From Deroplatys truncata (lineage: Eukaryota; Arthropoda; Insecta; Mantodea; Mantidae): a DNA stretch of 64,000 nucleotides. Positions 1 to 64,000 of this stretch are shown piece by piece. Position 1 is the stretch's first letter. Every line of letters begins with the position of its first letter. Location of the stretch: assembly GCA_030765065.1 (NCBI GenBank), contig CM060978.1:219871498-219935497 (forward strand), written 5' to 3'. Under the pieces are notes generated by a model. That model did no database searches, had not been told where the DNA came from, and worked only from the letters and a program-made list of their open reading frames with translations. Made by a program: the position numbers and the translations under genes.

Positions 1-306
1 CATATACAAGAAAATCAGCAATCAGATTAACATTTGGATATCTCGATTAACATGAAGCATATGGAGAATAAGCGTATGTAAATATAGTTTGTACAAGATG
101 ACGCAGTATTTTATATCACAACACTGTGAATGCCAGAGTGATTGTAGCGTAACTTAACATTATTGTATGACAATGATTTGAGATGTTTGTTAATTATAAG
201 CATTGTTAGGAAATACGTTTACACGGCCTCACTGAAACTGACAATAGGAGCGAGTAACAATGTAGCGAGAGGGTGAGTTGTTTATCAATTAGAAGAGACA
301 AACAAA

Positions 307-469
307 TGACGTCAGAGTAGCGCGCTTTTCTTTAGAAATGGAGGGAATATCTTCCCTAGAGCATATGTGTTTGTAATTTTGATTGGATAAAAAAAAAGAC
401 GCTAATGTTAGCGCGCTTTATTAACCAATAGCAGCTCTGTTATAATGTTTAGGCATATCGGGGTGAGGG

Positions 470-477
<8 letters not shown>
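307..477 (+). promoter_or_regulatory. Promoter-like motif cluster in solo LTR 1
   Basis: In order: TGACGTCA (307-314, a CRE/ATF palindrome), ATTGG (382-386), CCAAT (424-428), then a TATA-rich stretch from 472. The same order and spacing occur in the other copy (TGACGTCA 51544-51551, TATAAA 51709-51714), as expected for an LTR U3 promoter on the plus strand. Activity is inferred only. Confidence 0.5.

Positions 478-504
<27 letters not shown>
472..504. repeat. (TA)n microsatellite
   Basis: About 16 uninterrupted TA units at the TATA position of solo LTR 1. The second LTR copy has a plain TATAAA there, so the run is a local expansion. Confidence 0.95.
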
Positions 505-507
<3 letters not shown>

Positions 508-526
508 GTCAGAGACAAGTATTGCA

Positions 527-660
527 CAGTTCAACAGGACCATTCACGCGTTACACGTCGCCCAGTTCATCAGAATCATTCACGCGTTACACGTCGCCCA
601 GTTTAAGAGAATCATTCACGCGTTACACGTCGCGCAGTTTTACAGAATCTCTCGCGTCGT
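527..660 (+). repeat. 36-bp tandem repeat inside solo LTR 1
   Basis: Three full 36-bp units (527-562, 563-598, 599-634) and a partial fourth, each starting CAGTT and containing ATTCACGCGTTACACGTCGC or a close variant. 36 is divisible by three, so an open frame of repeated residues runs through it; this is a by-product of the tandem array. The LTR at 51372-52126 has fewer units. Confidence 0.93.
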
Positions 661-1031
661 AAAGTTAGTTATAAAATGTGAAATGCGCGAATTAATAATG
701 TGCGGCAAATAAGTGATTATAGTTACATTAGAAAATATAACAGTTTCAGTCGGGCGTGTATCAAGAGTAAATATGTGAAATTAATAACGTGTGACGGCAA
801 TAAAAGTGTAAAAACAAATTCTTTTATCAGTGTTATCTTTTAGTAACAACTCCTTTCCGTTTACACACCCTGTTCAAGAGATTTGCTCGACTGAATAATA
901 ATAGCTAGCCGGAGGACAAAGAACCCAAAATTCAAAATAGGAAAACAATAACAGGCGCTCAGCAAATAAAGATAACACATACGAAACTGCGACAAAGAGT
1001 AGAGAAATTCGTGGGAGTGTAACACATTAGA

Positions 1032-2640
1032 TTTTTTTCAGTAACGATACATGTAGCGGTTAATAGTTTATGGTATATATATATATATATATTTATTTAT
1101 TTCAGATGATGTTTCCTGTGTGATTTTATTATGATGCTCATGACAGATTCACGGATGTCTTTAAACTACACCGATAAACTTTGAAATCGGATAGGTAATC
1201 CTTTAAAACTTTGTTAAGGAAGCCTAGCACTGCAAAGTTTCTCTTCACGTCCTGAATGCAGTGATTTTAACAGGGTTTCACTTATTAGTTATACAATACT
1301 AATTAACTAATCAATTAAAAAAAAGTACTACAGCTATACATATATTAAACTCAAAGCAATATAACAAAGCTAACAATAGGAAAAGGACACCACTCACTTC
1401 AATGTTAAATTTAAATTTCAAATTTAAACTTAAAACCCTTGCCGAATTCTCATTAACAGGAAGTCCTCGATTACACGTGCATTGATTTTAAAGCAAAGAT
1501 TATATCAACGTATTCTACTATATCTTGCCCTCTTAAACACACTGGGCACTTCCCCGATTTCAGCCAAGCTGCTGACTGTGTGTTGCAAGATCTTTGGAAT
1601 CAACAGAGATTTTATAAACTGCAACTATATAATGTGGACCAAGAAATGAATAAAAGACGAGTCCGGCGGCCAAGCAACGGATCCACATTTACCTATCCAG
1701 CAATTGTCGAATGCAACTGTAAGACGACATATTTCATTCCAAAACGAGAAGATGAATTACAGTCCACTATCATAAGATTCTATTCACTTGTAAAACTCCA
1801 CTCCTCCCTTTATTCCATTTGATCCCTGGTTGCTGGCATTGTTTGTAGTGAAAGAAGCCCGTGAATGAGTTCTTCAAACGAAAAAGATTCGATCGCAGAG
1901 TCTGTTTGTTCAACGGACACTCCGTGATTTGAATGCTTCATTACGTAAACTGAAATAAATGACGGAGTTGGAAATATTTCACATTCTTAACAACTTCTTA
2001 TGGCAAAAAAAATAGCTGAGCTGTTTATTTTTTTCAGGAGTCTTCATTAGTCTGTCTCCATGCTTTTGATTTTAGCTAATATTTTAATTTCACTAATTCT
2101 TGGTGACGGTAAACCCGATTTCAATAAACATGTAATCTAATCTATGTAAAGTAAAGTACACACTAAATGATGATGAAATTATCAATAATTAAACAATGAG
2201 CAATTAGATGACTGTCTAGTACCATCGGTATGTCATGATAAACTCGTATCATATTACGGTGATGATAATCTTAATATTCAAGGAGAATTGGTTTTCACTA
2301 CTTGGCACGTAACATCTGCGCGTTTCTGTTGTCATTGTAGAATGTTTAGTTCTGGTTTCACAGTTTAGGAAAGAGATAATCAAGTAATAAGAATAAATGT
2401 TTTTAAGGTATCGTTTAAATAATAGTAGGCACGGAATTAGCATACTGAAGTTGGGAGCGAACGGGGTTGAGTTGATGTCCTAGCCAGTGGGTGGGGTGGC
2501 AGGCAGCTGCGTAGTGAAGGTCACTGTGGACATTCATATTGCTGGTTGGCCTTGATTGATGCAGTCCCCTTACCTATTCGAGATCCAGTGAGCAACGAAC
2601 TATAGTTTCATGGTATTTACATATTCATTTATATTTTGTA
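1032..2640. other. Unassigned AT-rich stretch
   Basis: It holds a (TA)n run at about 1074-1090 and an 80-codon open frame at 1580-1822 (+) with no recognisable motif. I see no transposon ends, tRNA-like boxes or homology to other parts of the window. Confidence 0.5.
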
Positions 2641-2828
2641 GGCGGCGCCGTGGCCGAGTGGTTAGACAGCTCGCCTTCCACCGAGGCGGCCCGGGTTCAA
2701 TCCCAGGGACCTGCATGTGGGATTTGTGGTGGACGAAGCGGCGTCTGGGCGGGTTTTCTCCGGGTTCTCCGGTTTCCCCCGCCATTCATTCCACCAATGC
2801 TCCATCATCACCTTTCCTTTCATCCAAT
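2641..2828 (+). mobile_element. tRNA-derived SINE
   Basis: The head has a pol III A box (TGGCCGAGTGG, 2651-2661) and B box (GGTTCAATCC, 2694-2703) at tRNA-like spacing. A GC-rich body follows, with GGGTTTTCTCCGGGTTCTCC at about 2750. The outer tRNA stems do not pair, so it is not a working tRNA gene. It abuts a truncated ACTTTCTC-family copy at about 2829. The short frames on both strands across it are by-products. Confidence 0.8.
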
Positions 2829-3194
2829 ATCTTAAACATATGATATTTTAATCAAAATCGTTAGCCATTTTTGAGAAAATTAAACTTTTCGAAAAATGTT
2901 CCATGTAAAGGGTAATCTGGGCTGGGGGGAGTTTCTTGAAAACCTTCGTGTCGCATCTCTGGAAGATACTGAACCTAAATACCAAGTTTGGTGTTTATCC
3001 GACTGTTCGTTTCTGAGTTATGCTGTTCACAGACAGACTCACACAAACACACAGACAGACACACAGACATGTTTCCAAAAATGCTTTTTTGGATTCAGGG
3101 TGTCTCAAAACATGTATTTCCGGTGAAAACTCGGTATCGAATTTTTGGGTGGAATACAATACTTCCCCTCCTTACTGTACGTAGTAGAGAAAGT
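2829..3194 (-). repeat. ACTTTCTC-family copy, partial (5' part)
   Basis: Minus-oriented 5' part of the element: the segment from CTTAAACATATGATATTTTA through a CA/CAGA microsatellite (about 3030-3070) to GTAGTAGAGAAAGT, followed by AAAAA. The 3' part is missing where it meets the SINE. Two overlapping plus-strand frames are open across it; they recur in other copies. Confidence 0.9.
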
Positions 3195-4454
3195 AAAAAT
3201 GTCCATTTGACTTTGCAGATATGTGTGCCATTAAGGACGTTCTATTGGATTCAAACAATGAATACAAATCCACAAAAGTTTATTCGTGTGATACCCCATT
3301 CTTTAGTTATGCACCTATCACGTCATGTGACGAAGAACGAAGTTTTTCTAGCTATAAACTCATTTTAAGTGAAAATACGAGATGTTTTTATTTGATACAT
3401 TGCGAATTCACCTTGTAATTCGCTGTAATTACATGAAAAGAAGTGTACTGTATTCATTTGCATTATTTGGGTTATTACTTTATGTATTTATTTTAAATAT
3501 TTATGTATGTGGTGCAATGAAGTCGTGAAGAAATATATTTTGTGATATGTATATTGTTTGCACTTTTTCTCCTGTCGTGAAAAATGGTTACTTCAGAATG
3601 TTAAAACAGGTACAATCATGCAAAACTGTTATGTTAGGTAATTACTTTCCGTACTCGATACACACTGGAAAATGTGACGTTTATTTTGTGCCCTACTGTA
3701 ACTAGATGTTTACGTTGAGGGAAGGGCTACCTGCACGCTTTATCTGCCATCCCACTCGAACTAAACAACGCAGTGGTTTTGCGTCTCGTAACCCTGCACC
3801 GAGCCTGATCATAATACACGCAAAAGCTAATATTTCAGATTGTTGAAAACAGTGGGGTATCAACGGTAATATTTATGAAATATACAGTTGAACTTGACAT
3901 ACGTTATTCACTTCTACGTTTTTCGCAAATATATGTTAAATTCGTTAGACATCCAACTTTGCTCAATAATACGTTTTTGGTTAGAGTATTTCCCCAAATG
4001 TCGTGTATTGGGACATCTTTTCTGGTCCTCATGTAGGAAATATACTAATTTATACATCATGCTTATGCCACGTTAAGATTTATTATGCATGGTTTATAGT
4101 AGACTGTATCCCCACTGTTGCAGCACAAAACAGCAGAAATCTTCGACAGGTATCAATATTTTCGGAACGCATTATTACTATGTCGTTTTAGATATACGGT
4201 ATTCTTAGCAGGTTGGATCTGAATAAGTATATGATGACAGTGATGAAGTAGCCTAAATAATGAAAAGTGTTCCCATTGTGCACAAGGCAATTCAAGCTAT
4301 AGAACTTATACAACGGTTTCTATGCTCATAAAACCTAAATGCTGATAACATATCTAAATTAGTGCATACAGTCGACTAATGGAAAAGCAAATAAGCAAAT
4401 AAAAAGTGACGTTTCTTTAAGCCAGTGTTAAGCACCAGTACTACGAATATTTTT
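3195..4454. other. Unassigned AT-rich stretch
   Basis: I recognise no element ends, tRNA-like boxes or protein motifs here. Open frames are at most about 62 codons. Confidence 0.5.
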
Positions 4455-5300
4455 ACTTTCTCTACTACGTATAGTAAGTAGGGGAAGTATTGTATTCCAC
4501 CCAAAAATTCGATACCGAGATTTCACCGGAAATACATGTTTTGAGGCCTCCTGAGTCCAAAAAAGTATTTTTGGAAACATGTCCGTGTGTGTGTCTGTCT
4601 GTGAACAGCATAACTCAGAAACGAACAGTCGGATAAACACCAAACTTGGCATTTAGGTTCAGTATCTTCCAGAAATGTGACACGAAGGTTTTCAAGAAAA
4701 TTCCCCTACCCCAGATTACCCTTTTCATGGAACATTTTTAAAAGATTTTAATTTTCTCAAAAATGGCTCCAACAATTTTGATTAAAATATCATATATTTA
4801 AGATACTTTCATGACCAAATAAAATGTATATCTTGAATTTTCTGGGAATGTTTCCAAAAGTATTCTTAATTGTGAACGACTTTTGCATAACTGGTAAACC
4901 ATAACAGATAGACAAAATTTTACTACACAAAAAATGTAGATCGCGTTGAAATATACAATTTATGACATATACATTTTTTGTTGTTGAGCGAACCATTTTT
5001 GAGATATTGCGTGTTATTCCCTTAAATTTTCCAATACTTATACTTTTTCTCAAATGGGAATTCGTTATTCATTTTTTTTGTCCTGGTAATGCAAAGAGAA
5101 TGGAATACTTCGCATAGCAACCAGCTCTTAAAATATTTGACTATTGCTTAAAGCCCACCAATTCACCTTGCATCTACAAGAAAATTAGCAATAATATTAA
5201 CATCTCGATATCTCGCTTAACATGAAGCATATGGAGAATAAGCGCTTGTAAAAATAGTTGTACAAGAGTAGAGAAAGTCATGTGAGTGTAACACATCAGA
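4455..5300 (+). repeat. ACTTTCTC-family copy, full length (reference copy)
   Basis: Complete 846-bp copy running from ACTTTCTCTACTACGTATAG to ACACATCAGA, with T runs directly outside both ends. Near the left end TACTA-CGTA-TAGTA can form a 5-bp hairpin. The inverted copy GTAGAGAAAGT lies about 25 bp before the right end. It is followed by ATGTG-7 nt-CACAT, which can form a second hairpin. A TG/CTG microsatellite lies about 125 bp in. No coding capacity beyond short open frames. Confidence 0.93.
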
Positions 5301-7838
5301 TTTTTTAAAAATTATGAATAAAAGTACTGGCATGAATATATGTAGTCTAAATAGTGTACTGTGTTTGTTATTTGCGTCTTTCATTTATTGTTTTATTGTA
5401 TTAAATCATATGTAATTAGAGTAATGATGTAATAAAACAGTTTCGGTTCCATAAGAAAATTTATTTCTACGTTTTTTTATTTATATTATTTTAGCCGTCT
5501 CTCTTTGAAAACGTATAACTGAGATTGTACTATATTATTATACACAATTATAAAAATCTTATGTTTTGGAGGCTCTCCAAAAATGGTAAATATTTAGGAG
5601 CCTCTCCAGATAAAGTATGCTTACGTTTGTGTCTATTTCAACTAAATTTGAAAAAGGCAAGCTTTCTTAACATGCTTAGACGTAATATTTCAACCCCATT
5701 TGCAGCAGTTTGTGCAAATTTCAGAAATCCTTGTAATCTTTTTGTATAAACTTCCTGTAATTTTATAACGAATTGGAACCAAATTTTAACGTTTTCTGAA
5801 AACTGGTTTATTTAAAAGTGGCCTCTTTATGTGAAATTGTATATCTAAAAATCGCCAACTTTTAAGAGGACACCGTATATACTGCACTTGATTTTGTGTC
5901 GATTTCAAACAACTTTGAAACGTATTGACGAACTGTGTTCAATGTTACATATTAAATTTCAGCTGTGTACTGCAGCTTTCATGATTTGTCACATGCATAC
6001 CGGCGGATAAAGGCAAGCTAATAGCTGCACCGCACCAACGAACGCATCCAAAATAACTGTTAAAATTTTCCGAGATTAACTTAACTCTAGATATTACACT
6101 TTCCAGGATTTAAAACAATGTACTTTAACGTTTTAAGAAGACCTCTCGTCCACGAGGCGAAATATCATATGAACGTAATTTTTTAAACGCTCCGTTTCTT
6201 GTAATCCGCTGATTCACTTCTGCATATGCATGTATTAATGCACAAACTGTTCTATTTTTGTGTGAATAATTTCATAGCAATCGTATAATAACCATCATAA
6301 GTACAGTCGGATTATAAAAAGAAGTGTTAGTTTGTCCACGGTTAGAAGGATTTACAAATGAGATATTGGGTTGCGTTGATGTAGCAACTCGTAGTTCTAA
6401 TCTTTTGGAGATTGCTTTCCTTTTTCTTTAGCAAACTACTACTATACAATCACTATACTATGCGACTTATTTCATTTCTTTATCAGCATTCTCCAGGGAT
6501 ACTTCAGCACATACGTGTTCAGTGCGATGGCGCTGCGGATGGAAGCACATAATCCTGATAGTATCGCTTTGAGCGCTTTCTTTTAGATGATTTTTCATTT
6601 GGTGTAGTATTTTTATTTCATAATGTAGAGAAGGGATGTAGAAAAAATGCTGAAATAAGTGAAAAATGAAAAATGTTCTCCTCTTGACATGTACTTAAAA
6701 CAATGTCAGAAATGTTTGTTACCTTCTGTATTTTTCAAGAAACATGCCTTATATTCCAACTTAATTTGTCTGTACTCAACTAAATCTTTAACCCCCCCCA
6801 AACAAAAATTGAGGACGACCAAAATCCACGCCAAATACACCAAAATATATTAATTTAAAATATATTTGATGTATTTCATATTTAGTTATAATTTCACTTG
6901 AAAAATGCCAAAGGGACTTCAAATGCTTATATTGTTACAAAATATTGTCAGCAAATTTAATAGGAGAAGGTAATCGACACACTTGCCTAAATACTTCACT
7001 TCTTGAACTTCCAACTACTTTTGTGAAAGGTTCTGTTATCATAATGCTAAACATATGGTTAATATGATTATAGCTTATAAAGAGTGAACAAACCTAGATT
7101 TCTGTGAAATATTCCCACATTTCTATCATATCATTCACAAATACATGAAAAATCAAGGAATAAAACAAAAAGGAGGGAAGCAGCTAAATCCATGAAAGCA
7201 ATTGTCTTTTAAATGGAAACAAATTTTATGCTTGATGTGTAAGAAAATAGCTTCGGAGTGGTTTACCTTAAAGTACCTTATGAATTTTCATGTTAGTTTG
7301 TCACAAATGAATTAGAATTTGCAGTGCCAGATACCTTCCCCGTCTGTGATTACGTTTCCAGCAAACTCAGCTTTCAGCACGAAGAAAACTAAGGGGTGCA
7401 ATAAAGGAAGTTTAGCGAAAACGGATTAGTCCGTGGTAAAGGTGAAACTGAAGTTATACCCTATCATTAAGGCCGTCCCAATTTACGGCGCCATGTAATG
7501 GTTTGGTCAATAAATCGTTAACGGTTTTCGATCAAAAAGAATGGAAGCTATTTAACAAAACCTCCTTGTTAATCGTCGTTGGAAGAAAAAACTCAGTTTC
7601 GGCTTTTCTCCAAGTTGGGAGAACGACTGCGAACTAGCGTATCGGTTAATAGCTCCTAAAGGAAAACTTCTGCGACATTTCTTATTAAAAACCCTTGGAA
7701 AACACCACATAATCTTGGCCATTTCACGATAAAACGGTGCACCTACATGGCGGCAACGCAAAATCCCACTTTGATAACACTGGGCGATGCTGAAGGGTAT
7801 GTTCGTTACGAATATCATTTTTCGACGATAGTGTTTTT
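5301..7838. other. Unassigned AT-rich stretch
   Basis: No repeat of the window's families, tRNA-like boxes or recognisable protein was found. A 74-codon frame (5525-5749, +) and an 88-codon frame (7552-7818, -) have no motif I know. About 7330-7830 is less AT-rich than its surroundings and could be an unrecognised old element. Confidence 0.45.
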
Positions 7839-8470
7839 ACTTTCTCTACTAAGTATAGTAAGTAGGGAAAGTATTGTATTCCACTCAAAAATTCGATGTC
7901 AAAACTTCAAGGAAATATGATTTAAGGCATTCTGAACCCCTAAAAAGGATTTTCAGCAGCAGGTCCATGTGTGGGTGTGTGTGTGCGAAAAACAAAGCTC
8001 AAAAACGAAAGGTCGCATAAGTACCAAACTTGGTATTTAAGTTCAATATTTCCCAGGGTGCAACACCACGTTTTTCAAGAAAATCCCCACCCCACATGTT
8101 TGAAATTTATTTTCTAAAAGGTACTCTTAAGATTTTGATTAAAATACCATATGTTAAGGATATTTATATGAGAACTAAAATGTATATCTTGAATTTTCTG
8201 GGAATAGCCTGTCGATTGTCAGTTACTTCTCGCGATGTCAAGGAAACAGTATGGACTTTTGAGGCCAGCGTATAGCGCCCAGTTCTAAAACATTTGACTA
8301 TCACTATTCCCTCTGTGTCGTTAACAAAATGTGTAATGCAGCTATTTCTGCAAAGCTTTATCTCGATTAAAATGAAGCAGATAGGAAAATAAACTTTCTT
8401 AAGAATAATTTGTATACCCACTAATAAGCGATAGAGAGTAAAGAAATTCATGTGAATGTAACACATCAAA
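7839..8470 (+). repeat. ACTTTCTC-family copy, subfamily II
   Basis: It has the family left end (ACTTTCTCTACTAAGTATAG) and right end (ATGTGAATGTAACACATCAA), both against T runs. The middle differs from the 850-bp type and carries the CAGCGTATAGCGCCCAGTTC block shared with other subfamily II copies (rc at 11993-12626; 43051-43893). Shared ends with a different body fit an older sister subfamily. Confidence 0.85.
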
Positions 8471-8885
8471 TTTTTATCCGCTTCACGCTCATATTATCAT
8501 GCGTGGGGAGTGAAATACCTGCACTCCGTGCATTTTACATGCTTGCTGCAGATGTTAATCAAATGTATGTACTCCTTAAACTATTGATATGTATAGCTAT
8601 TTGTTGTTTCAGACAGGCAATATAATATATTTAATAGTTGAGTTTTACCCTTTAAATCTTACCATTTTTACTTCCCTTTATTTGTTAAGATTTAATTACG
8701 ATTTAATTCATGCAGCGTTCAAATATCTCACAAGCGGACACCTCACCTTCAGTTGTTGATTAACTGGTCAACACTACCAGGCTTAACTAATCGATCACCA
8801 GTTCAGAGAGATTTGATACTGCTTTTAAAATGCTGGCAGTGATTAACTTTGTGTTCGCGTAAATATTTCTATTATTCACTAAAAA
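8471..8885. other. Unassigned stretch between two family copies
   Basis: I see no recognisable feature in these roughly 415 bases. Confidence 0.5.
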
Positions 8886-9719
8886 CATGTGTTACACTCA
8901 CATGACTTTCTCTACTCTTGTACAAACTATTTTTACAAACGCTTATTCTCAATATGCTTCATGTTAATCGAGATATCGAGATGTCAATCTTATTGCTAAT
9001 TTTCTTGTAGACGCAAGGGAAATTGGTAGGCTTTAAGCGATAGTCAAATATTTTAAGAGCTAGTTGCTATGTGGAGTATTCCATTCTCTTTGCATTATCA
9101 GGACAAAAGAAAAAACGAAGAACGAATTCCCATTTGAGAAAAAGTATAAATATTGCAAAATTTAAGGGAATAACAAGCAATATCTCGAAAATGGTTCACT
9201 CAACAACAAAAATGTATATGACATAATTTGTATTTTAACGCGATCTACATTTTTTGTGTAGTAAAATTTTGTCTATCTCTATTGGTTTTCCAGTTATGAA
9301 AAAGTCGTTCACAATGAAGAATACTTTTGTAGACATTTCCAGAAAATTCAAGCTATACTTTTTATTTTTCATAAAAGTATCTGAAATATATATTTTAATC
9401 AAAATTGTTAGCCACTTTTGAGAAATTTAAAATTTTCGAAAAATGTTCCATGTAAAGGGTAATCTGGCGTGGGGGGATTTTCTTGAAAACCTTTGTGTCG
9501 CATCTCTGGAAGATACTGAACCTAAATACTAAGTTTGGTGTTTATCCGACTGTTCGTTTCTGAGTTATGCTGTTCACAGACACACACACACAGACATGTT
9601 TCCAAAAATACTTTTAGATTCAGGAGGCCTCAAAACACGTATTTCCGGTGAAATCTCGGTATCGAATTTTTTAGTGGACTGCAATACTTCCCCTACTTAC
9701 TATACATAGTAGAGAAAAT
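8886..9719 (-). repeat. ACTTTCTC-family copy, near full length
   Basis: Minus-oriented copy starting at the ATGTGTTACACTCACATGAC end and finishing at ATAGTAGAGAAAAT followed by AAAAT. It contains the CA microsatellite at about 9583. The arrangement matches the reference copy at 4455-5300. Confidence 0.92.
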
Positions 9720-10363
9720 AAAAATAGTATGCAACATACTTGGGTCATGTCCTTTGCAAAAACTCGGAAGCAAAACTATTCGATATTCGTATTTTCAAAG
9801 TTCTTCCTCGTTCTGCAAATATTAAGTTACCGTACTTGTGTCTAAATATGCTATTTTCATGATACAGCGTCAAGCGATTAGGGAAGATTACAGGTCCTAC
9901 ATCTCTTATTTGTATTGACATCATCGAAAAACACGCGAATGCAATATTGGTGTTAGCAATAAGAAGAGTTTTGTACAGTGTTACTATCTATACTATCTAT
10001 CTATATAAAAACACTGTCGTATGATCGAAAAGCAAGTGGGTCAGTGAGCAAATAAGTATGAATTTAAATCGTCACATCTTGGGATGTGAAAATGTTATTG
10101 ATGATTATAGGTAGTTATGGGCACATGATATTTATGACTGTCTGAAAGCATGCATCTGTGTAATTTTCGACGCTCTACTTGATCTTCAACATAAATGATT
10201 CTTGCGTTTACTAAAAGGACAGGTATTAAATTTTATTATGCACTAAATATTGAGTTTGCATTATTTTCTTTTGAAAAGAATGCACATGCATAATTTATAA
10301 CTCCAATAATAACATTTTAATAAATAGAAATAAACATATTATTTAAACTTTAAAATAAAAAAT
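9720..10363. other. Unassigned AT-rich stretch
   Basis: I see no element ends, tRNA-like boxes or protein motif here. Confidence 0.5.
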
Positions 10364-11404
10364 TCTGATGTGTTACACTCACCTGACTTTCTCTACTCTT
10401 GTACAAACTTTTAAACGCTTATTCTCCATATGCTTCATGTTAATCGAGATATCGAGATGTTAATCTTATTGGTAAGAATTGGTAGGCTTTAAGCAATAGT
10501 CAAATATTTTAATCGCTGGTTGCTATGTGGAGTATTGCATTCTCCTTGCATTACCAGGACAAATAAGAATGATTGGAAAATTTAAGGGAATAGCAAGCAA
10601 TATCTCGAAAATGGTTCTCTCAACAACAAAGATGTATATCACATATATTGTGTATATTAAAGCGATCTACATTTTTTGTAGAATTTGTCCATCTCTTATG
10701 GTTTATTAGTTATGCAAAAGTCGTTCACAATGAAGAATACTTTTGGAGACATTCGCAGAAAATTCAAGATATATATTTCATTTGTCATTAAAGTATCTTA
10801 AACATATGATATTTTAATCAAAATCGTTAAAGCCATTTTTGAGAAAATTAAAGTTTTCGACAAATGTTCCATGTAAAGGGTAATCTGGAGTTGTGAGATA
10901 TTCTTGTAAACCTTCGATACCGAGATTTTACCGGAAATATATTCTTTGAGACCTCCTGAATCCAAAAAAAAGTATTTTTGGAAACAGTTCCGTGTGTGTG
11001 TGTGTGTGTGTAAGTGTGTCTGTAAACACCATAGCTCATAAACGAACAGTCGAAAAACACCAAACTTGGTATTTAGGTTCAGCATCTTCTAGAGATGCGA
11101 CACGAAGGTTTTCAAGAAAATCCCCCCACCCCAGATTACCCTTTACATGGAACAGTTTTGGAAACTTTAATTTTCTCAAAAATGGCTCTAACGATTTTGA
11201 TTAAAATATCATATGTTTAAGATATTTTCATGACAAATAAAATGTATATCTTGAATTTTCTGGGAATGCCTCCAAAAGTATTCTTCATTGTGATCGAGTT
11301 TTGCATAACTGGTAAACCATAAGAGATAGACAAAATTTAACTGCACAAAAAAATGTAGATCGCGTTAAAATACACAATTTATGTCATATACATTTTTTGT
11401 GTAG
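10364..11404. repeat. ACTTTCTC-family fold-back composite
   Basis: 10364-about 10912 is a minus-oriented partial copy starting at the TCTGATGTGTTACACTC end. At the shared word CTTCGATACCGAG it switches to a plus-oriented partial copy (about 10913-11404) that lacks the ACTTTCTC end and stops in the ACATTTTTTGTGTAG block. Much of the two halves is inverted and could pair. Either one copy inserted head-on into another with loss of ends, or a template-switch inversion occurred. Confidence 0.8.
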
Positions 11405-11992
11405 TTTCTGGGATGCTCGTGTGGTGCTATCTCAAATTTCATCTTCAGTACAGTAGAAGTGGGGAAAGATAATTACTTTTCAGCAACAGTTGCCAATATT
11501 CCACTTCCAAAACTACTAGGTGTTAATTAATAAACGTTCCAAAATATGCAGTTCCACTCATTGTCCACTATTACTTGAATGATTCGGGTTCTTGCGCATC
11601 AAGTGGTGGTTCTTTGTCTGTTACATAACATTACCAAGCGGCAAAACCATGCTCCTCTCCATACTATATCCAGCCATGCACGTGCAGCTCCGCAACTTAC
11701 TGTTAGCATTCGTATGCCGCATTACATATAAATATTTCTAATTATTACTCATCATTTGAAAAGAATTTACATCCATTATCGCCGTAGTACCTAACACTTA
11801 TCATGATAATGATTATGCTCCAAAATGGCATCTCGCGTAATCGTGTTTCTAGTGTGTATCATAAGAGCTCATTATTCCATAATTAAATCTATTTGGTCGG
11901 AGACGTTGTTCCCTTTTGGAGTTTGGAAGCCCCAACTATTAAAGCGTAACTCTCTGCGGTCAGAGTTACTTCTGGAATACATTAAAAGGATA
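11405..11992. other. Unassigned stretch
   Basis: I see no recognisable feature. The next repeat begins at 11993. Confidence 0.5.
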
Positions 11993-12626
11993 TCTGATAT
12001 GATACATTCACATGACTTTCTCTGACCTCTATCTTTTATTCATGGGCATATAAACTATTCTTTAATCCAAATAAACCTTTGCAGAAATTGCTACAGTACA
12101 CATTTCGTTATAGATACAAAGGGAACAGCGCGAGTCAAATGTTTAAGAACTGGACTCTATATGCTGGCCTTAAAATTCCCTGTTTCCATGCAATCGCGAG
12201 AAACAACTGAAGGTTGACAGGACTTCTAGAGAATGGCCAAGTAATGAACAATTTGAACCATTACTAACGGATATCTCAGAAATGCCTTATGACACACAAA
12301 AAAAAACTTATTTGAAATAAATTCGGCGTTTTAAAGATATTTACGTTTTTTGTGTAGTACGTTTTCGTGTATCGCTTAACATTTACTAAGGTACTGAACC
12401 TAAATATTAAGTTTGGTATATATCCGACTTTTCATTTGCATTATGCTTTCAAGGAGACACACACACGCAAGCACACACACACAGACACGCGTGCGTGGCC
12501 ATTTTCTAAAAAACTTTTTACTCAGGGGGCCTCAAAACATGTATTTCCGGTGAAATCTCGGTATCAAATTTTTGGGTGGAATACAATACCTTCTCTACCT
12601 ACTATGTATGTGTATGTAGAGGAAGT
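11993..12626 (-). repeat. ACTTTCTC-family copy, subfamily II
   Basis: It starts TCTGATATGATACATTCACA and ends at GTAGAGGAAGT. The middle has the subfamily II blocks (ATGCTGGCCTTAAAATTCCC; ACTAACGGATATC), and a CA-rich microsatellite lies at 12458-12485. It is more diverged than the 850-bp copies. Confidence 0.85.
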
Positions 12627-12726
12627 AATACTACAGTGATCCTGTTAGCGCGTATTTTGAGGACAGTTTTATTTGGAGAAACTGTTCTCTAACTATGTAA
12701 GAACGTAGGTTTTCACGGCCGGTGTC

Positions 12727-13058
12727 ACAATTATAACTAATATGATTTTCCGGGCTGTTATGCCGTGGTCTGCTGAAGAAAGATATCCCAGAAGTTTCGT
12801 CCACAACTGCGGTGGACATCTTCAGTGGCGCGGACGAAGTCTTCTCGGTGAAAGTATCGCAGCGTCTGATGCGTTGGCCGTTAGTGCCGCTCTCTTTATA
12901 GTGTGGGCGCTCTCTGCTGACGCTGCGATACTTTCACCGAGAAGACTTCGTCCGCGCCACTGAAGATGTCCACCGCAGTTGTGGACGAAACGTCTGGGAT
13001 ATCTTTCTTCAGCAGACCACGGCATAACAGCCCGGAAAATCATATTAGTTATAATTGT
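12727..13058. mobile_element. Near-perfect inverted-repeat (fold-back) element 1, possibly Penelope-like
   Basis: Two 140-bp arms (12727-12866 and 12919-13058) are reverse complements with one difference that I can find (12793), around a 52-bp spacer. Each arm carries a hammerhead-ribozyme-like core, on the plus strand in the right arm and the minus strand in the left. Just outside the left arm is CACGGCCGGTGTC, which also lies just outside the left arm of the inverted element at 37953-38649, so the two are probably related. Arms in inverted arrangement with hammerhead motifs are known from Penelope-like element termini (family knowledge); the assignment is inference. Near identity of the arms implies recent formation or gene conversion. 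Confidence 0.75.
12958..13000 (+). ncRNA. Hammerhead-ribozyme-like motif
   Basis: Core CTGAAGA (12960-12966) fits the CUGANGA consensus. Stem II is GTCCAC (12968-12973) pairing with GTGGAC (12981-12986) over a 7-nt loop, with one bulged T before it. GAAA (12987-12990), then CGTC (12991-12994) supply the second core and a GUC cleavage triplet. Flanking CCA and TGG can form a minimal stem I. Stem III is almost absent, as in Penelope-type hammerheads that act as dimers. The left-arm copy on the minus strand has T for G in this last segment (12793), removing GUC. Activity is untested. Confidence 0.5.
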
Positions 13059-13424
13059 TCTCTAACTAGTATCGTTCCAAAATCGGTTATGTTATTTTTT
13101 CCTGCCTTGATGTTTATCCTATGTGTGGACCCAGAAATTTTAAGTAATCGCCCAGGTACGGCCTGGAATGAGTAACATGCTAGTTAGCGTCGAAGTTAAA
13201 GCTTACCTTCACATGTATTCTCTCATACGTGCTCGTATTTTTATAGTTTTTTACTGTACAGAATGGTTATAATTAAAGTGATGGTGTTCAGCGTGGAACA
13301 GCATGGATCGAGTCTGAAACTTTGTGGGTATGCTAATTAAGCAACGCGCTCGTGACTTGTGCCGACAATTAATTAATTGCAAGTTTTTTCACCAGGTGAA
13401 ATGTGATGCTGTAAGCAATCAGAT
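13059..13424. other. Unassigned stretch
   Basis: Nothing recognisable between the palindromic element and the next family copy. Confidence 0.5.
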
Positions 13425-14224
13425 CTACTACGTATAGTAAGTAGGGGAAATATTGTATTCCACCCAAAAATTCGAAACCGAGATTTCACCGGAAATACAT
13501 GTTTTGAGACCTCCTGAATCAAAAAAAAAGCATTTTTGGAAACATTTCCGTGTGTGTGTCTGACTTTGAATAGCATAACTCAGAATCCAACAGTCGGATA
13601 AACACTAAACTTGGTATTTAAGTTCAGTATCTTCCAGAGATGCGACACGAAAGTTTTCGAGAAAATCCCCCTTACCTTTTACATGGAACATTTTTCGAAC
13701 ATTTCAATTTCCTCAAAAATGGCTCTAACGATTTTTAATTAAAATATCATATATTTAAGATACTTTTATGACAAATAAAATGTATATCTTGAATTTTCTG
13801 GGAATGTATGCAAAAGTGTTCTTCATTGTGAACGACTTTTGCATAACTGGTAAACCATACGAGATAGACAAAATTTTACTACACAAAAAATGTAGATCGT
13901 GTTAAAATACACAATTTATGTCATATACGTTTTTTATTGTTGAGTGAACCATTTTCGAGATATTGCTTGTTATTCCCTTAAATTTTTCAACACTTGTACT
14001 TTTTCTCAAATAGAAATTCGTTATTCATTTTTTATGTCCTGGTAATGCAAAGAGAATGGAATACTCCACATGGCAACCAGCTGTTAAAACATTTGACTAT
14101 CGCTTAAAGCCTACCAATTCCCCTTGCATCTACAAGAAAATTAGCAATAAGATTAACACCTCGATTAACATGAAGCATATGGTGAATAAGCGTTTGTAGA
14201 AATGGTTTGCAGTAACACTTCAGA
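13425..14224 (+). repeat. ACTTTCTC-family copy, lacking its first bases
   Basis: It begins at CTACTACGTATAGTAAGTAG without the ACTTTCT lead and ends AACACTTCAGA before a T run. Near the right end the GTAGAGAAAGT block is deleted. The rest follows the reference copy. Confidence 0.9.
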
Positions 14225-15317
14225 TTTTTTGTAACTCAGTCAGCTTATTCTGCCCGTGGCATTGGGTTGTCAATTCCCAGGTTACTGGTGACGGGTTTTT
14301 ACGATACCTTCTGTGGAATGACTGTTCGTTGAAAGTTAAGAAGGTTGAGCTTTTCCGTGTGAAATGCAATGGCCATTGAGAAGACGGACCGTGCGAAGCT
14401 GTATTACCGGAATGGCAGTTGCCGTAGCTGCAGCACATTTCTCAAATTGTGCAACCAATGCTCGAGCTGTGTCAACTTCATGAGGATAGGTTGCTGTCGT
14501 CTACCTGGTGCGACCCTAATTCATCTGCGTCATGTTGTTTAGCCCTTAATTTTCATGGGACCTCTTCTCAGCTGTACCTGTCGACGAGATGCCGGTAATG
14601 CAGAGTTGCTATTGCTGCAATACTGCTAAACCAACTTCACTATGAGTGCGCGGTCCCGCTTCCTCCCAATGACACAGGGAGAAATAGAGAAAATTGCACA
14701 GTCTGACGCTTAGGTACAGCGCCATATTTTCATCTGTTGACAAACACTAGAACTACGAAGTTTCAGATTCATACGATAATTACAGTCCGTGCGTGCCAAG
14801 CTGAACACCATCACTGGGATTGTAACCATCCGGCATTTTCGTGATTATTTTCCTAATTATTTCGCAATTTCATTTGAGTTTTTAAATTTAAAACTATGCT
14901 TACAAAAGTAGGAACACGTGAGGAGAGGTGCGGAAATGCTCTTGGAAACACACACATATTGCGTAATGCAAAATATGATAATGAATTTAATAACATATAC
15001 GTGAGCTTTTATATCCCCGCACACATATATGCATATGTTCATGGAATGCAGAGATTGTTCAATACATACGCTTAGTCTCCTAAAAATTTCTAAACTGGCT
15101 TTTATAGCTGCTGCTAATTTATTGAAGAGAAGTGCTCTTCTAACATGGAATCTCATGGCGTTATATTTGAAATAAAGGCGTCAATATGGAAGTTATACTA
15201 CTAGTGTTACAAGCATAAATTTCACTATTTTTTCTATTTACTTTTTGCATTTTGATAAAAGAATGATTTTGAATATGAATGTTCATACGAGAATAGGTCA
15301 TTCATGTATATTATATA
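14225..15317. other. Unassigned; 14225-14860 GC-richer, possible degenerate transposon
   Basis: 14225-14860 is noticeably GC-richer than its surroundings and reads like a decayed mobile element on the minus strand, but no catalytic motif or end could be fixed. 14860-15317 is AT-rich with no feature seen. Confidence 0.35.
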
Positions 15318-16588
15318 GGGTCTTTCAACAAGAGTGTCCTATCTTTAACATGTGATAGCTGCCGTTGTTATTGAGTTACAGCTGTTATTGACAAACAGCC
15401 ATGGAACGCTACAGCATTCAAAAACGCGTAGAAATGGTGAAAATGTATTATCAAAATGGATAATCTGTTCGCCAAACCTTCTGTGTATTGCGTGAAGTTT
15501 ACGGTGTGCACAATCGTCCCTGTGAGAGAACGATTCGGCGTTTGATCGGTAAATTTGAAAGAAGTAGTACTGTCAGCGATCAAAGAACGCCTGCACGTAA
15601 TACGTAAGCGCTCTAACGAAAGCATAGGCGCCGTTCGTGAGAGTGTACACAAGAACGGAAACAAATGAATTGCTCGTCGAGCGCAAGAATTGGGGCTTTC
15701 GTCGACCACAACTTGGCGAATTTTGCATATGGACTTGAAGTTTCACGCTTACAAAATTGTTTTAACTCAAAAATTAAAGCCCAACGATCATAGGTTGCGC
15801 CGTGTATTTGCTGACTGGGCTATGGAGCAATTGGAAGCTGACCCAGATTTTTGTCGAAAAATCATCTTCAGCTACGAAGCCCACTTTTGGATGGATGGTT
15901 GTGTAAACAAACAAAATTGCCGCTATTGGAGCAATCACAATCCAATGCAGATTCAAGAACGACCACTTCATCCCCAAAAGGTTAGTGTTTAGTGTGTATT
16001 TTGTTATGTTGGAATCATTGGTCCATATTTTTTCCAAGATGAAGATGGAGAAGCTCTAACTGTCAATGGAGAAAGATACCGGGCTCTTATAAGGGACTGT
16101 TTTTGGCCTCAATTCGATGTAATGGATTCCAGAAACATCTGGTTCCAGCAAGATGGTGCTACATGTCATACTGCTCACGAAACAATCGATCTTTTGAAGG
16201 AGAAGTTCAGAAGTTTCAGCATTTCCCGTGGTGGTGATGTTAACTGGCCCGTGAGGTCATGCGATTTAACGCCGTTGGATTACTTCTTGTGGGGTTATGT
16301 TAAATCTCGAGTTTATGTTCACAAGCCAGAAACAATAAATGATCTTATAAATAACATCACGCGTGTTATTCGTGAAGTTGTATCTAATTTACTTGCTCCT
16401 GTCGTTGAAAATTGGGTCAACCGTATACGCGCAACCCAAAGAAGTAACGGCAGTCACTTAACTGATGCTCTCTTCCACACGTAGTGACATTAATTATGTT
16501 CCAAAATAAAAAAAGGAATAAACCTCTATTATTTATAGAACATGTTTTATTTAAGTTCAAAGATAGGACACTCTTGTTGAAAGACCCC
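15318..16588 (+). mobile_element. Tc1/mariner-superfamily DNA transposon, DD41D type (dead)
   Basis: About 1.27 kb bounded by inverted ends: GGGTCTTTCAACAAGAGTGT at the left and its complement at the right, at least 29 bp. ATA flanks both ends (15315-15317, 16589-16591), consistent with a TA target plus a neighbouring base. It encloses one transposase frame covering most of the element. The spacing of its last two catalytic residues (41 residues between them) places it with DD41D elements. The element is complete end to end but the gene is broken. Confidence 0.85.
15401..16484 (+). pseudogene. DD41D transposase pseudogene
   Basis: The product would cut and join transposon ends. The N-terminus (MERYSIQKRVEMVKMYYQNG) is a helix-turn-helix start typical of this insect transposase group (DUF4817-like, from memory). 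Catalytic region: SYEAHFW, where family members have SDEAHFW, so the first aspartate is replaced by tyrosine; WFQQDGATCH supplies the second; LTPLDYFLWG the third, 41 residues on. In-frame stops lie at 15461 (TAA), 15666 (TGA) and 15990 (TAG, probably from a tryptophan codon), with one frameshift near 15603. The natural stop is at 16482-16484. The start is the first ATG after the left inverted end and fits the usual length of about 350 codons. Confidence 0.88.
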
Positions 16589-17150
16589 ATATTAGTATTT
16601 TTTTTTAAATATTTCCAATATTGTCAATGGAATGAAGGTTTAGTTGTATGTTTAGTAATTCCGGTTAATTTAGATATAGCACTGTACAGAAATTTGTTGG
16701 TGTTTACTTGCTAATTTCTAGTTATATTCTTGTTTCAGCCATACATTGAGCAGTTATTGAAATCACATTATATTGTAGTAATTATGCCATTATGCCAAAG
16801 AAATATGTACTAACTGCAGTCTATATAAAACAGACATTAGATGTAAGAGTGCAGTCAGTGAATTATAACGTGCAACATGAACGTATTCACTACATTTCGT
16901 TGCATATAAATTGTTCCTATGCCAATTGTGTATTACAAGATAACCATCCTCCAAAACAGAACTGCTTTTTTCAACTGCAAGTACATTAAAATCAGTTGAG
17001 AATATCTTAGAACATATAGGAAATATAACATGGTTCTATAAATAGGGGACTGAACAACTTTGTCTGCCCGCACATAACAGATAAGAGGATAGCTGTTTGT
17101 GAACCCTACTACCACGGGCATGTGTAATATTAATCTACGTGTTTCTTTAC
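16589..17150. other. Unassigned stretch
   Basis: AT-rich, with no recognisable element or gene. Open frames are under 80 codons and unremarkable. Confidence 0.5.
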
Positions 17151-17154
17151 AGAA

Positions 17155-17345
17155 ACTGCCAAGGTCGCGGGTTCAAACCGGACGTAAAAATTCTTGGTAT
17201 GGCTTCCTTTGGAAGGGAAGTAAAGACGGTGGTCCTGTGTCGTAGATTTACGGCACGTAAAAGAACTTCAAGCCTGATAAAGAGGCCTCTGAGAAAACTT
17301 ACCGGACTATCACGCCCATAGAGAATGGGGTGCTAAGGACCATAG
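17155..17345 (+). mobile_element. SINE, 5'-truncated
   Basis: It has a pol III B box (GGGTTCAAACC, 17169-17179) but no clear A box. The following body, with GTAGATTTACGGCACGTAAA (about 17242-17261), is a tail I associate with widespread invertebrate tRNA-derived SINEs. No poly(A) tail is obvious. Confidence 0.6.
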
Positions 17346-17701
17346 TAGTTAAAGAGCGTCCATAAATAAAACTCAATTTAAAATTTAATTTTTTACAGAA
17401 ACAAACGTGAATACTTTTTGTGTATTCTCGTACTTATGTGCAACCTGGTTGTTTACAGGACTAAATGTGTGGTTTCGGCATCTCTGTTTCGATGAATCTC
17501 TAGATTTCTCGTAATGCTGAACGTTCGATAGCAGTCACGGACAACTCGGAAGTTCTTTATCCCCGAGCTATATAAGATGTATGATTTTGATCACCTTAAG
17601 CGGTAAGAGTGGTTCGTTCAACTTCCTCTGCACACTCATCTGACTACATAGTGAAGTAGATATTGTCTTTACGTTATTTGCACCACTCTTTGGGGTCAAT
17701 T

Positions 17702-18632
17702 TGAAGTAGTTTGTTATAGGAGTTGTATTATATTTCAACTGTTGGGGAGACGAACTTGTAGTACTTGCAACCGTACGTATAATAAACAGTTTCCGGTAGC
17801 CTTCGCCCAGATGTACCTTCAGGTGGCCTTTGCCACAAGTTTAAAAAAAAATATTAACTTTGTAATTTAACTGTTTCTTTAAATATTATACATTTTTGTC
17901 TCGGCTGCGTCAGTATTTGTTAGAGACACGTTTACTCTTGGCCAGGGTTGTGATGCGACTAGGAATGTAGGTTTACACAGATTATAATTTTTACTTCACT
18001 CCTTTTATTAATACTTGATACGATTTAAATAAAACTTCACTGATATAGTGAGCTGTGAGATTATTTAATTAATTAATTAATTACACTTTTTAACACGTAA
18101 ACTATTTTTCATTTCACACGAATACGTATTAAATCTCTCGAGGACGCACAAGCAACGCATCCAGTTATGAGCACTGTCTGCAGGCAACTGTATTGATTTC
18201 AACCGTCTAAACTTGTAAATTTCTGTATTTCAAGTCTCTGATTGCGCTAATCCTACTCAAATAGAATACCTGCACTTAACTAAAGCTTTTTCTGGTTGTT
18301 GATTGGCTATTTTTAAACTGTCTCAAAATTTACATTATTGTTGCTCCAATAATGACTAGTAGCATTTAAACTTTAAAATTCATTTTTGCTTCAAGGTTAC
18401 CTCATTGTTAGCAACGTTTGACCTATTTTTCACAGCTCCTACATTATTAAATTACGTAATACATTCATATAACATTATTGAACATGTATACAAGAATATA
18501 AGCATATGCAATAACTGTTACATACATTTTACAAATTATTACATACACATATTGCTTCAAGGCGGGCTGTTATTGAATTTAAATATTATATAATTAGACT
18601 GAAATCATTTAAGTGTTAAAAATACTGCCTCA
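17702..18632 (-). mobile_element. LTR copy A (LTR retrotransposon fossil)
   Basis: One of three related roughly 0.9-kb blocks (also 21158-22050 and 34420-35306). On the minus strand it starts TGAGGCAGTA and ends CTACTTCA, so it has TG...CA ends. Immediately beyond (about 17675-17699) is a word resembling a tRNA-Lys-type primer-binding site, followed by about 100 bases that partly match the same region of copy B. It therefore looks like a 5' LTR with a short leader rather than a solo LTR. No coding region is left. It is old, about 85% like copy B by eye. Confidence 0.55.
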
Positions 18633-20831
18633 ATAGACAGCTGATCAATATATTAAACAAATTTTTAAAGCAGCGTATCTACATAGTAGTTATCGCGGGG
18701 AAAACGTCTACACTTAGACCGATACGAGATGGAGTCCCTTAAGGCTTTATTCTATCCCCGTTCTGATATTCACTTCACAGCGGTTTCAGGCATCAATAAG
18801 GGCCAGTTTGCTGATGTGCTTTGCAGAACAAAAGCATCTTTTCAGAGCCGTCAACTGCAACGGATGAATGAAAATTCGTACAAGAGCCATGCTACTCGAT
18901 TTACCAACGGTGTATCCCCGCTGATACGCTCATGTCAGGGCCTGAGGAAAGAATGGCACAACTCTGGTTGCTTAGCAGAGACTCGTGATAAAGGCCTTAT
19001 TTTTGGTGAACGTGTGCAGCTATGCACTGAGCTAAAATGGCGGTAACCGCCTTATACCCAGCTTTTAGCTCCACCATACCTATTCACCTAAAGCTACGCC
19101 TTTTCAGATACCTATATCTAGAAATCTGCATATAGCAGCAGCCTCTTTTTATCTCTCTTCTTCTTTACGGCCCATTTCAAAATAGGGGACTCCGGCCTAT
19201 TTATTCTATCTGCCATTACTTTCAATTGAGGCTACTGCCACCGAAATCTCGCCAATTTGATATGTGGAAGACATGATTATGCACCAGGTTCAAAGTTAGT
19301 AGGACAGATTGACATTATCGAATCCCTGGGTCCTTAACAAGGAACCCCCGATTCAGGCATCAACTGATGGTCACATGACTGAGGATACCACAAGTAACTA
19401 ACAGTTACAAAATCAGTTCCTGGCCCATACATAGGAGTCGGTCAAAATTAAGATTTAAAAACCCAAAGCCTTTTGAACACAAACATTTACACCAGCCATA
19501 CAGCTGCCTAGGATGCTGTTCCGCATCCAAAAATCTACAAGCACCCTACGTTTATATCAACCATCACAGTGTTAAACCCTAATAAGGATAGATACACTAA
19601 AACTACACATAGGGTCACCTCAAGCCTATCAGACGGGGTCAGGTCAGGTCTTTCCGCCCAACCAGAATGAGGTGAAAGAGGAAATCGAAAACATTGCGTT
19701 GGAGAACAACATTCACAACCAGTATTTCCGGAGAAATCTGGTTACCCATTCTTGCTTCATCGTTTCGTAGTAGAGATATTTCGACGAACCATAAGTGATT
19801 TAATAGGACGTATGAGTAGCAAATTATCACAGTTTTTAAATGAATGCCGTTGTTCCACTGAAGTTAAATAGAAATGTTTTAGAAATGACAGGTAAACGTT
19901 TAAGCATTTTAGAAGCATAATGCGCACTAGAACACAAAAGTGTAAACATCATGAGCACCTGATGAACATCATTTATCATTACATGATGTTATGGAAAGGG
20001 GAGCTCATACTCGTTTGCAGATACTCCTAAAAATTGTTATAAATTCTAAACGTACTGTAATCAAAGCTTTTAAGAATATATGGGCAAAATTTTCTTAGAG
20101 TTTCTCTCATCCAAACATGGCTGTAAGCAACCTAACTTAATTTTCTCAAAAGTAACTGTTTGGTTTTCATTCATACGTAAGAAAGTGACATGGAAAAATA
20201 TACTGTGTATCCTTTTCGTTTAAGCAAAATTTAATATAAACGATAGCATTAAAAGAAAAGAATAGGTTTCACTAAAATATACGACTTTGGATTTAACTTT
20301 CGTAAAATATTCACTGCTGTGCGTTTATTTTTCATATCTTAAGCAACGCATTTTGAAGCATTAAATATCCATCTTTTGTATCTCCTGAGTTCATGCATTA
20401 CATTATGGTTTACAAACTTATTTTAATTATTTTGCATTAACAGGCTTCTGTGCAGAGGTATTGTATTCTTTGGCAATGCTCCATGAATATCAATTGCTTT
20501 GGTTATTTCTATTACATCAGGTTATTCTATCAAGTACGGTTATACAGTTTACACGCTTTACTGTTCTTTTTTCTTTCACCTATCTCAAGACCCAGACAGG
20601 ATCGTTTTGATACCAATATTATTTGCTTCAGCTGAGAATAGCTGTGGACTTCTTTGTTCTGGATGCACAATCTTTGTCAAGCTTAGCAAACGTTGCAAGG
20701 CACAAATTATTTGTTGCCAGTGAATTCATAGTGCTAATAAAACAATTAGTTTGTAAAACATTACGTATTAATCAATTTTTCTGTCACAGAAAGGCAATGT
20801 TAGAAAGCTATAATTAGACTGAAAAATTCAT
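18633..20831. other. Unassigned stretch, 18.7-19.6 kb less AT-rich
   Basis: A 105-codon open frame at 18729-19046 (+) has no motif I recognise and no partner exon. 18660-19650 has more GC than its surroundings and may be an old, unrecognised repeat. The rest is AT-rich without visible features. Confidence 0.4.
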
Positions 20832-20892
20832 TGCCATAGCTGGATCTACCGCTTTCCGTGCGATTGCTCTAACCAATTGAGCTACTATGGCA
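20832..20892 (-). repeat. tRNA-like fragment (SINE head)
   Basis: On the minus strand it reads like the 5' two thirds of a tRNA with A box TAGCTCAATTGG (complement of 20873-20884), but the T-arm/B box is missing. The ends pair through GCCATAG and CTATGGC. It is a tRNA pseudogene or truncated SINE. Confidence 0.5.
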
Positions 20893-21157
20893 ACACACCT
20901 GCACGACACGATATTGTAAATCAATATTGGGATACTCCTCTCAAAATGAATTGGAGTTCCTCTAGTGATGTACCGGAAAAACGCGAGGGAATTTAATGCT
21001 GTACCGATAGGTTACCATGATATCCAGCGCCAACAAGACGCAGATACGGGATTATGGAGATAATATTTAACCACGTATCTTTTATCGTATCGATATCCCT
21101 TTGGATGGTGAGAAAGTAGTATTGTTTCGGTATTTGCCCCACGTTTTGGTGCCAATT

Positions 21158-22050
21158 TGAAGTAGTATGCTTCAAGTTTGGAAAGCCAATTTGAAGTAGA
21201 AGTTCAACTGTTGGGGAGTCGAACTTGAAGTAGTTACAACCGCACGAATGCTAAAAAGTTTCCGGTAGCCTTCGCCCCCCCCCCAAAAAATAAAGTTTAA
21301 TAAAATTTATTCACTTTGTAATTTTGACTGTTTCTTTAAATATTATATATTTATGTTTGCCTCGGCTGCGTCAGAGACATGGATTTCTTTGCAAGGCGTG
21401 GTGCGGCTGAAGAATGTAGGTTTACACAGATTATAATTTTTCAAATTCACTCCTTTGTATTAATTCTTGACACGATTTAAATAACACCTCAGTGATATAG
21501 AGAGCTGTAAGATTCTTTTATTAATTACTTGCACTTTTTAAACACGTAAACTATTTTCGTCTCACACGAATACGTATTAAATTTCTCGAGGACGCATCTC
21601 GCGTCCGGTTAGGAACACTGTCTACAAGCAACTGACTTGATTTCTACCGCCTAAATTTGGAAATTTCTGTATTTGAAGTCTGATTTGCTATTCTTAATCC
21701 AATAGAATACTTTCATTTAACTAAAGCATTTTTCTAGTTGTTGATTGGCTATTTTATAAACTGTCACTACAAGTAGCATTGCTAAACTTTTAAATTCATT
21801 ATTTCCTCAAGGTTACCTCATTGTTAGCAACTTTTAACCTATTATTCTCACAGCTCCTATATTATTAAATTACGTAATACATTCACATAACATTATTGAA
21901 CATGTATACAGTAATACAAATATATACACTGACTGTTACATACATTTTACAAATTATTACATACACATATTGCTTTAAGGCGGGCTGTTATTGAACTTAC
22001 ATATTATATAATTAGACTGAAATTATTTAAGTGTTAAAAGTACTGCCTCA
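21158..22050 (-). mobile_element. LTR copy B (LTR retrotransposon fossil)
   Basis: Same family and orientation as copy A. On the minus strand it starts TGAGGCAGTA; the outer TTGAAGTAG word occurs twice at the left end, so that boundary is uncertain by about 40 bases. Directly beyond it the minus strand reads TGGCACCAAAACGTGGGGC (within 21135-21155), very close to the tRNA-Lys-type primer-binding site TGGCGCCCAACGTGGGGC. Its right end directly abuts a Tc1-like transposase fragment. Confidence 0.6.
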
Positions 22051-22053
22051 ACG

Positions 22054-22521
22054 GTAAACACGTAAAACGTGTAGAAGAAAATGTTACCTCCTCTGAGAAT
22101 GTGGTGTTATTCCAGTCGCGGTTGATATTTCCCTCTGCAAACGCTGGATGAACCAAGCTGTGATTATCTGTCACGTGATACTCCTTAGCTGCTATTCGTA
22201 CAAGGAGTCCTGTATAATTTATTCGCCGTAGAGCCGTTTGAGTAGTTCCAGAGAAATGCGAATTTGGTTTCATGTGAGGAGATTGGAAGGGTTCCTTTCT
22301 GCTTCTGCAATTAGAGCTGCGTTGTGGTCAAGAATGGACACACGTCTTCCTGAAGCAGGTCAACGGCGTTCAATTCCTTCCCTGGATAATTTCGCCCATC
22401 TCTGAGCTGTAGCTGTGGGAACTCCAATACAGTTGCAGCCTCACGAGCAGAAAAACCTGCGACATTCACTAATGTAAGGAAAGATTGCCTTGTACAAGTC
22501 CTTATGTATGCGCTGTCTCAT
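22054..22521 (-). pseudogene. Tc1/mariner-type transposase fragment
   Basis: Minus-strand remnant of the N-terminal half of a transposase. MRQRIHKDLYK at about 22521 starts a helix-turn-helix region, followed by AALIAEAERNP (about 22300), FSGTTQTALRRINYTGLLVR (about 22205-22250), then LAFAEGNINRDWNN-like residues ending in TFSEEVTFSS, where IFSDE..FSS carries the first catalytic aspartate; here it reads SEE, so that aspartate is changed. At least one frameshift lies near 22275 and stops lie upstream. The C-terminal half is absent; the fragment stops where LTR copy B begins, so the LTR element may have landed in or near it. Confidence 0.65.
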
Positions 22522-24093
22522 GGTCAAAGTAGTGTGATTCATTGAAAGCAAGCCTGTTCGAGGTTGTAGCATTTGCGCAGACTTACACGCACCACGTGGA
22601 ATACGCATGCAGCATAAATTGTATTTAGGTAGAACAAATGCTGCACTTAACTATCAGAAATCACATACATGTCTACATGCACATACACACTAATAATGTC
22701 CTTCGGCTTAGATCTGGAAAGTTTCCTTCCCATATAACCTTTGCCAGTTATTTCATGCATCATCAGTTTCTACCCACTGTGGTTCCTTACTCTTGAAGTA
22801 ATAACGGTTAATTACTACTAAAAGTACAAAAATATCTTCAGTGCATGCCATAATACATAACTGCTGAGTGGCAGTTCGCTGTATACGTTGTGATCCGCGA
22901 ACTGTATCGAGTAGGACTTAAGAAACACTTTATTTAGGAGATGACTAACTCTAATCCACTGACATGTTTCTGAAAGGTTTCTGTTTTGACAGTACCTTGC
23001 ATATACTTCCGTGACTCAGCATATACTTCAAATGACTCATTTCTGTAAGTTTTAAGCTTGCAAAAACTATTAAATGTGTATTTTATATTTAGAGAAGCCA
23101 CCACGTTGTACTATTTTAAAGCTCCAGAAGATGAAAATATTTTCTAAGTTCATTGCAAACATCGTGTCCTTCCAGTGGAATTCACCACTTGTTTTCTTGC
23201 ACTGTTATTCATGTTAGCAGGTATGTAGACAGCACCTTCAGGTTTTCGAAAAACGGAAATATTTTTAAACTGGGCTGTTCCACTTTGTCGAAAGGATATT
23301 GTTTCCTGCAACTTGGATGTCAAGATACCTTCTAGCACATCGACTTGGATAGTAATTCAATGAGCGCACTTGGATGATCAGACATTGGAAAGTAATTTGT
23401 CTCTCACTTGATTAAATGACACAAGTAACTAAATAAAGAGTATATGGTGCTATTTCAGGGAGTACCTGCTCTTTCTAGGAAACCGTTTACGAGTTACATG
23501 CAAGTGTATATGTGCTGCATTCTTGTCCTTCCCATTGAACGGAACTGAAACAACTCTGAGGACATCAAATGCCAAGCCAACACAAAGTTTACGGGGAGAG
23601 AGTTTACGGTTATCGCTGAGCAGGGCAAGAGTAGCAGATGTGCATTCATCATGGAAAGTGAACCAACCCTTCGAAACTAGTGGTGGCGAATGAATTAGCA
23701 TTAGTAATGTCTGTGGTTGTTCGGAAATAGCTATCCAATTTCCTTCAGGTATTGAATTTTTTAGACGCTTTAGTTCATTTATGCACGTGGATCATTCGAC
23801 AATTAGTGCAACAACTGTTTGCACTTAATAAGCAAAATTAATATGTATTGTGTTAATAAGGCAATGATCTCATTTATTTATACGAGATTAATTGCAGGCT
23901 ATTGTCCGAGGTAAACTAAAGATATTGTTTTCTTTGTTTTCAATACTCGAAATATTATGTGAAGAATTGTAGAAGGGACAATTCCAAGTCGTCTTGCAAC
24001 TTCAGTACAAGTCGAGAACAGTGATGCTCTTATAGCTCTCGTTCATATACACAATATCTCTACCAGATTGTGGTCTACCGACCCCAGTTTTAT
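22522..24093. other. Unassigned stretch
   Basis: Apart from the minus-strand frame at 23450-23701, I see no recognisable element. Overlapping 60-codon frames on both strands at 23150-23338 cover the same bases and carry no motif. Confidence 0.45.
23450..23701 (-). CDS. Unidentified open frame, possible exon or transposase piece
   Basis: 83 codons from the first ATG. The frame stays open about 25 codons further upstream (to about 23780) with plausible composition (CINELKRLKNSIPEGNWIAI), which suggests a 5' extension from an exon or a broken longer gene. There is no domain I can name, no signal peptide and no membrane segment. A decayed DNA-transposon gene is as likely as a host exon. The neighbours are repeats. 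Confidence 0.2.
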   Translation of the reverse strand: MLIHSPPLVSKGWFTFHDECTSATLALLSDNRKLSPRKLCVGLAFDVLRVVSVPFNGKDKNAAHIHLHVTRKRFPRKSRYSLK

Positions 24094-24941
24094 ACTTTCT
24101 CTACTACGTATAGTAAGCAGGGGAAGTATTGTATTCCACTCAACAATTCGATACTGAGATTTCAACGGAAATGTATGTTTTGAGCCCCCTGAATCCAAAA
24201 AAAGCATTTTTGGAAACATGTCCGTGTGTGTCTGTGTGTGTGTCTGTCAATAGCATAACTCAGAAACGAACAGTTGGATAAACACCAAACTTGATATTTA
24301 GGTACAGTATCTTTCAGAGATTCGACACGAAGGTTTTCAAGAAACTCCCCCACCCCAGATTACCCTTTACATGGAACATTTTCGGAAATTTTAATTTTCT
24401 CAAAAATGGCTCTAACGATTTTGATTAAAATATCATATATTTAATATTCTTTCATGATAAATAAAATGTATATCTCGAATTTTCTGGGAATTTCTCCAAA
24501 AGTGTTTTTCATTGTCAACAACTTTTGCATAACTGGTAAACCATAAATGGTAAACAAAATTTTACTACACAAAAATGTAGATCGCATTAAAATACACAAT
24601 TCACGTGATATATATTTTTTTTGTTGAGTGAACCATTTTCGAGATATTGCTTATTATTCCCTTAAATTTTCAAATACTTATACTTTTTCTCAAATGGAAA
24701 TTCGTTATTCATTTTTTTTTGTCCTGGTAATGTAAAGAGAATGGAATACTCCACATAGCAACCAGCGCTTAAAACATTTGACTATCGCTTAAAGCCTACC
24801 ATTTTCCATTACATCCACAAGAAAATTAGCAATAAATTAACATCTTGACATATCAATTATCATGAAGCATATGGAGAATAGGCGTTTGTAAGAATAGTTT
24901 GTGCAAGAGTAGAGAAAGTCATGTGAGCGTAACACATCAGA
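24094..24941 (+). repeat. ACTTTCTC-family copy, full length
   Basis: ACTTTCTCTACTACGTATAG to AACACATCAGA, 848 bp, with the TG/CTG microsatellite at about 24223-24247 and the inverted GTAGAGAAAGT before the right end. The flanks are T-rich. Confidence 0.93.
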
Positions 24942-25934
24942 TATTTTTATCAACAACTTCCATCCCCATGACAAATTCTCACTCCTATCTTGCCACAGTT
25001 CGTCTAGCACAAGCTTCCTGTAATGCTGGATGAAATTCTTAAGCGTACTTCCCTATAGCACCTTGAATTTTAATGAAGCATAATGTTCCTATTTACTAAG
25101 CATGCCTTTAAATAGCTGCAGATAAGTGCACAATAAAAGTCATTATGCAAACGCTATTGTCTCCTGACATATAACATACTGCTATTGCAGATTCTATCGT
25201 CTTGCACTATTTGCCAGTAGTACTCAACTGTCATGTTTGCTATAATTTTCCAATGAAAACAGGAACATGAAAGGATTAAAGTTTCTAGTGTTAATATGCA
25301 AGAACATCTCTTCTCCGCAGATACATTTCTGCCCAGGTACAGGCTATATTTAATAAAGACGCGACTTTTCTATTCTCTGCCAGTTCACGAGTACTTTGTG
25401 ATAATGTTGATACTAAAAGTTATTATTCTGTCCGCTTAAGGTTAATAGCTAGAAATGGTTTAAATTAGGCAACCCAGATTTGTTTACGTGCAGGAGCCGA
25501 AACAACAATCAGTTGTTTATACAACAAACTCTCTTGGTACTGAGCTCATGTTAAGAAAGAAGAAAGAAAAGGCAAATGTATGTTTTCAAACAAGTTAGAT
25601 GACATATCAAATTAAACGTCTAATCTGCAAAATTTAAATACAGAACAAGGGATATACGGAAGCTGTTAATGCTTGAAAAAAGGCTTTTCACGGCTGTGTA
25701 TTTAAATGAGCTTTACTTGCATATCTACTGCACCTTGAGTTTTGTTTTCTAACTCTTATGGGTTCCCAGTTATATAACCTTCAGTAAGAAAGAAGAGGGC
25801 GTTTATTGGTTACTTAAAACGTTATTTTATTTATTTTATTTCTTTTAGTTTAGCACCCTTTTCCGGTTAGATCATATCGGACGATGAATGAAATGGGTAA
25901 ATGATGTTCAAATGAGTCTGGAGTCACTAGAGCT
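24942..25934. other. Unassigned AT-rich stretch
   Basis: I see no recognisable gene or element here. Confidence 0.5.
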
Positions 25935-26075
25935 CTAAATTATCCGACATTCTTCTTTTCTGTATAAGGGAAAAACCCAGAAAATAACCTAACTTGCCGT
26001 AACCGAGGTTTGAACACGAGACATCTTAAATGTGACGCAGACACACTACCCCCATACCAAGAGGTGGGCTTTACT
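25935..26075 (-). mobile_element. tRNA-derived SINE
   Basis: On the minus strand an A-box-like GGTATGGGGGTAG is followed by B box GTGTTCAAACC (complement of 26007-26017), then a body with TCTGGGTTTTTCCC. Outer stems do not pair. It is probably an old copy; the tail boundary is approximate. Confidence 0.55.
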
Positions 26076-26418
26076 TTATTACACATATTAGAGGCATTTT
26101 GAAGCAAATAATTAGCTCCGCCTTTTCCACGCGTAGGTATTTTTAAGGGGCAGGGAAAGCTTAGGAAAGTCTTCGCCTTGCATTTTAACGCCAATTAAAT
26201 GCGTAGTTATACAGGATAGGCCATTTAAATTGAGACTGTACAATATCTACAAAACTAAGCGTTGTAGAAAGAAATGTCTTGAATAAAAGTTGCTTCATAT
26301 TATGGGGGAAAATAAACGCCATTAGTCGTGTTTTATTTGGAGGACGTTGTGATGGTCATTTTAATGTGTAGGTTCCCATTTAAAAGAACTAAATTGACCC
26401 TAAAATGACTTTTAAAAA
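26076..26418. other. Unassigned stretch
   Basis: Nothing recognisable. Confidence 0.5.
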
Positions 26419-27292
26419 TCTGATGTGTTACACTCACATGACTTTCTCTACTCTTGTACAATCTATTTTTACAAACGCCTATTCTCCATATGCTTCATGT
26501 TAATCGAGATATCGAGATGTCAATCTTATTGGTAATTTTCTTGTAGATGCAAGGGGAATATGGTAGCTTTTAAGCGATAGTCAAATATTTTAACGCTGGT
26601 TGCTATGTGGCGCATTCCATTCTCTTTGCATGTCCAGGACTTAAAAAAAATGAATAACGAATTTGAGAAAAAGTATAAGTATTGGAAAATTTAAGGGAAT
26701 AACAAGAAATATCTCGAAAACGGTTCACTCAACAAAAGAAATGTATATGACATAAGTTGTGTATTTTAACGCGATCTACATTTTTTGTGCAGTAAAATTC
26801 TGTCTATCTCTTACGGTTTACCAGTTATGCAAAAGTCGTTCACAATGAAGAATACCTTTGGAGACATTCCCAGAAAATTCGAGCTATACATTTCATTTCT
26901 CATGACATTATCTTAAACATATGATATTTTAATGAAAATCGTTACAGCCATTTTTGAGAAAATTAAAATTTTCGAAAAATGTTCCATGTAAAGGGTAGTC
27001 TGGGGTGGGGGCATTTTCTTGAAAACCTTCGTGTCGCATCTCTGGAAGATACTGAACCTAAATACCAAGTTTGGTGTTTATCCGACTGTTCGTTTTTGAG
27101 TTATGCTGTTCACAGACACACACACACACAGACACACACACACACACACACAGACACACACGGACATGTCTCCAAAAATGCTTTTTTTGGATTCAGTGGG
27201 TCTCAAAACATGTATTTCCGGTGAAATCTCGGTATAGAATTTTTGGGTGGAATGCAATACTTCCCCTAGTTACTACACGTAGTAGAGAAAGT
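26419..27292 (-). repeat. ACTTTCTC-family copy, full length
   Basis: It starts TCTGATGTGTTACACTCACA after AAAAA and ends GTAGTAGAGAAAGT before AAAAA, 874 bp. The CA microsatellite is expanded (27116-27162). Two plus-strand frames of 79-81 codons overlap across it. Confidence 0.94.
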
Positions 27293-28410
27293 AAAAAGAG
27301 ATTAAAATAGTATGGTGGAAAGTCATAAAGTTAGGAATTTTATTCAGAATTCAAGAGCCATAAAAAAGACCTGTATTAAGAATGGATGTACATGTGATTC
27401 AGTCTGAAGAAGACATTTGTTCTTTACTTCATGCGATAAAATTCTGTAATTTTGTCTCATCTGTTGGAATGACTTGTAACACAAACTGGTCAACGACAAA
27501 TAGTGAGAAAATTCTCACTGTTTTTAAAACCGCAGATGTCAGTAGAAATTCAAACTGCACTGTAGCTACACCGGCAGTACTCTAGAGTGGGATTATTTGC
27601 CTCGTCTTCCTATTACTTAGCTCTGTAATAACTCTAGAGTTAATAACTTAACTTTAAATACTGCATTAAGAAAATGTTTAATTTTATATTTTTCCTCAGA
27701 TTTTTGTGGAACGCTAATCTGAAGAGCCATTCGTAACATTCAATGCTGTGGACAAATATCGGAGCTGTCACTGCATTATCGGATCGCTTTTACATTCATT
27801 AAATTAGCTGAAGGGAAAAGTATGCCTCGTTAAATGCCAAACGCACGCTTCTTATGCCGGCAAACAATGTGCGGAGCGCGTAGCACAACAGATGCAAACA
27901 CAAATCCATTATCCCGAAAAGGTATACGATACAGAATCGAATTTCCTCTTCAAATATGTTTTCATCCTCGTTGGGAATACATATTCACGTCGTTTCTGTT
28001 ATTGAATTGACAGGGGAGAGAGGTTTGTTGGGACTGATATTTAAACGAGCGCAATTCCCTCCAAGCAGCTTCTCTCGAATAAAACATATTTCCTGCTGCA
28101 ACGCTGTTGCGGAATAAAAATAAAACTTTTCATACAATTTCTATGCACCGCGATTCCCTTCAAAAATATTTAAATACCTTCCGGTATTCGGGAAGTTCCT
28201 GGAAGCAGGCTAGAAGGGGAGTGCTTACTAATCAATTTATTTCATATTTAAGTTTAGCTGTAAAAGCATTTTTCATTGTTTCAAAGTTCCATTCTGATGT
28301 CATGAACTTTTATTCCTTAAATCTTTCACTTCTAATAAATTACATAATTGTCAGCCAGGTTTTATACCAAACTGTTCCTCAGATAATAACTTTATTGTAA
28401 GAAATATATT
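27293..28410. other. Unassigned stretch
   Basis: A 67-codon frame at 27382-27585 (+) and a 97-codon frame at 28107-28400 (+) show no known motif and no conserved partner in the window. No element ends were seen. Confidence 0.45.
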
Positions 28411-29945
28411 ACTTTCTCTACTACGTATAGTAAGTAGGGTAAGTATTGTATTCCACCCAAAAATTCGATAAACATTTTTGGAAACATGTCCGTGTGTGTC
28501 TGTGAAGCATAACTCAGAAACGAACAGTCGAATAAACGCCAAACTTGGTATTTAGGTTCAGTATCTTCCAGAGATGCGACACGAAGGTTTTCAGGAAAAT
28601 CCCCTCACCCCAGATTACACTTTACATGGAACATTTTTCGAAAATTTTAATTTTCTCAAAGACGGCTCTAACTATTTTGATTAATATATCATATATTTAA
28701 GATATTTTCAATGAAATGTATATCTCGAATTTTCTGGGAATGTCTCTAAAAGTATTCTTCATTGTGAACGACTTTTGCATAACTGGTAAACCATAAGAGA
28801 TAGACGAAATTTTACTACACAAAAATGTAGATCGCGTTAAGGTACACAAATTATGTCATATACATTTTTTGTGGAGTGAACTATTTTCGAGATATTCCTT
28901 GTTATTCCCCTAAATTTTCCAATATTTTTTACTTTGTTCTCAAATGGGAATTCCTTATTCATTGTTTTTGTCTTGGATATGCAAAGAGTATTAATCTGTG
29001 GCAAAGAGAATGGTGCTGCACATAGCAACCAGCTATTGAGAGATATGTCTATGCCTAAAGGCTACTGTATTTGTATATTTCATTGTAAATACAAAACAAG
29101 GGGCACATAGTAGGCCTTAGGTGATAGTCAAATATTTTTAGAACTGGTCGCTATGTGTAAAATGTAATTCTCTTTGCATGTCAAGAACATAAAAAAGAAC
29201 AACGAATTCTCAGTTGAGAAAAAGTGTATTGGAAAATTTAAAGAAATAACAAGGAATGTCTCGAAAATGGTTCACTTTATAAAAAGAATGTTTATGGCAT
29301 ATATTGTGTGTTTTAACGAGATCTACGTTTTCTATGGAGTAAAAGTTTGTCTATCGCTTGCGGTTTACCAGTTAAGCAAAAATCGTTCAGAATGAAGAGC
29401 ATTTTTGGGGACATCCCCAGAAAATTCAAGATATACATTCTATTTTCCATAAAAAGTCTTAAACATATGATATTTTAATCGAAATCGTTAGAGCCGTTTT
29501 TGAGAAAATAAAAATTTTCGACTAATGTTCCATGCAAGGGGTGGTTTGGGGTGGGGGATTTTCTTGAAAACTTTCAGGTCGCATTCCTGAAACATATTGA
29601 ACCTAAATACCAAGTTTGGTGTTTATCCGACTTCTGAGTTATGCTGTTCACAGACAGACACACAGGCACACAAGACATACACACGGACATGTTTCCAAAA
29701 ATGTTTGATTTATTTTTTAATGTCTTGGACATTCAAAGAGCATGGAATGCTCCACATAGCAACCAGCTCATAAAAGATTTGACTATCGCCTAAAGCCTAC
29801 CATATTCCCCTTACACCTACAAGAAAATTAGCAATGAGTTTCTGCAAATGTTTATGTCGATTAACATGAAGTAGATGGAAAATAAGCGTTTGTAAAAATA
29901 GTTTGTACAGGAGTAGAGAAAGTTATGTGAGTGTAGCACATCAGA
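28411..29945. repeat. ACTTTCTC-family inverted composite of three pieces
   Basis: Plus-oriented copy from ACTTTCTCTACTACGTATAG (28411) to about 29065; minus-oriented piece about 29090-29702, from the TAGGCCTTAGGTGATAGTC block to the microsatellite and CATGTTTCCAAAAATG; then a plus-oriented 3' piece 29703-29945 ending GTGTAGCACATCAGA. The middle and outer pieces are inverted relative to each other, so long hairpins are possible. The first piece lacks part of the microsatellite segment. Confidence 0.8.
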
Positions 29946-31057
29946 TATTTTTGTAATCTGTATGTATGCTTAATAGTTTGAAGGACCTTACAAATAACAA
30001 GTAAAACTCATATTGTCTGTTAAAATTATTAGTGAATGCTAATACTTTTTGTAAAAGTATAAGATCATCCACAAGAAACCCTTAAAAAGTGAATTCACGA
30101 ATCCCTTAACATGAATGCAAAACTTCTGTTTATGCGAAGTAAAAATTAAAGCAATTTTACTAATGAACATATCGATGGAAATGGTTTCACTCTTTTCGAT
30201 GTTACATTAGGTTTTTATCTTTAGCCCCTTATTTCTGTACATGATGTAATGCTGCGATTTATTAATATTATTTTCAGAAGTATTTTATTTCTTAATACAT
30301 TATAATTAATAATAATACAAATGAGGGAAATAACTTACTACAGAGTGTATTAATGTTAGTTTCATGATTCGTAAACGTTTCTAATATTGTCAAAAACCTC
30401 CATTTACTTTTGTAGTGGTTAACCAATTCAAATTGTGATGCTGATATCACTTAATCTGTATAATTTATTGTGGAATCTCAGCAACATAATTGCACTTTAT
30501 AAACACAAATAGTAATATTAAACTTCTATGCCTATAATTCTTATAATGACTTTTTAATTTTCACAACTAAGTGACATCTCCAAGTAGGCCATAGCACAGA
30601 CACATTATTATATTCAGATGCAGCAAATGAACTTTGCTCTTAGTTACGCGAGTGGTATTTGGCCTTAGTTGTTTCCTGAAGTTGTTTCATATTAATCAGA
30701 TGAAAGACATCAAGGTTGTTTTGGCTGAATCTAAATCACGCATAACATTCATTTGTTTAACACGTGAAGTAGTTTTGTTTTCGTCCCTGGTTATTGCGTA
30801 GAGCTCGGTCACTTTAGATCACTTTTCTCAGTTGAAATACTTCCCTTATATAAATGCTTTTCTCACAGTTAGTACTTCTATAACAACTTCATGCTGCAGT
30901 ACCGTTTCCAGTACTTCTTAGCAAGTTTTCTTGCACCGAAAGCGGTAGAAAAAATAGAAACCTGTCACGCGACGAGCAGGTTTAGGCGTGAGGAGATACG
31001 CAGCATTTGAGGAACCGACTCGCAAAGCAACGACCTTATGAAGGGAGAAAAAAATTA
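29946..31057. other. Unassigned AT-rich stretch
   Basis: I see no recognisable gene, element end or tRNA-like box. Confidence 0.5.
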
Positions 31058-31526
31058 TCTTATGTTTACTTTTACATGATTTAATTCTACATGTTCTTCA
31101 AGGAACTATTCTTAAAGAAGATTATTCTTCTGTCTACTTCATATTAATTAAGTCAGACATGTACAGAAATGATTTTATTACATATTTCCTTGTAGGTACA
31201 AGGGGAACGTCAAATCTTTAAGAACGGCTTGCTATGTGATGGCTTTGAAACTCCGTTCTTTTTACATGAACACGAGAGAGAGAGAGAGAAAAGAACAGCG
31301 ACTTTCAGTTGAAAAAAATTATTTGGCAGTTCAAACAAATAATAAAGAATAAGTACATCAGAATTGTTAATACCCCAAAACATTTTGTGATATAAACTAC
31401 TTGCTTTAAAGAAATCTACATTTTCCATTTTCTCTCGCGGTTTACCAATAGAAGGGGACTTCAGAGGCTATTCCTAGAAAATGTATGATATACATTTCAT
31501 TTATCATGTATATATTCAAATATACA

Positions 31527-32754
31527 CACTACGTGATCAAAAGTATCCCGACACCTGGCTGAAAATGACGTACAAGTTCGTGGCGCCCTCCATCGGTAAC
31601 GCTGGAAGTCAATATGGTGTTGACCCACCCTTAGCCTTGATGGCTGCGTTCACTCCCGCAGGCATTCTTTCAATCAGGTGCTGGAAGGTTTCTTGGGGAA
31701 TGGCAGCCCATTCTTCACGGAGTGCGGAACTGAGGAAAGGTATCGATGTAGGTCGGTGAGGCCTGGCACGAAGTCAGCGTTCCAAAACATCCCAAAGGTG
31801 TTCTATCGGATTCAAGTCAGGACTCTGTGCAGGCCAGTCCAATACAGGGATATTATTGTCGTGTAACCACTCCGCCACAGCCCGTGCAGTATGGACAGGT
31901 GCTCGATCGTGTTGAAAGATGCAATCGCTATCCCCGAATTTCTCTTCAACAGTGGTAAGCAAGAAGGTGCTTAAAATATCAATGTAGGTCTGCGCTCTGA
32001 TCGTGCCACGCAAAACAACAAGGGGTGCAAGCCCCCTCGGGAAAAAACCCACCACCTCCGAATTTCACTGTTGGCACTACACACGCTGGCAGATGACGTT
32101 CACGGGCATTCACCATACCCACACCCTGCCATCGGATCGACACATTGTGTACCGCGAATCGTCACTCCACACAAACTTTTGCCACTGTTCAATTGTGTAA
32201 TTTTGACGCTCCTTACACCAAGCGAGGCGTCGTTTGGCATTTTCGTGCGTGATATGTGGTTTATGAGCAGCCGCTCGATCATGGAATCCAAAGTTTCTCA
32301 CCTCACACCTAACTATCATAGTTATTGGAGTGGATCCTGATGCAGTTTGGAATTACTGTGTGATGGTCTGGATAGATGTCTGTTTATTACTCTTTACGAC
32401 CCTCTTCAATTGTCGGCGGTCTCTGTCAGTCAACAAGTGAGGTCGGCCTGTTCGCTTTTGTGTTGTACATGTCCCTTCACATTTCCACTTCACTATCACA
32501 TCAGAAACAGTGGACCTAGGGATGTTTAGGAGTGTGAAAATCTCGCGTACAGACCTCTGACACAAGTGACAGCCAATCACCTGACCACGTTCGAAGTACG
32601 TAAGTTCCACGGAGTGTCCCATTCTGCTGTTTCACGATGTCTAATGACTACTGAGGTCGCGGATAATGAGTACGGCAGTAGGTGGCAGCACAATACACCT
32701 AAGATGAAAAACGCATGTTTGTGGGGGTGTCCGGATACTTTTGATCACATAGAG
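31527..32754 (-). mobile_element. Tc1-family (DD34E) DNA transposon (dead), inserted in a family copy
   Basis: The left end CACTACGTGATCAAAAGTAT and the right end, whose complement is CTCTATGTGATCAAAAGTAT, form the inverted termini; the next few bases (CCGGACAC) also match. TA lies close outside each end (31523-31524, 32755-32756). One transposase gene fills it on the minus strand. A sister copy is at 54103-55301. The element is complete end to end, with a broken gene. Confidence 0.88.
31609..32622 (-). pseudogene. Tc1-type transposase pseudogene
   Basis: Would bind the inverted ends and move the element by cut and paste. Start MGHSVELTYFERGQVIGCH at 32622. Helix-turn-helix region SVREIFTLLNIPRSTVSDVI, then a GRP-like hinge (RTGRPHLL). 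Catalytic triad visible: WSDDSRY (about 32165), FQHDRAPVHTA (about 31920) and SPDLNPIEHLWD (about 31800), with 34 residues between the last two (DD34E). A stop follows IQTITQ (about 32353), others lie at about 32110-32060, and a segment around the usual GVMVWGCF motif is lost near 32058. Near full length for the family (about 338 codons). Confidence 0.9.
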
Positions 32755-33093
32755 TATATATATATATATCCATTTTGAGTAAGTAAAACAAAAATAACTA
32801 AAATGTTCCCTGTAAAGGATAGTCTGGGGTGGGGGATTTTCTAAAGCATTTTCCTGCCGTATGTTTGGAGGGCACTGAACCTAAATGCAAATTTGATATG
32901 TATCGACTTTTCGTTTTTTACTTTTGCTGATCACACACACACCCGCCGTGCGCGGACTGTTTTCTTTTCTAAAAATGCTTCCTTTTCGGTGGTTCAGGGG
33001 GTTCCAAAATGTAAATTGCAGCTGAAATCTCGACATAGAGTTTTTGGGTGGAACACAATACTTCCTCTGCTTACTATACACAGTAGAGAAAGT

Positions 33094-34232
33094 AAAAAAC
33101 AAATGCTGGATTATGGGATAACAGTAAGGTATTTTAATGAGAATAATTGTGGTGTTGATTTATTCCCTTAATTGCTAGTTAAACTGTAAAAATTCAAAGT
33201 TTACAGAGGGTGCATCTGGAATGAGAGAGTCTAAGTAACATAATTTCAAAACTAAGTAATTCTTACTTCAACTCTTCATAGTTTCCAAGTTAAGGAGCTC
33301 CTATTTTAACGCTCTACAAACTGCAGGGCTGGTTAGTGCAGTTATACAGTTGTTACGCCACTTTCCGTAACGATTCAAGATGCTTCTTTGGTGTAATATT
33401 ATATTGCATTACAGTTTATATTTTATCTTCTCATATTTACTGCAACCTTCACGAGTCGCTTATCTGCCGTATTTGAAAAGTGTGTTTCTATAGCCGATTA
33501 TAGAATAAATGATAAATAAAGTCTGGAGGTGCACACCTACCGCGGAAGTCTTAACGTAGCTATACAGGGATTTGTTCGAAAATCTCTCTTTCAGTTAAAA
33601 CGAGAGAGGAACATCCCAAATAAATCGAAGAAGGAACGGCGTGAAGAAACCAATGAAGAAAAGCAATAAGCCATGTCCACTGATGCAAGTAAGAAGTCTG
33701 ATTAAATTTCTGTTCGGTCAAGCTGACTATAGTGCAATCAAGATATTCTCCTGGACTAGAAAGATTTTCGCCATCGCTTACAGATACCTCTTGTGTGATA
33801 TACCACAGCTTTTATATCTGAAATAAGTAAAATATTTGGAACTACACACACTAAAAGAGATTAATAAGACGAACGGACTTATATAGCTACACTACATATA
33901 TACATTTGTGGTAAAGATAAGATAATTTTATTGTAATTAAATGAGAGGGTCTTTCTACAAACAAGGTGTTGATTATTACTCGATTAATCAATAACGATCT
34001 AATTATTCTTTAAAACTAATATGTAATACATTTTTGCGTTTATAACCGTTTGTTTTACGCCCATCATCTCTGTTTTGATTCAATTACGGAGTGAGAAAAT
34101 ATGCATTTCTGTTATCATTGGCGGTTTGTAAAACCGAAATCTCCAGTTGTTACTAACCCATCTACCCAATTTTTCTTGTAATAAAAACTGATAATATTGA
34201 AAATATTTAGCCAGAAAACCATGCAGTGATAA

Positions 34233-34233
<1 letters not shown>
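33094..34233. other. Unassigned AT-rich stretch
   Basis: Nothing recognisable; open frames are 60-75 codons without motifs. Confidence 0.5.
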
Positions 34234-34275
<42 letters not shown>

Positions 34276-34297
34276 GAAGAAGAAGAAGAAGAAGAAA
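34234..34297. repeat. (AAT)n-(AAG)n compound microsatellite
   Basis: About 13 AAT units pass directly into about 8 AAG units. The minus-strand open frames of repeated Ser and Tyr or Ile here are by-products. Confidence 0.95.
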
Positions 34298-34419
34298 ACA
34301 TGTCAGTCCCACTTTAAGTATCTCACGGAGTATAACTCGTAAAATTCTTAGTTTCTCTTTAATGATTTAATTTCGCTTTTGAGAAACGCGTTGTTGCTTC
34401 TCTGTATGGAAAGACAATT

Positions 34420-35306
34420 TGAAGTAGAAGTTGTATTGTATTGTAGTTCTTATGTTGGGGAGTCGAAATTGAAGTTGTTGCAGCCGCACGTATGGTAAAA
34501 AAAAAAAAATGTTTCCGGTAGCCCTCGCCCCAGGTTTAAAAATATTAACTTTGTAATTTGATTGTTTCTTTAAATATTATGTATTTAGGTTTGCCTCGGC
34601 AGCGTCAGTATTATTGTTAGAGACATGAATTTCTTAACAGAATGTAGTGCGGCTGAAGAATGTAGGCTTACACAGATTATAACTTTTACTTCACTCCATT
34701 TATTAATCCTATTTAAATAACACCTCGCTGATATAGACAGCTGTGAGATTATTTATTAATTACTTGCACTTTTTAACACGTAAACTATTTATGTCACACA
34801 CTGATACGTATTAAACTTCTCGAGGACGCGCCTCGCGTCCGGTTAGGAATACTGTCTGCTAGCAACTGAACTCGAAATTCGTACAATTTGCACTATTTCA
34901 GTTACTGATTGGCTATTCCTACTCCAATAGTATACTTTTATTTAACTTAAGCTTTTTTCTGCTTGTTGATTGGCTATTTATAAACTGTCTCAAAATTTAC
35001 ATTATTGTTTCGCCAATAATTACAAGTAGCATTATTAAACTTTCTTATTTATTATTGCCTCTCGGTTACCTCATTGTTACCTCATTGTTAGCAACTTTTG
35101 ACAGCTCCTACATTATTAAATTACGTAATACATTCACATAACATTATTGAACATGTACATAATAATATAAACATTAATACAATGACTGTTACATGTAATT
35201 TTATATATTTTTACTTACACATATTGCTTTAAAGCGGGCTGTTATTATATTTTATATATTATATAATTAGACCGAAATCATTTTAAATGTTAAAAATACT
35301 GCCTCA
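34420..35306 (-). mobile_element. LTR copy C (LTR retrotransposon fossil)
   Basis: Third member of the LTR family of copies A and B. On the minus strand it starts TGAGGCAGTA and ends with the CTACTTCA word. No primer-binding-site-like flank is visible, unlike copies A and B, so it may be solo, but I find no clear flanking duplication. It shares internal blocks such as CGAGGACGC (about 34823) and the CTCATTGTTAGCAAC block (about 35080). Confidence 0.55.
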
Positions 35307-35976
35307 CTTTTAAACTGGTGTGTTATTATCTACCGACTTTTGTTAAACCAATTAAATTACCGGAAAGTTTTCACTCTTCTTATTTAAGTTACGTTCTATA
35401 AATATTGAGCTGCATCCTTATAAAATACCTCAAGTGTGACCAAAAATAAGATTAAACTAGTCTTATCCTACTAGGATATATTGAACAAAATAGTAAATTT
35501 TATGGCTTCATGCGATATATAATTAAGGTGGGATTGAAAGTCCTATCCCGCCAATTTTAAATCTGCTAAATTCATGACATATTTTCTCAGAGAGCATTTG
35601 TTATATCAGACTGAAATTGTTACCGGAAATCCTGTTTTATTAAAATAGAAATTACTTATTTTAAAAAATAACCACCCATGTTGTTATCACTAAGGTAGAT
35701 CCACAACAGCACTTAGGGGTTGTTTTTATCATTACAGAACTTAATTTAGCTATCTTCAACATTTAATGAGAAAGTGGATCATTTATACCAGAAATTGTCA
35801 TTCGTATAAAAAGCTGTTCAAATTAAGAAATGAAGAAAACTAACTCGTACGTATTTGCAAATAAAGAAACTGGTCTGAGCACATAGAAGCTATCATTCCT
35901 AGCAGGAGTACCAATTTGTAAAGCAAAACTTCTCTAAACCTCTCAACTCTAAAGTGTGTACGAATTATTCATTTTT
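35307..35976. other. Unassigned AT-rich stretch
   Basis: Nothing recognisable. Confidence 0.5.
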
Positions 35977-36817
35977 ACTTTCTCTACTACGTATAGTAAG
36001 TAGGGGAAGTATTGTATTCCACCCAAAAATTCGATAACGAGATTTCACCGGAAATATATGTTTTGAGACCCCCTCAATCCAATAAAAGCATTTTTGGAAA
36101 CATGTCCGTGTGTGTGTCTGTGTGTCTGTCTGGGAACAGCATAACTCAGAAACGAACAGTCGGATAAACACCAAACTTGGTATTCAGCTTCAGTATCTTC
36201 CAGAGATGCGACACGAAGGTTTTCAAGAAAATCCCCCCACCCCCGATTACCCTTTACATGGAAGATTTTTCGAACATTTTAATTTTCTCAAAAATGGCTC
36301 TAACGATTTTGATTAAAATATCATATATCTAAGATATTGTCAAGACAAATGAAATGTATATCTCGAATTTTCTGGGAATGTCTCCAAGAGTATTCTTCAT
36401 TGTGAACGAGTTTTTCATAACTGGTAAACGATAAGAGATAGACGAAGTTTTACTACACAAAAAATGTAGATCGCGTTAAAATACACAATATATATCATAT
36501 ACATTTTTTTTGTTGAGTGAACCATTTTCGAGATATTACTTGTTATTCCCTTAAATTTTCCAATACTTATATTTTTTCTCAAATTGGTTATTCATTTTTT
36601 TATGTCCTGGACATGCAAGGAGAATGGAATGCGCCACATTGCAACCAGTGCTTAAAATATTTGACTATCGTTTAAAATTCCCCTTGCATCTACAAGAAAA
36701 TTAGCAATAATATTAACATCTCGATATCTCGATTAACATGAAGCATATGGAGAATAAGCATTTGTAAAAATAGTTTGTACAAGAGTAGAGAAAGTCATGT
36801 GAGTGTAACACATCAGA
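35977..36817 (+). repeat. ACTTTCTC-family copy, full length
   Basis: ACTTTCTCTACTACGTATAG to AACACATCAGA, 841 bp, between TTTTT runs at both ends. One of the best-preserved copies; its microsatellite is at 36108-36131. Confidence 0.95.
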
Positions 36818-37952
36818 TTTTTCTGTAATGTGGTGCACAATTCATAGTAAAAATGCCAGGTATATTTATAATAAAAATAGAGTGCCTACTGTGATAATAT
36901 ATATATATATATATATATATTAAATTAAAGGGAAATTTTTATTAAGAAAACTAAGAATGTTATTTGGAAATTTTCGCGTTTAGTCTTCCCTAAATAAACC
37001 TGTTCCTAGAGGATTCGGCGATAACAAGGGTAAGGTTAGATAAAAAGAAATTATTTTAGATTGGAAAGAAAGCGGCACAAAGTAATTGCCAATCGTGTTG
37101 TTTATTACAGCACCTATCTCTTACGGTCAGCCATATCATCATCATCATCATCATCATCATTATCATCATAATCTATGCTTTTTCTCATTGTTCATGAAAA
37201 ACCCTATAAAGAATGATATCGTAATTACTGACGGGAAGATTTAAATAATTAAATAAAGAAATAATACTAAGATAGAGAAATAAATGCAATACATAATTTC
37301 TGAATATTAAATCAATGTATAACTTAATAAGCCTGAGTTGAAAGATTTGTCAGTAGAAAAAGATAATTAGTGAGTCATGGTAAGGAAATAAATTAGTATA
37401 TAAGTTCCTGGAATGCATTGCGTTTAAGTTTAGTACGTTTCAAAAGTCACGCAGGAAGAATGATATAAATTAGAAAGGGAATGAAATTCTGAGATTCGGG
37501 GAGGTTCCACATAGAAACAGTGTCAAATACACATGCTTAAGAGTTTTAAGATTAGACCTTAAGTGAATGTACGTTGGTAGGGGTAGCGATAAGAGGCGGA
37601 GCTTAAGTTTAGAAAAGGCGTACATACTAACCAGAGTTACTTATTTACCTAATTCCGTGACTTACTCGTGTGATGACCCTTGTGAATGTGAGTTTCATTT
37701 TAAGTACTATAGCGCCCAATGAAGCGCTTGAGTGAGTAAGATTTAGCGACTGTTGTAAGGTATCTTTCCGAGCAACATTTCTGCGACTTACGGCAACAGA
37801 CGCATTGCTTAACTGTTGTCATAGAGGTAATTTAAGTTGTAAATTCAACAGTCTACGACCTTCTCAAAACTGAACATTTTAAGTCAACCTTAAAATTTCT
37901 CAGCTAATTAAACTGGTGTTATCCTGTTTGCGAAGGCTTCCACGGCCGGTGT
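36818..37952. other. Unassigned stretch with two microsatellites
   Basis: (TA)n at about 36897-36920 and (CAT)n at about 37134-37170. Otherwise no recognisable feature. The last 25 bases before 37953 include CACGGCCGGTGTC, shared with the flank of the palindromic element at 12727. Confidence 0.55.
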
Positions 37953-38649
37953 CCATTATTGTTCTAGGCTCTTCCGGTGTACGCCGCGTCATAAAGGCGT
38001 TGGTTGCCGACGTTTCGCAGGTCATGTGGCCTGCTCTTACTTGGACTGTGTGCGAAGAATTTTTTTTTTCGAGTGGAGGAGAAAATGATTTAATCACTTA
38101 CCTCAGCCCCGATTAGAGTCGGGACTGAGAGTGTGGGACTCGCCAATAGTCGGCATACTCACTAAAAACTCCTCCACGGGAATGGAAAATATGGAAGAAG
38201 GAAAAAGAGGAATTCGTGTGTGAAAGTGAGGCTGTACCGCGGTTGCACCAGCGTATTCAAGTTAAGGATATATTGGCCGGCCACTAGGGCCTAAGCCAGG
38301 TGAAGGTAAGGCGCCAGGACGCAAGCATGACCGAGGCCCTAGTGCGTCTCAATTTATACCTGTTTTGCTCCGCCCACAATCATTTCTATTGGTGATGGGA
38401 GAGCCAGTGACGTCATTGGTTAAAAGTGGGTGCCCGATAGAGCTCAAAACTCTTCCGTTGTTGCGATTCAAATCATTTTTATGTTTTAAAATTCCCATGC
38501 TCCCACGTGTTATTTTGTGAGAGTAATTGTCAAAAATGGCTAAAACCTGTATTCCGTCGAAGTCGATGTGGTGACGGGTATCGAGCGCATGTCGGCAACC
38601 AACGCATTTATGACGCGGCCTACACCGGAAGAGCCTAGAACAATAATGG
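37953..38649. mobile_element. Inverted-repeat element 2, possibly Penelope-like
   Basis: Arms of 59 bp (37953-38011 and 38591-38649) match as reverse complements with two differences I can see, around about 580 bp of unrelated sequence. The left arm leads directly into GACGTTTCGC; on the minus strand this is GCGAAACGTC preceded by a perfect 5-bp stem (GCAGG/CCTGC, within 38016-38034), a hammerhead-like second half whose first core is degenerate (AGTAAGA for CUGANGA). The interior holds a promoter-like cluster on the minus strand. The flanking CACGGCCGGTGTC links it to the palindrome at 12727-13058. Confidence 0.65.
38350..38421 (-). promoter_or_regulatory. Promoter-like cluster inside inverted-repeat element 2
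   Basis: Reading the minus strand: CCAAT (complement of 38415-38419), TGACGTCA (38408-38415), CCAAT (38388-38392), GGGCGGAG (38368-38375) and TATAAATTG (about 38351-38359), in classical pol II order and spacing. Transcription would start near 38325. Just beyond, CACTAGGGCC and GGCCCTAGTG (about 38283 and 38335) form a 10-bp inverted pair. Activity is inferred. Confidence 0.45.
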
Positions 38650-39511
38650 TTTTATCCTTTCACAATACACTCACGCATATCCTGGGAGTACTCATAGCTA
38701 TACCACTAGAGCAGCTGGCGCACGAAATAACGTAGAAAGAGCTACGAAATAACATCGTAAAACTCATAGGCAGAGCAGGTAACATTAAATGTTATACAAA
38801 TCTGAAGCAGGGACTGGCATCAAAGTTGTCGCAGCACAAATGGCTTCAAGAATGGATACTACTAGTAGGAAAAATGTCTAACTATTATTTTGAAATGGTT
38901 CTGAGAATGCAACTGTTCCAAAAAAACTGTAGGAGGAGTAATACAGTTTCAAAATAAGACCAACAATGTAGCGATCATTTAAGCATTTTATAATCTGTTT
39001 AAAAGTAACACTCTGATCACAGAGTATATGTTGCGTTACAGAATAATAGTTACAAGTTTGTGTAATATGTGAAATGTCCCTTAGTGGTTCCAAGTTGCAA
39101 TGGAGAAAGATTTCCAGAAAACTTCAACGCAATCAGATTCAATTATGCTATTGAACACTTGGGATACACACGCAGAGGGCGTGTACCTTTGGAACATAAT
39201 AATTAGCAGCCTGGAAACTGGTACAAACAACTGCTACGCTCATGAACATGAATTAACGGGTTTTTAATGTAACGCATATATGGTGCTCATAAAAGTGCGT
39301 TACAAATTGGCGCGTGCATGAAGGGAAGTAGAAATGGGAGCATCATCTTCAGGCAACTCTTGGAGCGAAATGAAGAATCGGGAGTTGATGCGAAAGAACC
39401 CGATCACGCAAGTTACAAATGGATAAAAAATTTCTTGCTGTTGCGAATATGCAAATACTAGTGGGTGTAGCTATCTTATATTGGAACGATTAGTTGTAAC
39501 CTTGTATTTTT
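38650..39511. other. Unassigned stretch
   Basis: Nothing recognisable. Confidence 0.5.
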
Positions 39512-40363
39512 ACTTTCTCTACTACGTATAGTAAGTAGGGGAAGTATTTATTGTATTCCACCCAAGAATTCGATAGCGAGATTTCACCGGAAATAAATGT
39601 TTTGAGGCCCCCTGAATCTAAAAAAAAGCATTTTTGGAAACATGTCCGTGTGTGTGTCTGTGTGTCTGTATGTCTGTAAACAGCATAAATCAGAAACGAA
39701 CAGTGGGATGAACACCAAACTTGGTATTTAGGTTCAGTATCTTCCAGAGATGCAACACAAAGGTTTTCAAGAAAATCCCCCGACCCCAGATTACTTTCTA
39801 CATGGAACATTTTTCGAAAATTTTCATTTTCTCAAAATGGCTCTAACGATTGTGATTAAAATATCATATATTTAAGATACCTTCTAGACAAATGAAATGC
39901 ATATCTCGAATTTTCTGGGAATGTCTCTAAAAGTATTCTTCATTGAGAACGACTTTTGCACAACTGGTAACGCTTAAGAGACAAACAAAATTTTACTACA
40001 CAAAAATGTAGATCACGTTAAAATACACAATTTATGTCATATACATTTTTTTGTTGAGTGAACCATTTTCGAGATATTGCTTGTTGTTCCCTTAAATTTT
40101 GCAATACTTATACTTTTTCTCAAATGGAAATTCGTTATTCTTTTTTTTTGTCCTGGTAATGCAAAGAGAATGGAATAATCAACATAGCAATGATCTCTTA
40201 AAAAATTTGACTATCGCTTAAAGCCTACCAATTCCCCTTGCATCTACAAGAAAATTAGCAATAAGATTAACATCTCGTTTAACATGAAGCATATGGAGAA
40301 TAAGCGTTTGTAAAAATAGTTTGTACAAGAGTAGAGAAATTTATGTGAGTGTAACACATCAGA
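39512..40363 (+). repeat. ACTTTCTC-family copy, full length
   Basis: ACTTTCTCTACTACGTATAG to AACACATCAGA, 852 bp, between TTTTT runs. The ordinary family arrangement, including the TG/CTG microsatellite at about 39648-39676. Confidence 0.95.
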
Positions 40364-41815
40364 TTTTTCACTTCTACACTGAATCCATTTCCTTTGGATC
40401 TACTTCTTACACCCCGTTGATATGATTGTTATCAAAATCTTTTCCCACGTAATTAAATAAATTTGTATATTGTTTTAAGCTTAAAATTTGAATGAAGCAG
40501 TAAACACAACTTGAGATCCTAGAATTTCAAAGTGAATTCAATTTTTTATTTTGTTTAAAATTGCATTCGTTAATTACTACAATCTTCAGTAGAACATGAT
40601 TGGGAATATTTACTTCAGCTGCTCTTACATATGAGCACAGTCATAAACAATTACCTCGTATTTGGTCTATTTCTTTAAATGATTGCGAGCTGGAAGCGCT
40701 ATCCACCTTAACGCAGTGTCGGAAGTAAAATCTGAAACGGTATTCACAATGACGATTATGCGTAACATATCGCCGTAATGTAAACAAAGTCGCTTCCAAC
40801 GATGCATGAATATTAACATAAATAGAAGCAAATCGCAAGAGCTACACCTACATGGTGACCCACAAAAAAGCCACCAGCAATACACACGAGAGGATGTAAG
40901 TACATTCACAAAACAAAGACTCAAAACAAGACGGAAAGTGTTGAAATCGGTTATCTAGTGAATCTAGATTAACAGAACGCCGACGCCTCACAGCGTAAGG
41001 TATTTAAGCTGATAGAATTTGAGATCCCCCCTTGCGACCACTCGCTGGTTGAACTCGCGACGAGTCTTTTTGTAAACAAGTAGTTTAGTTTTTACTGTAG
41101 CTTATTTTATGCTACATTTGTGCGAAACATTTCAAGCTTAAAAGACCATGAATACTTATAAGCGCAATTTTGCTCTTTGTGGGGACCGACCAACTTGTGA
41201 AATTGACAATTAGGCATTTGAATCCTTCATTGTTGCAGTCCCACTTTCTCTCCGAAATTGACCATTTACTGGTTTAATGTCGTGATCAAAATGCATATTT
41301 TTGTACTGAAAAAAAATCTTATTCGTGTTTGGTTCAAACATGATTACTAACTAATTATTTATTATTGAAGAGAAGTGCTTTAGCTAGTGGGTTTGGTGGA
41401 CACACTTTAAGCATACATTTGGTGCTCCTGTTCCAAGTACTGCGCGCGTGTTATTTTGATTTCGTTTGTTTTCTGTATCTACTTAATTGTTGAAGAATCT
41501 AAGTCCACACAAATAGTAGTGTATTATTTGAGCAACACGTGTTATGTATTCACATACTTCATATATACAAAGTTCATTACTTCAACTACATAATACTTTT
41601 CACAAAAGAGTCTTTAATTCTCTCAAGACTTGAGATTGAATATCCGCTGAACGATTAATTTTCTAACCAAGGCATTTCATCATATTATACATTTATAACG
41701 AACTCTCAAAATTGTTTCTCCCAAACTTGTTTCTTGCAAAGTATTTCTGATAGTTCACAGAAAAGGTATTTGTGGCATAGCTTTCAAAACTTTGAAATAA
41801 CAGTACACTTTACAT
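40364..41815. other. Unassigned stretch
   Basis: Overlapping minus-strand frames of 65 and 85 codons at 40641-40924 have no known motif. No element ends were seen. Confidence 0.45.
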
Positions 41816-41945
41816 TTGCCGGCCCTCGTAACCGTGGTCGCTGGAGTGTATAGCTCCGACAAGCTGAGGGTCGCGGGTTTGAGTCCCGCCATGGGCATGG
41901 GTGTTTGTGTGTATCTGTCTGTGTGTTGTGTAATTGGGGTAATAA
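41816..41945 (+). mobile_element. tRNA-derived SINE with GT-rich tail
   Basis: A-box-like TGGTCGCTGGAG (from 41834) and B box GGTTTGAGTCC (41876-41886) at tRNA spacing, followed by a GT/CTGT-rich tail. The outer stems GCCC and GGGC pair only partly, so it is not a clear functional tRNA. Confidence 0.6.
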
Positions 41946-42181
41946 CCGGTAACAAAAACAGTAAATACACAGTAATGATAAACTGGGTAAAACAAGGGAA
42001 CTTTAAAAAAAATATTGTGTTAAACATATACTGAGGAAGTTTTAATTAATGATGTGTTAACTAAACAGAATACTTCGAATGCTTATTAAAAATACAACTA
42101 CAATTATAGAAACATGTCGCATTGCATCAAATTAACTTAAAGGTTAACAATTTAGTATATTCACAATTAATATTTAAACAA

Positions 42182-42951
42182 TCCGATATGTTACATTCAT
42201 ACGACTTTCTCTAGTCACTCTAGTTTGTGTATAGTTTCCACAAACTATTCCTGAAGAAGCTTATTTTTCAATCTACTTGATGTTAATCGAGGTAAACCTT
42301 TGCAGAAATAGTTTCATTTAGCATTTCGTTCTCTTTGCAAGTGGGATAAAGAAGAATGACGCGACAGTCAAATCTTAAAAAAAAGCGGGTTGTTGTATGC
42401 TGGTTTTGAAATTTCAGCATGAATGTAACACGTTATGCTTTCGTTAAAATATAGGTATATCATATTAGAGTATAAAGGAATATTTCTCCTACAAGATAAA
42501 GTAACAACGGCTAATCCTATAAAAAGTTATTTGAAATAAACGTATACACAAATGAGCTGCACATGTTTGGTGCAGTAGACACTTCTAATGGTTTACCAAG
42601 TATATACAATTCAGTGAAAATGAAGCGGTTCTCCAAGGTTTTTGTTAGAAGATTAAAGATATTCAGCAAGTCAACATCTCAAACTTACAATACTTGAATC
42701 GACAAAGTTTGAGCATTTTTGAGAAAATAGAAAATAACAAATATATATACTTAAAAATGTCAAACTTAAGTATGAAACGTAGAGTTTTCATTTCTGGAGT
42801 CACGGTGTTCACAAAACCTTTCTTATACCAACACATAACATTTTTATTTATTTGTTTAGGTGACTAAAAACATAAATTTCTGGAATACTTTAATATGAAT
42901 TTTTGGATTGAACGCATACCTCTTATATCCAAAGTAAGTGGTAGAGAAAGT
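42182..42951 (-). repeat. ACTTTCTC-family copy, subfamily II, strongly diverged
   Basis: It starts TCCGATATGTTACATTCATA and ends GTGGTAGAGAAAGT. The order of blocks follows subfamily II, but the microsatellite has been lost and the middle is poorly conserved. One of the oldest copies. Confidence 0.75.
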
Positions 42952-43050
42952 AGAAATTAAAAACTCGGATGTGCTGCATTTATACGACTTTCTCTACCCA
43001 TTATCATTTGGCTTCATAGATCCTACAAACAATCCTTAGACCAGCTTATT

Positions 43051-43893
43051 ACTTTCTCTACTATGTATAAGTATGGGAAGTAGCGTATACTACACAAAAA
43101 TTTGATGTCAAAATTTCAACGGAAATATATGTTTTGAAGAGTCCTGAATCCAAAAAATGTATTTTTTAGAAAAAGGTCAGCATGTGTGTGTGTGAGCAAA
43201 CTCGAAAAGCAAGGTCGGAAAGCACCAAACTTAGTATTCAAGTTCAGTATCTTCCAAGGATGTGAAACGAAGATTTTCAAAAAAAATCCCCACCCCCACT
43301 ACCCTTTACATTGAAGATTTTTCGAGTTTTTTTTCTAAAAAGTGCTTCTAACAATTTTGATTAAAATACCATATATTAAATATATTTTCATGATAAATAA
43401 AACGTTTCTCTTGAATCAGCCTTTGACGTCCTCTTCATTCGGAAGGAATTTTGTATAACCTTGTGTAACTGGTAAACGATAAGCGATAGTCGAAAACCTA
43501 CCACACAAAAGATGTAGAACTCTTTAAAACACGCAATTTATTTAAAATAAGTTTTTTGTTGCATAAGCTATTTCTGGATATCCGTTATTAATGGTTCGAA
43601 TTGTTCATTTCTTCGTCGTTCTTTAGCCTTTTCAACATTCGGTTGAAAGGACTTGCGATTTAATGGAAACAGTATGGAATTTTAAGGCCAGCATATAGCG
43701 CCCAGTTATTAAACATTTGACTATCGCTGTTTTGTTTGTATCTATAACGAAATCTGCAATGTAGCCATTTCTGCAAAGGCTTATTTAGATTAAACCGTAG
43801 TAGATATAAAAGTAAGCTTTAGTAAGGATAGCTTGCATACTCACTAACAAACGATAAATGCTAGAGAAAGTTATATGAATGTACCGCATCAGA
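43051..43893 (+). repeat. ACTTTCTC-family copy, subfamily II, nested
   Basis: ACTTTCTCTACTATGTATAA to GTACCGCATCAGA, inserted into the outer copy between CAGCTTATT and TTCTTTTCTATCTGC, a T-rich site. Microsatellite at about 43180. Its middle has the subfamily II blocks (CAGCATATAGCGCCCAGTTA). Confidence 0.88.
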
Positions 43894-44093
43894 TTCTTTT
43901 CTATCTGCTTCACCGTAATTGGGATGGGCATTTATAGACATTTCATTATACATTTTGTTATAGGTATAAAAGCGATGGAGGGAACTGAATCGATAGCCAT
44001 GTGTTTAAAAACTGCTCGCTATGGCTTTAAAATCCCATACTCTTTACTTGTTTCTCGCGATGTCAGAGAAAAAGCGACAAGAATTTAAAAAAA

Positions 44094-45861
44094 TCTGATG
44101 TGTTGCACTCACATAGCTTTCTCTACTCTTGTACAAACTATTTTTACAAACGCTAATTCTCCATCTACTTCATGTTAATCGAGATAAACATTTGCAGACT
44201 CCATCTTATTGCTAATTTTCTTGTTGATGTAAGGGGAATATATATTTACAAGGGCAATATAGAAATACAGTAGCCTTTAATCATAGACATTACTCTTAAT
44301 AGCTGGTTGCTATGTGCAGCACCATTCCCTTTGCCACAGATTAATACTCTTTGCATATCCAAGACAAAAAAATCTGATGTGTTACACTCACATGACTTTC
44401 TCTACTCTTGTACAATCTAATTTTACAAACGCCTATTCTCCATATGCTTCATGTTAATCGAGATATCGAGATGTCAATCTTATTGGTACTTTTCTTGTAG
44501 ATGCAAGGAAAATATGGTAGCTTTTATGCGATAGTCAAATATTTTAACGCTGGTTGCTATGTGGCGCATTCCATTCTCTTTGCATGTCCAGGACATAAAA
44601 AAAATGAATAACGCATTTGAGAAAAAGTATAAGTATTGGAAAATTTAAGGAAATAACAAGCAATATCTCGAAAACGGTTCACTCAACAAAAGAAATGTGT
44701 ATGACATAAGTTGTGTATTTTAACGCGATCTACATTATTTGTGTAGTAAAATTTTGTCTATCTCTTATGGTTTACCAGTTATGCAAAAGTCGTTCACAAT
44801 GAAGAATACTTTTGGAGACATTCCCAGAAAATTCGAGATATACATTTCATTTCTCATGACATTATGTTAAACATATGATATTTTCATCAAAATCGTTAGA
44901 GCCATTTTTGAGAAAATTAAAATTTTCGAAAAATCTTCCATGTAAAGGGTAGTCTGGGGTGGGGGGATTTTCTTGAAAACCTTCGTGTCGCATCTCTGGA
45001 AGATACTGAACCTAAATACTAAGTTTGGTGTTTATCCGACTGTTCGTTTTTGAGTTATGCTGTTCACAGACACACACACAGACACACACACAGACACACA
45101 CACACACACACACAGACACACACACGGACATGTTTCCAAAAATGCTTTTTTTGGTTTCAGGAGGTCTCAAAACATGTATTTCCGGCGAAATCTCGGTATC
45201 GAATTTTTGGGTGGAATGCAATACTTCCCCTACTTACTATACGTAGTAGAGAAAGTAAAAAATGAATAACGAATTCTCATTTGAGAAAATACGTATTGAA
45301 AAGTTTAAGGGAATAACAAGCAACATTTCGAAAATGGTTCACTCAACAACAAAAATGTAAATGACATAAATTGTGTATTTTAATGCGATCTACATTTTTT
45401 GTGTAGTAAAATTTTGTATATCTCTTATGGTTTACCAGCTATGCAAAAGTCGTTAACAATGAAGAATACTTTTGGAGAAATTCCCAGAAAATGCAAGATA
45501 TACATTTCATTTTTCATGAAAATACCTTAAACATATGAATCAAAATCGGTAGAGCCATTTTTGAGAAAATTAAAATTTTCGAAAAATCTTCCATGTAAAG
45601 GGTAATCTGGGTTGGGGGGGATTTTCTTGAAAACCTTCGTGTCGCTTCTCTGGAAGATACTGAACCTAAATACCAAGTTTGGTGTTTATCCGACTGCTTG
45701 TTTCTGAGTTATGCTGTTCACACACACACACGGACATGTTTTCAAAAATGCTATTTTGGATTCAGGGGGTCTCGAAACATATATTTCCGGTGAAATCTCG
45801 GTATCGAATTTTTGGGTGGAATACAATACCTCCCCTACTTACTACACGTAGAAGAGAAAGG
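44094..45861 (-). repeat. ACTTTCTC-family copy, nested and itself interrupted
   Basis: It starts TCTGATGTGTTGCACTCACA, runs to 44372, is interrupted by another copy, resumes at about 45257 (AATGAATAACGAATTCTCAT) and ends GTAGAAGAGAAAGG (45861). A second microsatellite lies at 45720-45733. It sits in an A-rich site of the outer subfamily II copy. Confidence 0.88.
44373..45256 (-). repeat. ACTTTCTC-family copy, innermost of the nest
   Basis: TCTGATGTGTTACACTCACA to GTAGTAGAGAAAGT, 884 bp, flanked by seven A on one side and six on the other. Other copies have about eight A at this place in the host copy, so about five A were gained. Closely similar to the copy at 26419-27292. Long CA/CAGA microsatellite (45068-45126). 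Confidence 0.93.
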
Positions 45862-46408
45862 AAAAACTTAAAAGCATTGAACGACTGAAAGAAATATTAA
45901 CGGATGTCTTGGTTATGGATGATACCACAAACAGTTATTTGAATTAAATTGTGTATTTTAAAGAGATTTAAATACTTTGTGTAGTACGTTTTTGCCAATG
46001 ACTTTAGGTTTATAAGTTATACAAAACAATACAAAATTCCTTTCAAATGAAGTGCACTTCTCAAGACTATTTCCGCAAAATTCAAGAAATACATTTTATT
46101 TGTGATATTAGTATGTTAACCATATGGTATTTTGATCAAAATTATTAGCCATTTTAAAAAATAAGAAATTTCGTAAATATTTCGTTTAACGGACAACTTT
46201 AGATGGAGTTTTTTTACCGTCTTTTGTGGTTTCTCTGGTAGATTCTGAATTTAAATACCAAATATAGAATTTATTTTTAGTTAACTGTTCATAGACATGC
46301 GCGCACTTATCTAAAGATGTTTTTTTTCAGATTCAGGGGTTCTCAGAAGTCGTATTTCCGGTGAAATCTCGACATGGAATTTTTGCGTAGAGTACAATGC
46401 CTTCTGTA

Positions 46409-46987
46409 AAAATGGATATGTTTGGAATTATTTGCTAGGTTTTTCTATTTGAAATACGAATTGAGTGAACAACGAATCAGATCTATAATAGAAATATATT
46501 ACCGATGTACAGTAGAGCAAGGTCAAAGCTTCATGAAGAAGGTGCAGACAATGGTTCAGAAAAGAAAACTTTTCTAATAAAACTGACAGACAATGTTGCT
46601 CCACTTTCTTGTTCTCGTATATGGCGAGAACAGGAGCCGTCATAAGATATTACCTACAAATGGGGATTCACAACATAATGAGCTGTATATAGTAGCCATG
46701 ACAACGGCGGTGAAAGGGAAACAATGCCGAATTTCCTGCCTTGGCAAATTGGAGCATCTGCTTTCTTGTGTTTGTGTGAGGATTAATGCCTCCATTAGAG
46801 CGCGTGGAGTTTCTCTGTTGCATTCTGATGCTGAACACGTAGACTGGTTAGTGATTTTTAACAAGAGGCAACAGAACATAGGATTAGGAGAGAATGACGT
46901 GTTTCTTTGCATTGGATGTTTCGTGTAGAAACGAATGCAAAGATTTGAAACGTAAACCTATGTGTTTCGGATCATCGCTAACTTTTT
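46409..46987. other. Unassigned stretch with an unplaced 111-codon frame
   Basis: Frames of 111 codons (46593-46928, +) and 90 codons (46640-46912, -) overlap on opposite strands. Neither has a motif I know. It is slightly less AT-rich than the flanks; an old element is possible. Confidence 0.35.
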
Positions 46988-47125
46988 ACTTTCTCTACTA
47001 CGTATAGTAAGTAGGGGAAGTATTGAATTCCACCCAAAAATTCGATACCGAGATTTCACCGGAAATACATGTTTTGAGACCCCCTGAATCCCAAAAAAAA
47101 GCATTTTTGGAAACTTGTCCGTGCG

Positions 47126-47176
<51 letters not shown>

Positions 47177-47509
47177 TGTGAACAGCATAACTCAGAAACA
47201 AACAGTTGGATAAACACCAAACCTGGTATTTAGGTTCTAATTTTCTTAAAAATGTCTCTAACGATTTTGATTAAAATATCATATGTTTAAGATATTTTCA
47301 TGACAAATGAAATGTATATCTCGAATTTTTGGGAATGTCTCCAAAAGTATTCTTCATTGTGAATGGTATACACCACATAGCAACCAGCTCTTAAAATATT
47401 TGCCTATCGCTTAAAACCTCTCGATTAACGTGAAGTAGATGGAGAATAAGCGTTTGTAAAAATAGTTTGTACAATAGTAGAGAAAGTCATGTGAGTGTAA
47501 AACATCAGA
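46988..47509 (+). repeat. ACTTTCTC-family copy, internally deleted
   Basis: Both ends are present (ACTTTCTCTACTACGTATAG; AAACATCAGA before a T run), but two middle segments are missing, leaving 522 bp. It has the longest uninterrupted TG run of the family (about 47130-47174). Confidence 0.93.
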
Positions 47510-48194
47510 TTTTTTATCTAAAATTTTAAAGAATTGGCACTTTAATCTCATTTTAGGTTCGGAGGAATACTCCTGATTGAGCATTTCTTAAAGCAGATTT
47601 TCGAATCGCAAAATCGGAACACCTTACATCATACTGTATAATGAGGATAATCATTTATTGCTGTTAAATTTTTATAGGCAACTTGATTTACTTTTATTTG
47701 CAGTATAACTTTGTATAGTTAGTAGAAGAAAAATTAATAGAACCACTAGAAGTAAATTTTGTATTTGCCAGGAATGTGGCCTCTCTCCTCTGCTATTTAA
47801 TATATGTTTTAATAAAAGTGTAGACCTTTGGCAAAAGTGTAACCTCTGTGGAGTAAATTGGAAGCAAAAACGAGGCAAGTACATAGTCTATACGTATGAC
47901 CTATTATTAATGGTCTCTTCCGAAGACGAACCGACTGAGATGGCTCCTAGGTAACGTGTGAGGCTCCGTTTTGAAAGGTCCAACGTTCAACCAGTTTCTC
48001 TTACTGAGTTTTTTCCAGGTTTTCCTGTCTTCAAAACTGGTATATTAGTTCATCAGTTTTCACAACCTGTGGTGCCGTATGTAGTAAAACGGACATTACA
48101 AAGCTATTTAAATCCTTCTGAAGATGATAAAAATAAATTTAATATAAGTTTACACAGAATGTTACGACTACATAAATTGGAAGTAATAAAATAA
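47510..48194. other. Unassigned stretch
   Basis: Nothing recognisable; a 78-codon frame at 47958-48194 (+) has no known motif. Confidence 0.45.
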
Positions 48195-48964
48195 ATCTGA
48201 TGTGTTACACTCATATGACTTTCTCTACTCTTGTACAAACTATTTTTACAAACGCTTATTCTCCATATGCTTCATGTTAATCGAGAGGTTTTAAGCGATA
48301 GGCAAATATTTTAAGAGCTGGTTGCTATGTGGAGTATTCCACTTTCTTTGCACTACCAGGACAAAAGAAATTGAATAATGGATTTGAGATAAAGTATAAG
48401 TATTCGAAAATTTAAGGGAATAACAAGCAATATGTCGAAAACGGTTCACTTAACAAAAAAAGGTATATAACATAAATTGTGTATTTTAACGCCATCTACA
48501 TTTTTTGTGTAGTAAAATGCTGTTTATCTCTTATGGTTTACCAGTTATGCAAAAGTCGTTCACAATGAATACTTTTGGAGACATTCCCAGAAAATTCAAG
48601 ATATACATTTTATTTGTTATGAAAGTATCTTATATATATATATATATATATATATATGATATTTTAATCAAAATCGTTAGAGCCATTTTTGAGAAAATTA
48701 AAATTTTCGAAAAATGTTCCATATAAAGAGTAATCTGAAAACCTTCGTGTCACCTCTCTGGAAGATATTGAACCTAAATATCAAGTTTGGTGTTTATCCG
48801 ACTGTTTGCTTCTGAGTTATGCTGTTCACACACAGGGACATGTTTTAAAAAATGCTTTATATGCATTTAATACACCTCAAAACATGTAGTTCCGTTGAAA
48901 TCTCGGTATCGATTTTTGGTGGAATGCAATATTTCCTCTATTTACTATACGTAGTAGAGAAAGT
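48195..48964 (-). repeat. ACTTTCTC-family copy
   Basis: TCTGATGTGTTACACTCATA to GTAGTAGAGAAAGT. Missing the TAGATGCAAGGGGAATTGG block near the start. A (TA)n run (about 48632-48656) has grown at the ACATATGATATTT site. Confidence 0.93.
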
Positions 48965-48989
48965 AATAAACAATCTCGTGATGGTACAG

Positions 48990-49287
48990 CCATGAAGATC
49001 TAGACCTGCCAACCCGATTGTCGGCCTCACACCCAGGTACGAAAGGCAGGTGGGTGATCATTGAATACTAGGAGGTGATGTGTCCAGAATCATGCATCCT
49101 CCAGCCAGAATGTCGGCCTCCGTGACCGGAATCGCAGCTCCTCACTTTCCTCACGATGCTTAGTGGACCCCGGTCCTATACTCGAGTCTTAAAATCCGCA
49201 AACCTATGGGTGGGATCGAACTCGGGCGAATTCCGTGGCCGGGAACCAGAGCTTCACGCTCTAGCCCACGGCGCCTCGGCGTAGGAT
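48990..49287 (-). mobile_element. tRNA-derived SINE
   Basis: On the minus strand A box TGGGCTAGAGCG (complement of 49258-49269) and B box GAGTTCGATCCC (49212-49223), then a roughly 200-bp body. The body matches 60926-61205, showing that this is a SINE family. Confidence 0.75.
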
Positions 49288-49512
49288 ATAATATGGAAAT
49301 ACCTGTTGAAAAGAACTAAGTCAATGGGAATACAAGGAAAAACCTCTGGAAGAGAATAAAAGCTGCAATTACTAATAAAATAAAATACCAGGCAAAAAGT
49401 TTCATTCTTTAGGATGTCGCATACAATAGAATAAACATAAATATGGAGTTAAAAATTTTAAAATATATTTAGCTAAATGGAATAAGTAAAATAAACTTGA
49501 ATAAAATGAACA

Positions 49513-49822
49513 ATGAAGAAAATACATAATATAACCCCAAAATCGGCTTTAAAGTTTGACTTTGAAGTATGGAGCCTAAGACCAGAGGAGACTGGAACTG
49601 GTGCAGATGATATTTGCTCGCCACCTGGTAGGAGTAAGAATAAGCGTGAAGTAGTTAGTGAAAAATTAAACTTGAGGGAGTTAAATACCAGAATAAATAG
49701 AGAAGACATGTGGACGAGATGGGCCCGAATAGATTATTAAGAGCAACAACATATAGTTACAAACACAACGGCAGAGGAGATCAAGGTAGGCCAAGAGCAA
49801 GATGGAAGGATCAGTTCTGAAA
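49513..49822 (+). pseudogene. LINE reverse-transcriptase C-terminal remnant
   Basis: Remnant of a non-LTR retrotransposon ORF2 end, beyond the catalytic fingers. LKFDFEVWSLRPEE corresponds to the usual LLYGSEVWTL..EE segment; LNLRELNTRI to the LN..SLN.RI segment; in another frame VDEMGPNRLLR to the HV.RM...RLPR motif, and GRGDQGRPRARWKDQF (about 49772-49819) to the terminal GRRRRGRPR.RW.D signature, ending in TGA. At least one frameshift separates the two parts. The YADD catalytic region and endonuclease are absent. No poly(A) tail is evident. The clade is not assigned. Confidence 0.6.
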
Positions 49823-49996
49823 CCGGAATGGGCATTAGTTTCCCAAACCTTGATTAGGGAGAACAACAATTTTGTATCGTAGCATCAGGTTAATACCATG
49901 CAGATAGAATACTGAACATGTCAATCAAATGCCAAAGAACTAAATGTACTTTCCGTCCACATTGAAATATTACTACGATTGTGCAACAAACAAAAT

Positions 49997-50574
49997 TCTG
50001 ATGTGTTACACTCACATGACTTTCTCTACTCCTGTACAAACTATTTTTACAAACCCTTATTCTCCATATGCTTCATGTTAATCGAGATATTAAGATGTTA
50101 ATCTTATTGCTAATTTTCTTGTAGATGCAAGGGGAATTGCTAGGCTTTAAGCTATAGTCAAATATTTTAAGAGCTGGTTACTTTATGGAGTATTTCATTC
50201 TCTTTGGATTACCAGGAAAAAAATGAATAACAAATTTGAGAAAAAGTATAAGTATTACAAAGTTTAGGGGATTAACAAGCAATATCTCGAAAATGGTTCA
50301 CTCAACAAAAAAATGTATATGACATAAGTTGTGTATTTTAACGCGATCTACATTTTTTGTGTAGTAAAATTTTATTTATCTCTTATGATTTACCAGTTAT
50401 GCAAAAGTCGTTCACAATGAAAAATGCTTTTGGAGACATTCCCAGAAAATTCGAGATATACATTTCATTTGTCATGAAAATATCTTAAACATATACGTTT
50501 CCATGAAATCTCGGTATCTAATTTTTGAGTGGAATACAATACTTCTCCTACTTACTATACGTGGTAGAGGATGT
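49997..50574 (-). repeat. ACTTTCTC-family copy, internally deleted
   Basis: TCTGATGTGTTACACTCACA to GTGGTAGAGGATGT. The segment holding the microsatellite is deleted, joining AAACATATA directly to CGTTTCCATGAAATCTCGG (about 50490). Confidence 0.92.
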
Positions 50575-50821
50575 ATAAAAAAATAGTATGGCGACAACGA
50601 CAAACCTAACGTCTATTTAGTCATTTTCGTACATTTACATTGAGTATATATATATTTTTTATATTGTTGAGATTTTTATAAGGATAACCTTTCAGACATT
50701 AGAAATTTCACTTCAACTGAGAAATAAGAGCAACCGTGTATATCTTTTACTCATATCCTTGGAATAAAGTTACTGTAACGGTTATTTTGGGAAAGGCTAT
50801 TGTTAGGGGATCAGGTATGAT

Positions 50822-52462
50822 TAGTTGCTCTACCATGTACCTAGTATACAGAGAAGGCATTGCATTCCAACCAAAAATTAGATATCGAAAGTTCACCGGA
50901 AATACATGCTTTGAGGCCCCATGACTACAAAAAGCATTTTTGCCAAAAGGTATGCGAGTTTGTATTTGTGTGTGTGTGTGTGTGTGTCTGTGTACAGCAT
51001 AATTCAAAAACGAAAAGTGGGGTACACATCAAATTTGGTATTTAAATTCAGTGTCTTCCAAAGATGTGATACGAAGATTTTTAGGAAAATCCCCCGTCCC
51101 AAGTACCCTTTATATAGAACATTTTCGACATTTTTTATTCTCTAAAAAATGGCTATAACGGTTTTGATTAAAATACTACATTTTAAAGATATTTTAATGA
51201 AACATAAAATTAATGTCTTGAATTTTCTGGGAATAGATTTTGAAGTCCTCTCCATTCGGATGGAATATCATATAATCTTGTACAGGTGGTAAACGTTAAG
51301 CGTTGGACAAAAACGTACTACATAAGATATGTAGATCTCTTTAAAGCACACAGTTTATTTGAAGTAACATTTGAGGCATTATTCTATATCACAACACAGT
51401 GAATGCGAGAGTGATTGTAGTGTTTGTTAGGCATAAGCATTGTTAGGAAATAAGTTTACACGACCTCACTGAAACTGACAATAGGAGTGGGTAACAATGA
51501 AGCGATGGGGTGAGTTGTTTATCACTAAGAAGAGACAAACAAATGACGTCAGGATAGCGTGCCTTTGTTTAGAAATGGAAGGAATATCTTCCCTAGAGCA
51601 TATGTATTAGTAATTATGATTGGCTGACAAAACAGACGCTAATGTTGGTGCGATTTATTAACCAATAGCAGCTCTATTATAATGTTTAGGCATATCGGAG
51701 TGAGGGAGTATAAATTCTTGAGCCAAAAGCAAGTATCGCGCAGTTCTACAGAATCATTCACGAGGTACACATCGCGCAGTTCTCAGCAATCTCTCGCGTC
51801 GTAAAGTTAGTTACAAAATGTGAAGTAGGTACGCGACAACTATTACGACAGTAATTACATTCGGAAATATAACAGTTTCAGTCAGGCGTGTATCAAGATT
51901 AAAGATGTGAAATTAATTAAGTGTGACGGCAAAAAAGTGTGAATATAAATTCTTTTATCAGTGTTATCTTTTAGTAACAACTCCGTTCCCTTTACACGCC
52001 CTGCTTAGAGATATTTGCTCGACTGAGTAATAATAGCTAGCCGGAGGACAAAGAACCGAAATTCAAAATAGTAAAACAATAACAGGCGCCAAGTAGAAAA
52101 GATAACACGAACAGATTACTGCGACACATTTTTGTGGCATCAGCAGAAAGATCCGTTATTAATGATCGGAATTGTTCAATACTTAGCCATTCTTTAAAGT
52201 CCTGTCAACATTCAGTTTTTCTCGCGATTCCATTGAAACAGTATGGGATTTTTAAGGCCAGCGTATGATGTCGAATTCTTAAGTATTTGACTATCGCTGT
52301 TCCCTTTTGTATATATAAGGAAATCTGTAATGAAGCTATTTCTGCGAAAGTTTATTTGGATTAAAATGAAGTAGATATAAAAATAAGCTTTAGTAACACT
52401 AGTTTGTGTACTCGCTAATAAACGAGAGAGGGTAGAGAGAGTCATATGAATGCATCACATAA
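50822..52462 (+). repeat. ACTTTCTC-family copy, subfamily II, interrupted by a solo LTR
   Basis: Left end TTAGTTGCTCTACCATGTAC (diverged), microsatellite at about 50968-50987, then subfamily II blocks up to GTTTATTTGAAGTAACATT (51371). The copy resumes at 52127 with TCCGTTATTAATGATCGG and ends ATGAATGCATCACATAAGT before a T run. The gap holds the LTR at 51372-52126. Confidence 0.82.
51372..52126 (+). mobile_element. Solo LTR 2 (LTR retrotransposon fossil, same family as 99-994)
   Basis: It starts TGAGGCATT and ends ACTGCGACA, flanked by the 4-bp duplication CATT (51368-51371, 52127-52130). It shares the CRE (51544-51551), CCAAT box, TATAAA (51709-51714) and the 36-bp array (fewer units) with solo LTR 1. 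No internal region is present. Old. Confidence 0.82.
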
Positions 52463-54102
52463 GTATTTTTTTTATTTGTTATGAATTCGTGTCTAACTGT
52501 AAGTGACTTTTCCCCTTTGCGTTAATGAATGCTTACATACAGACATGTTGCTATTGTCCTTATGCTTAAATTGTGTCTAGGCTGTGAAGCATAATCTGAG
52601 AACTCAAAAAAGAGTTGATGCTTCAATTTTGTAAGACTTACTTAAACAATGTCCTTAGTTTTCTTTCCAGATTGTTCAAACAACGTAGAAAAAATCATTT
52701 TTAGTTACTTTCCTAAATTTTTTCATATTTTTTACTTACTTGTACTATTTGTAGAAGTTATATTCTTGAATAAATTGATTAATAATTTGGTACACTAATT
52801 TTAATAACTTAAATGTATTTCAGCTTTAGTTCGTTTTTTATAATCAATATAGCAGTAATTTTACAAATCGTTTTCGAAACCATTTTACGTATCAAAATGC
52901 GGGCATTGTTGACGAGCTCCAGAAATCCAAAGTACAATTACAAAACCGAGATTATTTCTGTATTGTCCTCTTCTTTCCAAAGAACCTTATGAACGTGTTT
53001 TCAGAATTACGGGAAAGAAATAAGTGCGTTGTTGCACAAACTGATCTGTAGATTATAGGGATACATGGCTGTGGAACAAGGAACAACGTAACCACTCGTG
53101 TTTACAATAGACCCATCGTAACGAGAGCATGACATGTTATTGAGTTGCCCATCGCTTGATTGATTCCACTCCGTTACGCAAAAGATCGCAGCTGGTTAAC
53201 ACTGACTGTTTTCTACGAACTACAACTGTTACTAAATGTGAAAAGGAAAAAACTTTTAAAAGTGGTGAAAGCAAATTGTGGTGCATGTATTGAATCAGAT
53301 TGCAATATGGAAGAGGCTTTTATATTAGGGAATGCTCCACAAATCTGAGTTGAATAATTATTTTTAATCCTACAAAATCTTGGTGGCAATATGGCTGTTT
53401 TTAGCAGTCCATGGCGGTTATGTCTTCTTTTGTGCCTACCACATGTAGTAGGGGCATATTTTACGCCGCAACAGCTTTAGCAATTCAGAGAAGAAAAATC
53501 CCAAAGGAATACGGTTATATGTATGTACCTGAGGGGGAAGAGTTAACAGAAACTGGGATTAGAGTCTCCGACCTTCTAATGAGCCTTCGTGAGTTTTTCA
53601 TTAGCAGACGCCGTGAATAGAAAAGCAATCCAAGCTCACGCGGATATGAATATATATGACGATAATTATGAACTGGCTACCCGTGTCAGTAAGGGCAGCT
53701 TACAAGTACTGCACTCCTAACCATCCGGGCTGATTTCCCAGATGTCTTAATATATTCACATCTCGGCTTGGATGTAAACCCTCTTGCATGAGGGTAGCAA
53801 ATCGCTACTTCGCCACATGAAACTTCAGCTTAGCCCTTTCCAAGCAAAATAAAACAAGTAGCTCCATGAAAAAAGTGCCAAGCATTTATAAATCGCGAAT
53901 TCAAATATCTACTGAAACTAGGCTAAAGTATTTTAACCGAAATAAAGGAAATTTGATGTATAGACTAAATAAATAACCACTCGGTAAAATAATATACCGG
54001 CATTATTAATGAAAACGCTATATTCCCAGAATACACAGTATCCACATTCGAAAGGTCTCGCTAAGCCAGGAGCGTTCAGTCCCCCGCTATTACAGGTACA
54101 TA
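52463..54102. other. Unassigned stretch with short open frames
   Basis: Frames at 53160-53348 and 53411-53620 (+, 62 and 69 codons) have charged, protein-like composition (for example IPKEYGYMYVPEGEELTETG) but no motif I can name and no clear splice partners. A host exon or an old transposon are both possible. Confidence 0.35.
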
Positions 54103-55301
54103 CACTATGTGATCAAAATTATCCGGACATCCCCACAAACATACGTTTTTCATCTTAGGTGCGTTGTGCTGCCACCTATGCCTGGTACTCATTATCCGCG
54201 ACCACAGTAGTCATTAGACATCGTGAAACAGCAGAATGGGATGCTCCGTGGAACTCACGGACTTCGAACGTGGTCAGGTGATTGGGTGTCACAGGTGTCA
54301 GAAGTCTGTACGCGAGATTTCCACACTCCTAAACATCCCTAGGTCCACTGTTTCTGATGTGATAGTGAAGTGGAAACGTGAAGGGACATGTACAGCACAA
54401 ACACCTACAGGCCGACCTCGTCTGTTGACTGACAGAGACCGCCGACATTTGAAGAGGATCGTAAAGAGTAATAGGCAGACATCTATCACATAAGAATACC
54501 AAACTGCATCAGGATCCACTGCAAGTACTATAACAGTTAGGCGTGAGGTGAGAAACCTTGGATTCCATGGTCGAGCGGCTGCTCAATGCCAAACAACGCC
54601 TCGCTTGGTGTAAGGAGCGTCAACATTACACAATTGAACAGTGGCAAAACGTTGTGTGGAGTGACTAATTACGGTACACAATGTGGCGATCCGATGGCAG
54701 GGTGTGGTTATGGCGAATGCCCTGTGAACGTCATCTGCCAACGTGTGTAGTGCCAACAGTGAAATTCGAAGGTGGTGGTGTATGGTGTTATGATGTGGTC
54801 GTGTTTTTCCTGGAGAGGACTTGCCTCCCTTGTTTTGCGTGGCACGATCACAGTGCAGACCTACATTGATATTTTAAGCACCTTCTTTCTTCCCACTGTT
54901 GAACAACAATTCGGGGATGGCGATGGCACCTTTCAACACGATCGAGCACCTGTTCATACTGCACGGGCTGTGGCGCAGTGGTTACACGACAATAACATCC
55001 CTGTAATGGACTGGCCTGCACAGAGCCCTGACTAGAATACCTTTGGGATGTTTTGGAACGGCGACTTCGTGCCAGGCATCACCGACCTACATCGATATCT
55101 CTCCTCAGTTCCGCACTCCATGAAGAATGGGCTGCCATTCCCCAAGAAACCTTCCAGCACCTGATTGAAAGTATGCCTGCGAGAGTGAACGCTGTCATCA
55201 AGGCTAAAGTTGGGACAACACCATATTGACTTCCAGCATTAGCGCCACGAACTTGTACGTCATTTTTAGCCAGATGTCCGGATAGTTTTGTTCACGTAGT
55301 G
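54103..55301 (+). mobile_element. Tc1-family (DD34E) DNA transposon (dead)
   Basis: Left end CACTATGTGATCAAAATTAT and right end (complement CACTACGTGAACAAAACTAT) are inverted termini; TA duplications flank both ends (54101-54102, 55302-55303). Sister of the element at 31527-32754 and in the opposite orientation. Complete end to end, 1199 bp. Confidence 0.92.
54236..55230 (+). pseudogene. Tc1-type transposase pseudogene
   Basis: Start MGCSVELTDFERGQVIGCH; helix-turn-helix SVREISTLLNIPRSTVSDVI; GRP hinge TGRPRLL. A stop follows RQTSIT (54491-54493) and there are several frameshifts beyond. The second catalytic region is readable (FQHDRAPVHTA, about 54935-54965), but in SPDLNPIEHLWD about ten bases are lost near 55033, removing the catalytic glutamate. 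The C-terminus ends at TGA 55228-55230. It is more damaged than the copy at 31609-32622. Confidence 0.9.
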
Positions 55302-56152
55302 TATAAGTCGAAAGTCTCATACGTGTTCAACAATTACTAATGCACGTTGAAGCCGTATTGCACTAAAATGAGACGCCAATTTTTGACAACAAATGCCCGG
55401 TTTCACCTTTTAACGTCGACTCCAATATCTGCTGTTGATAGCAGCTATTGGAGATGACTGCCGGCTGCTGCCGTGATTGTCTATGAGATCTTTCTCTCAG
55501 GGAATGTGTGCGTGTATTTTGAAAGGATAATACCACTTTAAATTGATTGAAAAATTGAATGTGATTCCAATAGTGTGCTATTGAAGTGAGTTGCCGACTG
55601 TTTGAAGATAAAGAATGAAGCTGATTATGAATCGTAGCATTCGAGACTATAACAATTGAATTATTATACCGGATAACATCTGCATTGTCAATTTTACTGT
55701 TTGTAATAATTGTTTCCGCAATAAAATACAATAGAACCATAAGTTGCCGTAGGTTGCTAAAATGCTTGCCGGTAAAACTCCTCGCAGTTACCGCTAAGTA
55801 ATTGATAACCCAGCACGTCATTGGTGTTACGAACTCACCGCAAAAGACCGTAAGCTCTAAGGCTGTACAGGAAAGAAAAGAAATAAAGACGCTAATTTTA
55901 ACAATACACGTTCTTTTATTAACTTAAGCTCCGCCTCACTTAGAAGTACCTCACTAAGGTTTCTTCTCGCGTGGGGCCAATCTGAAATTCCTACGTATGC
56001 GTATCTAACACTGTTACTCTGGAGTATTTCTGCGACTCTCAGAATTTCATTCCTTTTCTCTTTTACAGAATTTCTGTCTACCAGACTGCACTGAACATAT
56101 AACCTTAACTGCATTCCAGGAATCTTTATACCAACGCGTTCGCTCCTCAGCA
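55302..56152. other. Unassigned stretch with a long minus-strand open frame
   Basis: Contains the 152-codon frame below and a 98-codon minus frame at 55857-56153 with no motif I recognise. No element ends were seen. Confidence 0.4.
55363..55821 (-). CDS. Unidentified 152-codon open frame
   Basis: Second-longest open frame in the window. Composition is rich in Ser, Asn, Gln and Ile, with no recognisable domain, signal peptide or clear membrane helix. It directly follows a dead Tc1 and precedes a SINE-like island. In AT-rich DNA a frame this long can arise by chance or survive from an old element; I see no codon-level evidence of selection. Confidence 0.15.
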   Translation of the reverse strand: MTCWVINYLAVTARSFTGKHFSNLRQLMVLLYFIAETIITNSKIDNADVIRYNNSIVIVSNATIHNQLHSLSSNSRQLTSIAHYWNHIQFFNQFKVVLSFQNTRTHSLRERSHRQSRQQPAVISNSCYQQQILESTLKGETGHLLSKIGVSF

Positions 56153-56690
56153 ATGACTACCGAGCGGGATTGCTCAGGCAGTTACGTCTGTGGCCCGCAT
56201 TCGGGAGATCCCGGGATCGATCCCCGGCGACCGCCCACTCTAGCCCATAGGATTTTCATGGTTTCCTCGGGTCGTCAGACGAGTGCTGGGCTGGTTCATC
56301 TTCTACCACGACTCTCCTTGCTCTCATTTCCTACACCCATCATCTTCCTTGTGATCTGTTTCAGCCAGGCGACGGTAGTCTGCGGGTTGCGGCTGGGCGG
56401 TGGCTTGCGCTCTGTAAAGTTTTCTTCCCTCGCCTCGCTGCGGTACCGCTCAGTTAGGTCTCTCCTCAACATGGGACTCCGCTTTGGGGGACCCTGGAGT
56501 TTGGTGGCTTGGGGTAGGGACCATGCGGCGTCGGATGCGTTCAATCTGGAAACGTTAGGTATCCCGTCCTTGCTTGCGCCCGTCGGCGTGCAATATGGCC
56601 TCTTCCCTCTCCTTCCCTCCCAGAAGTCACGTTGGAAGCAAAAAGGACCGACTGACCTGCGTGCGGTGCTCTAACCCGGGTCCTTGGGCC
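56153..56690 (+). mobile_element. GC-rich SINE-like element
   Basis: A-box-like TTGCTCAGGCAG (56170-56181) and B box GGATCGATCC (56214-56223) head a roughly 540-bp block much richer in G+C than the rest of the window. Frames of 173 (+) and 82 (-) codons are open through it, which GC-rich DNA with few stops allows. The 3' 300 bp may be a long SINE body or a separate element. No poly(A) tail. Confidence 0.5.
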
Positions 56691-57955
56691 TCTCCGTGAT
56701 ACGTACCATTTCCTTTACTACTAATGACCTTATTTGCTAATTACCTTTTTCTCCGGAAAATCTTTTCAACCCAACCTTTGAGACAGTAACTATGGTTATA
56801 TATGCCATATATATATATAATAATGTGAATTATAATGTGAAATTGTATTAATAAGAAAAATACTTGTTGTATAAATGGGAGTTAAGGCATAAGTTTTATG
56901 TATGTGCAAGTGTAGCTGGAGCTGTGGAATTCTTGTTAAAAGCCGACAAACATATCTTTGTGTTAAAATTAGGACCCAGGCAAAAAGGACTTTACGGGAA
57001 GGTCATAAAAGCCAGACCTTGAAGCCTTTGTGAAACAGAAAAAGGCGACAAGCGAAAATAACATGTTTGTAGAGAGGCCACATGCTTGCAAACGTAGAAC
57101 AATAGCCGGGTAAGTCTTCTGGAAGGTTCCAAGCTGAACGAAGACAGACAATGAAATTTTAAGGAAGAGTATGTTTAAAATCTTCAAGGGAAGAAAGGTT
57201 AGTTCTAGCGTCTCCATCAGCCAGGGCGGTTGAGTATAAAGTGCTGCGATGTGAATAAGATACATGTAAGATCTCAGAAGCAGGCGATATTATTTACTTC
57301 TTATGATGTAGTAGGAACGGTGAAACGTTATCGATTTAAAGGTCTATAGGAACGTGTGATAAATGTTACAATTATTTCTAGAGCATGTATAAAATACTTG
57401 ATTGCTCAGCTACCGCAAGTTTGGCTTACGAACAGGGTAGGGCTCGACCGTTCTACAGCTCCAACTAACTTAAGAACTGTGTAGATTATTACTAAGACAG
57501 TCAATGCGTGTGCCATTAAAGCATAGTGTTCTTCAATAACTTAATCAATTGTTAAAGTTGTTACTTATTACCTTCCTTCCCGTATCACACCCTGCCAAGT
57601 TATACAAGCTCTACCAAAACCTAAATAACAGCAGCCGTGGCAAGAAATAAAAATAAACAATAAGAGTAACAACTAAAACATCAGATATTTAACAACATTA
57701 CCATAGTTCATATATTAAATCATATATTAATATATTGGACATACTGCGAGTTATGCTTCCCCTCCACGAGTATACCGCACCTTATTATATTATACATTGA
57801 AATATAAGGAAATTATTTATTGCAAGTATTTCTCTACCTTACTATTAATTTTGTATTAAATTATTTATATTTTCTTGTCAATAATTAGGGTATGAACGTA
57901 ATTTATTTTCGAATATTTGTTTTGAGTTACCCTAACGTGTGAGGTGCACATTATT
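56691..57955. other. Unassigned; 56870-57600 may hold an unrecognised LTR
   Basis: The part ending near CACACCCTGCCA (about 57598) contains a TATAAA-like word (57235) in an LTR-like arrangement, but no second copy or flanking duplication was found. A 98-codon minus frame (56969-57265) has no motif. Confidence 0.3.
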
Positions 57956-58799
57956 ATTTCCTCTACGACGTATAGTAAGTAGGGGAACTATTGTATTCCA
58001 CCCAAAAATTCTATAAAGAGATTTCACCGGAAATATATGTTTTGAGGCTCCCTGAATCTAAAAAATATTTTTGGAAACATGTCCGTGTGTGTGTGTGTCT
58101 GTGAACAGCATAACTCAGAAATGAACAGTCGGATAAACACCAAACTTGGTAGTTAGGTTCAATATCTTCCAGAGATGCGACACAAAGGTTTTCAAGAAAA
58201 TCCCCCCATCCCAGATTACCCTTTATATGGAACATTTTTCAAAAATTTTAATTTTCTCAATAATGGCTCTAACGAGTTAATTAAAATATCATATATTTAA
58301 GATACTTTCATGACAACTAAAATGTATATCTTGAATTTTCTGGGAAAGTCTCCAAAAGTATTCTTCATTATGAACGACTTTTGCATAAATGGTAAACCAT
58401 AAGAGATAGACAAAACTTTTTCTACACAAAAAATGTAGATCGCGTTAAAATACGCAATTTATGTCATATACATTTTTTTTTTGTTGAGTGAACCATTTTC
58501 GATATATTACTTGTTATTCCCTTAATTTTTCCAATACTTATACTTTTTCTCAAATGTGAATTAGTTATTCATTTTTTTTGTCCTGGTAATGCAAAGAGAA
58601 TGAAATGCTCCACATAGCAACCAGCTTTTAAAATATTTGACTATCGCTTAAAGGTTACCAATTCCCCTTGCATGTACAAGAAAATTAGCAATAAGATTAT
58701 CATCTCGATATCTTGATTAACATGAAGCATATGGCGAATAAGCGTTTGATAGAATAGTTTGTACAAGAAAAGAGAAAGTCATGTGAGTGTAACACATAA
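57956..58799 (+). repeat. ACTTTCTC-family copy, full length
   Basis: ATTTCCTCTACGACGTATAG to AACACATAAA, 844 bp; both outer ends carry changes. Ordinary internal arrangement with a short TG microsatellite at 58087-58100. Confidence 0.92.
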
Positions 58800-60566
58800 A
58801 AATTTTTCAGGGATTTTACGCAAATAAAAAATAAGCTTTTGAGCGATTCTAGTTCACGGTGAAAAATAGCGACAACAGGGGTATTGACCGTCGACATGCT
58901 GAGCAAATTCTAGCATGTAATTGTAATCTATCACTCTATATTAAAACTGGTTATCTAAGAAAGAAAGGAAAAGACAACAGTTAAAGAAAATGTGTAGTTA
59001 AATGCAGCATAGAGAAGAACGTTTAGTAAGGTGGTTGTTTCATTAAGACACATGTGATAAGAAAGGCATGGAAATTTTACGAAAGCAATTAATGAGGTTA
59101 TATAGTGCTGCAAAGACCACAATGATTTATAAGTACGGACTTCAGTGTTTGTAGGAAGTAGAAGAGGCTTTAGGCACTTAACCGCATAGTCGCCTATTGC
59201 ATTTCTGGAAACCTCCAGAAGGAAGGGGTGAAGTGAAGAGACAGAGGGCGACCAATTCCGGGGCGGCAACCTCGGAAACAGGTGGGCTACCTAACGTCTC
59301 CAAATATTACACCCTGTTGCCGGCGGGACCTCCCACAGGTTCACTCCCTACTGTTTCGAAAGCCGCAAAAACCACCGCCATACGCTTGTGAACCGTCGAC
59401 CCTAAAACACAGGGAAATGAAATGACATAAATGGGGGTCAACATTATATAATCCACTCCAGCATTCGCCTACCAACCGGGGAAAACCGCGAATAATCCAA
59501 AGTTGAGATTTGCGGCAGTATCTCCTCCTGTCCGTTGTTGTTGTGGTTTTTAATGCCCCTTTGCTCGCGGCTTACCTTTCTGCGGCCTCCGCGTTGACTA
59601 CAGATGTTCGAAGTATGCTGGTTCTCTGCATTTTTTTTATCCTCGGCTAGCTGAAGTAATTTTTAGAATATGTGAGAGCATGGACTTTACCTTGGTAAAG
59701 GAAACGTGGATCTCGGGTGTGGTAAAGGAGAGAAAATAGACGTGCTTTAGTTACTAAACGACGACACTGCAGTTTCTTTTATTTAGCTACTTCTGGTGGT
59801 ACACAACACTGATATTGTCGCCGTTAAAACACTGTCCACTGCTGTTGAAACACGGCGCTGATATGACGCGAAGTTTGTATACTTATTAGATCTCTTTACG
59901 CGTAGCGATTCTTATGTGTGTTGCGAAAACTGTCTTAATTCACTTTTGGCGCGAGATCTCTCAAATATCCAGCAGCATCTTTCCCTGCCTCCAGTTTAGA
60001 AAATGATCCCGAATTTGTTCCTAACAGATCCATTTATAGTCGCAGCCTTCTTGCTTCATTTCCTATTGGTCCATTTTTAGCGCCACTCAACGCGTCTCAC
60101 TATTTCATATAAATTTACAGGGATCTCATTGGTCCAAGTTTAACATAAATCGCGGCATTTCCTAAATTTACCGTTGAGCTTGTTGTCTCTCTCACTTGGT
60201 CACGGCAAATTATCGTACAAAGGAACAAAAGCTCTACACCCTCACTGTACGAACAATGCCTCTGCTACCAGAGAGACATCGTAAAACTAAACTTTTTGCC
60301 TTCGAAGACACTATTCCTGCAGCTAAAATATCTCGTTGTGGACAGTATTTTAATATAGCGCTTAAATTATTTACATTAAACAATTTATAACTCTCTAATA
60401 ACAGTAATCTAAATACATATCGTTAAATCACCCTTCTTAAGCTACACAGGCAGTAAAAGTAAAAGAAATGTACATAGCATGATTTAACATCAATAAAAAC
60501 TAATTAATCAAATTATTAATAATTACATATCTCGGGCTCGGCCTAAAGTTGCCGTTTCAGATTGTC
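58800..60566. other. Unassigned; GC-richer patch and CCAAT/TATA words
   Basis: 59190-59400 is GC-richer, with no motif that I recognise. At 60060-60150 two ATTGGTCC words flank a TATAAATTT, which might be an old promoter or LTR; no copy elsewhere in the window supports that. Confidence 0.35.
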
Positions 60567-60620
60567 TCTGGAATTGAAATCGAACCTCCCGAGTACGAGG
60601 CTCTAACGCTATCACAGAGA
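60567..60620 (-). repeat. tRNA-like fragment
   Basis: On the minus strand A-box-like TGATAGCGTTAGAG and B box GGAGGTTCGATTTC (complement of 60577-60590) at tRNA spacing. No acceptor stem. Probably a SINE head. Confidence 0.45.
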
Positions 60621-60925
60621 CCTCTCGTCGATAACATACGGACTTGCGATAATTGTTTAACGCTCAAAAGACACTCAGGCAGCAACATTAACGCAAGTTG
60701 ATCACTGTATGGTTACTTAAACACTCGAAAGTGTACTCCTGGGACATCAGTATCCCAGAATAAAGCTGCGGCTCTGGCATTTCTATCGCTATGACAAATC
60801 TTGAAACGTTCACGAAAATGCAAGTCATTTCAAAGGTTACTCCTTAAATGTTGTATATATTCACTTAAGCTAAAATATGTAAGATACTTGAGAAAAATAC
60901 AGATATTAATTGTGGTTGTTAGAGC

Positions 60926-61205
60926 CGCCAAGGTGGGGCCATAGCCGATCAACCCGAATATCGGCTTTATGCCCACATGCACACGACAGAATTGAATAAT
61001 CATTCAACCGATACGGAGAAATGATGTGGCTAACATCATGCTTCCTTCAGCCGGAATGACTTCACTTATAAGTCACTGCCTAAATCATGCCTCATTATAT
61101 TCTTCACGATGATGAGTGGCCATCGATCCTAAACATGGGCCGAAAATTTTATATCCATGGATGCCTCGAATCTATAGTTATTGCGTGGCTGGGAAGCACA
61201 GAAGT
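60926..61205 (-). mobile_element. Old SINE copy, same family as 48990-49287
   Basis: Shares body blocks with 48990-49287, for example GCCGATCAACCCGAATATCG, AACATCATGCTTCCTTCAGC and TTCACGATGATGAGTGG against their counterparts there. The tRNA-like head is too decayed to read. Confidence 0.6.
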
Positions 61206-61539
61206 ACAAAGACAAACATAAACAAATAAATATATGAATCCAAATTTCACAGACTGATTTCACGTGCAACTCATCAGGAGAAAATGTTGCATTAATTCCA
61301 TTCTAGTAGTATTAATTTTTAGAGGAGACGTTGATCACTTTTATATAACAATGATTTTTCAGGTAGCTGCCGAAATATTGGACCCTCTCCCTCGTAATTG
61401 CGGGAGTGTTTAACATAACTTTGTTAAACGCTAACTTACATACTGATTAAATTTCCCCTCCTTGGTATTAAGATGATACTAAGAAGGTTAGAATGATAAA
61501 AGTATGTATCTCTCATGATAAAATAATACTTTCAAAAAA

Positions 61540-62388
61540 TCTGTGTTACACTCACATGACTTTCACTACTCTTGCACAAACTATTTTTACAAACGCTTAT
61601 TCTCCAAATGCTTCATGTTGATCGAGATATCGAGATGTTAATCTTATTGCTAATTTTCTTGTAGATGCAAGGGGAATTGGTAGTATTTAAGCGATGGCCA
61701 AATCTTTTAAGAGCTGGTTGCTATGTGGCGCATTTCATTCTCTTTGTGTGTCCAGGACATAAAAAAAATGAATAACGAATTCGCATTTGAAAAAAGTATT
61801 AGAAAATTTAAGGGAATAACGAGCAATATCTCGAAAATGGATCACTCAACAACAACAAAAATGTATATGACATAAATTGTGTATTTTAACGCGATCTACA
61901 TTTTTTGTGTAGTAAAATTTTGTCTATCTCTTTTAGTTTACCAGTTATGCAAAAGTCGTTCACAACGAAGAATACTTTTGGAGACATTTATAGAAAATTC
62001 GAGATATACATTTTATTTGTCATGAAAGTATCTTAAATATATGATATTTTAATCAAAATCGTTAGAGCCATTTTTGAGAAAATAACATTTTCGAAAAATG
62101 CTTTATGTAAAGGGTAATCTGGGGTGGGGGGATTTTCTTGAAAACCTTCGTGTCGCATCTCTGGAAGATACTGAACCTAAATACCAAGTTTGGTGTTTAT
62201 TCGACTGTTCGTTTCTGAGTTATGCTGTTCACACATACACACACAGGCACACACACGAACATGTTTCCAAAAATACTTTTTTTGGATTCAGGGGAGTCTC
62301 AAAACATGTATTTCCGGTGAAATCTCGGTATCACATTTTTGGGTGGAATACAATACTTCCCCTACTTACTATACGTAGTAGAGAAAGT
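61540..62388 (-). repeat. ACTTTCTC-family copy, full length
   Basis: It starts TCTGTGTTACACTCACATGA after AAAAA and ends GTAGTAGAGAAAGT before AAAAA, 849 bp. Microsatellite at 62231-62257. A 118-codon plus frame runs through it and out of the end; this is a by-product. Confidence 0.94.
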
Positions 62389-63089
62389 AAAAAAGAAAGT
62401 ACATACATCAAGTTAAACATTTTCTTACGCGTCAAAAACATATATCTAAACTAGTAACCTTAATAACAATCAAGACAGACCTGAAGAAAAGTAAAACCTC
62501 TGTTTGTAAAGAAGTACAAGAAGTTCTAGTTGGTGGTTTGAAATTACGATTTTAGGTAACTCTTTTGCGTTTATCATTAGCAATGAAAAAGGTGCTAATA
62601 AGAAAATTGCCAGTAAATAATAAAACAGGCTCCAGAAATTTGGTTTCGTGATACAAACAAGCTTGGCGGGCAATATATTCCACTGTGCGTGGGATCCTGG
62701 CGGACAGCGGCGTGCTTTTGATCACACTGAACGTTAGAGATTCAGTGCACTTATTTTTTAACATATACATAATTGAAGTGTTTGCACCTAAGGCCAAAGT
62801 TGACGTATGGATTACCTATGGTGGCCATATCGAGATAAAACTCTCTCCTTCATATCTTGAGGCAAAAGTCGTAGTTTTGTTGTCCAAGAAAAATAGTTTA
62901 TCATTAAAGACAGCAATGTGGCAGATCTGAAATTTTGAAATTTTTTTATATCTTCAATTTTATACCCCGCTTTTAACTGCAATGATCATTTCGGCAGCTT
63001 TTTACCTTTGGAACATATTACCTATCGGCGATTGTTTTAAGTGTATACAATTGCCATTGGATTTCGAGTTTTTCTTTAGGCTTTATTGG
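62389..63089. other. Unassigned stretch
   Basis: Overlapping frames of 81 codons on both strands at 62552-62930 without motifs. No element ends were seen. Confidence 0.45.
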
Positions 63090-63236
63090 ATAACACACAC
63101 ACACACACACATTCACACTCTCATTCATACTTGACTCTGGGGAATAATCTTGGCTAGGGAAAAATGCCCACCCCAACTGGGAATCGAATTCGGGACTCCT
63201 CGCACAGCAGGCAGAAACTCTACTGATCCACATTGT
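63090..63236 (-). mobile_element. tRNA-derived SINE with GT tail
   Basis: On the minus strand A box GTGGATCAGTAGAG (complement of 63218-63231) and B box GAATTCGATTCCC (63179-63191), ending in a (GT)n tail (CA run at 63092-63110 on the plus strand). Confidence 0.65.
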
Positions 63237-63410
63237 TGCAGAGATATTTGTGTGTTAAAATTGTACATATTAATTAAATTTACGGTACCTCGGGAATTCT
63301 TTAATGAAGCATTGTGCACCGTACCGTACTTTTAGGGCATTTATTCTGTATAATTAAGTTATGCTCCCAACGGAAACGATACATTGCAGGAAAATTGCAC
63401 AGGATATATA

Positions 63411-64000
63411 CAGAGTGTCAAAATGATCATTTACAACTTTCAGGAATTATAGAAGGGTTAAAAGAAAGCAGTTTCTTTGTCTTTTGGCGAATGTTCTATC
63501 TTTCACTAGGTAGCCTTAAAGGGACACACATGAGCGACATAAAATATTTTAGAAAATCAAACCAAGATTACTTTTGAAACATTTAAATTATTTTATTGTT
63601 TTTAAAAACATTCTCCTTTAACACAATACCTTTTTGCATTCGATGAAACCAGTCCTTAAAGCAATGATGCCACCCTTCCTGAGGCAGTTCAGAAACCAGG
63701 TCTTTATAATGTTCCACTGCTTCATTTGATGACGAAAAAAATGATTCCACGCATTTTATCTTTAATTTTTGGGAACCAAAACAAATCAAAAGGTGCTAGG
63801 TCAGGCTGTACGGCGGAGGGTCCATGAGACTGACCTTTAGGGCCTCCAGATGCTCAGCTGTTAGTTTTGCTGTGTGCAACGATGCGCTGTAATGATGTAA
63901 GATTCTTCTTTGGTGCGTTTTCACGAATTTGCTGTAAACATACATTTATTTACCAATCGGCAGTAACGGTACGTCTAACTTCTAATGCTATAGTAGCAAT
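63411..64000 (-). mobile_element. Mariner-type (DD34D) transposon remnant, runs off the window
   Basis: The left end is probably CAGAGTGTCAAAATG after TATA (63411). The minus strand encodes the C-terminal part of a transposase: ILHHYSASLHTAKLTAEHLE (about 63830-63890), where the family has HHD, so the second catalytic aspartate is a tyrosine. PPPYS (about 63816) follows, then, one frame over, DLAPFDLFWFP with the last aspartate 34 residues after. EAVEHYKDLVSELPQEGWHH and WFHRMQKGI (63610-63720) close the protein. At least two frameshifts. The N-terminal part lies beyond 64000. Confidence 0.75.

Follow-up and report, generated by a model that had tools for sequence, protein, structure and literature searches.

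Among Helentron-associated non-autonomous elements, those of the DINE-1/HINE type from Drosophila, Metaseiulus and Culex are characterised, in the portion of PMC4067079 on which we draw, by T-rich targets, a variable number of element-borne T's and no evidence of target duplication; in that portion, the end that bears the carried T's is left unclear. The repeat family reported here, from the mantis Deroplatys truncata, resembles them as described there in its subterminal inverted repeats, 5' palindrome, 3' stem-loop and a microsatellite in some copies, in a T-rich target with terminal T's carried and no duplication, and in consisting of numerous non-autonomous copies of an element encoding Rep, helicase and endonuclease (PMC4067079). 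Compared by description, it departs from that account in that five T's are carried at four sites, divided 1+4 at one of them, and in that insertions often fall in the family's own T8 tract (PMC4067079). With the Helitron2 and FoHeli elements of Fusarium, as far as the excerpted account goes (PMC5148889), it shares asymmetric terminal inverted repeats, the 3' repeat lying 20-40 bp inside, and hairpins at both ends, which are reported for some fungal subgroups. The fungal elements described in this excerpt are without an endonuclease domain, unlike the element found here, and their targets are TTTT^T/C (Helitron2) and TNAT^T (FoHeli1/2) (PMC5148889). The oyster Cg_HINE, in the part of its description considered (PMC7492417), is likewise a HINE that has internal repeats, inserts at T-rich sites without duplication and is linked to tandem arrays. 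Where Cg_HINE has satellite-like central arrays, the present family shows a short TG tract and nesting of copies; that description links Cg_HINE to no autonomous partner, whereas one was found here (PMC7492417). We conclude with great confidence that the present family is a non-autonomous Helentron (HINE/DINE-1-like), and that its ends belong equally to an autonomous Helentron, about 10 kb long, residing in this genome. The family is newly described; the Helentron class is already known. Its assignment, which agrees with the original prediction, is supported by the anatomy of the copies, the coding partner, the Rep motif and the empty sites.

The window, the whole stretch of 64,000 bases that was analysed (C4:219,871,498-219,935,497 of a 4.29-Gb host assembly), contains a reference full-length copy of the family of about 850 bp on the plus strand at 4454..5304, with the form T-ACTTTC...CAGA-TTTT, the empty site of L081, described below, serving as the model for its terminal T's. 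The 11-bp terminal inverted repeat ACTTTCTCTAC occupies 4455..4465 at the 5' end, and its subterminal counterpart GTAGAGAAAGT lies at 5268..5278, 22 bp inside the CAGA end, so that the two repeats are asymmetric. A 5' palindrome (4455..4488) contains the TACTA/TAGTA stem (4463-4467/4472-4476) together with the whole inverted repeat, and a 3' hairpin, ATGTG-AGTGTAA-CACAT, is found at 5280..5296 (stem 5280-5284/5292-5296). Between them are a TG microsatellite at about 4580..4603, which comprises 25-30 dinucleotides in some other copies, and an internal T8 tract at 5072..5079, a recurrent target for further copies. The constant ends, hairpins, TG microsatellite and T flanks that had been claimed from the sequence were thus borne out: every feature was seen in the copy at 4455-5300, with T-runs on both flanks, and aligned family copies likewise show these ends, the two stems and the TG tract. 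The 3' stem ATGTG/CACAT and the 5' palindrome are both present in the sequence. When folded as DNA, the 5' end is predicted to form a longer hairpin that takes in the whole inverted repeat (-4.9 kcal/mol, z -2.44), and the predicted 3' hairpin is weak, hardly more stable than shuffled sequences (z -0.75 and -0.92).

Allowing at most one mismatch, ACTTTCTCTAC has 40 matches in the window against 1.43 expected, the largest count in a shuffle being 5. A profile built from 10 full-length copies covered 19,411 of the 64,000 bases (30.3%) in 42 stretches. By profile and flank alignment, further full-length copies were located on the plus strand at 24094..24941 (left flank TTTTAT), 35977..36817, 39512..40363, 43051..43893 (diverged) and 57957..58799, and on the minus strand at 8887..9718, 26419..27292, 48196..48964 (left flank TTTATT) and 61542..62388. 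There is also a nested pair at 44094..45860 (minus), in which 44373-45256 sits within the internal T tract of a copy made up of 45258-45860 and 44094-44372. The profile additionally detected a cluster of partial and inverted copies at 28411..29945 and an internally deleted copy that keeps both ends at 46988..47509 (plus). In the flank alignment of the 11 full-length window copies, TTTTT immediately precedes the 5' end in seven, the targets of the other four (24094, 43051, 48196 and 57957) are interrupted by A, and T-runs follow most 3' ends. The CAGA 3' end is not universal, copies 8887, 57957 and 61542 being different. Apart from the family, the window carries a minisatellite at 527-649 with 3.4 copies of a 36-bp unit.

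Across the genome, the exact 29-base 5' end has 107,557 occurrences preceded by TTTTT and 12,388 preceded by TTVTT, 119,945 in all, and a reversed control of the same 29 bases gave zero genome-wide matches. In the window, the form preceded by TTTTT has 6 occurrences, a density of 93.75 per Mb; its genome-wide density is 25.1 per Mb. In loci chosen for other reasons, the family covers 1.3% of 20 Rep loci (L009-L028; any family in two of 20) and 5.3% of L085-L090 (any family in two of six). Since the window is about 3.7 times richer than the genome and cover in unrelated loci is low, we regard the window as a local concentration of the family. The predicted share of about 30% accordingly holds for the window and not as a genome figure; crude scaling would put the family at around 8% of the genome. 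Among the matches, contig C16 (707 Mb) is about twice the size of C1 (339 Mb), the next largest seen, and this size, together with some 16 chromosome-scale contigs, might suggest a resemblance to an X0 insect karyotype.

The original prediction had proposed a search for a Rep/helicase element sharing the family ends, and one was found. A Helitron Rep profile search of the genome gave at least 152 places, and one set of these, with scores close to one another, lay in open frames reaching 2,543 aa. Seven Rep loci, picked by their long open frames, were read: A1 (L033, L029 and L030) and A2 (L034, L031 and L032) in full, and five more on the plus strand at both ends only, with open frames of 1,711-2,345 aa in the Rep profile search. 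All seven bear the family ends, and their 3' ends are identical over 48 letters ending GTAACACATCAGA, followed by T's. In A1 the element measures 10,030 bp from ACTTTC to CAGA; compared with the non-autonomous consensus, its first 714 bp are 90.2% and its last 33 bp 93.9% identical. In the autonomous copy used for this comparison, no counterpart was found for about 110 bp of the non-autonomous family (profile positions ~710-820), so that the family did not arise from that copy by simple deletion. A1 and A2, which lie on different chromosomes, have a 9,550-bp stretch in common at 99.6% identity, which shows activity to be recent. Each contains a stop-free frame of 2,408 codons.

The frame of A1, the copy on which the Pfam scan was run, encodes protease-like, Rep, PIF1 helicase and endonuclease domains. 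The families matched were Herpes_teg_N, DUF6570, Helitron_like_N, PIF1, Pif1_2B and Exo_endo_phos_2, with PF14214 at 8.9e-28, PIF1 (PF05970) at 1.8e-27 and PF21530 among the matches; the C-terminal Exo_endo_phos_2 match (1.4e-05, 25.4 bits) falls below the Pfam cut-off of 27.4. Helicase motifs were recognised in both A1 and A2. Rep motif 2 has the Helentron form in both proteins read, VEFQMRGSPHEH, with S between G and P, a criterion taken from the excerpted text of PMC4067079. HUH and two-tyrosine motifs are likewise present in both proteins, and the motif strings shared by the two include YIIKYISK, GSAGVGKS, GDFN and SDHKP, of which GDFN and SDHKP speak for the AP-endonuclease-like domain at the C-terminus despite its sub-threshold Pfam score. 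In its GSPHxH Rep motif 2, PIF1 helicase, C-terminal Exo_endo_phos_2 and single long ORF, the element is like the mite Helentron-Mo as described in that excerpt, where an RPA ORF is also reported for the mite element (PMC4067079). Unlike Helentron-Mo in the same description, it has an N-terminal Herpes_teg_N-like domain, a 21-residue repeat array and an extra 5' unit in front (PMC4067079). The Herpes_teg_N-like domain (36.5 bits) lies at the N-terminus of the A1 protein (approximately L029:2986-5000), and the charged 21-residue repeats that follow it have a period of 63 bp; a literature search pairing Helitron with Herpes_teg_N found no paper. Taken together, seven loci bear the family ends, and Rep, PIF1 and endonuclease domains are present in the one protein scanned against Pfam; these long coding copies with the same ends probably move the non-autonomous repeat. 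Higher-scoring Rep domains (187-196 bits), with one internal stop each, were seen at L009-L012 and may belong to another Helitron type.

The empty-site comparison that had been proposed with the original prediction was carried out on sites where the element interrupts a repeated sequence. At four well-defined sites (L066/L076, L081, A2 and a7), the filled form has five T's more than the empty form. Two of these are T-runs. The insertion inside autonomous copy A2 is flanked by T6 and T7, and the uninserted tract is T8 in six of six cases; at autonomous locus a7 the flanks are T6 and T6, and uninserted family copies have a mode of T7 (39 of 47). Locus a6 was kept out of the count because its host T run is undefined. 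At T-runs alone, a duplication of T5 and T's carried by the element are not separable, so that targets interrupted by A were needed. Among nine sites with spanning matches, only A2 was clean, the rest being too diverged for exact counts. In a combined empty-site query of nine sites, from which L065 had been left out beforehand as low-complexity, all 40 scored places were the L081 repeat; the eight sites without a scored place were w48196, A2_15017, w24094, A1, L071, L073, L074 and L072.

Two host repeats provided interrupted targets. At the first, L066/L076, whose two filled loci may represent one insertion event, the joined flanks are spanned by all 40 scored genomic places, 16 of which were read. 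The empty form is TACTTATTTTTATTGTA in 13 of the 16; among the others, L102 has one extra T, L110 one substitution and L101 six bases fewer. In L076 the filled form consists of TACTTATT, the element, TTTTT and TTTATTGTA. The short form in L101 is what a duplication predicts, and a deletion accounts for it equally. This site fits a duplication only if one substitution followed. At the second, L081, the junction is again spanned by all 40 scored places, and in the 10 read the empty form is exactly GCTTTTATATTTTTATCCCC in six and carries one or two changes in four. The filled form reads GCTTTTAT, T-ACTTTC..CAGA-TTTT and ATTTTTATACCC. Target duplication is excluded here, the insertion parses as T^A and not T^T, and the carried T's are split into one at the 5' end and four at the 3' end, as read from the one filled copy, L081.

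A rival reading, raised together with the original prediction, takes the family for a MITE that a DDE transposase mobilises, duplicating TTTTT at the target site. It would account for the seven of 11 window copies with TTTTT before the 5' end, for the T-runs after most 3' ends and for the five additional T's at T-run empty sites, which a T5 duplication predicts equally. It would also explain why a TTATT right flank goes with a TTATT left flank (8 of 16 against 2 of 35; Fisher p 0.0006). For this comparison 20 TTVTT copies were taken, the 3' end being assigned by pattern in 13 and not in seven; 12 TTVTT copies stand in the flank table, L078 having been omitted as too short and L084 having been entered with the wrong end letters. 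Suggested by the extra T's and the two-sided TTATT, a 5-bp duplication was rejected on the two host-repeat empty sites. At the first it requires TTATT at the right junction, but TTTTT is seen, and the TTATT association there is now explained by an A/T-rich empty target. At L081 it predicts an 18-nt empty form, but the longer form is present in all 10 copies read, so that duplication is out there too; the other TTATT cases are without an empty site. Against a MITE there are also the asymmetric inverted repeats, terminal on one side and 22 bp inside on the other, and the Rep, helicase and endonuclease encoded by the element read with the same ends. A DDE fragment does occur within a diverged family copy on the minus strand at 31066..33093 (a copy that starts with its 5' end at 33093 and reaches profile position 844 at 31066), in a frame running from 32064 downwards (DDE_3, 9.8e-13). 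This fragment has its own 50-bp inverted repeats, at about 31506-31555 and 32726-32773 (84% over 50 bp), and is therefore read as a nested Tc1/mariner-like element (~31506-32773) that splits the copy. The MITE reading is very improbable: insertion into T-rich sequence without target duplication was seen at two A-interrupted, resolvable sites. Elsewhere in the window, a second transposase remnant of the mariner/Tc1 type lies at 15669-16481 (plus); for the 163-aa frame at 15993, Pfam gave no match at a threshold of 0.01.

Still less credible is a derivation from canonical Helitrons (Helitron1). The genome does contain Rep domains of up to 196 bits against PF14214, but no 5'-TC or 3'-CTRR end is found in the copies aligned, the target is T-rich and not A^T, and the partner has an endonuclease-like domain and a GSPHxH Rep motif. 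More serious, and in our judgement still unlikely, is the proposal that a different Helentron family of this genome drives the HINE, the seven loci being cousins that share its ends. It would fit the lack of a match for positions ~710-820 in the autonomous copy compared and the 5' identity of ~90%, and the Rep search pointed to numerous other loci, among them long frames whose scores differ slightly. On the other side, the last 33 bp are 94% identical, and the truncated outer unit that serves as the 5' end of a moving block in a6 and a7 is present in all seven loci. Since this unit serves the a6/a7 block and occurs in the seven loci, the ends of different copies are interchangeable in practice. 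For the preferred reading, a non-autonomous Helentron mobilised by the same-ended element, a mechanism can be proposed from known Helentron behaviour, to which nicking, strand transfer and rolling-circle copying belong. The protein would nick within the T tract at the element termini, one strand would be peeled off from the 5' end with a stop at the 3' hairpin, and the peeled strand would be joined into T-rich targets by rolling-circle replication. The number of carried T's would be set by the position of the nick within the T's. By this analogy, the family would transpose by a rolling circle.

The family's own T7-8 tract is hit often: genome-wide, nested junctions number 18,247 on the left and 18,072 on the right, and 119,384 tracts are uninserted, so that about 13% of recognisable tracts are occupied, a rough figure because the patterns differ in length. 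In a smaller sample of 264 kb, biased towards autonomous loci, there were 13 left and 7 right nested junctions. An excess of left over right junctions, considered as a rolling-circle signature, was not seen genome-wide; the left and right patterns are unequal in length and degeneracy, so that the counts, which fit symmetric nesting, allow no conclusion. Among 100 listed left junctions, several same-strand pairs are ~610-670 bp apart and others 443 or 451 bp; pairs spaced in this way are head-to-tail runs of 3'-cut copies. Near the start of C1, at C1:20,306-122,564, there is a tandem array with a unit of ~3,409 bp, represented by 31 places among the matches listed at a spacing of 3,407-3,410 bp. 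Its adjacent units are 98.9% identical, and C1:20,001-27,500 (L112) contains two whole family copies, each spanning profile positions 3-853.

In each of the seven autonomous loci, the autonomous 5' end is preceded by a further, truncated 5' unit, which spans profile positions 1-626, is joined to it by the same T4 junction and is 98.2-99.8% identical across the loci. Further outer units, present in four loci, are 95.9-97.8% identical and the right-hand remainders r1 93.1-97.0%; being less alike than the 1-626 unit, these probably represent separate local hosts. The outer unit and the autonomous element of a6 and of a7 lie together as a single block within a reversed family copy that is otherwise continuous. 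Because this block interrupts one continuous copy, the outer 5' end must have been used with the autonomous 3' end, and the moving autonomous unit is, clearly in these two loci, a compound of the two. Locus a5 has two right-hand remainders and one further outer left unit, which the compound model alone does not explain. Such a compound fits rolling-circle transposition that halts at the first 3' end; cut-and-paste could also combine such ends. We raise tentatively, as a possibility that falls somewhat short of our favour, that the family carries its own landing pad and that self-nesting has changed its master, the captured outer 5' end being functional and replication running from the outer 5' end to the first 3' end.

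The insertion of five carried T's without target duplication bears on how endonuclease and Rep cut. The genome harbours a very large Helentron/HINE system with near-identical autonomous copies, the two that were fully read having uninterrupted frames, and its nested and compound copies are natural material for tests of rolling-circle directionality. If the landing-pad reading is true, it would provide a route by which Helentrons arrive at composite and tandem structures, and would offer a direct test of one-way 5'-to-3' transposition.
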